64,000 nucleotides of DNA from Paenarthrobacter sp. DKR-5 (GTDB lineage Bacteria > Actinomycetota > Actinomycetes > Actinomycetales > Micrococcaceae), in assembly GCF_018531425.1 (NCBI RefSeq), contig NZ_JAHBOI010000007.1, positions 123,429 to 187,428 of the forward strand. The letters are read 5' to 3'. A program made the position numbers and the translations under genes. The notes under the pieces are model-generated. The model made no database searches and was not told the DNA's origin. It saw nothing but the letters and a program-made list of their open reading frames with translations. Of this stretch, positions 1 to 64,000 are shown piece by piece; position 1 is the stretch's first letter, and the number at the start of each line of letters is the position of its first letter.

Positions 1-912
1 GGCCAGCCAGCCGAGCCAGCTGGCGAAGACCGGCCGGAACGGGATCGAGATGGATCCGGGGACGTGCCCGGCGGCGTAGTCCGCGGGTTGCCGGGCGTCG
101 ATCACCTGCGCTCCCTGCTCGGCGAGGGCGGCCACCCGGGCGGCGGTGAGCGGGGCGAGGCCGGGCTCGCCGTGCAGGACGGCGGGGCCCTGCTTGTTGA
201 TTTCGCCCAGGCGGAGGAAGTAATCGGGGAAGGTTCCCATCGAGCCTAGCAATGCCTCCACGAAGGCGTCCTCGCTGCCGGCCTGCAGCAGCGCGTTGGT
301 GGCCCGTTCACGGCCGATGGTGGTGACGCGTTCGGCGGACCCGCCGGCGGAGCAGAAGGACCCTGCGCCGTGCGTGGGCCACACCGGGGTGTTGTCGGGG
401 AATTCCATGAGCCGCTGCAGGGAACGGTACTGGGCGCGGGCCAGGGGCACGGTCTGTTCGGGGTTGACGAGGTCCGTGCGCCCGGCGGTGCCGACCATGA
501 GCGAGCCGCCGGTGAAAATCCCGGCCAGGTTCCCGGCTTCGAGCAGCAGATAGGACAGGTGTTCGGGCGAGTGCCCCGGGGTATGCAGGGCCTGCAGGGT
601 GAACGAGCCCATCTCCACGCTCTGCCCGTCGGTGAGAGCCGTGTGCGCGAAACCGCGCGGCCCGACCTCCGGTGCCAGGACCTGCGCACCCTCAACCTCG
701 GCCAGTTCCGCGACCCCGGAAATGAAATCCGCGTGCAGGTGGGTTTCGACCGCGTAGGCGATCCTCAGCCCCCGCTTCGAGGCCTCGGCGCGGACCTGCC
801 GCAGGTCACGCTCCGGGTCCATCACCAGCGCCCGCCCGTCGCCAAGGTCCAACAGGTAGGTGGAATTGCCCAGTCCCTCATCGATGACGGGAATCAGGTT
901 CAGCGAGCCCAT
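1..912 (-). CDS. MBL-fold metallohydrolase with C-terminal rhodanese domain (partial, runs off window)
   Basis: The reading frame starts at ATG 912 and runs open for 304 codons to base 1, so the C-terminus lies outside the window. Residues 1 to about 220 form a metallo-beta-lactamase fold with the metal motif THLHADF followed by a later GHSPEHLSY-type His and WPTHGAGSFC. From about residue 250 a rhodanese-like domain begins (VIDARQPADYAAGHVPGSIS). This architecture is known from persulfide dioxygenase-like and sulfurtransferase proteins that handle sulfane sulfur. It is divergent from an ArsR-rhodanese regulator across a palindromic operator, so regulation by that protein is likely. Exact substrate is not shown by the sequence. 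Confidence 0.88.
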   Translation of the reverse strand, partial: MGSLNLIPVIDEGLGNSTYLLDLGDGRALVMDPERDLRQVRAEASKRGLRIAYAVETHLHADFISGVAELAEVEGAQVLAPEVGPRGFAHTALTDGQSVEMGSFTLQALHTPGHSPEHLSYLLLEAGNLAGIFTGGSLMVGTAGRTDLVNPEQTVPLARAQYRSLQRLMEFPDNTPVWPTHGAGSFCSAGGSAERVTTIGRERATNALLQAGSEDAFVEALLGSMGTFPDYFLRLGEINKQGPAVLHGEPGLAPLTAARVAALAEQGAQVIDARQPADYAAGHVPGSISIPFRPVFASWLGWLA

Positions 913-973
913 GACCGGCTCCTTCCCCGCCGGCGCAAGGGCCCGGCGATACAATGGTATTTCACAAAAACAT

Positions 974-990
974 GGAATAGAATCTATTCC
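974..990. promoter_or_regulatory. Perfect palindromic operator between MBL-rhodanese and ArsR-rhodanese genes
   Basis: GGAATAGA-A-TCTATTCC is a perfect 8+8 inverted repeat around one base. It is the AT-rich part of the divergent intergenic region, 28 bases before the GTG of the ArsR-type gene. ArsR-family repressors bind 12-2-12-like or shorter palindromes at their own promoters, so this is the likely autoregulatory operator. That assignment is inference; the palindrome is seen directly. Confidence 0.7.
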
Positions 991-1018
991 AGTATTACAC
1001 GGAACGCTGGAGGCGCAA

Positions 1019-1696
1019 GTGGGAGACAAGGCCAGGAAGTCCGAACTTTTCGAGGAGTTCGCCCGGGTCGGCAAGGCGATGGCCAACGGCAAGCGCCTCG
1101 AGCTGCTGGACCTGCTCGCGCAGGGGGAGCGGAGCGTGGAAACCCTGGCCGCCGCGGCCGGCCTCGGCCTGAGCACCGCCTCGGCGCACCTGCAGACGCT
1201 GCGCCAGGCGGGGCTGGTGACCACGCGGCGGGACGGGAACCGGATCCATTACGACCTCGCCGGGCCTGACGTGCTGGCACTGTACAGCCTGCTGCGCACC
1301 GTCGCCCGCGAGCGGGTGGCCGGCGTCGAACCCAAAAGGGCCGCCTACCTCGGTCTCGAAGGACCCCGCGCCGCCGAGGAGGAAGTCGCCCGCGAGGACC
1401 TGCTGGCCCGGTCCCGGGCCGGAACGGTCACGGTGCTGGATGTGCGCCCCGGGGAGGAATACCGTTCGGCCCACATCCCGGGCGCCCTGTCGATCCCGCT
1501 CGATGAGCTCAGCGGCAGGCTCAACGAGCTGCCCGAGGGCGCTGAGGTGGTCGCGTACTGCCGCGGCGCTTACTGCGTGCTCGCCTACGAAGCTATCGAC
1601 CTGCTCCGGGCCGACGGCCGCCCAGCGCGCCGGCTGAGCGAAGGCATGCTCGAATGGCGCCTGGCCGGCCTGCCCGTGGAAACCGCTGCAGCCTGA
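1019..1696 (+). CDS. ArsR-family HTH regulator fused to a rhodanese domain
   Basis: 225 residues. Start chosen at GTG 1019 because GGAGG lies at 1009-1013; longer in-frame starts would run through the operator. Residues 1 to about 95 are a winged-helix ArsR domain (LAAAAGLGLSTASAHLQTL is the recognition helix region). Residues about 125-220 are a rhodanese domain (VLDVRPGEEYRSAHIPGAL) with the active loop CRGAYC, which keeps its Cys. Proteins of this architecture sense reactive sulfur or metals through the rhodanese or HTH cysteines. The gene is divergent from the MBL-rhodanese gene and probably represses it and itself. Confidence 0.9.
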   Translation: MGDKARKSELFEEFARVGKAMANGKRLELLDLLAQGERSVETLAAAAGLGLSTASAHLQTLRQAGLVTTRRDGNRIHYDLAGPDVLALYSLLRTVARERVAGVEPKRAAYLGLEGPRAAEEEVAREDLLARSRAGTVTVLDVRPGEEYRSAHIPGALSIPLDELSGRLNELPEGAEVVAYCRGAYCVLAYEAIDLLRADGRPARRLSEGMLEWRLAGLPVETAAA

Positions 1697-1799
1697 CACA
1701 CGCCGGCCCGCACCCACAGGGTCCACCGGCACTTCCGGCACGGACCCGCGCCGGGCATAACAGAAGAAGACGGGGATTCACGCACAGGGAGGGTTTCAC

Positions 1800-2051
1800 A
1801 TGATGTACGGATGGGACGGCGGCTGGGGAGCCTGGGGCTGGGCACCAATGGTGCTGGTGATGTTGCTGTTCTGGGGCGGGGTCGTCACCGTGGTGATCCT
1901 GCTGCTCCGCCGCGGCGCGGGTGCTGAAGGCCCCGGATCCGTCGCCGCTCGCGATGACGCCGAGCGGATCCTCAACGAACGGTTTGCCCGCGGGGAAATC
2001 GATGAAACGGAGCTCACCGCGCGGCGGGCTGCCCTGAGGCGGAAAGCGTGA
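1800..2051 (+). CDS. Small membrane protein with C-terminal SHOCT domain
   Basis: 83 residues. A Trp/Gly-rich N-terminus is followed by one membrane helix (about residues 17-37), a short linker and a SHOCT motif (DDAERILNERFARGEIDETE). SHOCT domains are short C-terminal oligomerisation-type modules of unknown precise role. A GGGAGG-like ribosome site precedes the start. The stop overlaps the GTG start of the next gene by four bases, so the two are translationally coupled and likely act together with the copper proteins nearby. Confidence 0.85.
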   Translation: MMYGWDGGWGAWGWAPMVLVMLLFWGGVVTVVILLLRRGAGAEGPGSVAARDDAERILNERFARGEIDETELTARRAALRRKA

Positions 2052-2608
2052 GAAAACTCTCCCGGCGCAGCGCCGTGCTGATCGGTGTCCTCGCGACACT
2101 GGTGCTGAGCACACTCTCGATCATCGCCGTCGCATTCCTGCGCCCCCCGGGACCGGCCGGCACCCTCGCCGGGAGGGCCGGTTGCGCGGCGCCGGCACTG
2201 GGCGGCACCGTCGTGAACGTCACCGCCACCGACATGGGAGGGCCGATGATGGGCGGAGCCGGACGCGTCGGCCCGATGCGGCTGACCGCCGACCGTGCAT
2301 CTGTCGCGCACGGTCGGGTGAGCTTTCTCGTCACCAACGCCGGCCGTTACACCCACGAGATGGTGATCCTGCCGCTGCCGGGAACCCAAAGCGCAGGAAC
2401 ACGCCCCGTCGGAGGCGACGGGAAGATCGACGAGGCCGGCAGCCTCGGCGAAGCGTCCGCGACCTGCGCCGATGGCGCCGGGCAGGGCATCCTTCCCCGC
2501 ACCGTCGGGTGGGTCAGCGTGGATCTTGCACCCGGCCGCTACGAACTGGTCTGCAACTTCCCCGGCCACTATTCCGCGGGCATGTACACCCAGATCACCG
2601 TCTCCTGA
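2048..2608 (+). CDS. Membrane-anchored cupredoxin-like protein
   Basis: 186 residues with a GTG start that overlaps the previous stop. An N-terminal membrane segment (about 9-31) is followed by a periplasm-side or extracellular domain containing a Met-rich stretch (DMGGPMMGG). The C-terminal cupredoxin ligand pattern is C-x4-H-x4-M (VCNFPGHYSAGMYTQ), the classic blue-copper end, and HEM upstream can supply the other His. It resembles sulfocyanin-like copper proteins. Probably an electron carrier or copper-binding partner in the copper cluster formed with the multicopper oxidase and DUF305 genes downstream. Confidence 0.85.
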   Translation: MRKLSRRSAVLIGVLATLVLSTLSIIAVAFLRPPGPAGTLAGRAGCAAPALGGTVVNVTATDMGGPMMGGAGRVGPMRLTADRASVAHGRVSFLVTNAGRYTHEMVILPLPGTQSAGTRPVGGDGKIDEAGSLGEASATCADGAGQGILPRTVGWVSVDLAPGRYELVCNFPGHYSAGMYTQITVS

Positions 2609-2623
2609 TCGGAGGCCGGGGTC

Positions 2624-2905
2624 ATGCACGAAGCAAGGATACGGGCGGTTGTCTGGGCGGCGCTAGGGTTCCCGCCGACGCAGCTCGTCCTGGACGTGGC
2701 GGGGCCGTCGTCGCCGGTGATGGTCCTTTTCACTGCCATCGGTGTTGGCGTTCAAACCTCCGTCTGGGCACAGATCCTCCGGGACAGCCGCACTGCTCCG
2801 GGCCCCCTCGTAAGGCGCGGGTGCCCTTGTCAGCGCTGGTGCCGGTCCTGCGCGGTCAGCCATGGTGGTGTTCGTGCCGGTCAGGGCTGCCGCCCATCAT
2901 TTTGA
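2624..2905 (+). CDS. Small hypothetical ORF, possibly one or two membrane helices
   Basis: 93 residues, ATG 2624 with CGGAGG 10 bases upstream, directly after the cupredoxin gene. The first 45 residues are hydrophobic enough for one or two membrane helices; the rest is Cys/Arg-rich and overlaps the 3' end of the convergent permease gene by about 50 bases. No family is recognised. It may be a real small gene whose natural end was lost, or chance. Confidence 0.3.
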   Translation: MHEARIRAVVWAALGFPPTQLVLDVAGPSSPVMVLFTAIGVGVQTSVWAQILRDSRTAPGPLVRRGCPCQRWCRSCAVSHGGVRAGQGCRPSF

Positions 2906-4019
2906 GCATGTCCCTGCCGCCGTTGGGCAGGAACCGGATGAGGAGGACCGCCGCGACGGCGAGGAAGACGAGGTTCAGCCAGGTGGTGTAGTTCCAAGAC
3001 ACGGCGGCTTCGAGCACGGTGGCGTTGCGTGCCTGGGGGGTCAGGCCGGTGTTGGCGAAGAGCAGTTCGACGACGTAGCCGGCGGCTACCATGGCCAGGT
3101 AGAAGATGCCGGTGAGGCGCAGGGCTGACCGGGTGTCGTAGTACTCGCGGTAGATCAGGATCACGGGGATGACGATCAGGTCAGCGAAGATGAAGCTGGT
3201 GACCCCGCCGAAACTGATCCCGCCGTTCCAGAGCACGGCGGCGAGGGGCACATTGCCGACGGAGCAGACGAAGCTGAGCATCGCGATCACAGGTCCAATG
3301 ATCGACCCCCACACGACAGCCAGGACCGGGTTCCCTTCGAAGAAGAACGCCCGCAGCCACTCCTTGGGAACCCAGGCCGCGAATGCCCCGGCAATCAGCA
3401 CTCCGCCGACAATGTCCTTCCAGACCGCGGCCCAGTCCATGACGAAGTAGCTGGCCACCGAATCGAGGCCTTCGCGAGAGAACAGCCGCCGAAGGAATGT
3501 CCCGTCGCCCTGGACGGACATGTCCATGGCGGCGTGGCCCTCCATCGAACCGGCGATGCCCTTGTTCGCCTGCTCGCGGGCGGCGTCGACGATCCTGCCG
3601 CGCATCCAGAGCCTGAATGCCAGGGCGACGAGCACGATCATGACCGGGCCGCCGATGAACTCGGCCAGCGTGAATTGCCAGCCCATGAGCAGGGCCAGGA
3701 TAATGCCCAGTTCGATGACCAGGTTCGTGGAGGCGATCTCGAACGCCATGGCCGAGGCGAAGCTCGCGCCCTTGCGGAACAGGGACCTGGCCAGTGCGAC
3801 CGCGGCGTAGGATCACGATGAGGAGGCGGCGCCGAGCCCGGTGGCCGCCGCCAGCGCTTTAGGCGAATCGCCGGAGAGCAGGCGGGTGATCTGTTCCTTG
3901 CGGACGACCGCCGGGACGATGCCGGAGAGGGTGAAGCCGAGGACGAGGGGCCAGAGAATTTCCCAGGCCATCGCCCCTGCGACGGCCAGCGCGTGACCGA
4001 TTTCATTGAGGATGTTCAT
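2856..4019 (-). CDS. DUF318/ArsP_1-type permease with in-frame TGA at a conserved Cys position (candidate selenoprotein or nonsense mutant)
   Basis: The single frame 4019 to 2856 encodes 387 codons, interrupted only by TGA at codon 69 (3815-3813). Start ATG 4019 has AAAGGAG upstream. Upstream part ends GLGAASSS, downstream part resumes SYAAVALARSLFRKG in the same frame; related permeases of this family carry SSSCSYAA here, so TGA stands exactly where TGC (Cys) is expected. The second half of the protein has the matching motif FVCSVGNVPLAA, consistent with an internal repeat where both halves carry Cys-Ser. About eight membrane helices; the C-terminus ends in a His-rich HEHHH tail. Family members export metal or metalloid species. 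Alternatives: nonsense mutation (pseudogene), split protein by reinitiation at MAFE (3749), or sequencing error. Confidence 0.75.
3769..3784 (-). promoter_or_regulatory. Weak hairpin downstream of the in-frame UGA (possible SECIS-like element)
   Basis: In the mRNA, CCCU-(GUUCCGCA)-AGGG can form a short stem whose loop begins 33 bases after the UGA. Known bacterial SECIS elements have the apical loop about 16-37 bases after UGA and a G among the first two loop bases; both hold here. The stem is only four base pairs, so the evidence is suggestive only. Confidence 0.25.
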
Positions 4020-4057
4020 GCGGTGCTCCTTTCATGGGCTTTTCGGTCCCGAACAGG

Positions 4058-5611
4058 TCATGCGAGGTAGGAGAAGACGCCCATCATGCCCTGCTGGGCG
4101 TGATAGGCGTTGTGGCAGTGGGTGAGCCATTGGCCCGGGTTGTCGGCCTCGAATTCAACGGTGACGGTTTGCCGGGGCCGGACGATGACGGTGTCTTTGC
4201 GGGCGCCGCTGCCGGCGAGCTGGAAGGTGTGCCCGTGCAGGTGCATGGGGTGCCACATGGTGGTGTCGTTGATGAACCGCACCTGGACGCGGTTGCCCTG
4301 CCTGATGTCGAAGGTGCCCGCGAGGGGGTTGTTCATGTCGAAGCGGCGGCCGTTGATGCCCCAGTCGTATTTGGCCATGCCACCGGTGAGGTGCAGTTCG
4401 TGCACGATATCGGGCGCTTTGGCGGCCAGCAGCACCGACGGGTCGGCTTTGAGGTTGCCGCCGTCGAGGACGGTCCCGTCGAGCGTCCGTGGCAGGTCGG
4501 CGGCTGCGGGCGCGCTGCCGGTGCCGGTGCTTACGATGCCGTAGGCGCGTCCGGGTTTGCCTTCGGGCAGGGCCAGCACCGGGGTTTGCCCGGGTTTGAC
4601 GGTGAGCAGCAGGTCGGCACGTTCGCCCATGCCAAGGACGACGGCGTCGAGGTCCTGGTGCTGCACGGGGTACCCGTCGCTGTGAGTGATGGTGACCTGC
4701 TGGCCGGGGACGCCGACGCGGTAGGCAGTGTCCCCGGCCGCGTTGATCACGCGCAGCCTGATCCGGTGACCGGGTTTGCTGCTGAAGGTTTCAGGCCGGT
4801 CGGGGGTGCGGGAGTTGAAGAGGTGGAAGGGGTAACTGACGTCCCCGGCGTCGCCGCCGAGGAAGGCGCTGTAGCTGCCCATGAGCATGTGGTCCATGGT
4901 CATGCCCGTGGACGGGGACGCCGTGTCGGAGCCCATGTTCATTCCGCCCATGGTTCCCGTGTTGCCCATGCCCCGGGAGAGTTCTTTGACGACTTCGTCG
5001 GGGGTGCCGGTGATCCCGTCGAGCCAGTCATCGAGCACGATGACCCATTCCTGGTCATAGGCCAGCGGCTCGTGCGGGTCTTCGATGATCAACGCCCCGT
5101 ACAGTCCGCGTTCGCGCTGCATTTCCACGTGGGAGTGGTACCAGTAGGTGCCCGGGTGCGGCAGCCGGAAGTCATAGGTCATGGACCCGCCCGCAGCCAC
5201 CGCGGTCTGGGTGAGGCCCTGCACGCCGTCCATGTTGTTGCGCAGCGCCAGCCCGTGCCAGTGGACCGTGGTCGGCTGCTCGAGCCTGTTCGATAAGGGC
5301 ACGTTCAGCCGGTCCCCGGCCTTGGCGCGGATCACCGGCCCGTTGAGCGAGTTGTTGTACCCCCACGTCGCCACGCGGTGGCCGCCGACACCGGCCGTCA
5401 GCGTGCCGGCGGCCAGGGGTCGGGTCACCGTCGCGCCGGTGGAGGGACGCGAGGCTTCGGCGGCAGCGACCAGGGGATTGTCGGGCATGATCCGGTTCAC
5501 CGGGCCGGCGGCAGGGGACGGCCGTGCGGGCGTGCAGGCGGCGATCGTCGCCATGGTGGTAGCGGCCAGACCCGCGCCGAGGAAGGCGCGGCGGGAAAGG
5601 TCAGGGTTCAC
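4058..5611 (-). CDS. Multicopper oxidase (laccase/CueO-like, exported)
   Basis: 517 residues, GTG start at 5611 with AGGA upstream. The N-terminus SRRAFLGAGLAA... ends at AAC, giving a Tat-type leader with a possible lipobox. All four copper-binding motifs are present: HWHG (about 118), YWYHSHVEMQ (about 160), HPMHLHGHTF (about 457) and WLTHCHNAYHAQQGMM (about 495). A Met-rich insertion near residues 215-245 (GMGNTGTMGGMNMGS, TGMTMDHMLMG) resembles the extra copper-binding segment of CueO. It probably oxidises Cu(I) and phenolics on the outer face of the membrane, as part of copper tolerance with the neighbouring DUF305 and cupredoxin proteins. Confidence 0.95.
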   Translation of the reverse strand: MNPDLSRRAFLGAGLAATTMATIAACTPARPSPAAGPVNRIMPDNPLVAAAEASRPSTGATVTRPLAAGTLTAGVGGHRVATWGYNNSLNGPVIRAKAGDRLNVPLSNRLEQPTTVHWHGLALRNNMDGVQGLTQTAVAAGGSMTYDFRLPHPGTYWYHSHVEMQRERGLYGALIIEDPHEPLAYDQEWVIVLDDWLDGITGTPDEVVKELSRGMGNTGTMGGMNMGSDTASPSTGMTMDHMLMGSYSAFLGGDAGDVSYPFHLFNSRTPDRPETFSSKPGHRIRLRVINAAGDTAYRVGVPGQQVTITHSDGYPVQHQDLDAVVLGMGERADLLLTVKPGQTPVLALPEGKPGRAYGIVSTGTGSAPAAADLPRTLDGTVLDGGNLKADPSVLLAAKAPDIVHELHLTGGMAKYDWGINGRRFDMNNPLAGTFDIRQGNRVQVRFINDTTMWHPMHLHGHTFQLAGSGARKDTVIVRPRQTVTVEFEADNPGQWLTHCHNAYHAQQGMMGVFSYLA

Positions 5612-5685
5612 GGGAGTTCCTAGGGGCTTGGAAAAGGTCAGCGAAGAAGCGGGGAGGTGCCGTAGGGAAAACGGCGGGATGAGGC

Positions 5686-5739
5686 GGCACGGCCGGCGCC
5701 GGGTGACCCCTTGAGGGTCTTCCCGTCGCCGGCCATGCC
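5686..5739 (-). terminator. Long GC hairpin downstream of the DUF305 gene
   Basis: Bases 5686-5703 and 5722-5739 form an imperfect 18-bp stem (two mismatches), and the loop itself contains a nested GACCCC/GGGTC-type hairpin. It lies between the DUF305 stop (5757) and the multicopper oxidase start (5611), both on the minus strand. No T-run follows, so it may attenuate or stabilise rather than terminate. Confidence 0.45.
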
Positions 5740-5756
5740 GCGCTCAGGGGCCGGTG

Positions 5757-6383
5757 TTAGAGCAAGCCCAGGATGGAGTTCATCTCCGATATTTCGGCCT
5801 GCTGGCTGCTGCTGATGGACTGCGCCAGGCTCAGGGCGTCCTTGTCGGAGCCTTGGGCGAGTTCGTCTCTGGCCATGGTGATGGCACCCTGGTGGTGCTG
5901 GATCATCTGGGTCAGGAAGAGTTTGGACGCGTCGGCCCCTGTGGCGGCGTTGAGTTTGTTCATATCGTCGGCGCTCATCGTGCCGCCCATGGACTGGTCC
6001 CCGGACATCGAGGCGGGCTCGCCCCAGGCCTGCAGCCAGCCGGTCATGGTGTCAATCTCGGGGGACTGCGCGGCTTTGATCTTCTTCGCCAGGGCGGTGA
6101 CGCGCGGGTCGATGCCCTGCTTTTTGAGGATGGTGTCGCTCATTTCGATGGCCTGGGCGTGGTGCGGGACCATCATCTGGGCGAACATGGTATCCACCGC
6201 ATTGTGGCTGGCGGAGGACGCGGTCGTTGCCGCGGAGGGGCCGGTCATCATCGAAGACGGGTGGTCCATGCCGGGCATGTTGGTCATGCCCGGGCTGTTG
6301 CTGCCTGAAGATGTGGAGCCGCAGGCGGACAGGGCTACGGCGGCGGCCAGGGCAACAACGGACAGAGGGAGGTTTCGGTTCAA
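5757..6383 (-). CDS. DUF305 lipoprotein
   Basis: 208 residues. Start TTG 6383 chosen because AGAAAGGA precedes it and it directly opens a lipoprotein signal peptide (LALAAAVALSAC-type lipobox, LSAC); an upstream in-frame start would add about 48 atypical residues. The mature protein has a Met-rich linker and two DUF305 repeats with the His pairs MMVPHHAQAIEMSD and MIQHHQGAITMA. DUF305 proteins occur with copper-handling genes in actinobacteria and are thought to bind metal outside the membrane. The gene lies upstream of the multicopper oxidase on the same strand. Confidence 0.92.
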   Translation of the reverse strand: MNRNLPLSVVALAAAVALSACGSTSSGSNSPGMTNMPGMDHPSSMMTGPSAATTASSASHNAVDTMFAQMMVPHHAQAIEMSDTILKKQGIDPRVTALAKKIKAAQSPEIDTMTGWLQAWGEPASMSGDQSMGGTMSADDMNKLNAATGADASKLFLTQMIQHHQGAITMARDELAQGSDKDALSLAQSISSSQQAEISEMNSILGLL

Positions 6384-6507
6384 GACAAGGGTCCTTTCTG
6401 GGAACGTGCACGGCGTGCCGGTAATATCCGGCGGAGCGGACAGGGGAAGGCCGCCCGGGTGCAGGGCCGTCACGGGCGCGCAGCGCGCCCCGTCAACGGC
6501 GGTGTTC

Positions 6508-6924
6508 TCAGATTCGGCTGATGCCAAGTAGGGTCAGGGACGGCGGATCCGCGCCGGGCAGCGACCCGCGGGCACAGGCCGGGTGGATCAGTGCCGCAGC
6601 ACGCAGGGACGGTGCCACTGCGGAGGGGAGGTCCGCCACCCCGTCCACGGAAGCCTGCGGACGGTCAAGAGTGCAGGCGCCGGCCATGGCCATATGGTCA
6701 GTGCCGTCCGTACAGCCCCGGGAGAGGACCGAATCGGGGTGGTGACCGTGCACGGCCGATACCGTCTGCATGGCCATCGCGGTCCCGGGTTGGCCCGCGG
6801 CTCCGGTGCCGTGGCCGCCGGCCAGGACATGCATGCCGAGCAGGCCCGCGACCAGGGCAAGCAGGCCGAGGATCATGGCGACGGAGCGGGCGAACGCGAG
6901 GAAGCGGCGGCTCACAATGGCCAT
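6508..6924 (-). CDS. DUF6153 family membrane-anchored protein
   Basis: 138 residues with ATG 6924 preceded by GGAGGAG. An N-terminal membrane helix (about 12-36, ILGLLALVAGLLGMHVLAGG) is followed by a His/Met-containing region (GHGTG, MAMQ, VHGHHPD, DHMAMAGAC) and a Cys pair. This pattern fits DUF6153, found beside copper and DUF305 genes in actinobacteria. The His/Met content suggests metal binding outside the membrane; function unknown. It is the first gene of the minus-strand run DUF6153, DUF305, multicopper oxidase, permease. Confidence 0.75.
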   Translation of the reverse strand: MAIVSRRFLAFARSVAMILGLLALVAGLLGMHVLAGGHGTGAAGQPGTAMAMQTVSAVHGHHPDSVLSRGCTDGTDHMAMAGACTLDRPQASVDGVADLPSAVAPSLRAAALIHPACARGSLPGADPPSLTLLGISRI

Positions 6925-7374
6925 GGCGCTCCTCCGTTCCGCAGTATCCCTTCAGCAGGTCCGCTATCAAGGATAGCTTTTTCCTCGCAGGCGCCCCGGC
7001 CGGGGTGTGTACGCGCAGCGCACGCTTCCCAACAGGGGCATGGGAGGCGGACTTGCCGGGGCACGGAGCAGAAAGACAATGACGGCGCCGACGGAGCGGG
7101 CGTGCATCATCGATGTCCACCTGTGCCCGAACAGACTCGTCCAACCTCCGGGAGCCGCCAGGCCAGGCATGCCCGGTTGCACCTTTTCGCCGCTTCGTCG
7201 AAAGCCGGTCAGGTTTCGGCTTAGGCAGGGAAGTTCCGTCCACTCCCGAGTGCGGCAGGCTTCGAGGATTCCGTGCTGCCGACTCGAAGAGCTCTCGCGG
7301 GCGTTCGCAGATCTTCCCCGGCGGGTGGACCCGCGCCGGGCCGACTGCCTCCGACAGTTCGAGAACTAGGAGTC
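6925..7374. other. Intergenic stretch without supported gene
   Basis: About 450 bases between the DUF6153 start and an MFS remnant. Short open frames here lack ribosome sites and protein-like composition. It contains the promoter region of the DUF6153 gene; no clear repeat or hairpin was found. Confidence 0.5.
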
Positions 7375-7843
7375 TCTTCTTAATCCTGCCGGCAGTGTTC
7401 GGACTTGGCACCCTGGCAGGCTCCATGGCGCTCATGCTCGCTCCCTCAGGGGGTCTGCCGAGAAAGCGGTAATCCGGCTCGCAGCAGCGGCCGGCCTGGC
7501 TTTCGCCCTCTAGGCGCTCGTCCCGGCATTCCCTTACGCGCTCATAGCCTTTGGATTAGCCAGAGTCGTCAACTCGTTGTTCTTCACAGCGACACTTGCC
7601 TCGCGGGCCGAATATGCGCCGGACAATGCACGGGACCAGGTCTTTATCTGGACGGCAGCTCTCAAAGTCACCGCGGCCGCTGTCGGAACCGCCCTAGCCG
7701 GAGCGGTCATCGGCATTGATGCCCGGCTTCCCCTCGTGGCCGGCGGTCCCCTGACCGTAGCCACCGCCGCGGCCGTCGGCTTGGAGACCCGCCTGATGTC
7801 ACAGCTCGGAGGGCGACGCCGACAACCCGACCGGACTAATTGA
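7375..7843 (+). pseudogene. C-terminal remnant of an MFS transporter
   Basis: The last roughly 150 residues of a 12-helix MFS exporter can be read, but only by joining two frames and crossing a stop. Frame A to about 7450 gives VFGLGTLAGSMALMLAP, then a shift at a G-run (7449-7453) leads to SAEKAVIRLAAAAGLAFAL, an in-frame TAG at about 7513, then ALVPAFPYALIAFGLARVV and on to the stop at 7841. The 5' two thirds of the gene are missing. The fragment lies just left of an IS3-family element and marks a decayed region. Confidence 0.75.
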
Positions 7844-7938
7844 GGGTGCGTTCGAAGTTGTTATTGCTTAGGGGCCCAACAGCACCACCTACGCAGTAAC
7901 ACCTGAGGCATCGGATGACTGGAGGTGTCCCGGTGGAG

Positions 7939-7996
7939 GATGGGACTGCCCCGGCTTTTGTTGACTTGGTGACCTGCCCCAGGGATTGGTTACCCG
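7939..7996 (+). repeat. Left terminal inverted repeat of the IS3 element
   Basis: Matches the reverse complement of 9206-9263: shared blocks GATGGGACTGC, GTTGAC and a perfect inner 27-base block starting TGACCTGCCCC and ending GGTTACCCG. Confidence 0.85.
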
Positions 7997-8010
7997 GTGA
8001 AGAATGAGTC

Positions 8011-8871
8011 TCAGGCTGTTTGGGATGGGTTCTGGCAGTGTAGCTCGTGTTCGATGGGAGTCCGGTAGTCCAGTCCGGAATGGCGGCGCTGTCGGTTGTA
8101 GAAAATCTCGATGTAGTCGAAGATCGCGTTGGCCAGATCGGTGCGGGTCTTCCAGCGTTTCCTGTTCAAGAGCTCGATTTGCATGCTGGACCAGAAGGAT
8201 TCCATCATCGCGTTGTCGTACCCGTCCCCGATCGTCCCGAACGAGGGCATCAGGCCGGCGGAACGGATCTTGTTGGTGAAGGCCCAGGAGGTGAACTGGA
8301 CGCCGTGGTCGGCATGGACGATGCCACCGGGACCGGGGCGCCGGTTTCTAATGGCCATGTCCAGGGCGTTGACCACCAGGGCGGAGTCCTGGCTGCTGTC
8401 GATCGACCACCCAACGATCCGGCGGCTGAAGGTGTCCATCACGGCGCAGCAGTAGACCTTGCCCTCCCTGGTGGGATGTTCGGTGATGTCCGTGACCCAG
8501 AGTTCGTTCGGTGACAGGCGGTGGAATTTACGGTGCACGAGGTCATCGCTGGTGGCGATGCCCCGCAGGCGTTTGACCTTAGCCGGCCCGGGAAGGCCGG
8601 CGATCCCGGCCAGACTCATTAGTTCCGCGACCAGATGCTCGCTGACGGTGACGTTCATGCCACGGGTCAGCTCGGCATGGATCCGGCGGGAGCCGTAGGT
8701 GCCGCGGCTGGCGGTGTGGACTTCCCGGATGAGCCCGGTCAGCCATTGCCGGCGCATCCGTGTCGGTGACAGCGGCCTCTTCCGGTACTTGTAGTAGCCC
8801 GGACTGCTCACGCCAAGAAGCCGGCAGCAGACCTTCGCGGGAAACCCGGCGCCGGTAAGTTCTCCGATCAC
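8011..8871 (-). CDS. IS3-family transposase OrfB (DDE integrase domain)
   Basis: 286 residues. The rve-type catalytic triad is intact: WVTDITEHPT (first Asp), VHADHGVQFTS (second Asp) and GDGYDNAMMESFWSSMQIE (Glu). An HTH_21-like region lies at the N-terminus (residues about 45-100). The start codon overlaps the OrfA stop by four bases, so OrfB may be made by coupling or by the frameshifting usual in this family. Looks functional. Confidence 0.93.
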   Translation of the reverse strand: MIGELTGAGFPAKVCCRLLGVSSPGYYKYRKRPLSPTRMRRQWLTGLIREVHTASRGTYGSRRIHAELTRGMNVTVSEHLVAELMSLAGIAGLPGPAKVKRLRGIATSDDLVHRKFHRLSPNELWVTDITEHPTREGKVYCCAVMDTFSRRIVGWSIDSSQDSALVVNALDMAIRNRRPGPGGIVHADHGVQFTSWAFTNKIRSAGLMPSFGTIGDGYDNAMMESFWSSMQIELLNRKRWKTRTDLANAIFDYIEIFYNRQRRHSGLDYRTPIEHELHCQNPSQTA

Positions 8872-9164
8872 CGGGTGGATCCTTTTGGGTCCGGCCGGTC
8901 CTCACCGAGCAACCTGGCTGCACGCTTGAGGATCTCCACTTCCGTTTCCAGCTGACGGATCCGCTTCCTGGCTTTGGCCAGCTCGGTGCTCTCCGGCGTC
9001 GTCAGTCCTGGGCGTTCGCCGCGGTCGATCTGGTCCTGACGGACCCAGTTGTGCAGGCCGCCCTCGCTGATGCCCAGCTCGGCGGCCACTCGGCTGATGG
9101 GTTTACCGGCCCGGACCAGGGCCACTGCCCGTGCGCGGAATTCCGGTGGATAGGGTCTTGGCAT
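8868..9164 (-). CDS. IS3-family transposase OrfA (helix-turn-helix)
   Basis: 98 residues. The N-terminal HTH reads YPPEFRARAVALVRAGK and ISRVAAELGISEGGLHNWV, followed by a leucine-zipper-like helix (KARKRIRQLETEVEILKRAA) as usual in OrfA. Binds the terminal repeats and partners OrfB. Confidence 0.93.
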   Translation of the reverse strand: MPRPYPPEFRARAVALVRAGKPISRVAAELGISEGGLHNWVRQDQIDRGERPGLTTPESTELAKARKRIRQLETEVEILKRAARLLGEDRPDPKGSTR

Positions 9165-9205
9165 GTCTGAAGCCTCTCAGCGAGAGCCCAAAACTCAAAC
9201 CATTT

Positions 9206-9263
9206 CGGGTAACCAATCCCTGGGGCAGGTCAGCCTGTCAACTAAACCTTCAGCAGTCCCATC
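9206..9263 (-). repeat. Right terminal inverted repeat of the IS3 element
   Basis: Mirror of 7939-7996. The perfect inner block is 9206-9232; outer blocks GTCAAC and GCAGTCCCATC pair with the left end. Confidence 0.85.
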
Positions 9264-9646
9264 ACTGCTTGCGTCGTCTGCGCGTTGTTGCTCATGCTGG
9301 TGGTGTCTCCCTTCGATGAGGGATGACCTCGCCAGGCCGGGCGGACACAACAATTACGAGTCATTGATCGAGCAAGGTCCTATGAAGTCACGTCCCGCCC
9401 GGTCCGGCCACCCGAAAGGAGCGCGACCCCGGCACGAGCCGACCCGTCGGTGTCAGGACCATGCCCGAGAGCACGTCAGTTAATCAGCAAGTCAGACCCG
9501 CCCGAAGCCGCAACTCCATCTTCATTGTTTACCGGACAGTTCCCGCGGGCCGCTCGGGCATCGGACGGAGCAGGGGCTTTCAAAGATGGCTCTGATCTTT
9601 TCCGTGTAGTTTGGCGCCGGTGATGTTCCTGTTGAAAGGAAGCCGG
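9264..9646. other. Intergenic stretch without supported gene
   Basis: About 380 bases between the IS3 element and the next gene. No frame with protein-like composition and a ribosome site was found. It holds the upstream region of the four-repeat membrane protein. Confidence 0.5.
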
Positions 9647-10417
9647 GTGCTGACAGGCGAGCGGACGTTGTGGCGGAAGGTTCCGGAGGTGACGGCGGTT
9701 TTCTGGGTGGTCAAGCTGCTGACCACGGCGCTGGGTGAATCGGTGTCGGATTACCTGGTAAACAGTTATGACCCGTACCTGGTGGTGGGGGTCGGCTTTG
9801 TGGTGTTCGCGGTTGCTTTGGTTCTGCAGTTCAGCAGGGTGCGGTATGTGCCGTGGGTGTACTGGTTCGCGGTGGTGATGGTCGCGGTGTTTGGCACGAT
9901 GGTGGCCGACGTGATCCATGTGGTGCTCGGCGTGCCGTACCTGGTGTCAACGGTCGTGTTTGCGACCGCGCTGGCCCTGGTTTTCGTGATCTGGCGGCGG
10001 TCGGAGGGGACGTTGTCGATCCACAGCATCACCACCCGCCGGCGGGAAGCGTTTTACTGGGCCGCGGTGTCGGCGTCCTTCGCGCTCGGTACCGCCGCCG
10101 GGGACCTGGTGGCCTATTCCGCCGGGCTGGGGTTCCTCGCGGCGGGTCTGGTGTTTGCCGTGCTGTTCTCGCTCCCGGCCGTTGGACGGATCTCGTTCGG
10201 GTTGAATACGGTGTTGGTGTTCTGGGCGGCGTATGTCGTCACCCGCCCGCTGGGGGCGTCGTTCGCGGACTGGACGGGCAAGTCCGTCGGGGGCGGGGGT
10301 CTTGGCTGGGGTGATGGTCCTGTCTCGGCCGCGCTCGGGCTGTTGATTGTGGTGCTCGTCGGTTACCTGCAGGCCACCGGCAGGGACGTTGACCGCACGC
10401 TCGAACCGGTGCGGTAA
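9647..10417 (+). CDS. COG4705-type integral membrane protein with four internal repeats
   Basis: 256 residues from GTG 9647, chosen because AAAGGA lies 7 bases upstream; TTG 9611 or ATG 9623 would add up to 12 residues. Eight or so membrane helices carry four copies of a Gly...Asp motif at regular spacing: GESVSDYL, GTMVADVI, GTAAGDLV and GASFADWT. This fourfold pattern is typical of the uncharacterised COG4705 membrane-anchored family. The Asp residues within membrane repeats suggest ion binding or transport, but no function is established. Confidence 0.85.
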   Translation: MLTGERTLWRKVPEVTAVFWVVKLLTTALGESVSDYLVNSYDPYLVVGVGFVVFAVALVLQFSRVRYVPWVYWFAVVMVAVFGTMVADVIHVVLGVPYLVSTVVFATALALVFVIWRRSEGTLSIHSITTRRREAFYWAAVSASFALGTAAGDLVAYSAGLGFLAAGLVFAVLFSLPAVGRISFGLNTVLVFWAAYVVTRPLGASFADWTGKSVGGGGLGWGDGPVSAALGLLIVVLVGYLQATGRDVDRTLEPVR

Positions 10418-10683
10418 CCCCGCCCGGTTCCGCAGAGACAACCGGGCCCCCTCAAAGGAGCCCGGGTGCGGCGGGATCCGCCCGCTCGGGGGTTTCGTCC
10501 GCCATCGACGGACCGGCATATTCGGTGACCGGGTGGTGATGTACTTCTGCTGTCGGCGTCCGTTTGAGCCGGAGGCGTGCACCGCGTGGTCTCCTGACTC
10601 GGTGCGGTGAGGGAGGCTGCGGGAAAACGGGGAGAGAGGAGCCCGGGAGTGGAGATGGCCGCGCGCCGGCCGGGAGCTGGTGG

Positions 10684-11080
10684 TTACCCGTCTGCCAATG
10701 TAGCCGAGACGCCGCCGACGAGCTGTCCGCCCGCGTTGTACACCATGGCGGCCACAGTGGACGTGATGGTCAGCACGACCGTGTTGACCAGGGCCAAAAC
10801 GGTGGCGAATGCCGCTACCTGCCCGATGCTGATCATTTTTGCAGATCCACCGGTGTGGCACCTGACGTTCCTGTCCTGGAGAGGAACGAATCCAGCTGCC
10901 CGATCAGCCGGTACCGTTCAGGACAATCCACAGCAGGTGAACGCCATCGCCGTCAGGATGCTTAGGGCGACGCAGATAAGGAACACCACAGGTAAAACCC
11001 GCCACGGAGAAACCGTCGAGAGCACCAGCCGTGCCCGGCGTACCGGTCGGAACGGCAGAACCCCCGACGGTGGTCTTAAA
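10684..11080 (-). pseudogene. Frameshifted DUF3566 membrane protein
   Basis: The C-terminal 55 residues read cleanly on the minus strand (MISIGQVAAFATVLALVNTV, MVYNAGGQLVGGVSATLADG, stop TAA at 10684-10686) and match the intact DUF3566 gene at 12349-12804 closely. The N-terminal half (VRRARLVLSTVSPWRVLPVV, WIVLNGTG) lies in other frames further upstream, so at least two frameshifts separate the parts. A decayed paralogue of the downstream gene. Confidence 0.8.
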
Positions 11081-11389
11081 GTCAGGGCCCGGCGGGGCGT
11101 GCCCGCCAGAGGCAGGCGAGTCGTTCCAAGGGTCGCTGCTGAGGAACCGTCAGCGCTTTCGAGGGGCCGCGTACAGGTCCTTGGATGGTTCCGAGGTGCT
11201 CGTGAGGCGTTTTGGAATTCGCGCTCTCCCGGGTTGCGGCCGATTGAGCTGGCTAGCGCCGTGGTTCTTTCCGCTGCCGCTGCCTCGGTGGTGGCGGGGC
11301 AGGTGGTGGAAGCACTGGATAGTGGCCGGGACGGTGCTGGTCCTGTGCCGGTCGGTGCTGGGTGCAGGCTGAGATGGGGCGTTGTCGGT
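11081..11389. other. Intergenic stretch without supported gene
   Basis: About 310 bases between the dead DUF3566 gene and the DedA stop. Open frames crossing it look like reading-frame shadows. Probably the former upstream region of the DUF3566 pseudogene. Confidence 0.45.
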
Positions 11390-12073
11390 TCAGTCAGCGG
11401 CGGTGCCGGTCCGCCGTGCTTTGAGCAGTTCGACGCCTATGGGGGCCACGGAGATCAGGACGATGAGAATGAAGATCAGGTCGATGTTCCGCCCGATCCA
11501 TTCGTATTGCCCGAGCCAGAACCCCAGCAGGGTGACGCCGATGCCCCATGCGAGGGCGCCGACTGCGTTGAAGGCGATGAACGTGCGGTGTTGCATGCGC
11601 GCGACGCCGGCGACGACCGGGATGAAGGTGCGCACGATCGGCACGAAGCGGGCCAGGATGACTGACCGCCGCCCGTACCGTTGGAAAAAGGTGTGGGCCC
11701 GCTCGACGTATTCCTGACGGAACAGCCGTGACTGTGGTTTGTTGAAGACTGCGGGGCCGGCTTTGTGTCCGATGAGGTAGCCGGTCTGGTCGCCGGCGAA
11801 CGCGGCGGCGAATGCTGCCCCGGCCAGCACGGCGATGCTCAGGTTTACGGTGCCGGTGGCCACGAGCAGCCCGGCGGTGAACAGCAGCGAATCGCCCGGC
11901 AGGAAGAACCCGACCAGCAGGCCCGTTTCGATGAACAGGAACGCGCACACTACCAGCAGCAGCCACGGTGACACGGACGGGTCGCGGAGGAACACGTTCG
12001 GGTCCATCCAGGCCGGCAGTAAGCCCGTGACCGGGTGGACGGCGGTTCCGGAGAGGGAAACGGGAAGACGCAT
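11390..12073 (-). CDS. DedA-family membrane protein
   Basis: 227 residues from ATG 12073 (a GTG at 12121 would extend by 16 residues). Family marks are present: ETGLLVGFFLPGDSLLFTAG with the acidic and Gly-rich re-entrant segment, GDQTGYLIGHKAG, and the conserved F-x-R-F-x-P-x-R region ARFVPIVRTFIPVVAGVARM. DedA proteins move undecaprenyl phosphate or other lipids across the membrane. A second, more distant DedA gene lies at 20560-21201. The gene sits between a dead and a live DUF3566 gene. Confidence 0.9.
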   Translation of the reverse strand: MRLPVSLSGTAVHPVTGLLPAWMDPNVFLRDPSVSPWLLLVVCAFLFIETGLLVGFFLPGDSLLFTAGLLVATGTVNLSIAVLAGAAFAAAFAGDQTGYLIGHKAGPAVFNKPQSRLFRQEYVERAHTFFQRYGRRSVILARFVPIVRTFIPVVAGVARMQHRTFIAFNAVGALAWGIGVTLLGFWLGQYEWIGRNIDLIFILIVLISVAPIGVELLKARRTGTAAD

Positions 12074-12348
12074 GTGCTCAAGCCTAGACCCCGGCGGCTG
12101 AGCGGATGCTGAGGAAATCACCGACCGGGTTTCGCTTGCCGATGGCCGGGGCGAACCGGCACGGGTTCCCTTGGCTTGGGCGTGTCTTTGACCGGGTGAC
12201 AGGTGTGCCCAGTGTTGGCTTTGCCGGGCTCGTTTATGCCGGGAAACCTGCCCGGGCCGGTGGGCAGGCGCCCGGCGGGGCGCTTAGGTTGTTTCATCAG
12301 CTCCTTGCCGTGCTTTAGCGGTGAGAGGGGCTGGCCGGGAATGGGCTT

Positions 12349-12804
12349 TTATCCGTCGGTCAGGGTGGCCCCGATCCCTCCGACAAGTTTTGCGCATGCG
12401 TTGTAGAGGACTGCCGCCAGGGTGGACAGGGTGGTCAGCAGCACGGTGTTGACAACGGCGAGGGCCGTTGCGAAGGCTGCGACCTGCCCGACGCTGATGG
12501 TGTGCTGCAGGTCCACGGGGGTGCCGCCGGGGGCGCCGATGAGGGCGGAAAGAAAGGCGTCGAACTGGCCGATGAGCCCGGTACCGGTCAGGATGAGCCA
12601 GAGCAGGACCAGGGCGATGACTGTTGCGGCGCCGAGGGCCACACAGACAAGGAACACGGTTCTCAGGACTTTGAACGGGGAGATACTGCCAATAACGAGC
12701 CGTGCCCGGCGCACACCGGCCGGTGCGGGCGGCGCCGCGTCGGGGAACCGCGGTTGTGCGGTCCCTGCCGGGGCGGGGGAGCGGGCAGGCGGGGGCATGG
12801 TCAT
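12349..12804 (-). CDS. DUF3566 domain membrane protein
   Basis: 151 residues. A Pro/Ala-rich cytoplasmic N-terminus (1-30) is followed by RRARLVIGSISPFKVLRTVF and two membrane helices (about 47-70 and 105-130), which is the DUF3566 pattern. Such proteins are common in actinobacteria, often near gyrase genes; function unknown. The nearby degraded copy at 10684-11080 shows that this gene was duplicated locally together with, or around, the DedA gene. Confidence 0.88.
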   Translation of the reverse strand: MTMPPPARSPAPAGTAQPRFPDAAPPAPAGVRRARLVIGSISPFKVLRTVFLVCVALGAATVIALVLLWLILTGTGLIGQFDAFLSALIGAPGGTPVDLQHTISVGQVAAFATALAVVNTVLLTTLSTLAAVLYNACAKLVGGIGATLTDG

Positions 12805-13038
12805 GTCGGCTCCTTTGGTGTGTTGGCGGCCGGTGCGGCCGTTTACTGCTTCGTGCGGGGGTGGGGCTGCCGGTTAGTGTCTCGTCCCGTGCTGGGAGGC
12901 AGCTGAGAGGGCGGGGGCTCGGGGTTACCGGGAGCGTCGGGTTCATCGGACGTGGCGGCCGGTGCGGGGCGGACACCGGGTGTTGGGGGCCCGGTGTGTG
13001 TTTCAGGGTGCGCGGTCATCTTTTGGGGTTGGTTGTTT

Positions 13039-13617
13039 CTAGTCTTTCTTTTCGGCGCCGCCGGCGGCTTTGGAGACGGTGAGGTTCACGGGTTTGTACC
13101 CGGGGGCGCTGAGTTCGATGGTGAAGTCGATTTTGTCGGTGGATTTGTAGTACATGCCGTTGGTGTTGATCCCGTAGTGTCCTGGCCTCGTGCCGTTGTC
13201 GAAGTGGATGGTCGAGGTGGTGTGCGGGGCGATGGTGAGGCCGGTGAGGTCCCGGGAGTAGCTTTCCTTGGCCCCGGTGGCGGTGTCGGTGAGGGTGTAG
13301 AAGATCTGGAGCCCGCTCATGGGTTTGGCGGTATCGTTTCGGGCCTGCAGTTCGAGGTGGTCGTTGACTGGTGTCTGGGTGCCGGGCTGGACGTTGTTTT
13401 CCACGATGGCGTTGGTCACGCTCAGACCTGGTCGGGTGGAGGTGTTGGTAATCGGGTTCGGGTATCTTCCCGGGGCGACGTCCTGCGGGTTGGTGCCGGC
13501 CGTGTGGGAGGTGGCGGCCGGGGCGGCGTTGGTGGTGGCTGCGGCGCCGCAGCCGGTGAGGGCCAGTGCCAGGACCAGGGCGGTGCCGGCGAGTCCGGTT
13601 TTTGCTGAGGGGTGCAT
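13039..13617 (-). CDS. Secreted lipoprotein associated with an ABC-2 exporter
   Basis: 192 residues. Lipoprotein signal peptide with lipobox LTGC at about residue 23, an Ala/Thr-rich linker, then a beta-rich domain (LELQARNDTAKPMSGLQIFY, GHYGINTNGMYYKSTDKID) resembling an immunoglobulin-like fold. It starts three bases after the stop of the ABC permease at 13621-14652, so it is the last gene of that operon and probably the extracytoplasmic partner of the exporter. No family name is recognised. Confidence 0.85.
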   Translation of the reverse strand: MHPSAKTGLAGTALVLALALTGCGAAATTNAAPAATSHTAGTNPQDVAPGRYPNPITNTSTRPGLSVTNAIVENNVQPGTQTPVNDHLELQARNDTAKPMSGLQIFYTLTDTATGAKESYSRDLTGLTIAPHTTSTIHFDNGTRPGHYGINTNGMYYKSTDKIDFTIELSAPGYKPVNLTVSKAAGGAEKKD

Positions 13618-13620
13618 GGG

Positions 13621-14652
13621 TTAGTTTCTCCAGTCGTTTCGTTTCAGGGCGAAGCCCGTCACTGTTGCGGCCAGGGCTGCGGTGAGCACGCAGGCCAGGG
13701 TGATGGTGTTGTCGGCGCGGGCGCGCAGGATTTCTGCGAGGGGGTGCCCGTTGTACATGTCTTTGATGCCCAGGACAGCGAAGTCCAGGCGTTCGAAGTG
13801 TTTGGTGGGGCTGAGCACTTCGGTGGCGTTGCGCACCCATTCGTAGCCTTGGAGATGCCCGAGGACCGTGCTCTGCTGGTCTTTGGCCAGGTGCAGGCTG
13901 TTGAACAGCCCGCCGGGCACCATGTTGTCCACGTCCATGGTGTCCCCGATCTGGGGCAGGACCAGGACGAAGGCCACCCATAGGGCCAGGGCCAGGACCA
14001 GGGCCGCGGACTGGTTGCCGATGACGGCGGCGAGGGCGGCCCCGGTGAGGAAAAAGATCATCAGGTACGCGGCCGCCGCTGCGGCCGCGGTGAGGACTTT
14101 GACCCATTCGGCCCCGGTCAGCGGCACGGAGCCGAGCAGGCCCAGGCTCAGGCCGGCGAAACCGAAGAGGACGGCGCTGACCGCGGTGAGCAGGACGGCG
14201 GCGCCGGCGATCTTGCCGCCGATGTAGGCGAGCGGGTGCACGGGGCGGGTCAGGATCAGGTCCATGGTGCGGCTGCGTCGTTCCCGGGCAACGGAGAGGT
14301 GGCCGAGCAGGACGGCCAGGACCGCGCCGACGATTTCGATGTATTCGATGCTGTTGCGCAGCATTTGCAGTGGAGAGTACTGCGGGACGGTGAGGATGTT
14401 CGTGGGCTGCCCGGCGGCTTTGAGCTGGGCAACGGCCGCCTGGTAGGCGGTGACCTTGTCATGGAACGCGAAGGAGGCGCCCAGGACGGAGACCGCGACC
14501 AGGCCCGTGAGTGCCAGGGTCAGGATCAGCAGGGTGCGGTCCCTGAACGCGTCCCTGATTTCCTTTCCGGCGACGGCAAGGAACGCGGCGGCGGGAAACC
14601 CGTACCCGGGAGTGCGGGACCGGGACCGGGGCGCGGACACGCTCGCGCTCAT
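13621..14652 (-). CDS. ABC-2 type transporter permease
   Basis: 343 residues. N-terminal cytoplasmic start, first helix at about 45-65 (LLILTLALTGLVAVSVLGAS), a large extracellular loop, then five more helices with ARERRSRTMDLILTRPVHPL, the cytoplasmic coupling segment typical of NosY/Gld-type ABC-2 permeases. Start overlaps the previous permease stop by four bases (ATGA). Works with the ATPase at 15572 and the permease at 14649 as an asymmetric exporter. Confidence 0.92.
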   Translation of the reverse strand: MSASVSAPRSRSRTPGYGFPAAAFLAVAGKEIRDAFRDRTLLILTLALTGLVAVSVLGASFAFHDKVTAYQAAVAQLKAAGQPTNILTVPQYSPLQMLRNSIEYIEIVGAVLAVLLGHLSVARERRSRTMDLILTRPVHPLAYIGGKIAGAAVLLTAVSAVLFGFAGLSLGLLGSVPLTGAEWVKVLTAAAAAAAYLMIFFLTGAALAAVIGNQSAALVLALALWVAFVLVLPQIGDTMDVDNMVPGGLFNSLHLAKDQQSTVLGHLQGYEWVRNATEVLSPTKHFERLDFAVLGIKDMYNGHPLAEILRARADNTITLACVLTAALAATVTGFALKRNDWRN

Positions 14653-15575
14653 CGGAGGGCCTCCGCCGCGGGGGTGCGCCGGGCCGCCTGCAGGGCCAGG
14701 GCGGCGGCGCCCAGCGCCGCTGCTGTCATGACGGCCAGGGCGATGCCGTGGGCCTGGAGAAGGGGTCCGGGGGAGGTGAGGGGCCCGTATTCGAGCAGCC
14801 CGGAGGACACCTGTTTGTAGGCGGCGGCGATGTTGAGCGGGCCCAGGATGCTGTGGAGGGTGCCGGTGATCCCGGCAGCGGGTGCGGCGGCGGTGAGGGC
14901 TGCGGGGTTCAGGGTGGCGGTGGGTTCAGCGGCGGTGCTCAGCTGCGGGATCACGAATCCGGTGATCACCCAGAAGGCGACTGGTCCGAGCAGGGCAGCG
15001 GCCCGGGACCTGGCGCGCATGCCGGCGATCAGACCGGCCTGGGCGAACAGGGACAGGTAGAGGTAGGAGAAGGCGAAAAACAGGGCCAGCCGGCCGGTCT
15101 GGGCCCAGGACAGGGCCAGGGCCGGGACCAGCAGGCACAGGAACAGTGTTGCGGCCAGTGCTGCGGCCAGGCATGCGGCCAGTCCCGCCTGGACCGCGAG
15201 CATTTTGCCCGCAGCCCAGCAGGTGCGTGAGACCGGCCGGGAAAGCAGCAGCGCCACGGTGCGGCTGTGACGGTCCGCGATGCCGGTGCCTGACCCGAGG
15301 ACGACGGCGAGCAGGGACCCGAGCAGGAAGAAGTAGATGGGAAGGTTTCGCTGCAGCGACAGCCGGGACACCGTATCGAAGGGGTTGGCCGGCACGGCGC
15401 CGTGGAGCAGGTCGCTGCTCAACCGGTAGGTGGTGTCCACGGCGTTGGAACTGGTGTATCCGATCACGCCCGCGAGCAGGGTCATGCCCAGGAAAAGCGC
15501 GAGGACCAGCAGGACGGTGGTGTCCCGGCGCGCCGAGCGCAGTTCGTGGGCCGCGACGACCAGGGCCGGGCTCAT
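14649..15575 (-). CDS. ABC-2 type transporter permease
   Basis: 308 residues, six membrane helices, with HSRTVALLLSRPVSRTCW as the coupling segment equivalent to that of the second permease. Start overlaps the ATPase stop by four bases. Together the two permeases and the ATPase resemble NosFY-like or Gld-like exporters whose substrates are mostly unknown. Confidence 0.92.
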   Translation of the reverse strand: MSPALVVAAHELRSARRDTTVLLVLALFLGMTLLAGVIGYTSSNAVDTTYRLSSDLLHGAVPANPFDTVSRLSLQRNLPIYFFLLGSLLAVVLGSGTGIADRHSRTVALLLSRPVSRTCWAAGKMLAVQAGLAACLAAALAATLFLCLLVPALALSWAQTGRLALFFAFSYLYLSLFAQAGLIAGMRARSRAAALLGPVAFWVITGFVIPQLSTAAEPTATLNPAALTAAAPAAGITGTLHSILGPLNIAAAYKQVSSGLLEYGPLTSPGPLLQAHGIALAVMTAAALGAAALALQAARRTPAAEALR

Positions 15576-16321
15576 CCCATGCTCCGCACGCCGCCGGCGA
15601 CCTGGTGGTAGATCTGTTCCAGGGACGCCTCGTCGGGGAACCTGTCAAGGGTCGCGGCCAGGGAATCCTGGTAGACGAGGGCGCCGGCGCTGAGCACCCC
15701 GATCGAAGTGCAGGTCAGGGAAACTTCGGCGAGCTGGTGGGTGTTCATGAAGATCGTCATCCCCAGTTCGCGGTTCAGCCGCAGGATCAGCTCCCGCAGC
15801 TGCCTCACGCCGGCGGGGTCCAGTCCGGAGGCCGGTTCGTCGAGGAAGAGGACCTTCGGGGCATGCAGGATGGCCTGGGCCAGACCGACCCGCTGACGCA
15901 TCCCTTTGGAGAAACTGCCCACCCGCCGGTCGGCGTGGGCGGTGAAGTCCAGGAATTCGAGTACTTCACGGATCCGCCGGCGCGGGTCCCGCAAACCCGA
16001 TAAGCGCCCCAGGTACCACAGGTTCTCGGTGGTGGTCAGGTTGTCGTAAAAGTTCACGTTCTCCGGAAGGTACCCCAGCAGCCCGCGTGCCCGGCGCGGG
16101 TCCTCACGCACATCCGTGTCAAAAAGACGCACGCTGCCCGCGTCGGGTTTCACCAGGGTGGTCAGGATGTTCATGGTGGTGGTTTTCCCGGCACCGTTGT
16201 GGCCCAGGAACCCGAACACCTCACCGGCGCCGACAGTGAAACTGATTCCGTGCAGCACGGGCCGGGCACCGTAGCTTTTGGTGAGGTCCTCGACCCGGAC
16301 CGCTGTGCTTGTTTCTGCCAT
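15572..16321 (-). CDS. ABC transporter ATP-binding protein
   Basis: 249 residues from ATG 16321; a longer frame upstream would include the terminator at 16434-16471 and is rejected. Walker A GHNGAGKTTTMN (about 41), Q-loop region, signature FSKGMRQRVGLAQA, Walker B KVLFLDEPASGLDPAG and switch His in MNTHQLAE are all intact. It is the first gene of a four-gene operon (ATPase, two permeases, lipoprotein) with four-base overlaps, and energises the exporter. Confidence 0.95.
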   Translation of the reverse strand: MAETSTAVRVEDLTKSYGARPVLHGISFTVGAGEVFGFLGHNGAGKTTTMNILTTLVKPDAGSVRLFDTDVREDPRRARGLLGYLPENVNFYDNLTTTENLWYLGRLSGLRDPRRRIREVLEFLDFTAHADRRVGSFSKGMRQRVGLAQAILHAPKVLFLDEPASGLDPAGVRQLRELILRLNRELGMTIFMNTHQLAEVSLTCTSIGVLSAGALVYQDSLAATLDRFPDEASLEQIYHQVAGGVRSMG

Positions 16322-16427
16322 ACCCCGAACGCTAGCCACCGGTCCCTGAGGAAGCGCTGAGACAACCGGCCGCCCCGGGCACGGCGGCGGGGCCGGAAGA
16401 CCCCGGCGTGTGCCGCGTTCCGGGCAC

Positions 16428-16471
16428 GAAAAAATGGCTGTTCCCGGCGGGGGCGCGCCGGGAACAGCCAT
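16428..16471 (-). terminator. Strong Rho-independent terminator (minus strand)
   Basis: Bases 16434-16449 and 16456-16471 form a perfect 16-bp stem with a 6-base loop; on the minus strand it is followed by six T residues (16434-16429). It lies downstream of the secreted protein gene at 16538-16867 and before the ABC operon, so it separates the two transcription units. Confidence 0.92.
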
Positions 16472-16537
16472 CGTGCTTCCCGCGGGGGACGGGAAGTATC
16501 AGCCGGCGGGCAAGAGGATCACCCCGCCGGACCGGTC

Positions 16538-16867
16538 CTACCGGGAACCGGGGGCGTCCCCGGGGTCGGTGTGCTCCCCGCTCTGCTGCACGTCCGCGCC
16601 GTTGCCGGCCGCGCCCGGGGCTTCCTTACCGGCGGTCTCCGGTGAGTCCTTGCCGTCCGAGGTCCGGGCACCCGAGGTCTGGGCGCCGGCGGTGTCGGGG
16701 GTCTCCCCCGGGGTGGGCGCGTCAACGGCGGTGGATGCGGCGGTCGCGGAGGACGCGGAGGACGCGGCGGGCGGGGCCGTGGTGGCCGCGTTGGCGGCTC
16801 CGGCGCCGATGCCTGCCAAGGCGATCAGTCCGAGAGCGGCCGCGGTGATTCTGGTCTTGACCTGCAT
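16538..16867 (-). CDS. Small secreted Ala/Pro/Gly-rich protein
   Basis: 109 residues from ATG 16867 with AGGAAAGGA upstream. A signal peptide (MQVKTRITAAALGLIALAG ... ANA-A) precedes a low-complexity mature chain rich in Ala, Ser, Thr, Gly and Asp with no recognised domain. It is divergent from the sensor kinase at 17013 and has its own terminator. It could be a target of that two-component system; that is inference from position only. Confidence 0.75.
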   Translation of the reverse strand: MQVKTRITAAALGLIALAGIGAGAANAATTAPPAASSASSATAASTAVDAPTPGETPDTAGAQTSGARTSDGKDSPETAGKEAPGAAGNGADVQQSGEHTDPGDAPGSR

Positions 16868-17012
16868 GATGAATCCTTTCCTGCCGGCCGGTCCGCCGGG
16901 TGGCGGGCTTATCGGCCATGCCACCACCCTGCCCCAGGGGACCTGAGAGGACGGTGAGGATCGCTGAGGGCCGGCACAGGGGCCCGGGTTGCGGGAATCG
17001 TGCCGGGCCTGA

Positions 17013-18419
17013 ATGCTGGGAAGCATGCTGCTGCGGGTTCCGTCCCTGTTCCGGCGCCGGGCGTGGGGGATACGTACCAGCTCGACCGCCGTGGCCGTGA
17101 TCGTGGTTGCCGGCGCCCTGGCGGCCGGTGGGCTGTTGCTGTTGCTGTTGCTGCAGAACGCGCTCACGACCGCGACCGACAGCGTGCTGCGCACGAAGGC
17201 CCACGATGTGGCCGCACTGGTGGCCGGGCAGGACGTCAACGAGGCCGGGCAGGCGATTTCCACCGGGGCGGCCGGGACGATCGCGGTGCAGATCCTGGAC
17301 AGCGGCGGGCACGTCGTCCACGCCTCCGAACCTGCCCTGGCATCCCGACCGCTGAGCCTTCTGCGCCCGGCCCCGGGCACCACCGCAGCACAGCAACTGG
17401 CCAACGCCGGGGCACTCGGGGCGGGGGAGGATTACTATGTGGTGGCCGTCGGGGTCAGCTCCGGCTCCCAGCAGTACGTGGTGCTCGCGGCCCAGAACGT
17501 GCAGGTTAAATCCGACACTCTGCGCACCGTGGCGTTGTTCCTGCTCCTGGCCGCCCCGTTCCTGCTCCTGATTGTCGGGGTGTCCGTCTGGTACTTCGTG
17601 GGCCGGTCCCTGCGGCAGGTGGAGCTCATCCGCGCCCAGGTGGAGCAGGTCAGCCCCGGAAGCCTGGGATCCCGGGTAGGGGTCCCGCCGACGCGGGATG
17701 AGCTTCAGGCGCTGGCGGTGACGATGAACGCGATGCTCGAGCGGATCGAGGCCGCCGATGTGCGCCAACGACAGTTCCTCTCCCATGCCAGCCACGAACT
17801 GCGCAGCCCGCTCACCTCCCTGCGCACGGGCCTGGAAGTGGCCTCCTCCGAAGGAGGCAGCGGGCAGTGGAAACAGCTGGCACCGCTGCTCGCCGGCGAG
17901 GCCCGCCGCATGGGGGATCTGATCGAGGACCTGCTGACCCTGTCCAAAAGCGACGACGCCGCGTTCAGGCTCGAGCGCACAGACGTGGACTTCGACGACG
18001 TAGTCGCCCGGGAAACAGCCCGCGCCCGTGCGACGGCGCCCCCGTCGCTGCGCATCCGGGCCGACCTTACCCCCGTGCGTGTCCAGGGCGACGCCCGGCG
18101 CCTTGCCCAGGTCGTGCGCAACGTACTCGATAACGCACAGCGCCACGCAGCGACCCTGGTGGTCCTGACCCTGAACAGCGAAGACGGGCGGGCCCGGCTG
18201 ACGATCGATAACGACGGGCCACCCGTACCCGATGCGGACCGGGAACGGATCTTCGGCCGGTTCGTCCGCCTCGACGACAGCAGGTCCAGAGACACCGGCG
18301 GCAGCGGCCTGGGCCTGTCCATCGCCCGCTCCCTCACCGAAGCCCACGGGGGCACGATCAACGCCGGCACCGGCCCGGACGGGCTCTGCCGCTTCACCAT
18401 CGACCTGCCACAGAACTAA
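17013..18419 (+). CDS. Sensor histidine kinase (HAMP, HisKA, HATPase_c)
   Basis: 468 residues from ATG 17013; ATG 17025 is a possible alternative. Two membrane helices (about 25-48 and 170-192) enclose an extracellular sensor of about 120 residues. HAMP region about 192-245, then the H-box FLSHASHELRSPLTSLR (His near 260), N-box VVRNVLDNAQRHA, and G-box DTGGSGLGLSIAR. Typical of OmpR-partner kinases (PrrB/TcrY-like). The likely partner response regulator is at 18944-19615 in convergent orientation, not in an operon. Confidence 0.95.
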   Translation: MLGSMLLRVPSLFRRRAWGIRTSSTAVAVIVVAGALAAGGLLLLLLLQNALTTATDSVLRTKAHDVAALVAGQDVNEAGQAISTGAAGTIAVQILDSGGHVVHASEPALASRPLSLLRPAPGTTAAQQLANAGALGAGEDYYVVAVGVSSGSQQYVVLAAQNVQVKSDTLRTVALFLLLAAPFLLLIVGVSVWYFVGRSLRQVELIRAQVEQVSPGSLGSRVGVPPTRDELQALAVTMNAMLERIEAADVRQRQFLSHASHELRSPLTSLRTGLEVASSEGGSGQWKQLAPLLAGEARRMGDLIEDLLTLSKSDDAAFRLERTDVDFDDVVARETARARATAPPSLRIRADLTPVRVQGDARRLAQVVRNVLDNAQRHAATLVVLTLNSEDGRARLTIDNDGPPVPDADRERIFGRFVRLDDSRSRDTGGSGLGLSIARSLTEAHGGTINAGTGPDGLCRFTIDLPQN

Positions 18420-18519
18420 ATCACCGAAACCCAGATCAATCCCGGTGCCCGCCTGCAGCCCTGATCACGCAGACCTGATCACAGTGGATCCTCAGGATCG
18501 ATGCCCAACAGTGGTAGTC

Positions 18520-18816
18520 ATGGACCTTCGCAGGACAGCCTTCCCATCCCTGGCCCTGATCGGCGCGCTCATGCTCGGGGCCGGCGCCGGAACACCTGGC
18601 AGCCTCCGCGGGCCGGGGGCTGCCGCCGCACCTGCGGGGAGCACCGCATCACCGTCAGGCGCGGCCCGTCCGGCCGCGGGACCGGCCGGGGATCTGGATC
18701 TGCCAACCGGCTACCCGCATGAGAGCCACACGGATGAGCGCAGAGTCGAAGAGGAGCTCGAACTGACCGAAGCAGCCCCACCTACGCTGGGCCGGTTCAG
18801 CGCCGGGGTCCTTTGA
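18520..18816 (+). CDS. Small secreted hypothetical protein
   Basis: 98 residues from ATG 18520. Signal-peptide-like N-terminus (LALIGALMLGAGAG) followed by an Ala/Pro/Gly-rich chain and an acidic tail (ERRVEEELELTEA). No domain recognised and no strong ribosome site. It lies between the convergent kinase and regulator genes and could be an accessory of that system. Confidence 0.45.
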   Translation: MDLRRTAFPSLALIGALMLGAGAGTPGSLRGPGAAAAPAGSTASPSGAARPAAGPAGDLDLPTGYPHESHTDERRVEEELELTEAAPPTLGRFSAGVL

Positions 18817-18943
18817 GGTTCACTACGGTCCCGCGCGACCTGCTGCCCGACGCGCCGGCCGGGCGCGAGGCATCTGTCTCCAAGCAGGGGCCGCCTTCAA
18901 TCGCTCCCGGGGACCGGTGTCCGCTGAAAGAGCGGCGCCGATG

Positions 18944-19615
18944 TCAGTCGGGGAGGAGACGGTATCCCATGCCCCTGACGGTCAGGAGGGTGTTCGTCTT
19001 GAACGGGGCGTCGATTTTCCGGCGCAGGTACCCCACATAGACTTCCACGACGTTGTCGCCGCCTTCGAACATGGGGTCCCAGACATTGTCGAGGATCTCG
19101 GCCTTGGAGAGCACTTCCCCGGGGCGGCGCATCAGATACGTCAGCAGCCCGAACTCCCGGGCGGTGAGACTGATTTCCGTGCCGTGCCGGTGCACTGACC
19201 GGCGGAGCGGGTCCAGCACCAAGGACCCGACGGTGAGGTTCACGGGCCGTTCCGGGGCCCCGCGCCGGATCAGTGCCCGCAGCCGGGCGACCAGTACCAG
19301 GAAACTGAACGGCTTGGTCAGGTAGTCGTCGGCGCCGAGGTCGAAGGCATCGGTCTGGTCGTATTCGCCGTCCTTGGCGGTGAGCATCATCACCGGGGAC
19401 CAGATCAGGCGTTCGCGCATTTCCTTCAGGACCGTGTAGCCGTGTTTGCCGGGCAGCATCAGGTCCAGGATCACCGCGTCGTACGGGTTCTCCGTTGCAG
19501 CCCACAGCCCGCTCACCCCGTCATGGACGACGTCCACGACGAAGCCCTCGCCGGTGAGGCCCCGCCGCAGCGTCTCGGCCAGAACCTTCTCGTCCTCCAC
19601 CACCAATACCCGCAC
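18944..19615 (-). CDS. OmpR-family response regulator
   Basis: 223 residues. Receiver domain 1-115 with the acidic pocket VEDEK, phospho-acceptor Asp51 (VILDLMLPG), and Lys101 (DYLTKPF). Winged-helix DNA-binding domain about 125-220 (LTAREFGLLTYLMRRPGEVL, RGMGYRLLPD). Most likely partner of the kinase at 17013-18419, although the two genes face each other. Divergent from the PAP2 gene at 19765, so that promoter could be a target. Confidence 0.95.
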   Translation of the reverse strand: MRVLVVEDEKVLAETLRRGLTGEGFVVDVVHDGVSGLWAATENPYDAVILDLMLPGKHGYTVLKEMRERLIWSPVMMLTAKDGEYDQTDAFDLGADDYLTKPFSFLVLVARLRALIRRGAPERPVNLTVGSLVLDPLRRSVHRHGTEISLTAREFGLLTYLMRRPGEVLSKAEILDNVWDPMFEGGDNVVEVYVGYLRRKIDAPFKTNTLLTVRGMGYRLLPD

Positions 19616-19764
19616 CCGGCACCTCCCTGCTCACGCCCGGCATGGTCCGGGGTTGGCTCCAGTATGGCCTGAAGCTTCTGAGTGATTCCTGAGGAAGAGG
19701 GTTCCTCAGCTTTTTCTCAGCCGGCCCTGGCCAAAATGAGGTCAACAACCATCAAGGTGAAGGA

Positions 19765-20475
19765 ATGATGAGCGTTCCCCGACTCCCCAACCCCCTGCCG
19801 GCGCTGCGCAGCTGGTTTGTCCTTGCCGCTGGAACGGTGCTTTTCGCGTTGAGTCTTCTGCTGGGCTTTGTGTCCAAGTCCTACGGCGCGGCCAGCCCGG
19901 ACCTTGCCGTGGACGTGGAACTGGGCGAGTCCCGGGCCCCGGTGCTCAGCGCCGGATCACTCATCATCCACTTCCTGATCGGGCCCCCGGCCGCCGTGGC
20001 GATCATCGCCGCCGTGTCCGCGTGGCTGATGTGGGTGGCACGGGAACCGATGAAATCCCTGGCCTTCGGCTCCGTCACTGCCGCCGGCTGGCTGAGCTCG
20101 GGAATCGGCAAGTTCACCGTGGCCAGGCTGCGTCCCCCGACCGATGCCGTGCATGCGCTGCTCATTGAAACCAGGGCTGACAGCTTCCCCAGCGGCCACA
20201 CCGCTTTCGCCGCTTCGCTCTCCCTCGCAGTTATCCTCGTCCTGGCCAACAACCGCAACCAGCGCCTCACGGCCGCCGCAGCGGGCGTGCTATTCACCGG
20301 CGTCGTGGCACTGTCCCGCGTGTATCTGGGTGTGCATTACCCCACCGACGTCGCCGGGTCCGTGTTCATCAGCGCCGGCGGCATCCTGATCTGGCTCTTC
20401 GTCTGGAACAGGCTTCTCTTCCCCCGCCTCACACGGCTACCACGCCTGGCCCGGCTGGCCCGGGCCGGGAATTGA
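19765..20475 (+). CDS. PAP2-family membrane phosphatase
   Basis: 236 residues from ATG 19765 (ATG 19768 possible) with AAGGTGAAGGA upstream. The three phosphatase motifs are complete: KFTVARLRPP, PSGHT (about 143) and SRVYLGVHYPTD. About six membrane helices. Family members dephosphorylate undecaprenyl pyrophosphate or phosphatidyl glycerophosphate. The next gene is a DedA protein on the same strand, which fits a role in undecaprenyl phosphate recycling. Confidence 0.92.
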   Translation: MMSVPRLPNPLPALRSWFVLAAGTVLFALSLLLGFVSKSYGAASPDLAVDVELGESRAPVLSAGSLIIHFLIGPPAAVAIIAAVSAWLMWVAREPMKSLAFGSVTAAGWLSSGIGKFTVARLRPPTDAVHALLIETRADSFPSGHTAFAASLSLAVILVLANNRNQRLTAAAAGVLFTGVVALSRVYLGVHYPTDVAGSVFISAGGILIWLFVWNRLLFPRLTRLPRLARLARAGN

Positions 20476-20559
20476 GGGTTCCATGAGATCCCTTCCCCGG
20501 CCCGGGAGAGTGTTCACCGGCGCAGGACGACCGTTCCTCCGCCCTTCGGCGCCCCGGCC

Positions 20560-21201
20560 GTGAACGCCCTCGTCGACACCGTCCTGCACGCCCCGCCGGC
20601 CCTGCTCTACACCATCGTCACGGCTCTCGTCTTCGCCGAGGACGCCGTCTTCGTCGGCTTCATCATTCCCGGAGAGACAGCAGCGATCCTGGGCGGTCTC
20701 ATGGCCGCGACAGGACACGCCCGCTTGTGGGTCATGATCCCGGCAGTCGCCGCCGCCGCCATCGCAGGAGACACCGCCGGCTACGAAATCGGCAAGCGCT
20801 TCGGGCCCCGACTGCTGCGAACACGGTTGCTGCGCAACCGGCAGGCCCGGCTCGAGACGGCCAGGGACCTGCTGCGCCGCAAAGGCGGAACAGCGGTCTT
20901 CCTGGGACGGTTCACCGCGTTCTTCCGCGCCGTGATGCCCGCCCTCGCGGGAACCGCGGCCATGCCCTACCGACGTTTCTTCGCTTACAACGCGGCCGGC
21001 GGCGTCGTGTGGGCAACAGGTGCGGTGCTGCTGGGATACTTCGGCGGCAACAGCTACCAGGCCCTCGCATCCTCTTTCGGCACTGCCGGCACCATCCTGG
21101 CGGCAGCAGTCGCCGCAGTCGCCCTGCTCACATGGCGCCTCCGACGGCGCGCCCGCAACCACGACAAAAACCCGGCGACGGCTGCCCGCACCCCCGACTG
21201 A
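20560..21201 (+). CDS. DedA-family membrane protein
   Basis: 213 residues, GTG start at 20560. Family marks: EDAVFVGFIIPGETAAILGG, GDTAGYEIGKRFGP, and FLGRFTAFFRAVMPALAGTAAMPYRRF. Five or so membrane segments. DedA proteins are undecaprenyl phosphate or phospholipid translocases; this copy lies 85 bases after a PAP2 phosphatase, so the two probably handle the same lipid carrier. It is only distantly similar to the DedA gene at 11390. Confidence 0.9.
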   Translation: MNALVDTVLHAPPALLYTIVTALVFAEDAVFVGFIIPGETAAILGGLMAATGHARLWVMIPAVAAAAIAGDTAGYEIGKRFGPRLLRTRLLRNRQARLETARDLLRRKGGTAVFLGRFTAFFRAVMPALAGTAAMPYRRFFAYNAAGGVVWATGAVLLGYFGGNSYQALASSFGTAGTILAAAVAAVALLTWRLRRRARNHDKNPATAARTPD

Positions 21202-21705
21202 GCGCGCCGGACCGCCAGCCGGAATCACCCACAACAACACCGCAAGGAACGCGATCTAATCATCGCCACCGGCCAGCGCCACGCTCACTGAGCGCAACCC
21301 CACGCTCACGGTGCTCGTCCCATTCGTGGCGCACGCCCGGCGCAGAACGGCGGCGATGCCCTGATCAGGACGTTCGCGGAGCCCCCCGGGGCCCTTCAGC
21401 GGTCTCTGACGCGGGCCCAGGGCAACGAGATCTTCCACCATGAACGGATCGACAAGGCGCCCGTGTCTGGCATTCGCCTAGGGAGACGGGTGCGGCTCCA
21501 CCGCAGACGATCGTTTGCGGTAGAGCCGCGCAGCAGCCATGGCTTGCTCCATCCGCTGCGCGCCTGGAGACGCTGCTCCGGGAAACGGACGGAACATGGG
21601 AATTTCGCTGTTCGTACGACCCGTGCGTTGAAACGCACGATGAAGGCGCCTTTGAGGGCCGCCGGCTCGTCAGAGGGACATCAGCCAGGGTTGGCAGGCA
21701 GGGGG
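21202..21705. other. Intergenic stretch containing one copy of a 94-bp repeat
   Basis: About 500 bases between DedA and CorA. No supported gene. It contains the 94-bp repeat at 21467-21560 that recurs beside the resolvase at 24.6 kb. The rest may be remnant DNA from earlier rearrangements. Confidence 0.5.
21467..21560 (+). repeat. 94-bp direct repeat, copy 1 (possible res site)
   Basis: Matches 24687-24780 over its whole length without gaps; the right 60 bases are almost identical. It contains an 18-base near-palindrome (CGCAGACGATCGTTTGCG, one mismatched pair), the size of a serine-resolvase dimer site. The copy at 24.7 kb lies directly upstream of a resolvase gene, where res sites normally sit. 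Confidence 0.75.
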
Positions 21706-22677
21706 CTAGATCCAGTCGCGTTTCTTGAAGATGCCGTAGAGGAACGCGGTGCCGAAGACCATCAGGCCCATGGAGAGCCAGAGCCCGTACTGGTCCTGGA
21801 AGCCGAAGAACGGGACGTTCTGGCCGAAGAATCCGGTGACAGCGGTCGGGACGGCGATGATCGCGGCCCAGCTGGTGACCTTCTTCATGATGAGGTTCAT
21901 GTTGTTGCCCTGGATGCTGATGTGCGTTTCCAGGATGGTGGTCACCAGGTCCCTGAGGGATTCGGTCCATTCGGAGACGCGCAGGACGTGGTCGTACACG
22001 TCCTGCAGGAAGGGCTGCATGGCCGGGCTGCAGCCCACGAGGTCATCGCGGCGCAGCAGCGTGTTCAGGACCTCGCGCATGGGCAGGACAACCCGACGCA
22101 GCCGGACGAGGTTCTTGCGGACCTCAAAGGTCCGGCGCTGCAGGTCGTGGTCGGGCATGTGGTCATCGAAGAGGGAATCTTCGAGGGCGTCGATGCAGCC
22201 GTCGAGTTCCTGGGCGGCGTCGAAGTGGCCGTCGACGATCATGTCCAGCAGCCCCCAGAAGAGGAACGGCACCCCGTGGGCGGCCAGATCTGGTTCGGCG
22301 TCCCAGTGCGCCCTCAGCCCGTCGGTGTCGAAGTCGGGTCCGTGGACGGTGACCAGGGCGTTGCGGGTGATGAACGCTGAGATCTCGGCAACGGCGAGGT
22401 CGCTGCTGCCGGGGGTGAGCCTGGCCTCGTACGCGGAAAGGAACAGGTGGTGGGGGTAGCGGTCGAGCTTGGGCCGCTGAAAGTCGTGCACGGCGTCTTC
22501 GACCGCGAGCCGGTGCAGCCCGTAGACCGTCTCAACCACGGAGAGGTCATCGGGCGCCGGGTCCGTGTAGTCGATCCACAACACGACGTCGTCCTGACGG
22601 GCGAGGGATTCGATCTCCTGAACGGCGACGTCCTCGCGCTCGAGCTTGCCTTCACGGTACAACCGGATGAACACCAT
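21706..22677 (-). CDS. CorA-family divalent metal transporter
   Basis: 323 residues from ATG 22677 (ATG 22728 would add 17 residues). A large N-terminal cytoplasmic domain is followed by two C-terminal membrane helices. The signature loop between them reads TGFFGQNVPFFGF, so the usual GMN motif is GQN, a variant seen in a CorA-like subgroup. It ends with the basic tail KKRDW. Probably moves Mg2+ or another divalent ion; ion specificity cannot be told from the sequence. Lies between two copies of a 94-bp repeat. Confidence 0.88.
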   Translation of the reverse strand: MVFIRLYREGKLEREDVAVQEIESLARQDDVVLWIDYTDPAPDDLSVVETVYGLHRLAVEDAVHDFQRPKLDRYPHHLFLSAYEARLTPGSSDLAVAEISAFITRNALVTVHGPDFDTDGLRAHWDAEPDLAAHGVPFLFWGLLDMIVDGHFDAAQELDGCIDALEDSLFDDHMPDHDLQRRTFEVRKNLVRLRRVVLPMREVLNTLLRRDDLVGCSPAMQPFLQDVYDHVLRVSEWTESLRDLVTTILETHISIQGNNMNLIMKKVTSWAAIIAVPTAVTGFFGQNVPFFGFQDQYGLWLSMGLMVFGTAFLYGIFKKRDWI

Positions 22678-22818
22678 CCGGCCAATGGTACGGGGAGGAA
22701 CTTGAAGAATTCCCGACCGCGGCGACATCCCACCGCCGACGGAAAGTCGCACCCCTGCTCTGAATCGGCTGAGTACGGTTACTGGCACTGGCGTTTAGCC
22801 AGTCCCATTGCGGTCCCC

Positions 22819-23434
22819 TCACCGTATGCCGCAACAGGTCGGGGTAGCCATAAATGCCAGGGCGTAGTTCGTGTTTCCAGCCTTGGCATGGTCGTGGTGT
22901 TCCCTGTCCACATAATGACCGCCGTAGGCTGCGTACATGTCCTTGACCCGCTTCCTGCACCCATCGTCCAGGCCCCACGTTTCGTGGAAGGGTTTCAGGG
23001 CGCGCCGGGGCCGCAATCGGTGCGAGGACTTCAACAGGCTCGTTCTACGTCGGAATCAGGACAGCCACGCGCATCCCGTGCGGGTCGGCCAGGACCGGTG
23101 CAGGGGCCCGGCTGTCGATGTCCCACAAGGCCACCCGCGTTCAGGATAACCCCGCCCACGGGCAGGGCTTCGAAGGCCACAAGGGCCCAGGCCGCGGCCA
23201 AATCCGGGCCCCAGTCGGCATCGTGAACACCACCCGCCAGAGCACGTAAAGCACCGGGACCGCGGCCGCGGCGATCCCGCCGATGAAGGACTTGGCGATT
23301 TTGACGGTCCTCAATGGAAGTACCTGAAGTAGCGCGAGGGTGGAGTCCGCCGTTCCGTAGTCATCCAGGGCGGCGACACCAACACCGGCGTTGCTGCAGC
23401 TGCGCTGCCGCCCCGACCGGCGCCGGCGAGGCAT
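22819..23434 (-). pseudogene. Truncated cellulose-synthase-like glycosyltransferase
   Basis: Pieces in several frames match the N-terminal third of the intact enzyme at 27606-29603: VLYVLWRVVFTMPTG (like its LYLLWRVMFTMPAG), then HETWGLDDG, then DHAKAGNTNYAL (like HDHAKAGNMNHAL). The catalytic middle, Q-x-x-RW region and PilZ domain are absent. A decayed partial paralogue, lying between the same 94-bp repeats that enclose the CorA gene. Confidence 0.8.
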
Positions 23435-24018
23435 GGGTGTCAGGACGCGGCTGAGGAAGGAGCGAAAGACAAAGGAGCGGAGACCGCCCTCGGGCGGCCC
23501 GTCGGTCGGGCTGACGGCGTCCCACTCACGCCGGGCGGCAGATCGGGATCTGAGCCAAAAAATCCTCCGCGTCCATGTGCCGCCTGTTCAGGACCGGGTC
23601 GAACGCCGCGCTCAGCGCACGCTGATACTGTCTTGCATGCGCAAGCTCGCACCAGCTCAGGGCAAGACGCTCCGATATCCATACGTTCATCAACGATGTT
23701 TCTTCATCGCTGAGCGCCGTGCGCCGGGCGCCGGGCGGATCTTCAGAATCGAGGGCAGGACTATGGCCAGTTTCTTCCGAAACTCCGAGGTTCCCGCTCC
23801 TATCGCATCCGCGCGCACGTCATTGGCGACGTGGTCCGAGACCCCTATGTACACAGGAGCAGCGCCGCAGCTCTCAATCCCGTCCGCGGACGTCCCGCCG
23901 GCCGGCCACCACGCATACAAACCTCTTACCTCGGCCCAGTACTCCTGAGCGTGTCCCCAGGGGCAATCTAGGTGTGGTTGAGCCTTGGGGTTGAGTAGTT
24001 TCGGTGCAGCCGTTGACG
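23435..24018. other. Region with degraded coding traces
   Basis: About 580 bases between the dead glycosyltransferase and the resolvase stop. On the minus strand short frames look protein-like, notably 23690-23526 and the adjoining 23920-23690, but no continuous gene is present. Probably the remains of one small gene broken by a frameshift. Confidence 0.4.
23526..23690 (-). CDS. Small ORF, probably a fragment
   Basis: 54 residues from ATG 23690; the same frame is open upstream of this ATG for about 45 codons without a start. The composition (SERLALSWCELAHARQYQRA) is protein-like. The frame 23920-23690 next to it could be its former N-terminal part in another frame. No family recognised. Confidence 0.3.
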   Translation of the reverse strand: MNVWISERLALSWCELAHARQYQRALSAAFDPVLNRRHMDAEDFLAQIPICRPA

Positions 24019-24600
24019 CTAAGGGTGCTCCGGCACTGCTTTGGTGGTTTGTATGTTGCGGTAGATGGTCATGGGGGTGACGGCGCAGGAGGCAGCGATT
24101 TCGGCCATGGTGAATTGCCGCGCGTCGTACATGCGCTGAGCTTTGTTGATGAGCTCTGGGGTCATTTTGGGTTTGCGTCCACCTTTGCGTCCTCTGGCCC
24201 TGGCGGCGATGAGTCCGGCCTGGGTCCGTTCCCGGATCAGTGCGGCTTCGTATTCGGCCATGAGCGCGAACATTCCGAAGACGAGTTTCCCGTGGGCGGT
24301 GGTGGTGTCCACGATTCCGTTGGTCAGTGATTGGACGCCGATGTCGTGTTCGTCGAGGGTGGTGACGATGTCGATGAGGTCGCGTAGGTTCCGTCCGAGT
24401 CTGTCGATTTTCCAGACGACCAGGGTGTCTCCGGGCCGCAGGTCATCCAGACAGCGGGCCCACTGTGGCCGGCCGGCTTTGGTGCCGGTCGCTGTGTCTT
24501 TGTAGATCTTCAGACAGCCCTCGGCGTCGAGTGCATCGAGCTGCAGCCGGGGGTCCTGGTCGGTGGTGCTGACCCTCGCGTACCCGATTTTGTGTCCCAT
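24019..24600 (-). CDS. Serine recombinase (resolvase/invertase family)
   Basis: 193 residues from ATG 24600; upstream in-frame starts would run into the repeat region. Catalytic Ser at about residue 11 (GYARVSTTDQ), the conserved Arg-containing helix WKIDRLGRNLRDLIDI, and RERTQAGLIAARARGRKGGR. C-terminal HTH (MAEIAASCAVTPMTIYRNI) binds the recombination site. The 94-bp repeat at 24687-24780 lies just upstream and is the likely res site. Confidence 0.93.
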   Translation of the reverse strand: MGHKIGYARVSTTDQDPRLQLDALDAEGCLKIYKDTATGTKAGRPQWARCLDDLRPGDTLVVWKIDRLGRNLRDLIDIVTTLDEHDIGVQSLTNGIVDTTTAHGKLVFGMFALMAEYEAALIRERTQAGLIAARARGRKGGRKPKMTPELINKAQRMYDARQFTMAEIAASCAVTPMTIYRNIQTTKAVPEHP

Positions 24601-24686
24601 GCCTTCCGATCTAACAAAACCCATACTCCAGGGAGTGTTTCGTTGTTTAGATTTCGTTGCGGGTTTTGTGAGGCCGCAGCTCGGGC

Positions 24687-24780
24687 CTGGCATTCACGCA
24701 GGGAGACGGCGGCGACCCTATCGCAGACGACCGTTTGCGGTAGAGCCGCGCAGCAGCCATGGCTTACTCCATCCGCCGCG
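24687..24780 (+). repeat. 94-bp direct repeat, copy 2 (possible res site)
   Basis: Second copy of the repeat at 21467-21560, same orientation, 3.2 kb apart, beginning 87 bases upstream of the resolvase start. The near-palindrome CGCAGACGACCGTTTGCG is conserved. Confidence 0.75.
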
Positions 24781-24858
24781 TGCCGTGCGGGGTTGAACCT
24801 GTCCGCCGCTGCCGCAGCGACCTCCCTGCGGTCATCGTCCACCGGGGGCGGTTAAGGG

Positions 24859-27399
24859 TCAGTGGTTCAGGTTCTGTGCGTGACCTGTGGGGAGGGGCTG
24901 GCCGGAGGCCAGCAGGGTTTGGATGGCTTGTGCGGGGGCGGGGCGGGCCAGCAGGTAGCCTTGGCCCATTTTGGCGCCGAGGCGGCGGAGCAGTTCGATG
25001 TGTTCGGGTTCTTCGATACCTTCGGCGATGACGTCGAGGCGGAGTTTGCCGGCGAGCCCGAGGATGCCTTCGAGCATGGCCAGGGAGGCGGGATCGGAGG
25101 TGACCCGGGCGAGGAAGGACTGGTCGATTTTCAGGATGTCGGCGGGGAGGGCAGCGAGGGTACTCAGGGATGAGTAGCCTGTTCCGAAGTCATCGATCGC
25201 GATCCGGACCCCGCTTTCCTTCAGCGCGGTGAGCGCGGTGATGCCGCCGTCGGCGCTGGTGGCGAGAGCCGTTTCGGTTACTTCCAGAACAATGTGGTCC
25301 GGTTGGGCTTGGGGCTGGTCCAGGATGGCTTTGATGGCGGCGAGGTTTTTGGGGTTGGGCAGCTGGAGGGTGGAGAGATTGACCGCGACCCAGAGGTTCT
25401 CACGCCCGTGAATGCTTTCGCGCCAGCTGGTGCCTTGGCGGGCCGCGGTGTCCAGTACCCAGCAGCCGATGGCGTCGATGTCCCCGGTTTCTTCGGCCAG
25501 CGGGATGAAGTCCTGGGGCTGTAGCAGCCCCAGGACCGGGTGGTCCCAGCGCACGAGTGCTTCAACGCCGAGGATCGCCCCGCTCTTCAGATCGGCAACG
25601 GGCTGGTAGTCGAGGCGAAGCTGCCCGGAAGGAGCTGCTTCGGCGAGGTCGGCCCTGAGTGAGGCGTGATCGGCCATCTGGTTGTACATGTGGGAATCGA
25701 AGAGCTGGTACCGGGCCTTTCCGGAGCCTTTGGCCATATACATGGCGAAGTCGGCTTGGCGCAGCAGTTCCGCAGCGTCCCGGGTGCCGGGGTGCTTGTG
25801 CGCTATGCCTATGCTGACGGTGATGGTGACGCGGTGCCCGTTCAGGAGGAACGGCACGTTCAGGGCGCGCAGGATGCGTTCGGCAATTTCCCCGGCCGTG
25901 TTCGCGTCTCCGCCGGTGATGATGACGGCGAATTCATCCCCGCCCAGGCGCGCGACGACATCCCGGGAGCGGACGCACCCTTTGAGTCTGGCCGCCAGAC
26001 TGATCAGCAGCGCGTCCCCGCCCTCGTGACCCAGGGAATCATTGATGTCTTTGAAGTCATCGACGTCAATGAAGAGCAGGCTCTGACCGGTGTCCTGTCG
26101 GGGGCCGTCAGGGGCGAACAACGAGTTCAATTGCTCGGAAACGGCGGCACGGTTCGCCAGCCCGGTCAGCGGGTCCTGTGTCGCGCGGCGGGTCAGGGCC
26201 AGGTAGCTTTTGTGCAGGGCTTCGGCCATGGTGTTGAAAGCACCGGCGAGTTCTCCGAGTTCGTCCCGGCGCGGGACGTTGATGCGGTAGTTGTAGTCCC
26301 CGGCCTGCAGCCTGAGGACACCTGCGTGGAGGATGTCCACCGGACCCATCAGGTCGGTGAGCATCCGTCGCCGGAAGTAGACGGTGACCGCCAGGGCGGA
26401 TACGAACACTGCGATGAGGAAAACGACCAGGGTCTGTTCCAGGCGGGCGCCGTACGCGGTGCCTTCATTCATGGCATCGAGGGAAGCGCTGTGAAGCCGG
26501 TTCAAAAGTTCCCGGGCTGCGTCGCTGGAAGCAGCGAAAGCCGGTATCTCCGCTGCACGGTTTCCGTTCAGGCCCTGCACCTGGGTTCCCCACAAGCCAT
26601 GAGCGCTGAGTCCGTCCTGCCAGGTCCGGGCGGCCCGGCCCAGGATACCGTGCGCGTCGCTGCCTGCCGGGAAATCTGCTGGGCTTTTTTCAAACAGGTC
26701 CAGTAGCTGTTGCTGCTGTGCCAGGAAGGCAGCCTTGTCCACGGGGGCCCCGGAAAGCAATTGCTGCCCGGCCTGCTCGTGCCCGATCATGGCCGTGCGC
26801 AGGGCTGCGACACTGTCGGATTCACGCTGGAGCTGGCCGACCGTCCCCTGCATATGGTCCATCACGTTTTGAATCCCCGCCACAGACCCGGCCCCGGCAA
26901 GAATCAGCAGCACCAGCAACACCACGAACGCGCGGGACCATTCACGCCGCAGGCTCCGCTCCCGCCCTATACCGGCATCGGCAATACCGGCCCCGAACAG
27001 GGACCGGGGAACACCCGGGATGAAACCGCTGGGCAAACCGTTCTCCGGTTCAGCAGCACTGGCCGCTCCACGTGAAGCAGACCCGCTCGAGGGCCGGTCA
27101 GGGGTGCGGCCAGTCACGCACCACAGGGCGAAATCCTCGCCCTGGTCCCCGCCCAGGCAGTGGTCCCCTAAACGGCTTTTGGCCCGTTCGACCGTTTCCT
27201 CAACACTCAGCCGCTCACGATGCTCCCGGATCTCCGCTATGTTCCCGGGAGCGAATTCCTCCAGCGCAGCGTAACGGATGATCGGATCCCCGGCCTCGGG
27301 CCCGGAGGGTTCCTCGCAGTGGATGACACGACCGTCCCCAACATCAACGCCGTGATGGGACCCGTCAGCACGGTGCACAACAATGTGATCACCCCGCAT
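24859..27399 (-). CDS. LRAT-like domain fused to a membrane GGDEF-EAL c-di-GMP protein
   Basis: 846 residues. Residues 1-97 resemble an LRAT (lecithin retinol acyltransferase) NlpC/P60-like domain: GDHIVVHR, HHGVDVGDGRVIH (catalytic His kept) and EDFALWCVTG, but the usual NCEHF is QGEDF, so the catalytic Cys is missing (Gly87). Then membrane helices at about 157-177 and 318-340 enclose an extracellular four-helix-type sensor, followed by HAMP (about 345-400), GGDEF (intact RLGGDEFAVI near 484) and EAL (intact EALVRW near 611 and DDFGTGYSSL near 736). Both enzymatic halves look active. It follows a PilZ glycosyltransferase gene on the same strand and probably controls it by making or degrading c-di-GMP. 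Confidence 0.93.
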   Translation of the reverse strand: MRGDHIVVHRADGSHHGVDVGDGRVIHCEEPSGPEAGDPIIRYAALEEFAPGNIAEIREHRERLSVEETVERAKSRLGDHCLGGDQGEDFALWCVTGRTPDRPSSGSASRGAASAAEPENGLPSGFIPGVPRSLFGAGIADAGIGRERSLRREWSRAFVVLLVLLILAGAGSVAGIQNVMDHMQGTVGQLQRESDSVAALRTAMIGHEQAGQQLLSGAPVDKAAFLAQQQQLLDLFEKSPADFPAGSDAHGILGRAARTWQDGLSAHGLWGTQVQGLNGNRAAEIPAFAASSDAARELLNRLHSASLDAMNEGTAYGARLEQTLVVFLIAVFVSALAVTVYFRRRMLTDLMGPVDILHAGVLRLQAGDYNYRINVPRRDELGELAGAFNTMAEALHKSYLALTRRATQDPLTGLANRAAVSEQLNSLFAPDGPRQDTGQSLLFIDVDDFKDINDSLGHEGGDALLISLAARLKGCVRSRDVVARLGGDEFAVIITGGDANTAGEIAERILRALNVPFLLNGHRVTITVSIGIAHKHPGTRDAAELLRQADFAMYMAKGSGKARYQLFDSHMYNQMADHASLRADLAEAAPSGQLRLDYQPVADLKSGAILGVEALVRWDHPVLGLLQPQDFIPLAEETGDIDAIGCWVLDTAARQGTSWRESIHGRENLWVAVNLSTLQLPNPKNLAAIKAILDQPQAQPDHIVLEVTETALATSADGGITALTALKESGVRIAIDDFGTGYSSLSTLAALPADILKIDQSFLARVTSDPASLAMLEGILGLAGKLRLDVIAEGIEEPEHIELLRRLGAKMGQGYLLARPAPAQAIQTLLASGQPLPTGHAQNLNH

Positions 27400-27605
27400 T
27401 AGTCAACATCCTCCCGCATCTCTGAGCCAACACGCGCGGGAACCGGCGCACAGAAAGAGCACGGAACGAATACCGGGGCTGTCCTGACCAATGCGTACGT
27501 CCTGAATTCTTGTAGGGAACTCTTAATCCCTTTTCATAGCACAGCGATGACGTTTCGCCTTGTCACAGCCCCACACGCGGCCGCGTGCCAGGGGGCGTTG
27601 ATGAT

Positions 27606-29603
27606 TCACAGGACCCGCAGAGACGCGACCGCGGGCACTCCCTGTGGGAACTGGGGCAACGCACCTTCCGGGGTGTGGAAGAGCCACAGCGACAGGATCC
27701 GGTAGGCTTCCCAGTCACGTTCGGCCGCCTTCAAGGACACCGTCTGACTACCCTCCGGCCCCGGGATCAGCCGGAGGACCTGAAGGGTCACCGGCGCCGT
27801 GCCGGGAAGTTCAAGCCTGACCGCACCCGAGCCCGGCAACGCGCCCTGCGGGATTTGGACGGCTGCGCCGCCTACCGAGATATCCACCAGTTCGCCGTGG
27901 ACCCCATTGATCTCTACCGGGGCCGACACCACGGTGCGGTAGGCGTTCCGGCGCGAGGTGGCGTAGTCCGCGGCGCGGATCCGCCGGGTACCCATCACAA
28001 GCACAATCGCGGCCAGCAGCAGCCAGGAGCCCGCAGCCACCGTTGAGCTCAGGTCAGCCCTCCAGGGCACCCATCCCATCACCCCCGCGCCGGCGTAGAG
28101 AAGAACCGCTGCGACGGTTACGATCATGCCGCTCAACACGGGCGGTGTCCTTCCCCGCCGTCGCAGATCGGTTCCGCCTTTGGGGGTCACCTGGAATTCC
28201 AGGACGTTCCGGGAGATCAGCCACCACAGACAGGCCAACCCCACGGGGACACGGAAGATCCGCAGGGCGAAAGCGGTCGGCCAGTGGATCTCCTGACGCA
28301 TCAGCCGTTTGGAACCCCACAGACGCAGCGAAAACATCAGGATGAACACGGCACCGAAAACCACCGGATCCGCCGTCGATGTCTTCGCACCGGAACACAT
28401 CACCACCACCGGGATCAGGAAAGCGACCAGAGTCCCGATGCCCTCCAGCCACCACAACGTGCCCTGAAGGTATTCGTGATAGTTCCGCCACGACATCCAG
28501 CCCTTGGCAGCCCACAACCGCTCACGGACCAGAATCTGCATCGCCCCCATACCCCAGCGCCGGCGCTGAAGCAGATACTGGTCCGGTGTTGCAGGGGCCA
28601 GACCGACCGCCAGGGTCTGGTGGTGGTAAACGGTCCTCCAACCGACACGGATCAGCTTCAAGGTGGTGTGCATGTCTTCGGTGATCGTTTCCGTCGCCAC
28701 GCCACCGACCTCGCGCAACGCCTTGACCCGCAGCAGCGAGGTCGATCCACACCAGAACGGGCCGGCCCCGGGAACATTGCGCGAAGGCATCAGGACGTTG
28801 AAGAACATCCCCTGCTCACCGGTGATGCCGTCATCATCAAAAGCGCCGCTGTTATAGAACGACTGCGGGCCCTGAACCAGCGCGACTTTCTCGTCGGTGA
28901 ACCAGCCCAGGGTCGCGGTCAGGAAAGCCGGTAAAGGAACATGGTCGCAGTCCAACACGGCGATGATATCGATACCGTCCGCCCCCTCATCTTCCTCCGC
29001 AGCCATCAGCCTAAGCGCGTGGTTCATGTTCCCGGCCTTGGCATGGTCATGGTCATCACGGCGGACATACCGGGCACCGAACGCGGCGCACATCTGGGCA
29101 ACCCAGGCACGGTCACCGTCATCGAGCACCCACGTCTCATGGGCCGGTTCCAGGGCGCAGGCAGCAGCAATTGTCGGGGCCAGGACTTCAACAGGCTCGT
29201 CGTAGGTGGGGATCAGCACAGCCACACGCATCCCCCCGGGCGCTTCCGTGACCGGTAAAGGCGGCTGGCTGTTGATGTTCCACAACGACACAACCTTCAG
29301 GACCAGCCCTGCCAAAGGGAGCGCTTCAAAACCGACAAGGACCCAGGCCATCATCAGGTTCGAACCGCCAGCGGGCATCGTGAACATCACCCGCCAGAGA
29401 AGATACAGAATCAGCACAGCGACCGCCACGACCCCGCCCAGGCGGGCCATGCGACGGGAGAACGGGTCCTCCGGTCCCGGCGAACCCAGCCGCGCCGCCC
29501 AGCCCGCAATGCCAGCCCTGGACAACGCCCTGGCACCTCCGGCTGATGCCGGGGAATCCCTCAACCCTGCAACTACATTAAGGCGCTGCGGATCAACCGG
29601 CAC
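27606..29603 (-). CDS. Cellulose-synthase-like glycosyltransferase 2 with C-terminal PilZ domain
   Basis: 665 residues, GTG start at 29603. N-terminal membrane helices (about 50-100) precede the GT-A domain with DDGD (about 160), DCDHVP (about 217), ITEDMHT (about 308) and QRRRWGMGAM (about 346), all the processive BcsA-type motifs. Several more helices follow, then a PilZ domain (about 545-640) with R-x-x-x-R (RRNAYR) and DISVGG, which bind c-di-GMP. It likely makes an exopolysaccharide on c-di-GMP binding. The GGDEF-EAL gene lies 206 bases downstream on the same strand; a dead partial copy is at 22.8-23.4 kb. Confidence 0.95.
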   Translation of the reverse strand: MPVDPQRLNVVAGLRDSPASAGGARALSRAGIAGWAARLGSPGPEDPFSRRMARLGGVVAVAVLILYLLWRVMFTMPAGGSNLMMAWVLVGFEALPLAGLVLKVVSLWNINSQPPLPVTEAPGGMRVAVLIPTYDEPVEVLAPTIAAACALEPAHETWVLDDGDRAWVAQMCAAFGARYVRRDDHDHAKAGNMNHALRLMAAEEDEGADGIDIIAVLDCDHVPLPAFLTATLGWFTDEKVALVQGPQSFYNSGAFDDDGITGEQGMFFNVLMPSRNVPGAGPFWCGSTSLLRVKALREVGGVATETITEDMHTTLKLIRVGWRTVYHHQTLAVGLAPATPDQYLLQRRRWGMGAMQILVRERLWAAKGWMSWRNYHEYLQGTLWWLEGIGTLVAFLIPVVVMCSGAKTSTADPVVFGAVFILMFSLRLWGSKRLMRQEIHWPTAFALRIFRVPVGLACLWWLISRNVLEFQVTPKGGTDLRRRGRTPPVLSGMIVTVAAVLLYAGAGVMGWVPWRADLSSTVAAGSWLLLAAIVLVMGTRRIRAADYATSRRNAYRTVVSAPVEINGVHGELVDISVGGAAVQIPQGALPGSGAVRLELPGTAPVTLQVLRLIPGPEGSQTVSLKAAERDWEAYRILSLWLFHTPEGALPQFPQGVPAVASLRVL

Positions 29604-29621
29604 GTGAGCCCCTCAGCTAGA

Positions 29622-30062
29622 TCAATGCACGATACGAAGCGAGCATACCCGCACCGGCGGGCGTCGGCTCCCGCGCTGAACGTTCAGAGTGGACCGGCGA
29701 GGACCCTTGCCGATGATGAGACCGCCTTCCCACTGCCCTATGCGGGTGCGAGTCTCGGCGACTGCAGGGCGTTGGCTAATCGGCTTCATGTTGGTGGACT
29801 GCTTCAACGCCCCTTCACGGGTCCTGCCGCGTCCACGTTTATGGCAGTACGTCCGGCCAGTGCGAAGTGTGAGACTGTCCTGCGCGGCAATGAGGCCACG
29901 GTAGACGGCTTCGTAGATGGTCTCGGCGCAGACATGCCAGGACCTGCGTTTGGACCAGCGGCGCCTGAGCCAGCGACTGATCTGCGCGGGTGACCAATGC
30001 TTATCAAGCTTCCCGGCCACGACGTCCCGGAGCGCCTTATCCAGAGCGAGGCGGCGTTCTCT
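29622..30062 (-). pseudogene. IS30-family transposase fragment
   Basis: Frame 30062 to 29622 contains the middle of an IS30 transposase: HWSPAQISRWLRRRW, ETIYEAVYRG, LRTGRTYCHKRGRG, LKQSTNMKPISQRP and GQWEGGLIIGKG. After IGKG the similarity stops, so the catalytic domain is missing, and the N-terminus is cut off at an IS481 element. Not functional. Confidence 0.85.
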
Positions 30063-30064
30063 AG

Positions 30065-31138
30065 TTGTACTCAGTCAGTAGGTTGGTTGCATCTGCTGAT
30101 GGGTGGGTTTCCTCCGAGGCTGCCGTGTGGGCGGTGGTTGTTGTAGAAGTTTAGCCATGGCTGCAGGGCGTCCGTGCGGGCTTGGTTGGAAGTGAATGGT
30201 TGGCGGTAGGCCCAGCCTTCTTGCAGGGTGCGGTTGAAGCGTTCTGCTTTGCCGTTCTGCCATGGATGGCGGGGTTTGATCAGGATGTGTTTGGCCCCCA
30301 GCCGGGCGAGGGCGTCCTGGAAGTCGCGGGAGAGCCGGTAGGCGAAGGCGTTGTCGGTCATGACCCGTTTGACCGGTGCGCCGTTGGCTGCCATGGCCGC
30401 GGCGGCCCGGGTGAGGAACCCGGCGCAGGTCGGGCCTTTCTCGTCGGGTAGGACCTCGGCGTAGGCCAACCGGGAATGGTCGTCCACGGCCACGTGGACG
30501 TAATCAAAACCGGCCCTTGTGTGGCCTGTGGAATGGTTGCGGGCGGATTGGTTCGGGTCTGCCCGCCAACCGCCGCCGTCGGGAATCCTGCCGAGTTTCT
30601 TGACATCGATATGGATCATGTCTCCCGGGGCGTCGCGCTCATAGCGGCGGTCGGAGGCACGGGATGCCCGGATACGTGTCCCCGTTACCGGGTCCAGGTC
30701 CCGGAGCCGGGGCATGCCGGCCCGGGCCAGGATCCGGGAAACCGTCCGGGCGCTGACCCCGCAACGGACCGCCAGGTCCGTTGGCCCGTCACGGTGTTCG
30801 ACCCGCTGACTCAGGACTTCGGCAACAACCTTCGCCGGCGTGGCGTGCGGGCATGACCTTGGACGGGAACTGCGATCTTCAAGGCCGTCCCAGCCGTGGG
30901 ACCGGTAACGGCTGATCCAGCGGTGCGCGCACGTCCGTGAGACGCCCATCTCCTTGGCCACGTGGGCGACGGGACGGCCGGCGAGGACGCGCTCGATGAT
31001 GATCCGCCTACCGTTCGGAGTAAGGCGGGCATTACCGTGGGACATGAGGACCTCTTAATCGTTGGCTGTGTGTGGTAACCACCAACCTAAGAGGTCCTCA
31101 CCTATTCACGATGTAACCAACGTCCTGACTCAGTACAG
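30065..31138 (-). mobile_element. Complete IS481-family insertion sequence with 4-bp CTAG target duplication
   Basis: Terminal inverted repeats of about 28 bases (TGTACTCAGTCAG... at 30066 and its partner ending at 31137) enclose one transposase gene. CTAG occurs on both sides (30061-30064 and 31139-31142) as a target-site duplication. Joining the flanks restores a near-perfect 24-base palindrome, so the element entered the centre of an inverted repeat. Confidence 0.9.
30071..31045 (-). CDS. IS481-family transposase
   Basis: 324 residues. N-terminal HTH (VAHVAKEMGVSRTCAHRWI), then the DDE integrase domain with MIHIDVKKLG (first Asp), VMTDNAFAY (second Asp) and NGKAERFNRTLQ (Glu), all intact. 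Likely functional and recently inserted, given the clean target duplication. Confidence 0.95.
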   Translation of the reverse strand: MSHGNARLTPNGRRIIIERVLAGRPVAHVAKEMGVSRTCAHRWISRYRSHGWDGLEDRSSRPRSCPHATPAKVVAEVLSQRVEHRDGPTDLAVRCGVSARTVSRILARAGMPRLRDLDPVTGTRIRASRASDRRYERDAPGDMIHIDVKKLGRIPDGGGWRADPNQSARNHSTGHTRAGFDYVHVAVDDHSRLAYAEVLPDEKGPTCAGFLTRAAAAMAANGAPVKRVMTDNAFAYRLSRDFQDALARLGAKHILIKPRHPWQNGKAERFNRTLQEGWAYRQPFTSNQARTDALQPWLNFYNNHRPHGSLGGNPPISRCNQPTD

Positions 31139-31195
31139 CTAGAACGCCGCCACTTATCGCCGAAAGTCACACGCGAAGTCGCCTGGTTTCATGAC

Positions 31196-32143
31196 TTACG
31201 GCCGGGTGCCGGCTCCCGGGACAGCTCTGGCGGCGATGGCTGCCAGGTCACGGGCCGGTCCGGGCGGTGGTGTGGTGCCGGTCTGCCAGATGGCGGTCAG
31301 GGTGCGGCGCAGGGGCAGCCCTCGGACGGGAACGGCGATGAGCCGTTGCAGGGCGAGGTCGTCGCGGACGGCGAGTGCGCTGAGTACTCCGGGGGCCGTG
31401 CCGGCTGTGATGGCGGAGCGGACGGCCGCCGTCGTGGAGAGTTCCACCAGCGGATCTGCCAGGGGCGGGGCCTCTGCGGCGGTGAGCAGGTGCTCGAGGG
31501 CGTCCCGGGTTCCGCTGCCGTGTTCCCGGGTGACCAGCGCGGTTGCTGCCAGTTCGGCTGCTGTGACAGGGGTCCGGCGCCGGGCCCAGGGGTGCTCCGG
31601 GGCGACGACCAGGACCATGTCATCGTCCTGCACCGCCGCGGCGCTCAGGTCCGGGGGAAGGTGCGGGCTTTCGATGAAGCCGATGGCTGCCTGTCCGGAT
31701 CGGACCAGGGCTACGGTGGCTTCACTGTTGTTCACCGTCAGCTCTACGACAGTGGGGACAAGTCCGAGGCTCTCCTGCTGGCGGCGCAACGCGACCAGCC
31801 AGAGCGGCAGCAGGTGCTCGGCGATGGTCTGGCTGGCCGCAACCTTCAGCTGCCGGGCGGCGTCGGAACGGAGCGAGGCGATCCCGGCGTCCAGCCGTTC
31901 CGCGGCTGCGAGGACCTCCGCCGCCCACCCGGCGACCAGTACACCGGACTCTGTCAGGGTGGATCCCCGCGGTGTCCGGGTCAGCAGGGCGGACCCGATC
32001 CGGGACTCCAGGGAACGCATCCTGGAGGAGACAGCCTGCTGGGACAGCCCAAGATGCTTCCCGGCGGCGGAGAGGGACCCCAGATCATGAACCGCGGCCA
32101 GCATTTCCAGGGCGGAGAGATCCGGTATCCGGGGGCTGAGCAT
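31196..32143 (-). CDS. LysR-family transcriptional regulator
   Basis: 315 residues. N-terminal HTH (LEMLAAVHDLGSLSAAGKHL, LSQQAVSSRMRSLESRIG) and a C-terminal effector-binding domain (about 95-300). It is divergent from the TDT transporter at 32241 with about 100 bases between, the usual arrangement of a LysR activator and its target. The effector is unknown. Confidence 0.93.
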   Translation of the reverse strand: MLSPRIPDLSALEMLAAVHDLGSLSAAGKHLGLSQQAVSSRMRSLESRIGSALLTRTPRGSTLTESGVLVAGWAAEVLAAAERLDAGIASLRSDAARQLKVAASQTIAEHLLPLWLVALRRQQESLGLVPTVVELTVNNSEATVALVRSGQAAIGFIESPHLPPDLSAAAVQDDDMVLVVAPEHPWARRRTPVTAAELAATALVTREHGSGTRDALEHLLTAAEAPPLADPLVELSTTAAVRSAITAGTAPGVLSALAVRDDLALQRLIAVPVRGLPLRRTLTAIWQTGTTPPPGPARDLAAIAARAVPGAGTRP

Positions 32144-32240
32144 CAGAGAATCTCCTTCAGAAACGTCACTTGTGATACAAGTCCGGCTTGTACCCGGACA
32201 AGTGTATGCCCCCTACTGCGGCAGGTCCCGGTCCGGGAGC

Positions 32241-33434
32241 ATGGACGGTATGGGACCACTGCTGCTGACCGCCGACAAACACCACACCACACCACCGGCA
32301 CAGACCCCGGGCGGCCGTACCGGGGGCGGGTGCGTCCTGCGCCGACTGGATAAGCCCTCGGAGCTGTTCGCGAACCTGACCCCGAACTGGTTCGCCTCCA
32401 TCATGGGTACCGGGATCGTCGCGACCGCAGCCGCGACGCTGCCCCTGCAGTTCCCCGGCCTGCGCACCGCCGCCACCGTCGTCTGGGCTCTGGCGTCCCT
32501 GCTGCTGATCCTGCTGAGCGCCGCGAGCGGGGTGCACTGGATCCGGCACCGGGAAACCGCCCAGAGCCACCACAGCCACCCGGTGATGGCGCACTTCTAC
32601 GGCGCACCACCCATGGCCATGCTCACCGTCGGCGCCGGGACCCTGCTGCTGGGCAAAGACGTCCTCGGCGAACAGCTGGCCCTCAGCATCGATGCGGTGC
32701 TGTGGATCGCCGGGACTCTGCTGGGGCTGGCCAGCGCAGTCGCGGTCCCGTACCTGCAGTTCACCCGGCATCAGGTCACACAGGACAGCGCGTTCGGCGG
32801 CTGGCTCATGCCTGTCGTCCCGCCCATGGTTTCGGCCTCCACCGGGGCCCTGCTGCTGCCCTACGTGGCCGGGCAGGCACGCCTGACCCTGCTGATGGGC
32901 TGCTACGCGATGTTCGGACTGAGCCTGCTGGCCTCCATCATCATCACCACACTGATCTGGAACCGCCTCGCCGGGCACAAGATCGGGGCCGCCGCGGCCG
33001 TTCCCACATTGTGGATCGTGCTGGGCCCGCTGGGCCAGTCCATCACCGCCGCGAACCTCCTGGGCGGGAATGCCCACCTCGCCGTGTCCGGGACCCTGGC
33101 CCGGGCGATGGAAGCCTTCGGCGTCCTGTACGGGGTGCCGGTTCTGGGCTTCGCGCTCATGTGGGCCGGCCTCGCAACCGCCATCACGATCCGCACCGCC
33201 CGTCAGGGCCTGCCGTTCTCCCTGACCTGGTGGTCCTTCACCTTCCCGGTTGGAACCTGCGTCACCGGCCTGACCGGCCTCGCCGCCCACACCCACCTCG
33301 CCGCGTTCGACGCGATGGCCGTCGCCGGCTACACCCTGCTGGTCGTCGCGTGGATCATCGTCGCCGCGCGGACCTTCCACGGCAGCATCCTCGAAGGCAC
33401 CCTCTTTCAGAAGCCCGCAACGACCGCACCGTAG
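32241..33434 (+). CDS. TDT-family transporter (tellurite-resistance/dicarboxylate/sulfite exporter type)
   Basis: 397 residues from ATG 32241 (ATG 32250 possible). Ten membrane helices begin with LTPNWFASIMGTGIVATA, the family signature, and HFYGAPPMAMLTVG, LGPLGQSITAANLLG and FTFPVGTC follow. Family members export sulfite, dicarboxylates or related anions (SsuA/TehA/Mae1 type). Sulfite would fit the sulfur-handling genes at the window start, but this is inference. Regulated probably by the divergent LysR gene. Confidence 0.9.
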   Translation: MDGMGPLLLTADKHHTTPPAQTPGGRTGGGCVLRRLDKPSELFANLTPNWFASIMGTGIVATAAATLPLQFPGLRTAATVVWALASLLLILLSAASGVHWIRHRETAQSHHSHPVMAHFYGAPPMAMLTVGAGTLLLGKDVLGEQLALSIDAVLWIAGTLLGLASAVAVPYLQFTRHQVTQDSAFGGWLMPVVPPMVSASTGALLLPYVAGQARLTLLMGCYAMFGLSLLASIIITTLIWNRLAGHKIGAAAAVPTLWIVLGPLGQSITAANLLGGNAHLAVSGTLARAMEAFGVLYGVPVLGFALMWAGLATAITIRTARQGLPFSLTWWSFTFPVGTCVTGLTGLAAHTHLAAFDAMAVAGYTLLVVAWIIVAARTFHGSILEGTLFQKPATTAP

Positions 33435-33504
33435 GCGGGCCCGCAGCGGACCAGCAACCCCTTACGCAAACAAGCAACCGTTCACAGCGCCAGAAGGTGG
33501 CCTC

Positions 33505-34130
33505 ATGAAACCCCGGACAACACCCGTTTCAAAGCAACGCTTACCCACCAACACAAAAGGGGCCAGGTCGCCCGCCCGATTCCAGCGGCCATTGATCGCC
33601 GTCGGCGTGCCACTCTTCCTCGCAGCCGGCGCGCTCACCTACGGAATCACCGCAAACGGCACCGGCCAACCGACCCCGTCAGCCGAGAAGGGCCCGACCG
33701 TGATCGAAGGAGTCATCACCTATGCCGGCCTGAGCAGGAACCACGTCCAGACCGCGGTGACCTATCCGCAACGTCCCGGCGTCGGCGGAGACCACTCACC
33801 GGTGTGGACGAACTGCGGAGCATACGACCGGCCCGTTCAGGAAACCCGGGCAGTGCACTCCCTTGAACACGGTGCCGTCTGGATCAGCTACCAACCCGAG
33901 CTTCCCGCCGATGACATCGCCAATTCGCCCGGCTTGCAACCAACCAGAGCCACGTGTTGGTCAGTCCCTTTCCTGGCCAGGGATCCCGCATCGAAGCAAC
34001 CGCCTGGGGAAAACAACTAAGCGTCACAGACCCGGCAGACCCGCGGCTGTTCGCATTCATCAAAGCATTTCAGCAAGGTCCGCAGACACCCCAACCCGGC
34101 GAGACCTGCAGCGGCGGAGTCAACGGATAA
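33505..34130 (+). pseudogene. DUF3105 protein gene with a frameshift
   Basis: The frame from ATG 33505 encodes a membrane anchor (about 28-48) and the DUF3105 core (GDHSPVWTNCGAYDRPV, AVHSLEHGAVWISYQP). Near 33915-33935 the match moves to another frame: SHVLVSPFPGQGSRIEATAW, LFAFIKAFQQGPQTPQPGE, ending at TAA 34128-34130. The original frame instead runs to a stop at 34018. A single-base deletion would explain it. DUF3105 proteins are of unknown function; this copy is probably inactive or makes a short form. Confidence 0.85.
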
Positions 34131-34288
34131 ATCAGGAGACAGACCGCCGCTCGGCCGATCAGACCCCAACGCCCGCCGGCCCATGGACTCCCGTTCACCC
34201 GTTGATGGCTCCCGGGCGGGACGACAAACCGCCAATCTAAACGGCGATTTAACCGCCAACTCCAACTAAAAATCACACGCTCACCGTA

Positions 34289-35632
34289 GGGACTGTAAAT
34301 TTTCCGGTGTAACTCTTGATGAAGAGGAGACAGATGTGACAGCTGCCGCGGCGGATGCGGTGGACGAGGATCTGGTTCGGCAGCTGACCGAGCGTGCCCG
34401 GGCCGAGGGACTGCAGTTGGCCGGGGAGGGCGGGCTGCTGCAGAAGCTGACCAAGCTGGTCATGGAGTCCGCGCTTGATGGCGAATTGGACGATCATCTC
34501 GGCTATGGCAAGCATGATCCGGCCGGGCGCGACGGCGGCAATTACCGTAACGGCCGGCGGTCCAAGACGCTGCTGACTGAGGCCGGGCCGGTGGAGATCT
34601 CGGTGCCCCGGGATCGGGACGGGTCGTTCGAGCCGCGGATCGTGGCCAAGCGGCAGCGCAGGCTGACCGGGGTGGATGGCCTGGTCATCTCGCTCTCGGC
34701 CAAGGGCCTGACCCATGGCGAGATCGCCGCGCATCTGGCCGAGGTGTACGGGGCTGAGGTGTCCAAGCAGCCCATCTCCACGATCATTGATCGGGTGCTG
34801 GAGGGGATGGGAGAGTGGCAGAACCGGCCGCTGGATCCGGTGTGCCCGGTGATCTTCATCGATTGTGTGAACGTGTAAATCCGCGACGGCCAGGTCGCGA
34901 ACCGCCCGATCTACGTCGCCCTGGCCGTGACAGTCGACGGGACCCGGGAGATCCTCGGGCTGTGGGCCGGCGAGCACGGCGACGGCGAGGGCGCGAAGTA
35001 CTGGCTGCGGGTGCTGACCGAGATCAAGAACCGCGGCGTGGCCGACTGCTGCATTCTGGTCTGCGACGGGCTGAAGGGCCTTCCGGACGCGGTTGGGGCG
35101 GTGTGGCCGCAGACGGTGGTCCAGACGTGCATCGTGCACCTGCTGCGCAACAGCTTCCGTTATGCCTCCAGGAAGGACTGGTCGCAGATCGCTAAGGACC
35201 TCAAGCCCGTCTACACCGCCCCGGGCGAGGCGGCGGCGCTGGACCGGTTCGCGGAGTTCTCGGGCAAGTGGGAGAAGCGGTACCCGGCCATCATCGGGCT
35301 CCGGACCAGCGCGTGGGCCGCATTCGTGCCGTTCCTGCAGTTCGACAACGAGATCCGCACCGTGATCTGTACGACGAACGCGATCGAAAGCATCAACGCC
35401 CGTATCCGCCGCGCCGTGAACGCCCGCGGCCACTTCCCGACCGAGCAGTCCGCGCTGAAGTGCATCTACCTGGCAATCATGAGCCTGGACCCCACCGGCA
35501 AGGGCCGGAAACGCTGGAGCAACCGCTGGAAGGCCGCACTCAACGCCTTCGAGATCACCTTCGACGGACGCCTGTCCGCCGGCAGGAGCTAGAGAAAGAC
35601 AACCCCAGTTACACCGAATAATTGACAGACCC
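34289..35632 (+). mobile_element. IS256-family insertion sequence (transposase interrupted by a stop)
   Basis: Imperfect 27-base terminal inverted repeats at 34289-34315 and 35606-35632 (GGGACTGTAAATTTTCCGG and partner) enclose a single transposase frame. No 8-base target duplication was seen. The element separates a frameshifted DUF3105 gene from the 5' piece of another gene on the right. Confidence 0.88.
34336..35592 (+). pseudogene. IS256-family transposase with in-frame TAA
   Basis: One frame runs from GTG 34336 to the stop at 35590, except for TAA at 34876-34878 where the family has Lys (FIDCVNV-stop-IRDGQVANRP). The stop lies three residues after the first catalytic Asp region, so the two catalytic parts (LVCDGLKGLP and TNAIESINARIRR) are separated. 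The remaining protein is complete. The element is probably immobile on its own unless read-through occurs. Confidence 0.85.
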
Positions 35633-35771
35633 CCCGGAGCCCAGGGCCCGGGGCCCGGATGCCTGTGAGCATGTCGTCCGTTTGTGCCCGGGTGAGCCGG
35701 TCGCCGACGAGGATCGTGATGCCGGCCGCGGCGAGGAGCATGAGGAAGCCGAGGAGGAGCCGTAGTCTCAT
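35633..35771 (-). pseudogene. 5' fragment of a gene cut by the IS256 element
   Basis: ATG 35771 begins a signal-anchor sequence (LLLGFLMLLAAAGITILVG) followed by DRLTRAQTDDMLTGI; the frame then runs into the right end of the IS256 element at 35632. About 46 native residues remain. The DUF1345 gene lies immediately upstream on the same strand. The rest of the gene was not found on the other side of the element. Confidence 0.6.
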
Positions 35772-35786
35772 CGGTGTTTCCTGGGG

Positions 35787-36461
35787 TTAGTGGAGGAGTC
35801 CGGAGACGAGGTTGATGGTGGTGGCGAGGACGATGGCGCCGAGGAGGTAGGACAGCAGTGCGTGGCGCAGGACAGTGCCGCGGACGGCGTCGGTTTTCAG
35901 GTCGGTGTCGGAGACCTGGAAGGTCATGCCGACGGTGAAGGCCAGGTAGGCGAAGTCCATGTACTTGGGTGGTTTCTGCTCGTTGAAGTCCACTCCGTCT
36001 TTGTCTCGGTAGTAGAGGGAGGCGTAGCGGAGGGTGAAGAGGGTGTGGACGAGGAACCAGGAGAGGGCGACACTGCCCAGGGCGACGGCGACGATGGCGT
36101 CCTTCGTGCGGCCTTGGGCGTTGGAGGCGTCGAGCAGGATCAGTGCGACCCCGGCGAAGCTGGCCAGGGTGGCTGTGAGTACAAGGGCGTCGGAGTATCC
36201 GCGTCCGGGGTCTTCGCGGCGGGCGTGGGCTGCAGTGGCGGAGGCGTTGAGTTTGCCGACGACGGCCCACACCCAGATCAGGTAGGTCGCTGACGCGGCC
36301 GCCCAGCCCAGCGACGGCGCGTACGTCCAGTTCTTCACGGTGCCGACCAGTACGGCGGTGATGATTCCGACGGCCAGCATCACGGCCAGCCGGAGGCGGG
36401 AATGATGTGACCTGGTGTTGAAGTCCTCGTGCGCGTCGGCCGGGGGCTCGAAAGTGTTCAT
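35787..36461 (-). CDS. DUF1345 family membrane protein
   Basis: 224 residues. Five membrane helices and the family marks SWFLVHTLFTLRYA, YMDFAYLAFTVGMTFQVSD and RHALLSYLLGAIVLATTIN, the last two of which define DUF1345. Function unknown; members are small integral membrane proteins. It is upstream of and close to the gene truncated by IS256. Confidence 0.92.
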   Translation of the reverse strand: MNTFEPPADAHEDFNTRSHHSRLRLAVMLAVGIITAVLVGTVKNWTYAPSLGWAAASATYLIWVWAVVGKLNASATAAHARREDPGRGYSDALVLTATLASFAGVALILLDASNAQGRTKDAIVAVALGSVALSWFLVHTLFTLRYASLYYRDKDGVDFNEQKPPKYMDFAYLAFTVGMTFQVSDTDLKTDAVRGTVLRHALLSYLLGAIVLATTINLVSGLLH

Positions 36462-36870
36462 GGCACCTGATCTTCACAGGCAAGCGGGCCCGGGACCGGG
36501 TGCAAACCGCGGGCCTTAACGAAACCTGAACACCTCGCGTCCCCAAAACCCGAGGGGAACCGGGCGGCGGGTCAGCCGCGTGCCCATGAAGCTGCCGGGG
36601 AGTGGTTGTCAAGGGGCCGGCTACTACCTGCCGCCGTGAACGGGTAGTGGCCGGTGGCCGCGGCGGGCAGCAGGGTGGGTGATGCGGGTAGTGGTTACTC
36701 GTGTGCGGGGGGGGGGGTAATGTTCTTAGGCTTGGGGGTGTTCGGGAGATTGTCCCGGGTGCGGGAGGCGGGTCCGGGGATGGATGGCAGTGGCAGTACT
36801 GAAACAGGCGCAGCAGAAGTAGCCGCCTGCCTGGCGTCGCGGCGCGCAGGCCCTGCAACGGGGGCCGGCG
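36462..36870. other. Intergenic stretch with an 11-G tract
   Basis: About 400 bases between the divergent DUF1345 and SARP-type genes. It contains an uninterrupted run of 11 G at 36707-36717, about 155 bases before the SARP start. No supported gene. The promoters of both neighbours should be here. Confidence 0.6.
36707..36717 (+). repeat. Poly-G homopolymer, 11 bases
   Basis: Eleven consecutive G bases in the region upstream of a transcriptional regulator. Long G tracts are prone to slipped-strand length change. Confidence 0.9.
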
Positions 36871-37659
36871 ATGGATAAGTCTTGTGAGACCGAGACTTCC
36901 CCCCAGACCATCGCCGGTCCCTTTTCGACCGATCACGACCGGGGCGCTCCTTCGGGTTCTTCCGGTGCGGGAACCCGCTGGGAGTTGAACCTTCTTGGTT
37001 GTTGGATGCTCACCGCGGGCGGGCAACCGTTGCTGACGGGCGTGCGTCAGCAACGCCTGATCACGGCCCTGGCCATCGGGGGCGGCCGTTCCCGCGGTGC
37101 GCTTGCTTCCCTGCTGTGGCCGCAGGCCCGCGGCGGCCTGGGACTGGCGAACCTGAGGGCCGCTGTTTTCCGTGTCGGCGGTGACCAGCCGGGCCTGGTC
37201 GAAAGCCACGGGACAATGCTTGCGCTCTCAGCTTCGGTGGGGACGGACCTGGCCCGGGTCAGGGGACTGATCCATGAGGTGAAGCAGGGTGCGCGGGTGC
37301 CGACGTCGCGGGAGATTGCTGTGCTGCTGCGGGCGGATCTGCTGCCGGGCTGGTACGAGGACTGGGTTTTGTTTGAGCAGGACCGGTTGCTCCAGGACCG
37401 GGTGGACGCGCTTGAGTGCGCGGCGGAGCACTGCCTGACTATTGGTGACCTTGATCGGGCGATCGTTGCCGCTGAAGGCGCGGCGGTGTTGGAGCCGCTT
37501 CGGGAAGCACCCCACCGGATGATCGTGCGCGCGCACCTTGCCGCCGGGTGCCCGGGCGAAGCCGGCCGCCGCGCCCGGCACTTCGAACAGATAATCCGGG
37601 CCCAGCTCGGGACCGCCCCCGGCCCGGGGCTCACGGCCCTGCTGAGAACAGGCCCGTGA
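36871..37659 (+). CDS. Small SARP-type transcriptional regulator (wHTH plus BTAD)
   Basis: 262 residues. After a 35-residue leader, a SARP-like winged-helix domain (LNLLGCWMLTAGGQPLL, RQQRLITALAIGGGRSRGAL, LLWPQ, LANLRAAVFRV) is followed by a BTAD helical domain (about 150-255: LLPGWYEDWVLFEQDRLLQDR, APHRMIVRAHLAAG). No ATPase or TPR extension. Such short SARPs activate nearby or pathway genes in actinobacteria. Its target is not evident; the poly-G tract upstream may affect its expression. Confidence 0.88.
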   Translation: MDKSCETETSPQTIAGPFSTDHDRGAPSGSSGAGTRWELNLLGCWMLTAGGQPLLTGVRQQRLITALAIGGGRSRGALASLLWPQARGGLGLANLRAAVFRVGGDQPGLVESHGTMLALSASVGTDLARVRGLIHEVKQGARVPTSREIAVLLRADLLPGWYEDWVLFEQDRLLQDRVDALECAAEHCLTIGDLDRAIVAAEGAAVLEPLREAPHRMIVRAHLAAGCPGEAGRRARHFEQIIRAQLGTAPGPGLTALLRTGP

Positions 37660-37734
37660 GCACTACCCCGCACGACCCTGAAAGATGAACGCGCACCAGA
37701 TGGGGCAAGCTAACCTGACATCGAGACCCGCGAT

Positions 37735-37842
37735 TGTTAGCGGCCAGTAGGAATTGCCCGCAGGCGGCCAGGGGCGTGCCCGCTAATGGTCATCTCGATG
37801 GCCCGCCGGTGGTCACCAATTGCCCGTCGTGTTGGCCGCCTC
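37735..37842 (+). repeat. Four imperfect tandem units resembling an IS21-family end
   Basis: Units of about 22-24 bases share GGCCAG...TTGCCCGC or GGTCA...CCCG cores (for example GCGGCCAGTAGGAATTGCCC, then GCGGCCAGGGGCGTGCCCGC). IS21-family elements carry several such transposase-binding repeats at their ends. No IS21 genes are in the window, so this would be a relic end. Confidence 0.4.
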
Positions 37843-38345
37843 TGGGCAGGACGCTTTTGAGTCGGACGCCATGATCTACGGCTCGGCCCGAGAAGCGCAG
37901 GGGCTGATCTCCGGCAGGTCTTCAAGCATCCGTGCACGGCCTTGGCGGGCCGTCCTTGAGGCACCAGGATAGGCACGGCCAGCAGTACGCCGGCAATCAC
38001 ACATACGGGCCGGACCTCGCCGGGCCCCTGGTAAGCACATCAGGACTGGACATGGACGTCTCCTCGCTGAGACGGCCCCGGACCGGGAAGGGTTCCCAGG
38101 AGCTGCCGGGCGGCCTGGCGGACCGCACCACGCAGGTGCCCGAAAAGAATATGCCATGCCGGGGGTGACTCGGGTAACCCGGCCGGTTAGGGTCAGTCGC
38201 GATTATTTGCCCCGGTGCGTTTGCGGGCCATGGGCCATGAACCTCTTCCTGGGGGGACTCGCGCACGAAACTCACGCAAATGAATCGTTCGGGGCCTGAT
38301 GGATATTGGTTGCTCCGCGACTCCACGGTCGAACGTGCCGCTATT
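37843..38345. other. Intergenic stretch without supported gene
   Basis: About 500 bases between the IS21-like relic and the second resolvase stop. Open frames lack ribosome sites and protein-like composition. It may be debris from transposition. Confidence 0.45.
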
Positions 38346-38993
38346 TCAACCGGGCGCCGCACTCGCGTTGTTGATCCGATAACTGACGGCGTTCACGGCG
38401 CCCGATTCAGGAACCGGCGGCGGAGTATGAGCCAATGCGGTTTGCCGCAGGTACTGGTAGACGGTTTCGCGGCTGATCCCGTAGTCCTTGGCGAGGGTCG
38501 TTTTGGGGATGCCGGCGGCGGCGCGGGTAACCAGCTCGGCGGCTTGCTCGGGGGTGAGGGTTCTTTTGCGGCCGCGGTAGGCGCCGCGCTTTTGGGCGAG
38601 GGTGATGCCTTCGCGTTGGCGTTCCTTAATAAGGGAGCGTTCGAACTCGGCGAAAGCTCCCATGACGGAGAGCATGAGGTTGGCCATGGGGGAGTCCTCT
38701 CCGGTGAAGACGAGCCCTTCCTTGACGAACTCCACCCGTGCACCTTTGCGGGTGAGTGTCTGGACCAGGGCGCGCAGATCATCCAAGTTCCGTGCGAGCC
38801 GGTCCATGCTGTGGATGACCACGGTGTCGCCTTCGCGGGCGAAGCGGAGAAGATCGGTCAGCTGGGGCCGGGCTGTGTCCCGGCCGGAGGCCTTGTCGGT
38901 GAAGACCCGGTCGAGCACGAGCCCGTCGAGCTGGCGCTGCTCGTTCTGGTCCAGGGTGCTGACCCGCACGTACCCGATCCTCTGACCTGACAT
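38346..38993 (-). CDS. Serine recombinase (resolvase/invertase family)
   Basis: 215 residues from ATG 38993 (ATG 39005 possible). Catalytic Ser at about residue 12 (IGYVRVSTLDQNEQRQ), RDTARPQLTDLLRFAREGDTV-type N-terminal domain, HSMDRLARNLDDLRALV, and RQREGITLAQKRGAYRGRKR. C-terminal HTH IPKTTLAKDYGISRETVYQYL. Its upstream region has several TGACG/CTGAC inverted elements, and one 30-base core recurs at 51.58 kb on the far side of the toxin island. Confidence 0.94.
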   Translation of the reverse strand: MSGQRIGYVRVSTLDQNEQRQLDGLVLDRVFTDKASGRDTARPQLTDLLRFAREGDTVVIHSMDRLARNLDDLRALVQTLTRKGARVEFVKEGLVFTGEDSPMANLMLSVMGAFAEFERSLIKERQREGITLAQKRGAYRGRKRTLTPEQAAELVTRAAAGIPKTTLAKDYGISRETVYQYLRQTALAHTPPPVPESGAVNAVSYRINNASAAPG

Positions 38994-39103
38994 CCGGTCC
39001 CCCATCCTGAAGTTGTCAGGTTGAAATCTAGGACCTTCAGCGAGCAGTGTCAAGAAAAGCTGATTCCGGGTCTAATCTGACGTCGTTTGATAAGGCTGCC
39101 TGA

Positions 39104-39133
39104 CGTCAGGTTGGGGTGTAACGAAACCTGACG
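39104..39133 (+). repeat. Resolvase-type core site, copy 1
   Basis: 30 bases: arms CGTCAGGTT and AACCTGACG are perfect inverted repeats around a 12-base centre (GGGGTGTAACGA). It overlaps a further palindrome CCTGACGTCAGG at 39099-39110. Size and layout fit the crossover site of a serine resolvase; it lies about 110 bases upstream of the resolvase start. Confidence 0.7.
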
Positions 39134-39262
39134 CCGGAATCCGCGTGAGTGGGGTTGCATTTTGTGATTTTGGAGAAATGAACGGCGGCCCACCCGAGCT
39201 TGCGTTTCAAGTCTGCGCAGGTGATCTTTGATGAGAGCTGTCGTTTATTCGAGCCGTGCCGC

Positions 39263-39685
39263 TTAGCCCCGCGATCGTGCGTTCATCCGTGCGGATTCCT
39301 TGGCCTCAAGCTTCGCTGCCTGAACAATCGCGAGAAACTCCGAACGCTCGAGGTACTCGGCGCCTGCCTTACGGATAACGCGACCCATATAAGGGTCGCG
39401 CTGTTCCAGGTCTTTCCGCCAGTTCTGCATAGTGGTGTATCCGGCTTTTTGTTCCTTGCGATCTTTGGTCGCCGACCACTGTATCAGGACGCATATTGGA
39501 ACAATCGCTACCAGCATGGCACCAATGACGCCATCAGTCAGCCAAGACTGCGGAACTCTGAAGACATTTAGCCCTAGGAGAAGGAGAGTGACAGCTATCC
39601 CGTCGGTTGAACATTTGTTGCGTAATCTTGCGAGAACTAGAGCGCTTGGCCCCTTCAGCAAGTTGCGCGAGTGATCAGCTACCAA
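39263..39685 (-). CDS. Hypothetical membrane protein
   Basis: 140 residues with two membrane helices (about 28-45 and 52-70) and a basic cytoplasmic tail (KDRKEQKAGYTTMQNWRKDL). Lower GC than the surrounding DNA. It lies at the distal end of the polymorphic toxin locus, after two toxin/immunity pairs, so it may be a further immunity or cargo gene; no family is recognised. Confidence 0.6.
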   Translation of the reverse strand: MVADHSRNLLKGPSALVLARLRNKCSTDGIAVTLLLLGLNVFRVPQSWLTDGVIGAMLVAIVPICVLIQWSATKDRKEQKAGYTTMQNWRKDLEQRDPYMGRVIRKAGAEYLERSEFLAIVQAAKLEAKESARMNARSRG

Positions 39686-39777
39686 GAGAGGGCTCCGTAT
39701 CCGGCATCGAACAAGTCAACGCTGTCGGCCCCGACGCACCTAATGAGTCAACACTTCCGCGGTGCCAGGAGTAGGCT

Positions 39778-40194
39778 TCATGGCTCGCCAAGCAACTGAA
39801 GGAGCGCCAGAATCTCGGCCGAGGACAACTGTCCGTCAATCACATCGCCGATTTCATCCAGCCTTGATACCGCTGTCGAAATGCCATCCTCGTCCGCGTG
39901 CGCGAACTCAATATCGATAGGGAGAACCGGACCGTCACCCGATCCAGCTACATAGCCTCGCCGAACAAATGACGCCCATGCCTGCGCTAGAGCAGAGGAG
40001 AAGGTCCCGTCGAGCAATCCTCGCAGGACTAAGACAGTGGCCAAACGAGTGACAATGAGTGGTTCACCGGCGGCTGCTGCGACCTCCCGTATGGTGGCAT
40101 GGTCGGCCAACAGGACCATGGGGAGCCCGCGCAAGTCACCTTTGACGAGGCGCACAAGCGCTTCTCGCAAGCGTTCGGAATCATGGACCACCAT
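39778..40194 (-). CDS. Probable immunity protein of the displaced RHS tail
   Basis: 138 residues, mostly helical, with an acidic C-terminus (EIGDVIDGQLSSAEILALL). No family recognised. Its ATG overlaps the last 14 bases of the displaced RHS toxin tail (stop at 40181), which is the standard toxin-immunity arrangement. The immunity role is inference from this overlap. Confidence 0.65.
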   Translation of the reverse strand: MVVHDSERLREALVRLVKGDLRGLPMVLLADHATIREVAAAAGEPLIVTRLATVLVLRGLLDGTFSSALAQAWASFVRRGYVAGSGDGPVLPIDIEFAHADEDGISTAVSRLDEIGDVIDGQLSSAEILALLQLLGEP

Positions 40195-40712
40195 GCACCC
40201 ACTTTGTCTCGATCAGCCCGTCAGGTCCCATCGTGTTCTTGAACTCCCACAGGACATTTCCGTTCTTATCGATCTCTTGAACGAAAAGTTTCCCATATCC
40301 TGGGTTGTTTGCGGGTGAAAAGAACTGCAAACGGTATCCCCCGTCCGCCATTTCTTGTGCCTCGAAGTCGATGCTCTTCGATATTGCACCTCGAAAGAAT
40401 CGATTAGCCGCGTTGCCCGCCTCCCCCTGAAGTCCAGAGCGGGCAGCCGCCCTGCTTCCAAAGTTGAGGACCGTACTACCGTTTTGGGTGGCTGCGGCTG
40501 CTACTTCGGCGCCGATTTCCTTTCCTGCACCGCCAGGGAGTAGTACAGCGGCGATCTCGCCGACGGATCGGAGCGCGTCATTCCAAGATCGGTTCTCGTC
40601 CGGTGGGACCCTGCATGGCGAGCAGCGTCTGTTTGAGACTCATTGGACTGTGTGGGCGTTTGGGAGCGGATGCCTGGGCGCGGGCGTCCGCTTGGATTCG
40701 GTAGAGGGTTTG
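40181..40712 (-). pseudogene. Displaced (orphan) RHS C-terminal toxin tail
   Basis: From 40712 the minus strand reads QTLYRIQADARAQASA, the same junction as in the full RHS protein (23 identical bases at 40690-40712 and 41991-42013). After MQGPTGRE a frameshift near 40595 leads to SWNDALRSVGEIAAVLLPGG, then RFFRGAISKSIDFEAQEM and a toxin domain RLQFFSPANNPGYGKLFVQE ... LIETKWVHGGP ending at 40181. It has no start codon of its own. It is a reservoir tip or the remains of a former toxin end displaced when the current NucA/NucB tip arrived. Confidence 0.8.
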
Positions 40713-40778
40713 CTTTGCGAGCATCCATCGTTGCAAGGTTGGGGGCCCCGCAGCGAAAGCGGTCGATCCGTATTCTGA

Positions 40779-41372
40779 CTACCCAATCGAATCCGTCCAC
40801 CAAGAAACGTCCTGGTTGAGTTCCTCGCCTAGTGAGAGGAAGGCTTCGGAATCCTCATCAAGGTATCCGTCCTGATCCAAGAAGAAAATCTTGCGCCGAT
40901 ACGCCTCAGCCATCGTAAGCAGCATCGAAGCGAGGGACCCGTACTCGACGGGATGATCAGGCTCGTCGATCATGAAGTGGACAATTTTCCCATTCCGCGA
41001 TGACGTGCGAGAGCAAGTGACAACGTAAAAATCGCCACCACCATCTGCAAACAGTGGAAACCACTCGCGGTCCCATCGTTCGTTTCCAACGAAGTTGTTA
41101 TAGCTTGCGAGCCCTTCCTCGAGAGAAAGCATGTAGAAACCCGGAAACAGGTATATATGGCCCAGCTTTACACCATCACTGTCTGTGCCGTTACGCCATT
41201 CGTAGAGTGATGAGAGTTGATCTCCGGGAAAAGGAAGGCCCAGCTTCGAAAATTCCCCTCGCGTAACGCCGGAAGGGACACCAGGCTGCAGACGGCGAAG
41301 GAACTCCAATCTTCCGAGTTCTTCGTTGCCGAGGATAATTTGCCGTAGGGCAGAAGTGAGGTCGCTCATCAT
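40779..41372 (-). CDS. SMI1/KNR4 (SUKH) family immunity protein
   Basis: 197 residues. SUKH marks: FPGDQLSSLYEWRNG, YLFPGFYMLSLEEGLASY, WFPLFADGGGDFYVV and a C-terminal SLASMLLTMAEAY region. Its ATG overlaps the RHS toxin stop by four bases, so it is the cognate immunity protein for the toxin tip. SUKH proteins neutralise many polymorphic toxins, including nucleases. Confidence 0.92.
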   Translation of the reverse strand: MMSDLTSALRQIILGNEELGRLEFLRRLQPGVPSGVTRGEFSKLGLPFPGDQLSSLYEWRNGTDSDGVKLGHIYLFPGFYMLSLEEGLASYNNFVGNERWDREWFPLFADGGGDFYVVTCSRTSSRNGKIVHFMIDEPDHPVEYGSLASMLLTMAEAYRRKIFFLDQDGYLDEDSEAFLSLGEELNQDVSWWTDSIG

Positions 41373-44300
41373 GGTCCAAAGACTACATCGAACGGCTCGC
41401 CGTCCTTGATGCCGTTGGATTGGAAAAATCTACTCAAAACGCCCCCTTGATAGTTCTGTTCGCTGGTTGGGACTGCGCTGACGCAGGAACCCGCTCCGCC
41501 CTGGCTACTGCACGCAAACGGGTATTCGTCAAGGGACTGCCCCTTCGGCGCTCGCTCGGCGCCCTTTAGGGCTTCTCTGCGGTTTTGAAGGCGCGCGTTT
41601 CCTGTTACTCGGTTGAGTCGCGTGGGCGCTCCATCGGAAACAGCTTGATCGAAGTTTCGCGCTAGTCCCGGCGCGCGACCCCGGCTGAAGGTGACTTGCG
41701 GAATTTCCTTTGCACCTTGTGTGAGACCGGTTTCGGCGGCATCCGCTAGCCCCGTATCTGTTAGGCCCGACTCGCTAGCGACCGCCGCACTTCGGGCTGC
41801 GGCCGCGGCTCCTTCAGCAGCGAGTTCTCCGCCTACAAGTCCTGTGCCGGCGAGGCTAGTCTCGGGCGCAGCTATGCCGGCTGAGGCTATCGTCGCGACA
41901 GTGAGGAGAATAAGTGCGGCTCCCACACCAATTCGACGCCAAGTTTGGGCAGTTTGTGCCTGTGTTGCCGCGTTGCGGAGGTCTTGCGCGGCTTGGATTC
42001 GGTAGAGGGTTTGTTGGAAGCGTTGGTTTGCCTGGTTTTGGAAGTATTGCTGGGACGCGATTTGGGTGCCTTGGACGTTCGGGCGCCATGGTGGCGTCCA
42101 GGAGACGTAGGGGGCGGGTTTGCGTGGTGTGGCTTTGACTCCGTGCCAGGATCCCTCGTCATCCGAGAGGGCGAGGCCGATGTAGAGGCCGGTGGGGTCG
42201 GAGTAGTTGACGGGGTCGCCTTGGGCGTAGAGGTAGGGGGAGTAGTCGGTCTGTGATCCGGTGTCCAGGATGGGGTCGGGGGTGGTGAAGGTGCCGGTGA
42301 CGGGGTCAAGGTCGCGGGCGCCGAGGTGGGTAAGGGTGCTGACGGTGTCGGCGAGTTTGCCGATGTAGCCCAGGGCTGCGTCGTACCCGGCGGGGTTGGC
42401 TGCGTTGGTTCCGACGCCTTTCACTGTTGAGGGGGAGGTGGCGTAGGCGCCGGTGCCGGTGGCGGATTGGGTGGGTCCGCGGGCGAGGCCGTTGGGGTCG
42501 GTGTACCGGGTGATGGTGGTGACTGCGGTGGTGCCGACGGAGGGTTGGAGGAGGGTTTGGGCGGTGTTGACGGTGGTGGGAAGGATGAAGCTGAGTTTGG
42601 TGGCGCCGTTGGCGGCGGTGCGCTGGGCGACGGTTTTGCCGGCGAAGCCGTAGGTCGCGGTGGCGGTGACGGTTCCGGTGGTGGTGGCGAACGCGGTGAT
42701 GTTGCCGATGATGGCGGTGGTTCCGGTGCCGTCGGTGATGCCGACGAGGGTGCCGTTGGCGTCGTAGTACCGGTTCGCGGTGGTGGTTGCGGTCCCGGCT
42801 GCGGGAGCGGGGGGTGTGCCGGCGGTGGCGCCGGGGTTGGGGTTGGCGGGGATGTTGCTGGCCCCGGTAGCGGTGGCGGTGAGCCCGTCGGGGGTGTAGG
42901 TGAGGGTTTGGCCTGACCGGTTGGTCATCCGCCCGGCCGCGTCCCAGGTGAAGTTCTCGGTGACGGCGCTGCCGGTGGCGGGGGTGGAGGTGATGGTTTT
43001 GACCTGGTGCGGGCCGGGGGTGCCGGCGGCGGGGTAGGTGGCGGTTTCGGTGTTGCCGAGGGCGCCGGTGGGGCCGAAGCGTTTGGTCTGGGACCTGTCT
43101 CCGGCGGGCGTGTAGGTGTAGGTCTGGGCGTAGGGGGCGGGGCCGCCGAGCCCGGTGACGGTGGTGGCGGTGGGGGCGGTGGCGGTCCCGCAGGTGTGGG
43201 CGGAGGGTGTCCAGACAGCGGAGAGGCGGGAGGCGTAGTCGTAGGCGTAGCACTGGGTGTCTTCGGGTTTGCCGGTGCGGGCGCCGTAGAGCAGGTCGGT
43301 GGCTGTGAGCCGGCCGGAGGGGTCGTAGGTGTAGGTGGTTTTGCCCAGGTCGGTGGTGACGCTTTTGGCTAGGTCGGTGGTCGACTGGTTGGTGAGCCGG
43401 CCGGTGGTGGCGTCCCACGTGAAGTTGGTCTGCACCGTGCCGGTGGTGTCACCGCTGGGGTTGTTCAGCCCGTTGGCGTCGAATTGCTGGTAGGTGGCCA
43501 GGTGGCCGAGGTTGGTGTACTGCGTGTTGCCGGCGAAGGTGTCCCAGGCTGCGTTGCGGTTCGAGGAGGGCCGGTCGGATTCGTCGTAGCCCATGTACTG
43601 GCTTTCGGCGGCCAGGCCTCCGAGGGCGGGGGTGGCGAGGGAGCTGATCTTCCCGGTCTTGGTGTAGAGGGTGGTGGTGGTGTAGCTGCCGGCGAATTTG
43701 CCCAGCGCGGCGGGAAGGGTGACGGTGGTGGTTTTGGGCCAGTAGGCGGCGTTGTACCCGGAGACGGCGGTGGTGACCGCCTGGTCGTAGTTGGCCCCGT
43801 TGTAGCGGGTGGTGCTGCTGATCTGGCCTTTCTTTTCCTGGTCCCAGGTGGTGGTGGTCAGCGTGTGGGCGGTTCCTCCGGAGGGGGTGACGGTTTCGGC
43901 GGTGACCCGGTCCAGGGCGTCGTAGGTGTAGGCGGTGAGGTTACCGGCGCCGTCGGTGGTGCTGGCTTTGCGTCCGGATGCGTCCCAGGCTGTGGTGAGG
44001 GTTCCGGTGTCGGGGTCGGTGGCGCGGGTCTGACGGCCCGCGGCGTCGAAGGTCCAGGACCAGGTGTTGTTTGCGGTGTCCTTCATGCCGGTGAGTTGCC
44101 CGAGCGGGTCGTAGGTGTAGGTGCTGGTGTCCGCGGCCCCGGTGGCGGTGGTGCCGTGGTAGAGGACCCGGCTGGCGGTGGTGCCTTCGGCGTTGGTGAT
44201 GACGGTGGTAGCGGAGGCGTTGCCGGGGCCTGTGGTGGTCGTGGTGTCCAGGCCGGTGTAGGCGAGATTGGTGGTCCATTGGACCTGGTTGTCGTTGGCC

Positions 44301-47300
44301 AGTGCGGTGACGGTGACGGGGCGTCCGGCCCCGTCGTAGTCATATTGGGTGCTCGAGGGCACGGCGAGGCCGGGCAGTTGGAGGGTGCCGGCGGGGTTGG
44401 GGCTGAAGTAGTAGGCGTTGCGGACCAGGCTGACGGCGCCGATCGAGTTGTAGAAGGTGTCGTGGGCGATGGTCCCGCCGCCGGGGGCGTATTCCTGTGT
44501 CTGGCGGATGCGGCCGAGTCCGTCGTAGATGCTGTAGGAGCTGTTCACGGCTCCGGAGCTGTTGATGTTGTCGTGCCGGACCCAGGACGGCGCGGTCTGG
44601 GAGATCTGGTAGGCGGTGCCGGTGGTTGGGGTGGTGTTCGAAGCCTGCGGGCGGGTGGGGTCCCAGAAGCCGGTGACGCGCCCGGAAGCGTCGTACCGGT
44701 AGGTGGTGGTGTTTGTGTTCGCGTCGGTGGCGGCGGTTTGCTGTCCCCGGACTGCGTCGTAGCTGGTGGTCGCGGTCCAGCCGAGCGGGTTGGTCACGGT
44801 GCTGGAGGTGACCGGCCCGGTGGCGGGTGTGTAGGCGGTGCTGGTCGTGCGGGCGGTGCCGGTGCTGGAGTCGGTGGAGCTTACTGCCCGGCCGAGGTCA
44901 TCGAACGCGATGTCCGGTCCTTGCTGCCAGGCGGACACGGTGGTGCCGGTGACGGCGGTGGCGGTGTCGGTGCGGGCGGGGTTGCCGAGGGTGGGTGTGG
45001 TGTAGCCGGAGGATCCGGGGTCGGCGGACGTAGAGCCGTCGTAGAGGATCCGGGAGGAGGTGAGGAGGTTCCCTGCAGGGGAGCCGTTGGAGCATTCGCC
45101 GGCGTAGGTGGAGATGACGGCGGGCAGGGCGAGGAGGTTGGCGGCGGTGTTGTCGGCGTAGGAGGTGGTGCTGCAGCTGGCGTCGGCCCCGTTGACGGTG
45201 GAGTCGCCGGTGTTGGAGGTGGCGGCGGGCCGTCCGAGGGAGTCGAAGGTGGTGGTCGTGGTCACGGTCCGCCATCCGTTGCCGGTGCTGGACGCGGTGC
45301 GGGTCATGACCTGTCCGGTGCCGGTGTGGCGGGCCTGCGCTGCGCCGGTGCCGGCGCTGCCGGTGGCCGTGGGGGCGGAAGACCAGGGGGTGTTGACTTT
45401 GTCCGAGAGCACGGTGGAGGTCTGGCCCAGGTAGCTGCGGGCTTCCAGGAGGGTCCCGGCGAGCCAGGGGGAGTCGGTGACGTTGGTGCCGTCGCTGGCG
45501 GTGACCGTGGTGGCGTTGGTTCCCCCGCTGGTATCCGAGGGGGTGCCGTCCAACCCGCGCAGGTAGGTGTTGATAGTGGCCGGATTGGCCGTGGTGTTGC
45601 CGGTGGTGGTTTTGATCTGGGACCAGCCGGCTAGCACCGACCAGGTGGCCTGGGACCCGCTGCTGTCAGCCACATATTTCGGTCCGTCGTAGGTCCAGGC
45701 GGGGGTGCCGAGGTATTGGTACTGGGTGAGTTGGTCGGCGCTTCCGTCGCCGCCGGGGCCTGCGCTGGTGGCGACGGAAGCGACGGGGTAGATCTGGAAG
45801 TAGTCCATGCGGGGTGCCTGGATGATGGGCACCGTTGGGGTCCACCATTGCGGGAAGCAGCGCAGGGTGTTGGTTTCCGGGGCGGCAGGCAGGTTGGTGG
45901 GGCTGCATTCCGGGGAGGTGTAGGTGACGGCGATGACGGCGCCGGTGTCGGTTTTGATGCTGGAGATGCGGTACCGGTCCAGAGGCGCGAGGCCGTCTTT
46001 GACCCAGACCCGGTTTTGCAGGGTCTGTCCGCTGAAGACCACGGGCGGGTCCTGGATGGTGCCGCCGGTCCCGGTGGCGGTGTTCGCGCCCTGGTGGTCG
46101 AGGGAGCCGAGCCACAGGGCGGGGCTGGTGCCGTCACCGGGGTCGGGCATGGAGTGGTGCAGGGTCCAGATGTCGGCGTTCTGGTAGGTGCCGGTGACGT
46201 TGGTCTGGGAGGTCACGGTCAGCAGGCGCTGGTCGGAGTAGAACGTGGGGGAGTACACGGTGCAGGGGCCGGCGGCGGGGCAGGCGTTACCGGAGGGGAT
46301 GTCGTTGCCGACGCTGCAGTCCACGCCGGTGCACCGGCCGGTGTAGGCGAGAACGACCCGCTGCGGTGCGGGGGCCGCCAGTTCCGATCCGGCGCGCATG
46401 CCGTAATCGATGCGGGTGAGCCTGCTGGCCCGCACATAGGTTTTCAGGTCCCCGGTTCCGGCCTGCGTGGAGTAGGTGTTGGTGTCCTGGGTGTAGTAGT
46501 AGGCCTGGCTGTTGCCGTGCACGTCCACCACGTAGTCCAGGTTCCAGGCGTACGCCTGGGAGCACAGCGACGCGGCGAAGGACCCGGCGGCGCAGGGCTG
46601 GGATCCCGTGGCAGCGCCGACGGGCACGGTGTCGGCCGAGTTCGTGGTTTCCTGCCCGGCCGCCCAGCCGGGCAGTTTGTTGCGGCCAAAGAAGTACTGG
46701 GTGCCGGACGTGTCGGTGAGTTTCCAGTAGCCGCCGTCGTAGGTGCCGTTGCTCCCGGCCGCGGTGAGGTACTCGATGCGGGTGTTGTCATCGGACTGCA
46801 GCCGGTAGGTGCCCGTAGCGGCGTCCCTGATGACCAGGCCGGAGCGTCCACCGAAGGAAATGGTGAACGACTGGCCGCCCGGGTTGCCGCACAGGTCGTA
46901 GGAGTTCTGCACACCCTGGTCCATGCAGGGGGAGAATTTCTGCCGGATGCTCCCGGCCCCGGCCAGAGCCCACCCGTCACCGACGTTGGAGGCCTGGTTG
47001 TTCGTGGAGCTGGTCAGCCCGTCGACCCTGGTCGAGTCATACGACAGGGACAGGGACGGGGTCGGGCCGGCGGGTGCGCTGCGCAGGGTGAACGGGTAGG
47101 CCCAGGTGAAACCGCCGGTCTGCCCGGGTGAACCCCACGCCCCGGCCGAGACACCGGGGACGGCTTTGAAGTCACCGGTCCCCTGGTCCGTTGACGATGT
47201 GGTGGTCGTTGATGCGGTTGCCATCGGCGCCGCCGTCGTGGTGGTGCCCGTCGTCTTCGCCGGGACCGGTTTGGTGGAGGTCGTCTTGGCCGCCGGGGCC

Positions 47301-47728
47301 GCGGGCCTGGCCGCCGCCGGTGAGCCGGTGTTCCCGGCCGCTGGTTTGACCGGTTGAGTTGGCATGGCCGGTTTGGCGGGCACGGTTGGTTTCGGGGTGG
47401 TCTTCGGAGCTGCAGGGGCTGCCGGTTTGGGGGGCAGGGGGGCGCCGGTGACGGTGGCTTTCCCCGTGCCGGTCACAGCGGCGTGGCGCAGGGCCGGGTC
47501 GTGGCCGGTCAGCAGCGGCCGGGTCCTGGGCACCGGCGCTGTTGCCGGGGTCCAGGGATGGGAGGGAACGGAGGATTCCTGTGTGGCTGCCGGTGCCGGC
47601 GCCGCTTCGGCCTGCGGGAGCGGGGGCAGCACGGTGAACCCTGCTGTCGCTGTCACCACGGCAGTAGTAATGACCGATGAGAGGACGCCGCGGGTCCCGG
47701 TGGCGGGACGGTTTCGGCGGTGCATCAT
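41369..47728 (-). CDS. Giant RHS-repeat polymorphic toxin with NucA/NucB-type nuclease tip
   Basis: 2119 residues. Signal peptide (about 1-42, ending AEA), an Ala/Pro/Lys/Thr-rich linker to about 190, an SpvB/TcaC-like N-terminal region (FTWAYPFTLRSAPAG, LSLSYDS, NVGDGWALAGAG), many YD/RHS repeats (about 950-1780: YRYDASGRVTGFWD, YTYDALDRVTAE), then the RHS core GARDLDPVTGTFTTPDPILD, SPYLYAQGDPVNYSDPTG at about 1810-1845. After a membrane-like helix (about 1925-1945) the tip (about 2010-2119) reads RREALKGAERAPKGQSLDEY, PFACSSQGGAGSCVSAVP, the NucA/NucB DNase pattern. Delivered to competitors; SUKH immunity gene follows. Confidence 0.93.
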   Translation of the reverse strand: MMHRRNRPATGTRGVLSSVITTAVVTATAGFTVLPPLPQAEAAPAPAATQESSVPSHPWTPATAPVPRTRPLLTGHDPALRHAAVTGTGKATVTGAPLPPKPAAPAAPKTTPKPTVPAKPAMPTQPVKPAAGNTGSPAAARPAAPAAKTTSTKPVPAKTTGTTTTAAPMATASTTTTSSTDQGTGDFKAVPGVSAGAWGSPGQTGGFTWAYPFTLRSAPAGPTPSLSLSYDSTRVDGLTSSTNNQASNVGDGWALAGAGSIRQKFSPCMDQGVQNSYDLCGNPGGQSFTISFGGRSGLVIRDAATGTYRLQSDDNTRIEYLTAAGSNGTYDGGYWKLTDTSGTQYFFGRNKLPGWAAGQETTNSADTVPVGAATGSQPCAAGSFAASLCSQAYAWNLDYVVDVHGNSQAYYYTQDTNTYSTQAGTGDLKTYVRASRLTRIDYGMRAGSELAAPAPQRVVLAYTGRCTGVDCSVGNDIPSGNACPAAGPCTVYSPTFYSDQRLLTVTSQTNVTGTYQNADIWTLHHSMPDPGDGTSPALWLGSLDHQGANTATGTGGTIQDPPVVFSGQTLQNRVWVKDGLAPLDRYRISSIKTDTGAVIAVTYTSPECSPTNLPAAPETNTLRCFPQWWTPTVPIIQAPRMDYFQIYPVASVATSAGPGGDGSADQLTQYQYLGTPAWTYDGPKYVADSSGSQATWSVLAGWSQIKTTTGNTTANPATINTYLRGLDGTPSDTSGGTNATTVTASDGTNVTDSPWLAGTLLEARSYLGQTSTVLSDKVNTPWSSAPTATGSAGTGAAQARHTGTGQVMTRTASSTGNGWRTVTTTTTFDSLGRPAATSNTGDSTVNGADASCSTTSYADNTAANLLALPAVISTYAGECSNGSPAGNLLTSSRILYDGSTSADPGSSGYTTPTLGNPARTDTATAVTGTTVSAWQQGPDIAFDDLGRAVSSTDSSTGTARTTSTAYTPATGPVTSSTVTNPLGWTATTSYDAVRGQQTAATDANTNTTTYRYDASGRVTGFWDPTRPQASNTTPTTGTAYQISQTAPSWVRHDNINSSGAVNSSYSIYDGLGRIRQTQEYAPGGGTIAHDTFYNSIGAVSLVRNAYYFSPNPAGTLQLPGLAVPSSTQYDYDGAGRPVTVTALANDNQVQWTTNLAYTGLDTTTTTGPGNASATTVITNAEGTTASRVLYHGTTATGAADTSTYTYDPLGQLTGMKDTANNTWSWTFDAAGRQTRATDPDTGTLTTAWDASGRKASTTDGAGNLTAYTYDALDRVTAETVTPSGGTAHTLTTTTWDQEKKGQISSTTRYNGANYDQAVTTAVSGYNAAYWPKTTTVTLPAALGKFAGSYTTTTLYTKTGKISSLATPALGGLAAESQYMGYDESDRPSSNRNAAWDTFAGNTQYTNLGHLATYQQFDANGLNNPSGDTTGTVQTNFTWDATTGRLTNQSTTDLAKSVTTDLGKTTYTYDPSGRLTATDLLYGARTGKPEDTQCYAYDYASRLSAVWTPSAHTCGTATAPTATTVTGLGGPAPYAQTYTYTPAGDRSQTKRFGPTGALGNTETATYPAAGTPGPHQVKTITSTPATGSAVTENFTWDAAGRMTNRSGQTLTYTPDGLTATATGASNIPANPNPGATAGTPPAPAAGTATTTANRYYDANGTLVGITDGTGTTAIIGNITAFATTTGTVTATATYGFAGKTVAQRTAANGATKLSFILPTTVNTAQTLLQPSVGTTAVTTITRYTDPNGLARGPTQSATGTGAYATSPSTVKGVGTNAANPAGYDAALGYIGKLADTVSTLTHLGARDLDPVTGTFTTPDPILDTGSQTDYSPYLYAQGDPVNYSDPTGLYIGLALSDDEGSWHGVKATPRKPAPYVSWTPPWRPNVQGTQIASQQYFQNQANQRFQQTLYRIQAAQDLRNAATQAQTAQTWRRIGVGAALILLTVATIASAGIAAPETSLAGTGLVGGELAAEGAAAAARSAAVASESGLTDTGLADAAETGLTQGAKEIPQVTFSRGRAPGLARNFDQAVSDGAPTRLNRVTGNARLQNRREALKGAERAPKGQSLDEYPFACSSQGGAGSCVSAVPTSEQNYQGGVLSRFFQSNGIKDGEPFDVVFGP

Positions 47729-50634
47729 TTCAGGACTCCGAACTGCCCTGCGACGGGGCCGGATGTGAGCTGCGACTGGGCGTTGGCGAACGCGCTGGAA
47801 CTAAGGACGTTCTGGGTGAAGACGGGCCGGAGGATTTGGCCGGTGAACTGGTTGGTTCCGGACGTGTCTGCCGCGCCGAGCAGCACGGGCTGGGTTGACG
47901 GGGCGGCCAGGGGGGCGCCGGCGAAGGCGTAGGTCCAGGTGGAGGTGTAGCCGGTGGTGGTTTGGGAGATGCGCAGCTGCTGGTTGGCCTGGTCATAGAC
48001 GGCTGTCACGTAGTACCAGGTGCCGGCGCTCAAGGCCGGTCCTGCCACTTCCGTGGGAGGGGGAGAGCTCGCCGCCCCCCAGGTTGCCAGCTCCGCCGTG
48101 CTGGCCTTGATGCGCAGGCCTCCACCTGGGGAGGTGCTGTCGGTTCCGGCCATCTGGGTGATGAGGGACTGGAAGGGTGTGGTGCCCGTCGTGGACGGGC
48201 ATACCCAGGCCGCAACGCTGAAACTCTTTGAGGTGTCAACGGCCCAGGCGGTTTCGGCGTAGTCGCCGGGGTTGGTGAACTGGATCGCGGGCGCGGTTCC
48301 GTCCGCGTTGGACGGGTCTCCGGCGTCCTGGCAGGCGGTCTGTGGATTGCCGCCGAGGGTGGCGACGTCGACCCTCGTTGCCCCGTGGAGCGTGAAGGGC
48401 AGCACGGTTCCCTGCACCGTGGGCTCCTTACCAACCTGCAGTACGTACTGGTAGGGGTGCGGGTTGTCGCTGCTGTTCATTTCCGTGGCACTGACATTGC
48501 CTGCCTTGTTGTAGGCCCACGCGGTGACCGCGGTCGTCGCGTCCAGGGCTGTGACGTGGACTGTGGCGTGAAAGCCGTCAGAGGGGCAGACAACAACGAA
48601 TTCCCGCAGCCGCTTTCCACAGGTGGCGTCGGTAGGTGAGAGATCGGAGGGGAAAGTCTCGGTCGTAGTGCCGCTGGTGACCGCGTAGATGAAGCCTGTG
48701 ACGGCGAGTTTGTCGGGGTTAGTGTTGGTGATGGTGAAGTCGTAGCCACTCTTACCGACGACGCCGGTGGAGTCGGTGCCGTCGGTGGCGTCGGTGGCAA
48801 CAATCGGGGATCCGCTCGCCGGAGCGACCACCGGGGTGGTTGGTGCCTTTGTGTCGATCGTGAAATTGAACGTCATGGTCCCTGAGGCCACCCCGGAGGA
48901 GTCAACCGCCTGGGAGCGTAACTGGTAGGCGCCGTCCGGCAGCGTCGACGGTGCCGCCCAGCTGGCTTTTCCTCCGGAGCCCGGCACTGACACCCGGGTG
49001 CCGGCGCCGTACTCATGCGTGCCGCCGGCGGTGTAGACGTCGAAGGAAACCGAGATGTTCCCGCCGGTGCTGCCGTCCGGGTCCGAGGCAGAGACGGTAT
49101 ATGTGGGTTGCCGGTAGCGGGTCAGGTACGTAGATCCTGCCGCCCACGCGGTCCCGGACCAGAGGCCCCCGCTGATTCCGTAAATGCCGGGCGTGTTCGG
49201 CGCAGTGTCGTAAGTGACGGCGAGCGTGGCGGTATTGGAGAACCGCTTCCATCCCAGCGAGTCGGACTCGTTGTCGGCGCGCAGACCCACGGTCCACTGC
49301 GGGGAATTAGTCAGCCAGCCCTTCGTGCCGGCCATATCGAAGCCCACGGTCGCCGCCGGGCAGCTGGAGCTGTATCCGTGGGCGATCGTGTTGGAGTCAG
49401 TCTGCTGCATCCAGGACGGCTGCGCATTCCAGGTCGTGCCGGTGCCCACCCCTCCGGTCACCCACGCCGAAACGGGGGTCGCGGTGCACGACGAAGACCA
49501 CGTTTCCGTGGTGTCCAGGCGCGCGCTGAGAATCGTTTTGCCGGACAGGGCAGAGGAAACGAACTGGTAGAAGCCGCGGGCGACGTGGCTGACTCCGTCG
49601 GGGGCCCACGACGCGGGCAGGTACCCGACATGGACGGTGGAATCCGTGTACTGGCCGTTCCAGTAGTTGGTGGTCGGGTACGCGCTGTCAACGTACAGGT
49701 AGGAGGTGCGCGACGCGGACCAGTCCGGGTCCACGTAGATCGGGTACTGGATGCCCGGGGTGCCGGTGATTTTGTCCATCCCGAACACCTGGGACTGCTG
49801 TCCGTCGTCCGTGCCCAGGCTCAGCGGGAACGGACGTGTGATGCCGGGCCCGCCGGGATCCGTGGCTGACGCGCCCGGTTGGGAGGAGTCCCACCACTGG
49901 GCCTGCATGGTGCGCAGCGCAACCTGGCCGGTGTCGGTCCCGGTCGCGGTCAGCCCGCCCGTCCCGTCGGGGTTGATCACGGCGTTGGCGGCGTTGATGA
50001 GCACGTGCATCTGTGCCACCCGCGGGTCCGCTGCTGCTGCGGCGGACCGGATGCGCAGGACCTGGGAGACGCCGGTGTCGTGGGCGACCTGGATGAGGTC
50101 CACCCCGGGGAGCACGGACGGGTAGGTGGCGGTGTTGCCCGAGACCACCGGGGCCGGCAGGGATCCAAAGGGCCAGGACTGGGTAATGGTATGGCCGTGC
50201 TTGTCATCCAAGGTGGCCATGGTCGTGGCCCCGCCGGATGCCAGGGCCAGCGCCACCGGGACCATCTTCGGTGTCAGCACGGGGGCGCCGTTGTCTGAGG
50301 ACGGCGTCAGGTCGGTGGAGATATCCGCCCACCCGGTGGAAGTTTGCATGCGCACCGGGGAAGAGCTCACGGTCCGGGTGAAGGTGCCGTCCGGGTGGGC
50401 GACCGTGGTTTCCGTTGGTGTGGTGTCTGCAGGTACCGCGACGTCCTGGCCCGCCGCCACGGCCTGGGCCGCCGCGGACGTCTCCGGGTCCGGGGCCGGC
50501 GCCGCCGTTTCGGAGGCCACACTGGCCGGTGTTGCGGCGTTCGCGGCGGTCACACCGGCGGATGAGGCGACGAGTCCGCCGCAGAGAACCAGGCTAAAAA
50601 GTGCGCGGCGTGCCGCGGCAGAACCAACCCCCAT
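47725..50634 (-). CDS. Large secreted DNRLRE/LamG-domain protein, partner of the RHS toxin
   Basis: 969 residues from ATG 50634 with GAAAGTGG upstream. Signal peptide (LFSLVLCGGLVASSAGVTAA). A DNRLRE-like region at about 300-480 (SYLYVDSAYPTTNYWNGQY, TAWASW-type strands, WNAQPSW), two Ig-like stretches, and a C-terminal LamG/concanavalin domain (FSVAAWVCPSTT, GTWYYVTAVYDQANQQLRIS). The stop overlaps the RHS start by four bases, so both are made together. Such companions precede RHS toxins in Streptomyces and relatives and probably assist wall attachment or delivery. Confidence 0.9.
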   Translation of the reverse strand: MGVGSAAARRALFSLVLCGGLVASSAGVTAANAATPASVASETAAPAPDPETSAAAQAVAAGQDVAVPADTTPTETTVAHPDGTFTRTVSSSPVRMQTSTGWADISTDLTPSSDNGAPVLTPKMVPVALALASGGATTMATLDDKHGHTITQSWPFGSLPAPVVSGNTATYPSVLPGVDLIQVAHDTGVSQVLRIRSAAAAADPRVAQMHVLINAANAVINPDGTGGLTATGTDTGQVALRTMQAQWWDSSQPGASATDPGGPGITRPFPLSLGTDDGQQSQVFGMDKITGTPGIQYPIYVDPDWSASRTSYLYVDSAYPTTNYWNGQYTDSTVHVGYLPASWAPDGVSHVARGFYQFVSSALSGKTILSARLDTTETWSSSCTATPVSAWVTGGVGTGTTWNAQPSWMQQTDSNTIAHGYSSSCPAATVGFDMAGTKGWLTNSPQWTVGLRADNESDSLGWKRFSNTATLAVTYDTAPNTPGIYGISGGLWSGTAWAAGSTYLTRYRQPTYTVSASDPDGSTGGNISVSFDVYTAGGTHEYGAGTRVSVPGSGGKASWAAPSTLPDGAYQLRSQAVDSSGVASGTMTFNFTIDTKAPTTPVVAPASGSPIVATDATDGTDSTGVVGKSGYDFTITNTNPDKLAVTGFIYAVTSGTTTETFPSDLSPTDATCGKRLREFVVVCPSDGFHATVHVTALDATTAVTAWAYNKAGNVSATEMNSSDNPHPYQYVLQVGKEPTVQGTVLPFTLHGATRVDVATLGGNPQTACQDAGDPSNADGTAPAIQFTNPGDYAETAWAVDTSKSFSVAAWVCPSTTGTTPFQSLITQMAGTDSTSPGGGLRIKASTAELATWGAASSPPPTEVAGPALSAGTWYYVTAVYDQANQQLRISQTTTGYTSTWTYAFAGAPLAAPSTQPVLLGAADTSGTNQFTGQILRPVFTQNVLSSSAFANAQSQLTSGPVAGQFGVLK

Positions 50635-50837
50635 GGAACCACTTTCAACAGAAGAATTCAGGTCCCAGGGGAAGCGAACAATGCCAGTTGCCCCCAAACA
50701 CTGACTTGCTGAGAGAAACGTAAACCCGAAACTGGGTTTCCACAAGCAACTATCTGGAAAATCATTCGGTTGCTGTTATGTTTGCGTGCATTGGGGCGCT
50801 GGGGATGGTGCTCCCTCGCGCAGACAGGAGCATCGCC

Positions 50838-51458
50838 TTGAGCGAGCCGTCACAGCAACAGCACTCCTATCCACAGCCTTCCTCGCTCCCGACGCCAGGG
50901 CCCGCAGACCCGCAGCCCTGGCCTTCAGTCTGGCCGCAGCAGCCGGGGCAACCAACTGCGTGGGGGCCACCCGGATGGCATGCTCCGTACGAGGGAGGCG
51001 CCGGCGCCTTGGACCCAGCGACGGCCGCGCGCTCCCGCAAGCTCCGCACCTGGGTCGGCGTCCTCGCGATCATCGTGGGAGTTTTTGACCTCTTCGGCAC
51101 GGCGGTCCTCGCCATGGTGGCCGCATCGAACCAAAGCTCCCTGTTCCCCGCGGCATCAGGCGCCCCGATCGTTGTCCTCGGCACCGTTCAGGGACTGGCC
51201 TACATTGGTATCGGCATATGGTCCCTGGCGACCCGCAGGACAATCAGCCGTGGTCCGCTCGTGGCCGTCCTCGTGCTGACCAGCATCGGTCTTGTGCTGG
51301 GCCTGTTCGATGTGGCGGCCAGCATCGCGAGCGGGAGGATGCCCATGCTCGGCTCCTACGTCCTGATCGTGGTCCTTTTCGCACGGGCCATCACGGCCCT
51401 GCGCCTCAAGCCCATCCGAACCATGTACACGGGGCCAACCACCAGCCAACTTCGCTGA
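50838..51458 (+). CDS. Pro/Gln-rich membrane protein with four helices
   Basis: 206 residues from TTG 50838, chosen because AGGAG lies 7 bases upstream; ATG 50778 would add 20 residues. A Pro/Gln/Trp-rich cytoplasmic N-terminus (about 1-65) is followed by four membrane helices (about 75-185). Divergent from the LamG partner gene. No precise family; resembles small Tat-like DUF4190-type membrane proteins of actinobacteria in layout only. Confidence 0.7.
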   Translation: MSEPSQQQHSYPQPSSLPTPGPADPQPWPSVWPQQPGQPTAWGPPGWHAPYEGGAGALDPATAARSRKLRTWVGVLAIIVGVFDLFGTAVLAMVAASNQSSLFPAASGAPIVVLGTVQGLAYIGIGIWSLATRRTISRGPLVAVLVLTSIGLVLGLFDVAASIASGRMPMLGSYVLIVVLFARAITALRLKPIRTMYTGPTTSQLR

Positions 51459-51577
51459 CTGGCGCAACGTCCTCACTCGCAAGCACCGGCCGGGATCGGC
51501 TCACCGCCGTTAGCCGACCCGGGTTTTCATGCCGGCCTGCGACGCCCGACTCGTCGGCTTTGGCACGGGGTACAGGC

Positions 51578-51607
51578 TGTCAGGTTGGGGTGTAGCCGTA
51601 TCTGACA
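51578..51607 (+). repeat. Resolvase-type core site, copy 2
   Basis: 30 bases in the same orientation as 39104-39133. The left 15-16 bases (GTCAGGTTGGGGTGTA) are identical to copy 1, the right half differs, and the outer arms TGTCAG/CTGACA are again inverted. It abuts a CPBP gene that has lost its 5' part. Confidence 0.65.
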
Positions 51608-51610
51608 CCG

Positions 51611-51928
51611 CTTAGTGGCGTCGGTGAGGAGCAGTTTGCGCTCACTCGTGTCGTCGCTCTCGCTCGGTGGCGCAGCGGCCTGGTGTTCGGGTGCCTGCAC
51701 TTCTACGTCTTCACCGGGCTCCCGGCGGCCCTGATGGCGCAGCCGGCATCAACCGTGCTCGGTTGGGTGATCGGCGCCCTGTACCTGCTGTCCCTCCGCA
51801 GCTTGTGGGCCTGTGTCACCGCTCACCTGCTGATCGACGCCGTCCTGGAACCGGCACTGCTGCTCAGCTTTATCCACCGACGGGCCAAGTCAAAGCGGGT
51901 GTCGTACAACCGTTACGAGGCTGACTGA
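51611..51928 (+). pseudogene. 3' part of a CPBP-family intramembrane protease gene
   Basis: Reading starts without a start codon and gives EEQFALTRVVALARWRSGLV, FGCLHFYVFTGLPAAL and WACVTAHLLIDAVLEPAL, the CPBP (CAAX protease-like) motifs with the Glu pair and both His. The N-terminal half is absent; similarity begins a few bases after the core site at 51578-51607. The loss at that point suggests a recombination junction. Confidence 0.65.
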
Positions 51929-52044
51929 CTCATGAGGAGATCCAATTCAGAGTCGTGCCCGGATCATGTCTGCGCGCGATAACGCCGACGGTCAATGGAA
52001 GACACCATGGAAGTCACCGCGGGGTGACAGCAGGCAGGTCATAA

Positions 52045-52078
52045 AGAAGGGCGCACCATGTTGTCGGTACGCCCTTCT
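52045..52078 (-). terminator. Hairpin terminator for the CsbD gene
   Basis: Arms AGAAGGGCG and CGCCCTTCT (9 bp, perfect) with a 16-base loop; on the minus strand the stem is followed by TTTAT. It begins 19 bases after the CsbD stop. Confidence 0.8.
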
Positions 52079-52096
52079 CCTGTGTTCAACCAAGTC

Positions 52097-52267
52097 TTAC
52101 TTGAAGGCGTCCTTGACCTTCTCGCCGGCCTGCTTCAAATCGCCTTTGGCCTGGTCTGCGCGGCCCTCGGCCTGCAGGCTTTCATCGCCCGTGGCTTTGC
52201 CGGCGGCTTCCTTGCCCTTGCCGCCAACCTTCTCGGCAGCGTTGTCAATCTTGTCGCCTAGTCCCAT
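52097..52267 (-). CDS. CsbD family stress protein
   Basis: 56 residues from ATG 52267 with GAGGAGG nine bases upstream. It reads MGLGDKIDNAAEKVGGKGKE then KATGDESLQAEGRADQAKGD, the CsbD pattern. CsbD proteins are small charged stress-response proteins of unknown mechanism. It has its own terminator and stands alone. Confidence 0.95.
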   Translation of the reverse strand: MGLGDKIDNAAEKVGGKGKEAAGKATGDESLQAEGRADQAKGDLKQAGEKVKDAFK

Positions 52268-52867
52268 AGCGTTTCCTCCTCTGGTTCGGCGGCCGACCTG
52301 TACGGCCGCGTCTATCCTAAGCATGCTTAGAGTCAGGTTTCCACTAGGACTGATCCCGGGTTGCCCCGGGTTTCGTTGACCCGGGGTTGGCCGCCGTGAG
52401 CGCGTTGCGGCTAATTGCTGCATCTTCGACGGGCGCACGCCTTTCCGCCGTCGTTGCGTCGCTGCCGGCGGTAAATCCTTCGATCCAGGTCGTGGGCGGC
52501 ATCGGGATTCACGCCACAACCGCAGCTGACATCGGCGAGCCCACCGCTTCCGTGGACTTCACCCGGGCCGAGGAAGACCTGCTCCACTGACTTTCGTGTG
52601 ATCGCAGGCTGCGGCCCTTTGGTCCGTGGCCTGTCGCGTTCTGTGCGGGCGCCGATGCCAGGCAGCAGCGCCGGGTTTTACGCGATCTGTTTGAATGTGC
52701 ATCCGCGGCAGATTCGGGCGGGGGCGAAGCTGACGGTTCGGGGTTCGTCCGGGATCGTACGCCGGCGCAGTGTCCGGGGGCTTTTGGGTGTTAGCGGCCG
52801 GCCGGGGCGGCGCGGAGGGTGGCGTGACGGGGTCGACCAAAATTTTTAGGGGGGCCATAATTTTATT
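52268..52867. other. Intergenic stretch without a supported gene
   Basis: About 600 bases between CsbD and the first Nramp-like gene. A short frame at 52387-52590 ends in a protein-like stretch but has no ribosome site and no recognised family. The last 25 bases before the Nramp start are AT-rich and include TTAGG...GCC (52846-52856), partly like a DtxR/IdeR box. Confidence 0.45.
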
Positions 52868-54232
52868 ATGCGGTACGCCTCATTTCGGTCGGGAGAACGC
52901 AGGCAAGAGCGGGAGTGGGACGGAGGTTTTGGGGAGGCGGCGCGGACGCGTGACCGCGCGCTGATCGTGGCTGCGCGGGCGTCCGGGCGGCGTTCGAGGC
53001 TGTTGTGGCTGTTGGCGGGGCCGGGGATCCTGGCGATGCTGGGTGAAAACGACGGTCCGAGCATGCTGTCCTATGCCGCGTCCGGGGCAGGGTACGGGAT
53101 GGGGTTTTTCCTGCCGTTCACGGTGTTGCTTTTTCTCATGGCGTATCTGTGTCAGGAGATGAGCATGCGGGTGGGTGCGGTGACCGGGCGCGGCTTCGGC
53201 GAGTTGGTGTTCGGCCGTTACGGCCGCGGGTGGGGGGCGTTCGGGGCCGTGGATCTGGCTTTGACGAACCTTGTGACTCTGGTGGCTGAGTTTGTGGCGA
53301 TCCGGATCGGCTTGTCCTATTTCGGGTACGGGGCGCCGGTCGCGGCGTTTCTGGGCTTGTCCCTGGTGGTGCTGACTGCTGTATTGGGCCGGTACCGGCG
53401 GTGGGAACGTACCGTGCTGGGCCTGGCTGCGTTCAATGCGCTGTTCCTTCTCACAGCGGTGCTGGTGCGCCCGGATCCCGCCGCCGTAGGCCGGGCGTTG
53501 TTGTCCTGGGCTCCGCTTCCGGCCGGGGACCCGGTCACCGTGCTTTTGTTGTTGACCTCGACCATCGGGGCGACCGTGACCCCGTGGATGGTGTTCTTCC
53601 AGCAAAGCGCGTCCGCCGACAAGGGCCTGACCCGCGCAGACGTCGGTTACGGGCGGGCCGAAACCGCGCTCGGTGCCGCGCTGGCGGCCCTGTTCGGGGC
53701 CGGTGCCTTGATCACCGGCGCCGTCCTGGCCGGTCCCGGCGCCGCGTTTGAGAGCGCCGGCATGCCGTGGGCACTTGATCACGCCGCCGGGCCACCGGTG
53801 GGTGCCCTGTTCTCCCTGGGCCTCATCGACGCCGGTGCTGTGGCCCTGCTAACGATTTCCGCCAGTACCTCCTATGCCGCAGCCGAATGCCTGGGCCTGC
53901 CCCACAGTTTCAACGCCGCTCCACGCCGGGCCGTGGCCTTCCACGCCGTGAACATCGCTTCAGCGGCCGCGGCCGCATCGGTCATCCTCATTCCCGGGGT
54001 TCCTTTGCTGGCGATCGCGCTGAACGCCAACGTGCTGGCCACCGTGTTACTGCCGGTCACCCTCGTGTTCCTTCTCATGCTGGCCAACGACCGGGAGCTG
54101 ATGGGCTCCTCGGCCAACAAGCCTTCCACCAACGTGCTCACCGGCGCTGTGATCGTCTTCATCACCGTTTGTGCCGGCGCCTACGCCGTCACAGCGTTCC
54201 TCCAAGCCACGCACCTCATCGCCGCACCATGA
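52868..54232 (+). CDS. Nramp-like metal transporter lacking DPGN and MPH motifs
   Basis: 454 residues, about eleven membrane helices. TM1 reads GPGILAMLGENDGPSM where Mn/Fe Nramps have DPGN, and TM6 reads GATVTPWMVFFQQSASAD where they have MPH. Both replacements also occur in the second Nramp-like protein here, which sits behind a Mg2+ riboswitch. Most likely a member of the Nramp-related group with altered ion choice (Mg2+ possible). The 3' end (from 54091) with the next small gene is duplicated at 58708. A small membrane protein gene follows 17 bases downstream. Confidence 0.88.
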   Translation: MRYASFRSGERRQEREWDGGFGEAARTRDRALIVAARASGRRSRLLWLLAGPGILAMLGENDGPSMLSYAASGAGYGMGFFLPFTVLLFLMAYLCQEMSMRVGAVTGRGFGELVFGRYGRGWGAFGAVDLALTNLVTLVAEFVAIRIGLSYFGYGAPVAAFLGLSLVVLTAVLGRYRRWERTVLGLAAFNALFLLTAVLVRPDPAAVGRALLSWAPLPAGDPVTVLLLLTSTIGATVTPWMVFFQQSASADKGLTRADVGYGRAETALGAALAALFGAGALITGAVLAGPGAAFESAGMPWALDHAAGPPVGALFSLGLIDAGAVALLTISASTSYAAAECLGLPHSFNAAPRRAVAFHAVNIASAAAAASVILIPGVPLLAIALNANVLATVLLPVTLVFLLMLANDRELMGSSANKPSTNVLTGAVIVFITVCAGAYAVTAFLQATHLIAAP

Positions 54233-54465
54233 CCGAAAAAGGAGACACCATGCACGATGACGGCCACGAAAACGACGGCGCTGAGCGCAGCGCCCCGAGT
54301 GTTCCCGGCCGGGAACCGGAGACCGGATACACCGTTTCCGGCCCGGTACCCCGTGCCCGGCTGAGCCGGGGGACCCGTGCGGGTTTGTGGGGCCTGCGAA
54401 TTTTCGTCATCATCCTGGCCGGCATGGTCGTCTACACCTTCATCGCCAACCTCGCCAATTCCTAA
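54091..54465 (+). repeat. Duplicated segment, copy 1 (Nramp 3' end plus small gene)
   Basis: Nearly identical to 58708-59079 (one 3-base deletion and few substitutions). It covers the last 47 codons of the Nramp-like gene and the whole following small gene. Confidence 0.92.
54250..54465 (+). CDS. Small single-helix membrane protein next to Nramp-like gene
   Basis: 71 residues with GGAGAC upstream of ATG 54250. A polar acidic N-terminus (HDDGHENDGAERS), then TGYTVSGPVPRARLSRGTRA, and one C-terminal membrane helix (GLRIFVIILAGMVVYTFIAN). A second copy of the gene is at 58867-59079. It starts 17 bases after the Nramp stop, so it may be a small subunit or regulator of that transporter; no family recognised. 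Confidence 0.8.
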   Translation: MHDDGHENDGAERSAPSVPGREPETGYTVSGPVPRARLSRGTRAGLWGLRIFVIILAGMVVYTFIANLANS

Positions 54466-54505
54466 GCGCCCCGGTTCGTCGGCCGGATCCCCGTTAAACG
54501 GATAC

Positions 54506-54632
54506 TCCTGTGCCGCCTTGTTGGTTCGTGCGGGGCTGCCCGGCGGTGAGGTGAGCCTTCTTTAGGTAACGCTTTCCTTGCTGGCGCGCGTGGCGCCGGT
54601 GATGGTTGTTTGGGTGTATGGAATCCGAGACT
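54506..54632 (+). repeat. 127-base exact direct repeat, copy 1
   Basis: Identical to 63874-64000, the last 127 bases of the window. It covers the upstream region and first 5 codons of the VIT gene. The repeat may continue past the window. Confidence 0.97.
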
Positions 54633-55346
54633 TCTCTTCAAGCGCATGCCGACGCCGAACCGCAAGGCAAGGACCTCTCGTCGCGGTTGAACTGGCTTCG
54701 CGCAGGGGTGCTGGGAGCCAATGACGGGATCGTGTCGGTCGCTGCGATTGTGGTGGGTGTCGCTGGTGTGAGCGTCGCCCCCGGACCGATCCTGACCGCC
54801 GGTATGGCCGGCCTGGTCGGAGGGGCGGTCTCGATGGCCTTGGGCGAATACGTCTCGGTCAGCAGCCAGAGCGACAGTCAGCGGGCCGTCATTGAGCGCA
54901 AACGCCGCGAACTTGCCGAGCAGCCGGAGGAGAAGCTCTCGGAGCTGGCCCGGGCCTACCGGCGCAAGGGATTGAGCGAGGACACGGCCCGCACGGTGGC
55001 TGAAGAACTCACCGAGAGAAACGCCCTTGAAGCGCATCTGTCCGTCGATCTGCACGCTGACGAAGATGAGGTCGTGAACCCGTGGCACGCGGCGTTCGCT
55101 TCAGCGATCAGCTTCACCCTCGGCGCGATCCTCCCCTTGCTCGCGATCCTCCTGCCGCCGGAAGCATGGCGTGTCCCGGTCACCTTCGCTGCCGTTCTCG
55201 TGGCGCTGGCCGTCACCGGCGGCGTCGGAGCGCACCTTGGCGGCGGTTCCCGGGGCAGGGCTGCCCTCCGCGTTGTCATCGGCGGCGCCATCGCCCTCGC
55301 GTTCACCTTCCTCGTCGGGCGCCTCCTGGGAGCAGCGGGCGTCTAA
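54618..55346 (+). CDS. VIT1/CCC1-family Fe/Mn transporter
   Basis: 242 residues from ATG 54618. Five helices with family marks WLRAGVLGANDGIVSVAAIV, GGAVSMALGEYVSVSSQSDS, the cytoplasmic acidic metal-binding domain (about 90-145, ELARAYRRKGLSEDTARTVA) and HADEDEVVNPWHAAFASA. VIT proteins move Fe2+ or Mn2+ out of the cytosol. A paralogue lies at 57067-57792, and the start of an identical copy is at the window end. Confidence 0.95.
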   Translation: MESETSLQAHADAEPQGKDLSSRLNWLRAGVLGANDGIVSVAAIVVGVAGVSVAPGPILTAGMAGLVGGAVSMALGEYVSVSSQSDSQRAVIERKRRELAEQPEEKLSELARAYRRKGLSEDTARTVAEELTERNALEAHLSVDLHADEDEVVNPWHAAFASAISFTLGAILPLLAILLPPEAWRVPVTFAAVLVALAVTGGVGAHLGGGSRGRAALRVVIGGAIALAFTFLVGRLLGAAGV

Positions 55347-55379
55347 ACACCCGCGACGCCGCCCTCACCTTTGGGCGGG

Positions 55380-56837
55380 TCAGGGGGCGGCGCTGCGGAC
55401 GCCTTTTTCGACTCTTTCGCCGAGTGCGGGGTCGACGTTGCGCCAGTAGTCGAAGGCGCGGAGGAGCACTGGTTCGCTGACGCCGTCGAGGAGGTGGCCC
55501 ACGATGTTGCTGACGAGCCGGTCGCGGGCGGCGTCGTCGAGCACTTCGCGGACGAGGGTTCCGGCCTGGCCGAAGTCGTCGTCGTCGCGGTGCAGGGTCG
55601 CGGCTGCGTGGATCATGTCGCCGTCGGCGTGCCACCCCGCGGGTTCGCCGAAGCGTGCGGTGTCTGCGCTGGGGCCGCCTTTGGAGTTGGGGGCGTAGAC
55701 GGGGTCGCCGGGGTTGTGGTGGCGCATGTGGCCGTCTTTGGAGTACGAGCGGACTTCGGCGTTGCGGGGGGCGTTGACGGGAAGCTCGTTGTAGTTGGCG
55801 CCGATCCGGTACCGGTGGGCGTCGGGGTAGGAGAACATCCGGCCGAGGAGCATCCGGTCCGGGCTGGGGCCGATCCCGGGTACGAGGTTGCTGGGTTCGA
55901 ACGCGGCCTGTTCTATCTCCGTGTGGTAGTCGCTGGGATTGCGGTCCAGGGTCATCCGGCCGACTTCGATCAGCGGGTAGTCCTTTTGCGAAATTGCTTT
56001 GGTCAGGTCGAACGGGTTGAACCTGTAGTCCTTGGCTTCCTCGAACGGCATGATCTGGACTTTCAGAGTCCAGCTCGGGTTCTCACCGCGGGCGATCGCG
56101 TCGTGCAGGTCGCGGGTGTGGAAATCGGCGTCCTTGCCGGCCATTTCATCGGCTTCGTCCTGGGTGAAGAACTCGATGCCCTGGTCGGTCTTGAAGTGAT
56201 AGCGGACCCAGAATTTTTCCCCTGCCGCGTTTACCCACATGTAGGTGTGGCTGGAAAACCCGTCCATGTGGCGCCAGGTGCGCGGGATGCCCCGGTCTCC
56301 CATCAGCCAGGTCACCTGGTGTGCTGATTCGGGGGAGAGAGTCCAGAAGTCCCATTGCATGTCGTGGTCGCGCAGGTTGGTGTCGGCGCGGCGCTTCTGG
56401 GATCGGATGAAGTCCTGGAACTTCATCGGGTCCCGCAGGAAGAACACGGGGGTATTGTTGCCGACCATGTCGTAGTTGCCCTGGGTTGTGTAGAACTTGA
56501 TGGAGAACCCTCTGGGATCCCGCCATGTGTCGGGGGTGCCGCGTTCACCAGCCACGGTGGAGAATCTGATCAGCATTTCGGTCGAGCGGCCGGGCTGGAA
56601 AAGGTCCGCTTTGGTGTAGGCGCTGATGTCGTTCGTGACCTCGAACCGCCCGAACGCGCCGCCGCCCTTGGCGTGGGGCTGGCGTTCCGGGACCCGCTCC
56701 CGGTTGAACTGGGCCATTTTTTCGATCAGGTAGTGGTCCTGCAGCAGCAACGGTCCGTCCGGGCCGAGGGTGAGGGAATGTTCGTCACTTGCGACCGGAA
56801 TTCCGGCGTTGTTGGTGGTGAAATTTTCATCGGACAT
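55380..56837 (-). CDS. katA: Monofunctional haem catalase
   Basis: 485 residues, usual for small-subunit catalases. Active His in [13 protein letters not shown] (about 54), Asn in [17 protein letters not shown] (about 127), and the haem Tyr in [14 protein letters not shown] (about 337). [20 protein letters not shown] is also canonical. It destroys H2O2 in the cytoplasm. Neighbours are VIT and Nramp-like transporters, so the region links metal handling with oxidative stress. Confidence 0.97.
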
Positions 56838-57066
56838 GATGCTGTCCCCCGTCTCAGGGCCGTCTCGAACGTCTTGGGAAGTTACGTGTCTTGGAAAGTT
56901 ACGGATGGTGCGCCCGGAGGCGAAGCCCGGGCATTCTTATCCCACCGCGCGTCCTGGTGTCCCGTCAACCCCTCCCGGTCCCCGGGCAGGGGTGCGGACC
57001 GGTACCGCACCCGGCGGGAGGTTGCCTCGAGGGGTGACCGTGCGGAACAAACGGGGCCGTGCGGGG

Positions 57067-57792
57067 TCAGGCGATGCCGGAAGCGCCGAGCAGCCGGCCG
57101 ATGATGAAGGTCGCGGCCAGGGCCAGCGCGCCGCCGACGACCACTCGGACGGCGGCCCTGGTCTTGGAGCCGCCGCCGATGTACGCGCCGAGGCTGCCGG
57201 TCGCGGCCAGAGCCAGCAGCACTGCGATGAAAGTCGCCGGCACCCGGAATGCCGGCGGGGGAAGAAGGATGGTCAGCAGGGGAAGGACAGCACCGATAAG
57301 AAAGCTCAGCGCGGAAGCGAACGCCGCATGCCAGGGGCTGACGACCTCGTCCTCATCCAGGCGCAGCTCAGCGGAGAGGTGCGCGGCCAGGGCATCGTGA
57401 TCGGTCAGTTCCTTCGCGACTTGCCGCGCGGTGTCCGGGGACAGGCCCTTGGCCTGGTAAATGCCGGCCAGTTCGGCCAGCTCTTCCTCGGGCTGTTCAG
57501 CCAGTTCCCGGCGTTCCTTCTCAATCAGTGCCCGCTGGCTGTCGCTTTGGCTGCTGACCGAAACGTACTCTCCCAGCGCCATCGAGACCGCACCGCCGAC
57601 CAGGCCCGCCATGCCCGCGGTAAGCAACGGGCCGGTGTCGGTCGTGACACCGGCGACACCGACCACGATCGCTGCTACCGACACGATCCCGTCATTGGCG
57701 CCCAGCACTCCGGCGCGCAGCCAGTTCAGCCGGGAAGAAATGTCCCCGCGGTGCGGCTCGTCAGGGTGCCCGGGCATCTGCTCATCGCTCAT
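57067..57792 (-). CDS. VIT1/CCC1-family Fe/Mn transporter, paralogue
   Basis: 241 residues from ATG 57792. Same marks as the gene at 54618 (WLRAGVLGANDGIVSVAAIV, ALGEYVSVSSQSDSQRALIE, LDEDEVVSPWHAAFASALSF). The two proteins are clearly related but diverged, so the duplication is older than the exact repeats nearby. Probably exports Fe2+ or Mn2+. Confidence 0.95.
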   Translation of the reverse strand: MSDEQMPGHPDEPHRGDISSRLNWLRAGVLGANDGIVSVAAIVVGVAGVTTDTGPLLTAGMAGLVGGAVSMALGEYVSVSSQSDSQRALIEKERRELAEQPEEELAELAGIYQAKGLSPDTARQVAKELTDHDALAAHLSAELRLDEDEVVSPWHAAFASALSFLIGAVLPLLTILLPPPAFRVPATFIAVLLALAATGSLGAYIGGGSKTRAAVRVVVGGALALAATFIIGRLLGASGIA

Positions 57793-58197
57793 ACGCCAAC
57801 AATGCCACTGCCGTGTCCGCCCTGCCACCCAGCCCGCGGGTGCCCGGGGGCCGGTGGCGGGTCGCGGCGATCGAGACGAAGGTGACGGCGCCGGTCACTG
57901 AGGGGAGCGTTCATCGCGGCGGAACCGGGTCGGCAGTCCATCGCATTCACGTCTGCCCGGGGATGCCGCGCACGCTGTTCACAAGCTGCCGGAACAGTGA
58001 TCGGCGCGCGGGGCGGCATGGACGCGCCCGGCTCCCTGCAGCGATACTCCGTGCCGCCCGCGGTCCCGAAACCCGTTGTTTCAGTGCAGCGGCCGATACC
58101 GCCGGGTGTATAAAGTACCCGAAGGCACGACGAGGCCGTTGTCTTGTCCGGAACCCCCGAGGGCTGCGGCAGCCCGAACCATTGGAAAGGAGCCTCC

Positions 58198-58488
58198 GTG
58201 CTGAACGAACATTTGCACCCCGTATGGGCGGCGGCGGCACGCTTGGAAGCCCTCCACTGGGAAACCGACCGGGTCAGCGCCCACCTGCACTCATCCATGC
58301 GGCAGGCCCTGCAGGCAGGTGAAACCCTTGAGGACGTTGCCGGGGCTGCGAACCTGACCGAAGTACAAGTCATCGCCCGCGCCGGCCTGAGCATCACCGA
58401 CCTGCCCTCCGTCGCCTTCGCCCCAACGGACACCGGCACAGCCACCGAAGAAGATCCGGGCGCCCCCGCGGCCCTCGAACCAGCCTAG
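58198..58488 (+). CDS. Hypothetical helical protein
   Basis: 96 residues from GTG 58198 with AAAGGAG seven bases upstream. It reads HPVWAAAARLEALHWETDRV, then LEDVAGAANLTEVQVIARAG, which looks like a short helix-turn-helix, and an acidic Pro/Ala-rich tail. A similar layout (HTH-like stretch with disordered tail) is seen in the gene at 59693. No family recognised. Confidence 0.6.
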   Translation: MLNEHLHPVWAAAARLEALHWETDRVSAHLHSSMRQALQAGETLEDVAGAANLTEVQVIARAGLSITDLPSVAFAPTDTGTATEEDPGAPAALEPA

Positions 58489-58539
58489 GAACGCCGCTCC
58501 GGGCCGGGCGCCACCCGTCCCCGGGCTACCTTCGTCAAA

Positions 58540-58629
58540 TGCACCGGAGTCCTTCAGCGCATCCATGCTGCCGGCCGCCGCGGCCCTGCGGGCCAGCTCC
58601 TCCGGCAACACCTCACGGGGATCAGTCAT
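58540..58629 (-). pseudogene. N-terminal fragment of an IS256-type transposase
   Basis: From ATG 58629 the minus strand reads MTDPREVLPEELARRAAAAG, like the start of one IS256 subgroup, then loses similarity after about 28 residues. No other part of the element is seen. It lies directly beside the duplicated Nramp fragment and may mark how that fragment arrived. Confidence 0.4.
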
Positions 58630-58707
58630 AGCCACAATGATTCTCCAATCAACCAGCAGCTAGCAGCTACAGCCCTCCTCCACAAACAATCTGACACCCT
58701 CTTCGCG

Positions 58708-58849
58708 CCGGGAGCTGATGGGCTCCTCGGCCAACAAGCCTTCCACCAACGTGCTCACCGGCGCTGTGATCGTCTTCATCACCGTTTGTGCCGGCGCTTA
58801 CGCCGTCACAGCGTTCCTCCAAGCCACGCACATCATCGCCGCACCGTGA
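58708..58849 (+). pseudogene. 3' fragment of the Nramp-like gene (duplicate)
   Basis: Last 47 codons of the gene at 52868-54232, without a start, ending at TGA 58847-58849. Left border of the duplicated block. Confidence 0.9.
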
Positions 58850-58866
58850 CCGAAAAAGGAGACACC

Positions 58867-59079
58867 ATGCACGATGACGGAGAAAACGACGGCGCTGAGC
58901 GCAGCGTCCCGTGTGCTCCCGGCCGGTCACCGGAGACCGGATACACCGTTTCCGGCCTGGTGCCCCGTGCCCGCCTGAGCCGGGGTGCCCGTGCGGGTTT
59001 GTGGGGTCTGCGGATTTTCGTCCTCATCCTGGCCGGCATGGTCATCTTCAGCTTCATCGCCAACCTCGCCAACAGCTGA
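58867..59079 (+). CDS. Small single-helix membrane protein, second copy
   Basis: 70 residues, near-identical to the gene at 54250-54465 (one residue deletion and about nine substitutions, mostly conservative). Complete with its ribosome site GGAGAC, so it is likely expressed even though the Nramp part before it is only a stub. The membrane helix (GLRIFVLILAGMVIFSFIAN) is preserved. Confidence 0.78.
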   Translation: MHDDGENDGAERSVPCAPGRSPETGYTVSGLVPRARLSRGARAGLWGLRIFVLILAGMVIFSFIANLANS

Positions 59080-59313
59080 CCACGACAATCCACCAGCCGG
59101 GTCCGCTTGGGGTGGCCATCGGGGGGCCGCAGGGGAGACCGGTGGGGCGGGTTTGACAGAAAGCCTGGTCAAGGACGGCATCCGGGTGTCACCTGCAGCC
59201 CGGTCCGAGGTGCTGGCCTTTTCCTGGCGGCCACGGCGGCCGGGCCCGCGGCGGAAGAGGTAGGGTTCGACAGGGCCGGGTTGCCCAGCCGGGTTTCTTC
59301 AGGAAGGGATGCT

Positions 59314-59604
59314 GTGACTGTGACGGAATCTTCTGATTACGCCAACGATGAGAGCCATGAGCTGGCTGGGGCTGTGGTCAGCCGGGTCTTTTATTCGGTG
59401 CGTGCGGATGCGCTGAGCTCGCCGGTGACGTTCGGTGACCGGGCCATGGCGGTTGAGTATGCCCGTCATTGCAGCGCGGCCGGGGCCCGGGGCGTGATCC
59501 CTGCTGCTCCGGGTCCGGTGCAGGTGGAGATCCGTGCCGAGTACCGGGTCCGGTCCGGCAGGGTCACTGAATACACGGTCGAGGTCTTCACCGTCACCGC
59601 TTGA
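59314..59604 (+). CDS. Small hypothetical protein
   Basis: 96 residues from GTG 59314, with AGGAAGGG five bases upstream. It reads ELAGAVVSRVFYSVRADALS, FGDRAMAVEYARHCSAAG and VQVEIRAEYRVRSGRVTEYT, an alpha/beta pattern without a recognised family. The length and Shine-Dalgarno match support a real gene. Confidence 0.65.
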   Translation: MTVTESSDYANDESHELAGAVVSRVFYSVRADALSSPVTFGDRAMAVEYARHCSAAGARGVIPAAPGPVQVEIRAEYRVRSGRVTEYTVEVFTVTA

Positions 59605-59692
59605 GGACGTTGTCCGGTTCGACGGCCGCTGCTGAGGTGCCGTGTCGGCTGTCGGCTCTCAGGGTGCCGGCAGTGTGTTGTGTTGGGGTGGC

Positions 59693-60082
59693 CTACCGGT
59701 GGCGGTGCCGGTAGGTGATGAGTGCTGCTGCGACTACCGTGAGGGGCAGGACCGGTTCGTGCCAAATGATGCTGCCGAGGCATCCGGCGGCGAGGACGGC
59801 GAGCACGGCCATAGCGGTTCGGGGGTCTTTCGTGGTTTCCCGGGGGCCCGGGAGCGGCGGCGGGACAGCGGGCGGTTCCTGGGCGGGTGGTATTGGCGGT
59901 GCCGGTCTGGGTGCGGGAGCAGGTGTGTCTTGCTCATTGATGAGGTCGACCAGGGCCGCGGGCACGCCAGTGAGGCGGGCGATCTTTTCCGGGGGCAGTC
60001 CGCGGGCCAGGAGCCGGGGAACAAGAAGTGTCCGAAGGCTGAGTCGTTCACCCGGTAAAGGCCGGTGTTCTGTCCGGTGCAT
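59693..60082 (-). CDS. Hypothetical protein with HTH-like segment and C-terminal membrane helices
   Basis: 129 residues from ATG 60082. An N-terminal helical part has an HTH-like stretch (LLARGLPPEKIARLTGVPAA), then a Pro-rich linker and two C-terminal hydrophobic helices (AVLAVLAAGCLGSIIW and LPLTVVAAALITY). Lies downstream of the MgtE-like gene on the same strand, 85 bases after its stop, so it may belong to the same transcription unit. No family recognised. Confidence 0.6.
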   Translation of the reverse strand: MHRTEHRPLPGERLSLRTLLVPRLLARGLPPEKIARLTGVPAALVDLINEQDTPAPAPRPAPPIPPAQEPPAVPPPLPGPRETTKDPRTAMAVLAVLAAGCLGSIIWHEPVLPLTVVAAALITYRHRHR

Positions 60083-60167
60083 CGTGTTCTTCTTCGGGGC
60101 GGGTGCCGCGTGTTCAACGGCGCGGTTTCTTGTTCTGCGGTGCGCGCCCTGTTCCACCGTCCGCTGT

Positions 60168-61469
60168 TTAGTGGCCGGAGGGGGTGGGGGTTTTGTTGTC
60201 GCCGGGTTCGTCGGGGGTCCGCGTGCGTCGGTGTGGTTCGCGGCGCGCCCAGTCTTCGGGGATGGCGGCTTCGAGGGCGTCGTCGACGGTGATCACGCCG
60301 AGGACGCGGCGGTCGGGGTCGAGTACGGGGAGGGTCAGGAGGTTGTAGTCGGCCATGGTGGTGGTGATGTCGATGACGTCATCGCTGGGGGTGGCGGTGA
60401 TGGGTTCGGTGTCGATGGTGTCGGAGAGCAGTGCGGCGGGGTCGCATTGGAGGGCGCGGACCAGGTTGATTGCTCCGGCCAGGGTCTCGTCGGGGTGCAG
60501 GGCGTAGATGGTGGTCAGGGCTTCGGGTTGCCGGGCAGCGGCGGAGCGGATTGCTTGTAGGGCGTCGGCGATGGCGGCTGTGGCGGGCAGCGCGATGTAG
60601 TCGGTGCCCATGAGTCCTCCGGCGGTGGCGTCGTGGTAGCCGAGCAGGGTCAGGACTTTGGTGTGCTCGGCGGAGGGAAGCAGCGCGAGGATGTCTTTGC
60701 GGCGTTCCTGGGGGAGGTCCATCAGGGCGTCGGCCGCGTCGTCGGCGCGCATGTGGGAGAGTATGTCGGCGACTTCAGCGTCGGTGCGGTCTTTGAGGAT
60801 GCGGGATTGGCGGTTCTCGTCGAGCTCCTCGAACACGTCCGCTTCCAATTCCGGGTCGGTGTGGACCTGGGCGAGGAGTTCTTGTTGTTCCGGTTCGGTG
60901 GATTCTTCGATGATGTCGGCGATCTGGGCGGGTTTTAGCTGGTTGATGCCGAGAAGACGTGCGCGGGCCTGACTGGATTCCCGGTGGCCGATCAGGGGCA
61001 GGAAGCTCGTCCAGCCCCTGATGGTGTGCCCTTCATGGTTGCGGTTCAGGTGCAGCCATGAGCGTTTATGCACGTCGAGGCCGGTGACGGCCCACCCTTC
61101 GGCGGTGTCGCTGAGCTGTATGTCGTAGGCCCTGACCAGGCTCGTCTGCTCGGTGTCGACGAGCCTGTGGCCGCGGACGTCTTCCTTGAGCAGCACTTCC
61201 CCCTCCCTTCGCTGGAAGGCGCGAAGGTCCAGGCGCGCTGTGCGCAGGCGCACGCGGGCGGGTTCGATGGCGGTGATCTCGGCCATCGGTACGTAAACCC
61301 GGCTGTCACCGACGCCGAGAACCAGACCTGTCAGCAGCGGTGAGGAATGATCGCGCAGGCGCACGATGAGGTCCGTGAGGGTGCCGATACGGTTGTCTTT
61401 GGCATCGATCACGGGCCGACGCAGCAGGGCCGAAAGCAGGATGGACCCGGTGGGTTCGGGGAGGGTCAT
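60168..61469 (-). CDS. MgtE-like cytoplasmic Mg2+ sensor protein (PRC barrels, MgtE_N, two CBS, no membrane domain)
   Basis: 433 residues from ATG 61469 with AAAGG upstream. Order: two PRC-barrel-like modules (about 10-75 and 80-140), an MgtE N-terminal helical repeat domain (about 170-280, LADILSHMRADDAADALMDL type), and a CBS pair (about 285-405, GGLMGTDYIALPATAAIADA; VLGVITVDDALEAAI). The MgtE transmembrane domain is absent, so it cannot be a channel itself. It follows the Nramp-like transporter gene behind an M-box riboswitch (63 bases apart), and probably gates or regulates that transporter by sensing Mg2+. Confidence 0.9.
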   Translation of the reverse strand: MTLPEPTGSILLSALLRRPVIDAKDNRIGTLTDLIVRLRDHSSPLLTGLVLGVGDSRVYVPMAEITAIEPARVRLRTARLDLRAFQRREGEVLLKEDVRGHRLVDTEQTSLVRAYDIQLSDTAEGWAVTGLDVHKRSWLHLNRNHEGHTIRGWTSFLPLIGHRESSQARARLLGINQLKPAQIADIIEESTEPEQQELLAQVHTDPELEADVFEELDENRQSRILKDRTDAEVADILSHMRADDAADALMDLPQERRKDILALLPSAEHTKVLTLLGYHDATAGGLMGTDYIALPATAAIADALQAIRSAAARQPEALTTIYALHPDETLAGAINLVRALQCDPAALLSDTIDTEPITATPSDDVIDITTTMADYNLLTLPVLDPDRRVLGVITVDDALEAAIPEDWARREPHRRTRTPDEPGDNKTPTPSGH

Positions 61470-61532
61470 GAGGAGCCTTTCGCGGACGGGGGTGACTGGG
61501 TTGCCCTGGGTCAAGGATGACGCGTCGCCGGC

Positions 61533-63179
61533 TTAGCCGCCAAGGGAGAGCTGTACGATGCGGACGATTACGAGAATCATCGCGATGAGCAGGTAGGTGC
61601 GCAGCACGGACAGTCCGGCCCTGCGGGCGGTGGAGAGCTTCGGTGCTTCCAGCAGCGTCAGCGGGGGCATCCGCCAGTGCGTACGGCCGGAACGGTCCAC
61701 GGCCTCTGTCCTTGCACGCGGACGGACCTTAAGCGTGATCAGGTATCCGGCCGCCCCGAGGACGCAGCCGCCGGCTCCGCTGAGCAGGATGGTGATGATG
61801 GCCGCCCCGGTGAGGCCCGGGAAGAGGACCCCTGCGGTGAGCACGATGGAAAGAATGACCAGGACGGCGATCACGAGGGCGGTGAAAATGTTCATTGCTT
61901 TGCCGTTCACCCACGGGCCCAGGACTTGCCGGTCATTGCACAAAAGCAGCAGGAACACTGTCGCGGAGGGCAGCAGGACACCGGCCAGGACCTGCACTCC
62001 AACGGTGAGCAGACCCAGAGGGCTGCCCGGGATGAGGACAATGACGGCGGAGATGAGCAGGATCCCGGCGAACACGGCGTAGAAACCCTTGGCGTCGGAG
62101 ACTTTGCGGTGCAGAGAGTGCTTCAGGCCCAGCACGTCACCCAATGCATAGGAGGTGGACAAGCCGACCGCCGCCGCTCCGATGATCGATGCGTCGATCA
62201 GGGCGATAGCGAACAGCACGCCGGCGGCCTTGCCGACGTATTTGCCCAACCCGACAGCAACACCTTCGGCGTCAGTGAAGTTGCTGAATTCGGGGCGTCC
62301 TGCGAAGGTGGCGGCGGTGAAGGCGATGATGGCGCCTGCACCGACGATGACGATGATGATGCCGATCCACAGGTCGGCTTTTTCGTAGTTGATGTAGCGG
62401 GGAGTGATGCGCTTGTCGATCAGGTAGGACTGTTGGAAGAACAACTGCCAGGGCGCGATGGTGGTGCCGACGATGCCGATGATGAGCAGTGTCACGTCGG
62501 AGAGGGAGGCTCCTGCCGGTATGCCGGGGATTACGAAATCGTGCGTGATCTGGCCGAGGGGAGGGTGGGCCATGACGATGATGGGGATCAGCAGCAGCGA
62601 GCCTGCGACCAAGGTCAGGCAGACTTGTTCGAAGCGTTTGAACGAGCCGGTGGAGGCTGCGGCGATGATGACCACGGCCGCGACAGGCACACCGGCGATC
62701 TTGGGGATTCCGAGGTAGTCCAGGCCCAGGCTGATGCCGATGAATTCGGTGACGATGGTCAGGGCGTTGAGGATGAACAGGTCGATGACGCTGAATGCTC
62801 CCCAGAATTTTCCGAACCGTTCAAGGATCAGCCGCGCGTGACCGACCCCGGAGACGATGCCGAGGCGCAGTACCATTTCCTGGTTCACGTAAATCACCGG
62901 GACCAGCAGCAGCAGAGTCCACAGCAGCGCGGTCCCGTAGTTCTGTCCGGCCTGTGTGTAGGTTCCGAATGCGCCGGCGTCGTTGTCTCCGACCATCACG
63001 ATCAGGCCGGGGCCGATGACTGCCAGCAGGGTCTTGATCCGTGCTTTCCACCCGCTGCGCGGGGATTCGTCGTTGAGGCGGATGGTGCCGAACGCTCCGT
63101 GGATGTCGCCCACGTGGGCCGAATCGAGGGCGGCCGCGCCCGGCGGAGCAGTGGTGCTGTTGTCAAGGTGCTTGCTCAT
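61533..63179 (-). CDS. Nramp-like metal transporter under M-box riboswitch control (probable Mg2+ transporter)
   Basis: 548 residues, about eleven helices plus a C-terminal extension. TM1 reads GPGLIVMVGDNDAGAF instead of DPGN, and TM6 reads GTTIAPWQLFFQQSYLID instead of the MPH motif whose Met helps select transition metals. The gene lies behind an M-box Mg2+ riboswitch and a leader peptide and is co-oriented with an MgtE-like cytoplasmic protein. Taken together the best call is an Nramp-related Mg2+ transporter, not MntH. Ion choice is inferred from motif loss and riboswitch, not shown. Confidence 0.92.
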   Translation of the reverse strand: MSKHLDNSTTAPPGAAALDSAHVGDIHGAFGTIRLNDESPRSGWKARIKTLLAVIGPGLIVMVGDNDAGAFGTYTQAGQNYGTALLWTLLLLVPVIYVNQEMVLRLGIVSGVGHARLILERFGKFWGAFSVIDLFILNALTIVTEFIGISLGLDYLGIPKIAGVPVAAVVIIAAASTGSFKRFEQVCLTLVAGSLLLIPIIVMAHPPLGQITHDFVIPGIPAGASLSDVTLLIIGIVGTTIAPWQLFFQQSYLIDKRITPRYINYEKADLWIGIIIVIVGAGAIIAFTAATFAGRPEFSNFTDAEGVAVGLGKYVGKAAGVLFAIALIDASIIGAAAVGLSTSYALGDVLGLKHSLHRKVSDAKGFYAVFAGILLISAVIVLIPGSPLGLLTVGVQVLAGVLLPSATVFLLLLCNDRQVLGPWVNGKAMNIFTALVIAVLVILSIVLTAGVLFPGLTGAAIITILLSGAGGCVLGAAGYLITLKVRPRARTEAVDRSGRTHWRMPPLTLLEAPKLSTARRAGLSVLRTYLLIAMILVIVRIVQLSLGG

Positions 63180-63275
63180 TATTACCGGCTTTCTGCCCGG
63201 GTTTCGGGCACGCGGAAGTCGCGGAACGAGGCCGCCCGGAGGTAACCGGAGGCGGCGGGATAGGGAAGGAGGGAC

Positions 63276-63341
63276 TTACGCGTCCCGGGCAGATTCCTGC
63301 GCGGACGCCGACTGGAGGCAACCATTATCACCGTCGGTCAT
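63276..63341 (-). CDS. 21-residue leader peptide upstream of the Nramp-like gene
   Basis: ATG 63341 to TAA 63276, preceded by GCAGGAGGTGAGG with about 7 bases to the ATG, a much better ribosome site than is usual by chance. The peptide is MTDGDNGCLQSASAQESARD-A, with no stretch of rare or proline codons. It sits between the M-box and the transporter start, where leader peptides couple translation to gene control. Confidence 0.6.
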   Translation of the reverse strand: MTDGDNGCLQSASAQESARDA

Positions 63342-63420
63342 GACGGGTCCTCACCTCCTGCAGCCGAACGACATGCCGCCAAGGGAGCGCAGGACAAGAA
63401 AGCCTGCGGGCACCCCTCCT

Positions 63421-63580
63421 CGTAAGACCTTTGGCACTCCACGGCGTGAACCCGGGAAACCCGGGAGCCAATCGGGGTATCCCCTTAGTCCGGGGAAACC
63501 TGTCCTGACCCGGGGCGTCTCTCGACGGGAGGGGTCGCTGGCATGTATCCGTGAAGGAGCCTCAGCTAACGAACGGCACC
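63421..63580 (-). ncRNA. M-box (ykoK) magnesium riboswitch
   Basis: On the minus strand the conserved opening CGTTAGCTGAGGCTCC (63572 downward), the internal GAGAGACGCC..GGGTCA block, and the closing GAGTGCCAAAGGTCTTACGA (down to 63421) appear in order with about 150 bases between the ends, as in the M-box aptamer. M-box RNAs sense Mg2+ and switch off Mg2+ transporters when Mg2+ is high. Here it lies upstream of a leader peptide and an Nramp-like gene. A CGCAGG/CCTGCG hairpin follows; no U-run was seen, so control may be translational or Rho-based. Confidence 0.88.
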
Positions 63581-63873
63581 TTGCACAAAGACTATAACCC
63601 CGCGCAGAAGACCCTGGAAAACCAGGCGAGCCGGTCTTTACGCTTCCTTGACGTACACGCTAACCGTCACCGTTCCCAGCGCCTCCACCCCGATCATTGG
63701 CAAGAATCCGGACACACTCCGTTCGCCCGGAATGCGCAAGTGAGCAGTCGGCAGGTTGAGGTGCGGCATCCAGTCCGGGCAGCAGGCGCGCCCGGGACGC
63801 CGACGCAGGATGCTGAGGTCCGGACAGGAGCAGGACGAGCCGCCGATCCCGAACGGGTCACCCTTTGGGCAGT

Positions 63874-64000
63874 TCCTGTGCCGCCTTGTTGGTTCGTGCG
63901 GGGCTGCCCGGCGGTGAGGTGAGCCTTCTTTAGGTAACGCTTTCCTTGCTGGCGCGCGTGGCGCCGGTGATGGTTGTTTGGGTGTATGGAATCCGAGACT
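63874..64000 (+). repeat. 127-base exact direct repeat, copy 2 (continues past the window)
   Basis: Identical to 54506-54632, 9368 bases away, same orientation. Covers the upstream region and first codons of a second VIT gene. Confidence 0.97.
63986..64000 (+). CDS. Start of a second VIT1/CCC1 gene (partial)
   Basis: ATG 63986 begins MESET, identical to the gene at 54618, and runs off the window. Whether the rest of the gene is also identical cannot be seen here. Confidence 0.8.

Follow-up and report, generated by a model that had tools for sequence, protein, structure and literature searches.

Does the single in-frame TGA of a permease gene in Paenarthrobacter sp. DKR-5 encode selenocysteine (Sec), or does it end translation early? 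This question was raised by the window, the whole stretch of 64,000 nucleotides analysed here. On its minus strand, a frame ran from an ATG at 4019-4017 to a final TGA at 2858-2856. The initial annotation had described 387 codons with TGA at codon 69 as the sole stop, a ribosome-binding site in front of the gene and a Cys-Ser motif (FVCSVGN) in the second half, and all of this was confirmed (Table 1), the Cys of the latter motif being C252. The motif at the stop itself was SSS-stop-SYAA. No further lesions were seen in the frame besides the codon-69 TGA; thus, the other inactivating mutations that had been named as a possible argument against Sec were not encountered.

Table 1. Features of the window and their coordinates.
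Feature	Position	Strand	Basis
PF03773 (ArsP_1) permease gene, 387 codons, single internal TGA	2856..4019	-	profile match and frame
In-frame TGA, codon 69; relatives have Cys here (TGC or TGT)	3813..3815	-	frame and alignment
AAAGGAG, likely ribosome-binding site, 6 nt upstream of ATG	4026..4032	-	sequence
Weak hairpin CCCU-GUUCCGCA-AGGG with flanks, loop 32 nt past UGA	~3759..3780	-	generic bSECIS rules
Multicopper oxidase, next gene upstream of permease, open	4058..5611	-	profile/ORF
DUF305 protein, open	5757..6527	-	profile/ORF
DUF6153 protein, open	6508..6924	-	profile/ORF
ArsR-type regulator with rhodanese domain, open	860..1696	+	profile/ORF
SoxE-like cupredoxin-type protein, open	2048..2608	+	profile/ORF
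IS256/Mutator-type transposase split by in-frame TAA at 34876	34336-35592	+	PF00872 15-168, 173-372
IS3-type element; transposase frames 8011-8871, 8868-9164 (minus)	7939-9263	-	inverted ends 79 nt, 76% complementary

When read through codon 69, the 387 residues matched the PF03773 (ArsP_1) profile with 236.3 bits (cut-off 32.3), and the whole read-through permease fitted this family. The 68 residues before the stop corresponded to profile positions 2-63 and those from the next ATG (codon 91) to positions 87-293; that is, the pieces on either side of the TGA matched consecutive parts of the profile. We take DUF318, the label first given to the gene, to be a name for the PF03773 ArsP_1 permeases (YraQ/UPF0718). 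The genome (3.78 Mb) had no other PF03773 match. The gene had a premature stop in a frame that was intact among its kin, the mark of a nonsense pseudogene. A product of 68 residues would be short of most membrane helices, and one started at the next in-frame ATG (codon 91) would be without the first motif. The position of the stop was notable, since only one of the 81 one-base changes that create a stop in this gene hits codon 69; with mutations weighted in five different ways, the chance of a stop there came to 0.6 to 1.2%.

The Cys that the initial annotation had expected at this position (SSSCSYAA) was found throughout the relatives. Among 105 alignment rows, in which some genomes stood twice, codon 69 was TGC in 87, TGT in 13, TGA in 2 and CCT in 3; both TGA rows were the window itself, and the CCT rows came from a misaligned broken copy of one genome (G191). 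With rows containing a stop removed and some genomes again counted twice, all 111 rows at 55% identity or more had Cys at codon 69 (98 TGC, 13 TGT). Likewise, Cys was present in all but one of the fetched proteins showing the pattern SS.SYA (239 of 240), and the exception had Gly. An in-frame UGA was thus aligned to a conserved Cys, as expected of a selenoprotein. The conserved Cys was thus borne out. A TGA shared with homologues, which had also been considered, was not seen at codon 69 in the relatives' loci obtained, which covered only part of the matches. These matches came from genome searches (own genome included) with hits in 16 of 395 Micrococcaceae, 46 of 394 genomes of the class and 5 of 35 genomes of one other family; an earlier search of the Micrococcaceae had matched 14 of 295. 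The TGA motif had no matches in viral contigs. Relatives were also present in 131 plasmid records, where codon 69 was read in one archaeal relative (L214) alone and was Cys.

The close gene type was carried by 36 genomes (all those available of this type except a contig-edge fragment, G302), 14 of which, own included, had a tRNA-Sec and 22 did not. The other tRNA-Sec genomes had TGC at codon 69 in 13 of 13 cases, so the machinery alone did not lead to Sec here.

The machinery itself was complete in this genome. It encoded selD (386.6 bits), SelA (325 bits), SelB (269.6 bits) and a tRNA-Sec with anticodon TCA (80.2 bits), all adjoining one another on one contig (C1). The check for sel genes proposed with the initial annotation thus came out in favour of Sec, and the main objection foreseen there, a genome without sel genes, failed. 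On the same contig, the fdhA gene (L156:1652-5002) carried an in-frame TGA in the motif NQARI-U-HS and ended 2.2 kb from selD. Together with the sel genes, this made it very likely that UGA is decoded as Sec at least in fdhA. The permease resembled this fdhA in having one in-frame TGA within a long conserved frame; the two differed in that fdhA had a SECIS with a 7-bp stem and a GU loop and that its Sec-codon TGA was kept in 10 other genomes.

Comparison with known transporters placed codon 69 at a conserved site. According to the part of PMC4435449 available, a C(S/T)C motif was present in all surveyed ArsP. In a profile alignment (probability 98.1), C69 fell on the first Cys of this motif, C-S-C in four distant ArsP-like permeases. 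The branch considered here differed from ArsP proper in having C-S-Y instead of C-S-C, and our permease accordingly had TGA-S-Y. The available part of PMC13188914 listed the SO_0444 transporter family with GenBank-annotated selenoproteins and the motif UxC, and the Sec of this motif would sit on the Cys aligned to C69. The SO_0444 Cu/Zn efflux transporters (NF033936) belonged to the same superfamily (53.7 bits, E 1.7e-14), but the permease was far under the 300-bit family cut-off and had no SECIS of the local type. The likeness to the SaoE efflux transporter (NF040736) was similarly distant (55.6 bits, with the cut-off of 325 bits unreached). The accessible parts of PMC12013277, PMC5029168 and PMC4531530 held nothing decisive for the permease, and no title among those listed from the open-licence PMC literature named a Sec form of this branch. 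The PDB held no sequence relative at E 0.1 and no fold match at E ≤0.001 (best 6.3e-3). In a predicted model (mean pLDDT 74.4), residues 66-70 and 249-252 were helix breaks, one per half, so that C69 and C252 would lie at like places; in an intact permease they would be likely ligands at these two breaks.

The initial annotation had also reported a weak hairpin with its loop 33 bases after the UGA. Such a hairpin was indeed present, with the loop at 32 nt, but it was not above chance. Under generic bSECIS rules taken from the available part of PMC13188914, the permease passed with a 4-bp hairpin, the loop GUUCCGCA at +32 and -10.4 kcal/mol, and 132 of 400 random 70-mers were its equal. It also passed a stricter form that demanded a G[G/U] loop, as did 80 of 400 random 70-mers with scores as good. 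On the same scale, 64 (loose) and 34 (strict) of 400 random 70-mers were as good as fdhA, and the Cys relatives passed in 74 of 102 (loose) and 38 of 102 (strict) cases; the place of the permease hairpin was kept in 14 of these 102. In DNA as GC-rich as this, a generic scan for SECIS elements discriminates poorly. A 52-nt stretch starting at the permease UGA folded at -15.2 kcal/mol, more weakly than its shuffles (z +1.13), in comparison to -20.7 kcal/mol (z -1.74) for fdhA. Rfam returned two matches only, both far below the gathering scores.

A local yardstick was obtained from the stretches around tRNA-Sec of the 13 other carriers and our own genome. The Sec codon of fdhA was aligned in 11 of the 14 stretches and was TGA in all 11, while L228, L234 and L238 gave no alignment over it. 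The stem of the 11 fdhA genes was GGUUCCC/GGGARCC but for small variations, and their shared RGUYU loop began 18 nt after the UGA; in two of the genes one pair was altered on both sides. The fdhA SECIS of the clade is therefore stereotyped, with a 7-bp stem and a GU loop about 19 nt past the UGA. At the corresponding columns of the permease, 3 of the 7 pairs could form and the loop motif was absent. A rule derived from fdhA (a stem no shorter than 6 bp and a G[G/U] loop between +17 and +20) was satisfied by 10 of 11 fdhA genes, 1 of 102 Cys relatives and 113 of 5000 random 70-mers, and the permease failed it. A covariance model built from the 11 fdhA genes gave 68.1 bits for own fdhA, which was in its training set, and 3.8 bits for the permease with the hairpin skipped; the permease was also absent from the 26 matches of the model in the window (E up to 10). 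This model includes the constraint on the fdhA protein, so that any other selenoprotein is bound to score lower than fdhA. By these measures, no SECIS of the clade's fdhA type was found at the permease UGA.

Protein collections contained truncated relatives that could be taken for further cases. A pile of 18 N-truncated proteins starting at Val74 was dropped as evidence for numerous copies with TGA, because nearly all truncated entries begin with M, V or L and a contig edge or any upstream stop mimics such a pile. Among the best 120 of 420 short fragments, 12 (own included) ended in frame at residue 68, 11 of them exactly with SSS. This was also rejected as a striking signal, since the comparison with Tyr71 and Ser66-68 showed the neutral nonsense expectation. 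Namely, in the same best 120 of 420, there were 25 ends at Tyr71 (two one-step routes to a stop), 12 at Cys69 (one route), 15 at Ser66-68 (2.23 routes) and none at Ala72, Ala75 and Ala77 (no routes). Over codons 66-80, the ends tracked the routes closely (Spearman 0.95, n 15). Without our own sequence, 11 ends were seen at Cys69. The count at Tyr71 predicts 12 there and that over all codons about 9; thus, there was no excess at this codon. The fit was poor at codons 65 (no routes, 4 ends), 81 (no routes, 2 ends) and 83 (0.98 routes, 1 end), which fall outside the tested range. Some fragment ends were probably contig edges, several names saying "partial", and those ending at residue 68 may hold a few genuine TGA cases amid the noise.

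Several individual entries deserve mention. P0252, P0246 and P0319, on contigs of 3.7, 10 and 52 kb, ended at the residue before codon 69; the first came from a Pseudonocardia MAG and its entry had no "partial" label. P0295 (Pseudarthrobacter sp. AL07, ending GLGAASS) was set aside as a second case because the similar copy of genome G774 stops at codon 68, has Cys69 and bears more lesions. P0051, a protein of 320 aa from a 773-kb contig whose nearest sequences were P0038 and P0035 of Nocardioides koreensis, may be a second TGA case; the searches of the class, the family of 35 genomes and the Micrococcaceae found no such locus. P0273, from an Arthrobacter strain (UYCu72...), is a fragment of 74 residues on a 255-kb contig; it was 80% identical and ran into unrelated sequence from the motif on; it is probably another broken permease copy.

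Broken copies were not rare among close relatives. The close gene type occurred in 12 further genomes of the Micrococcaceae; three carrying only a 45% relative were left out. The gene was intact in 9 of the 12 and broken in 3. The G774 copy (L192) had stops at codons 68 and 196 and lost its frame beyond, G191 had two damaged copies (L061, L070), and the G051 copy (L193) had an internal deletion. All were the same gene of the same family, and the first stop of the G774 copy lay one codon away from ours; however, these copies bore multiple lesions, frameshifts or a large deletion, whereas our permease had one stop only. In a genome of another family (G474), the gene had a TAG at codon 36. The permease copies at L192, L061/L070 and L193 appeared to be decaying independently in related genomes.

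Constraint on our copy seemed to have lasted until recently, since its dN/dS against four copies of the type found in Sinomonas, a member of the Micrococcaceae, was 0.105-0.140, like that among those four intact kin (0.057-0.178). Three residues, Q36P, P239S and G295D, were specific to our lineage at columns at least 97% conserved among 200 relatives. Three such singletons were reached by 3 of 49 lineages of like isolation (mean 0.59), which hints at relaxation. When 483,001 bases were scanned by coding score for frames interrupted by a single stop and 21 printed contexts were judged by eye, one other clear case was left, the IS256-type transposase; the scan was crude, as fdhA ranked low in it.

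The neighbours of the permease gave some indication of its function. The same-strand run was ordered DUF6153, DUF305, oxidase and permease, and because the permease was last, its loss would probably leave the other genes unsilenced. A SHOCT-like protein with an open frame was also encoded near it on the plus strand. Judging from its family and neighbours, the intact permease would export copper, or else some related metal or metalloid that binds thiols. DUF305 was present in 10 and the oxidase in 5 of the relatives' loci (80 kept of 582, flanks up to 4 kb), so the link to copper was suggestive only.

The choice initially posed was between a selenoprotein and a fresh nonsense mutation. The frame, the Cys and the sel gene set agreed with the former, but the lack of a kept TGA in kin, the missing fdhA-type SECIS and the repeated decay of the gene fitted nonsense better, and the neutral pattern of fragment ends pointed the same way. 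We therefore consider it probable that the TGA is a recent nonsense mutation in an otherwise intact permease gene. The Cys69 codon (TGC or TGT) would have mutated to TGA, and translation would end after 68 residues, leaving no working transporter despite the Sec genes in the genome; the change is taken as recent since the substitution rates still resemble those of intact relatives. The 52-nt fold, the three singletons and the split transposase in the window also argue for nonsense. Against it stand the stop on a conserved Cys (1 of 81), the full Sec set, of which 22 of 36 carriers lack the tRNA-Sec, the low dN/dS with no other lesion, the generic bSECIS match with its GU loop at +32 and the GenBank-annotated selenoproteins listed for SO_0444. 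These observations would suit a permease in which the UGA is decoded by SelB and tRNA-Sec, so that Sec takes the position that Cys has at the helix break of its kin and perhaps binds the metal or metalloid more strongly; we regard this as possible but doubtful. The exact replacement of the Cys, the complete machinery with a TGA-containing fdhA in the same genome, the intact and constrained frame, the position of C69 where the UxC of SO_0444, as listed in PMC13188914, would place Sec, the generic bSECIS match, present even under the strict rules (equalled by 80 of 400 random 70-mers), and the three fragments on contigs of 3.7 to 52 kb ending at the same codon all speak for it. However, TGA was seen in no relative's DNA and in 0 of the 13 other Sec-decoding carriers, the fdhA-type SECIS was absent, the hairpin was not above chance, and fragment ends showed no excess at codon 69.

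Two further explanations had lower standing; the probabilities behind all four were judgements, not computed values. A sequencing or assembly error that altered a single base of an ordinary Cys codon would agree with TGC or TGT in all relatives and with the single genome of the genus and single member sequence of the protein in the collection, yet the contig of 187 kb, the assembly of 15 contigs with an estimated completeness of 100 and the absence of a homopolymer at the site make it improbable. That a suppressor tRNA inserts some other amino acid at the UGA, with no selenium involved, is most improbable: no support for it was found in the 38 tRNA loci scanned (of 47 matches), where the sole UCA anticodon was that of tRNA-Sec, and tRNA-Cys had GCA and tRNA-Trp CCA.

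If the nonsense reading is correct, the locus is a warning that a UGA in frame at the position of a conserved Cys can be an ordinary nonsense mutation even beside a full Sec set. The permease might instead, though this is the less likely course, be a newly born selenoprotein, in which a putative metal-binding Cys has just turned into Sec with a SECIS unlike that of own fdhA (GU loop at +32). A Sec form would then be new to this permease branch and caught at the Cys-to-Sec step. Decoding of the UGA as Sec would place the switch in this transporter at its very start and raise the question of how loose the SECIS needs of SelB are. Comparison with the SECIS of own fdhA and with stop positions at neighbouring codons provided a cheap test that can be copied elsewhere. 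Moreover, the stereotyped SECIS at L156:2258-2302, together with those in the fdhA genes of 10 other genomes, can be used as a search model for selenoproteins of this clade.
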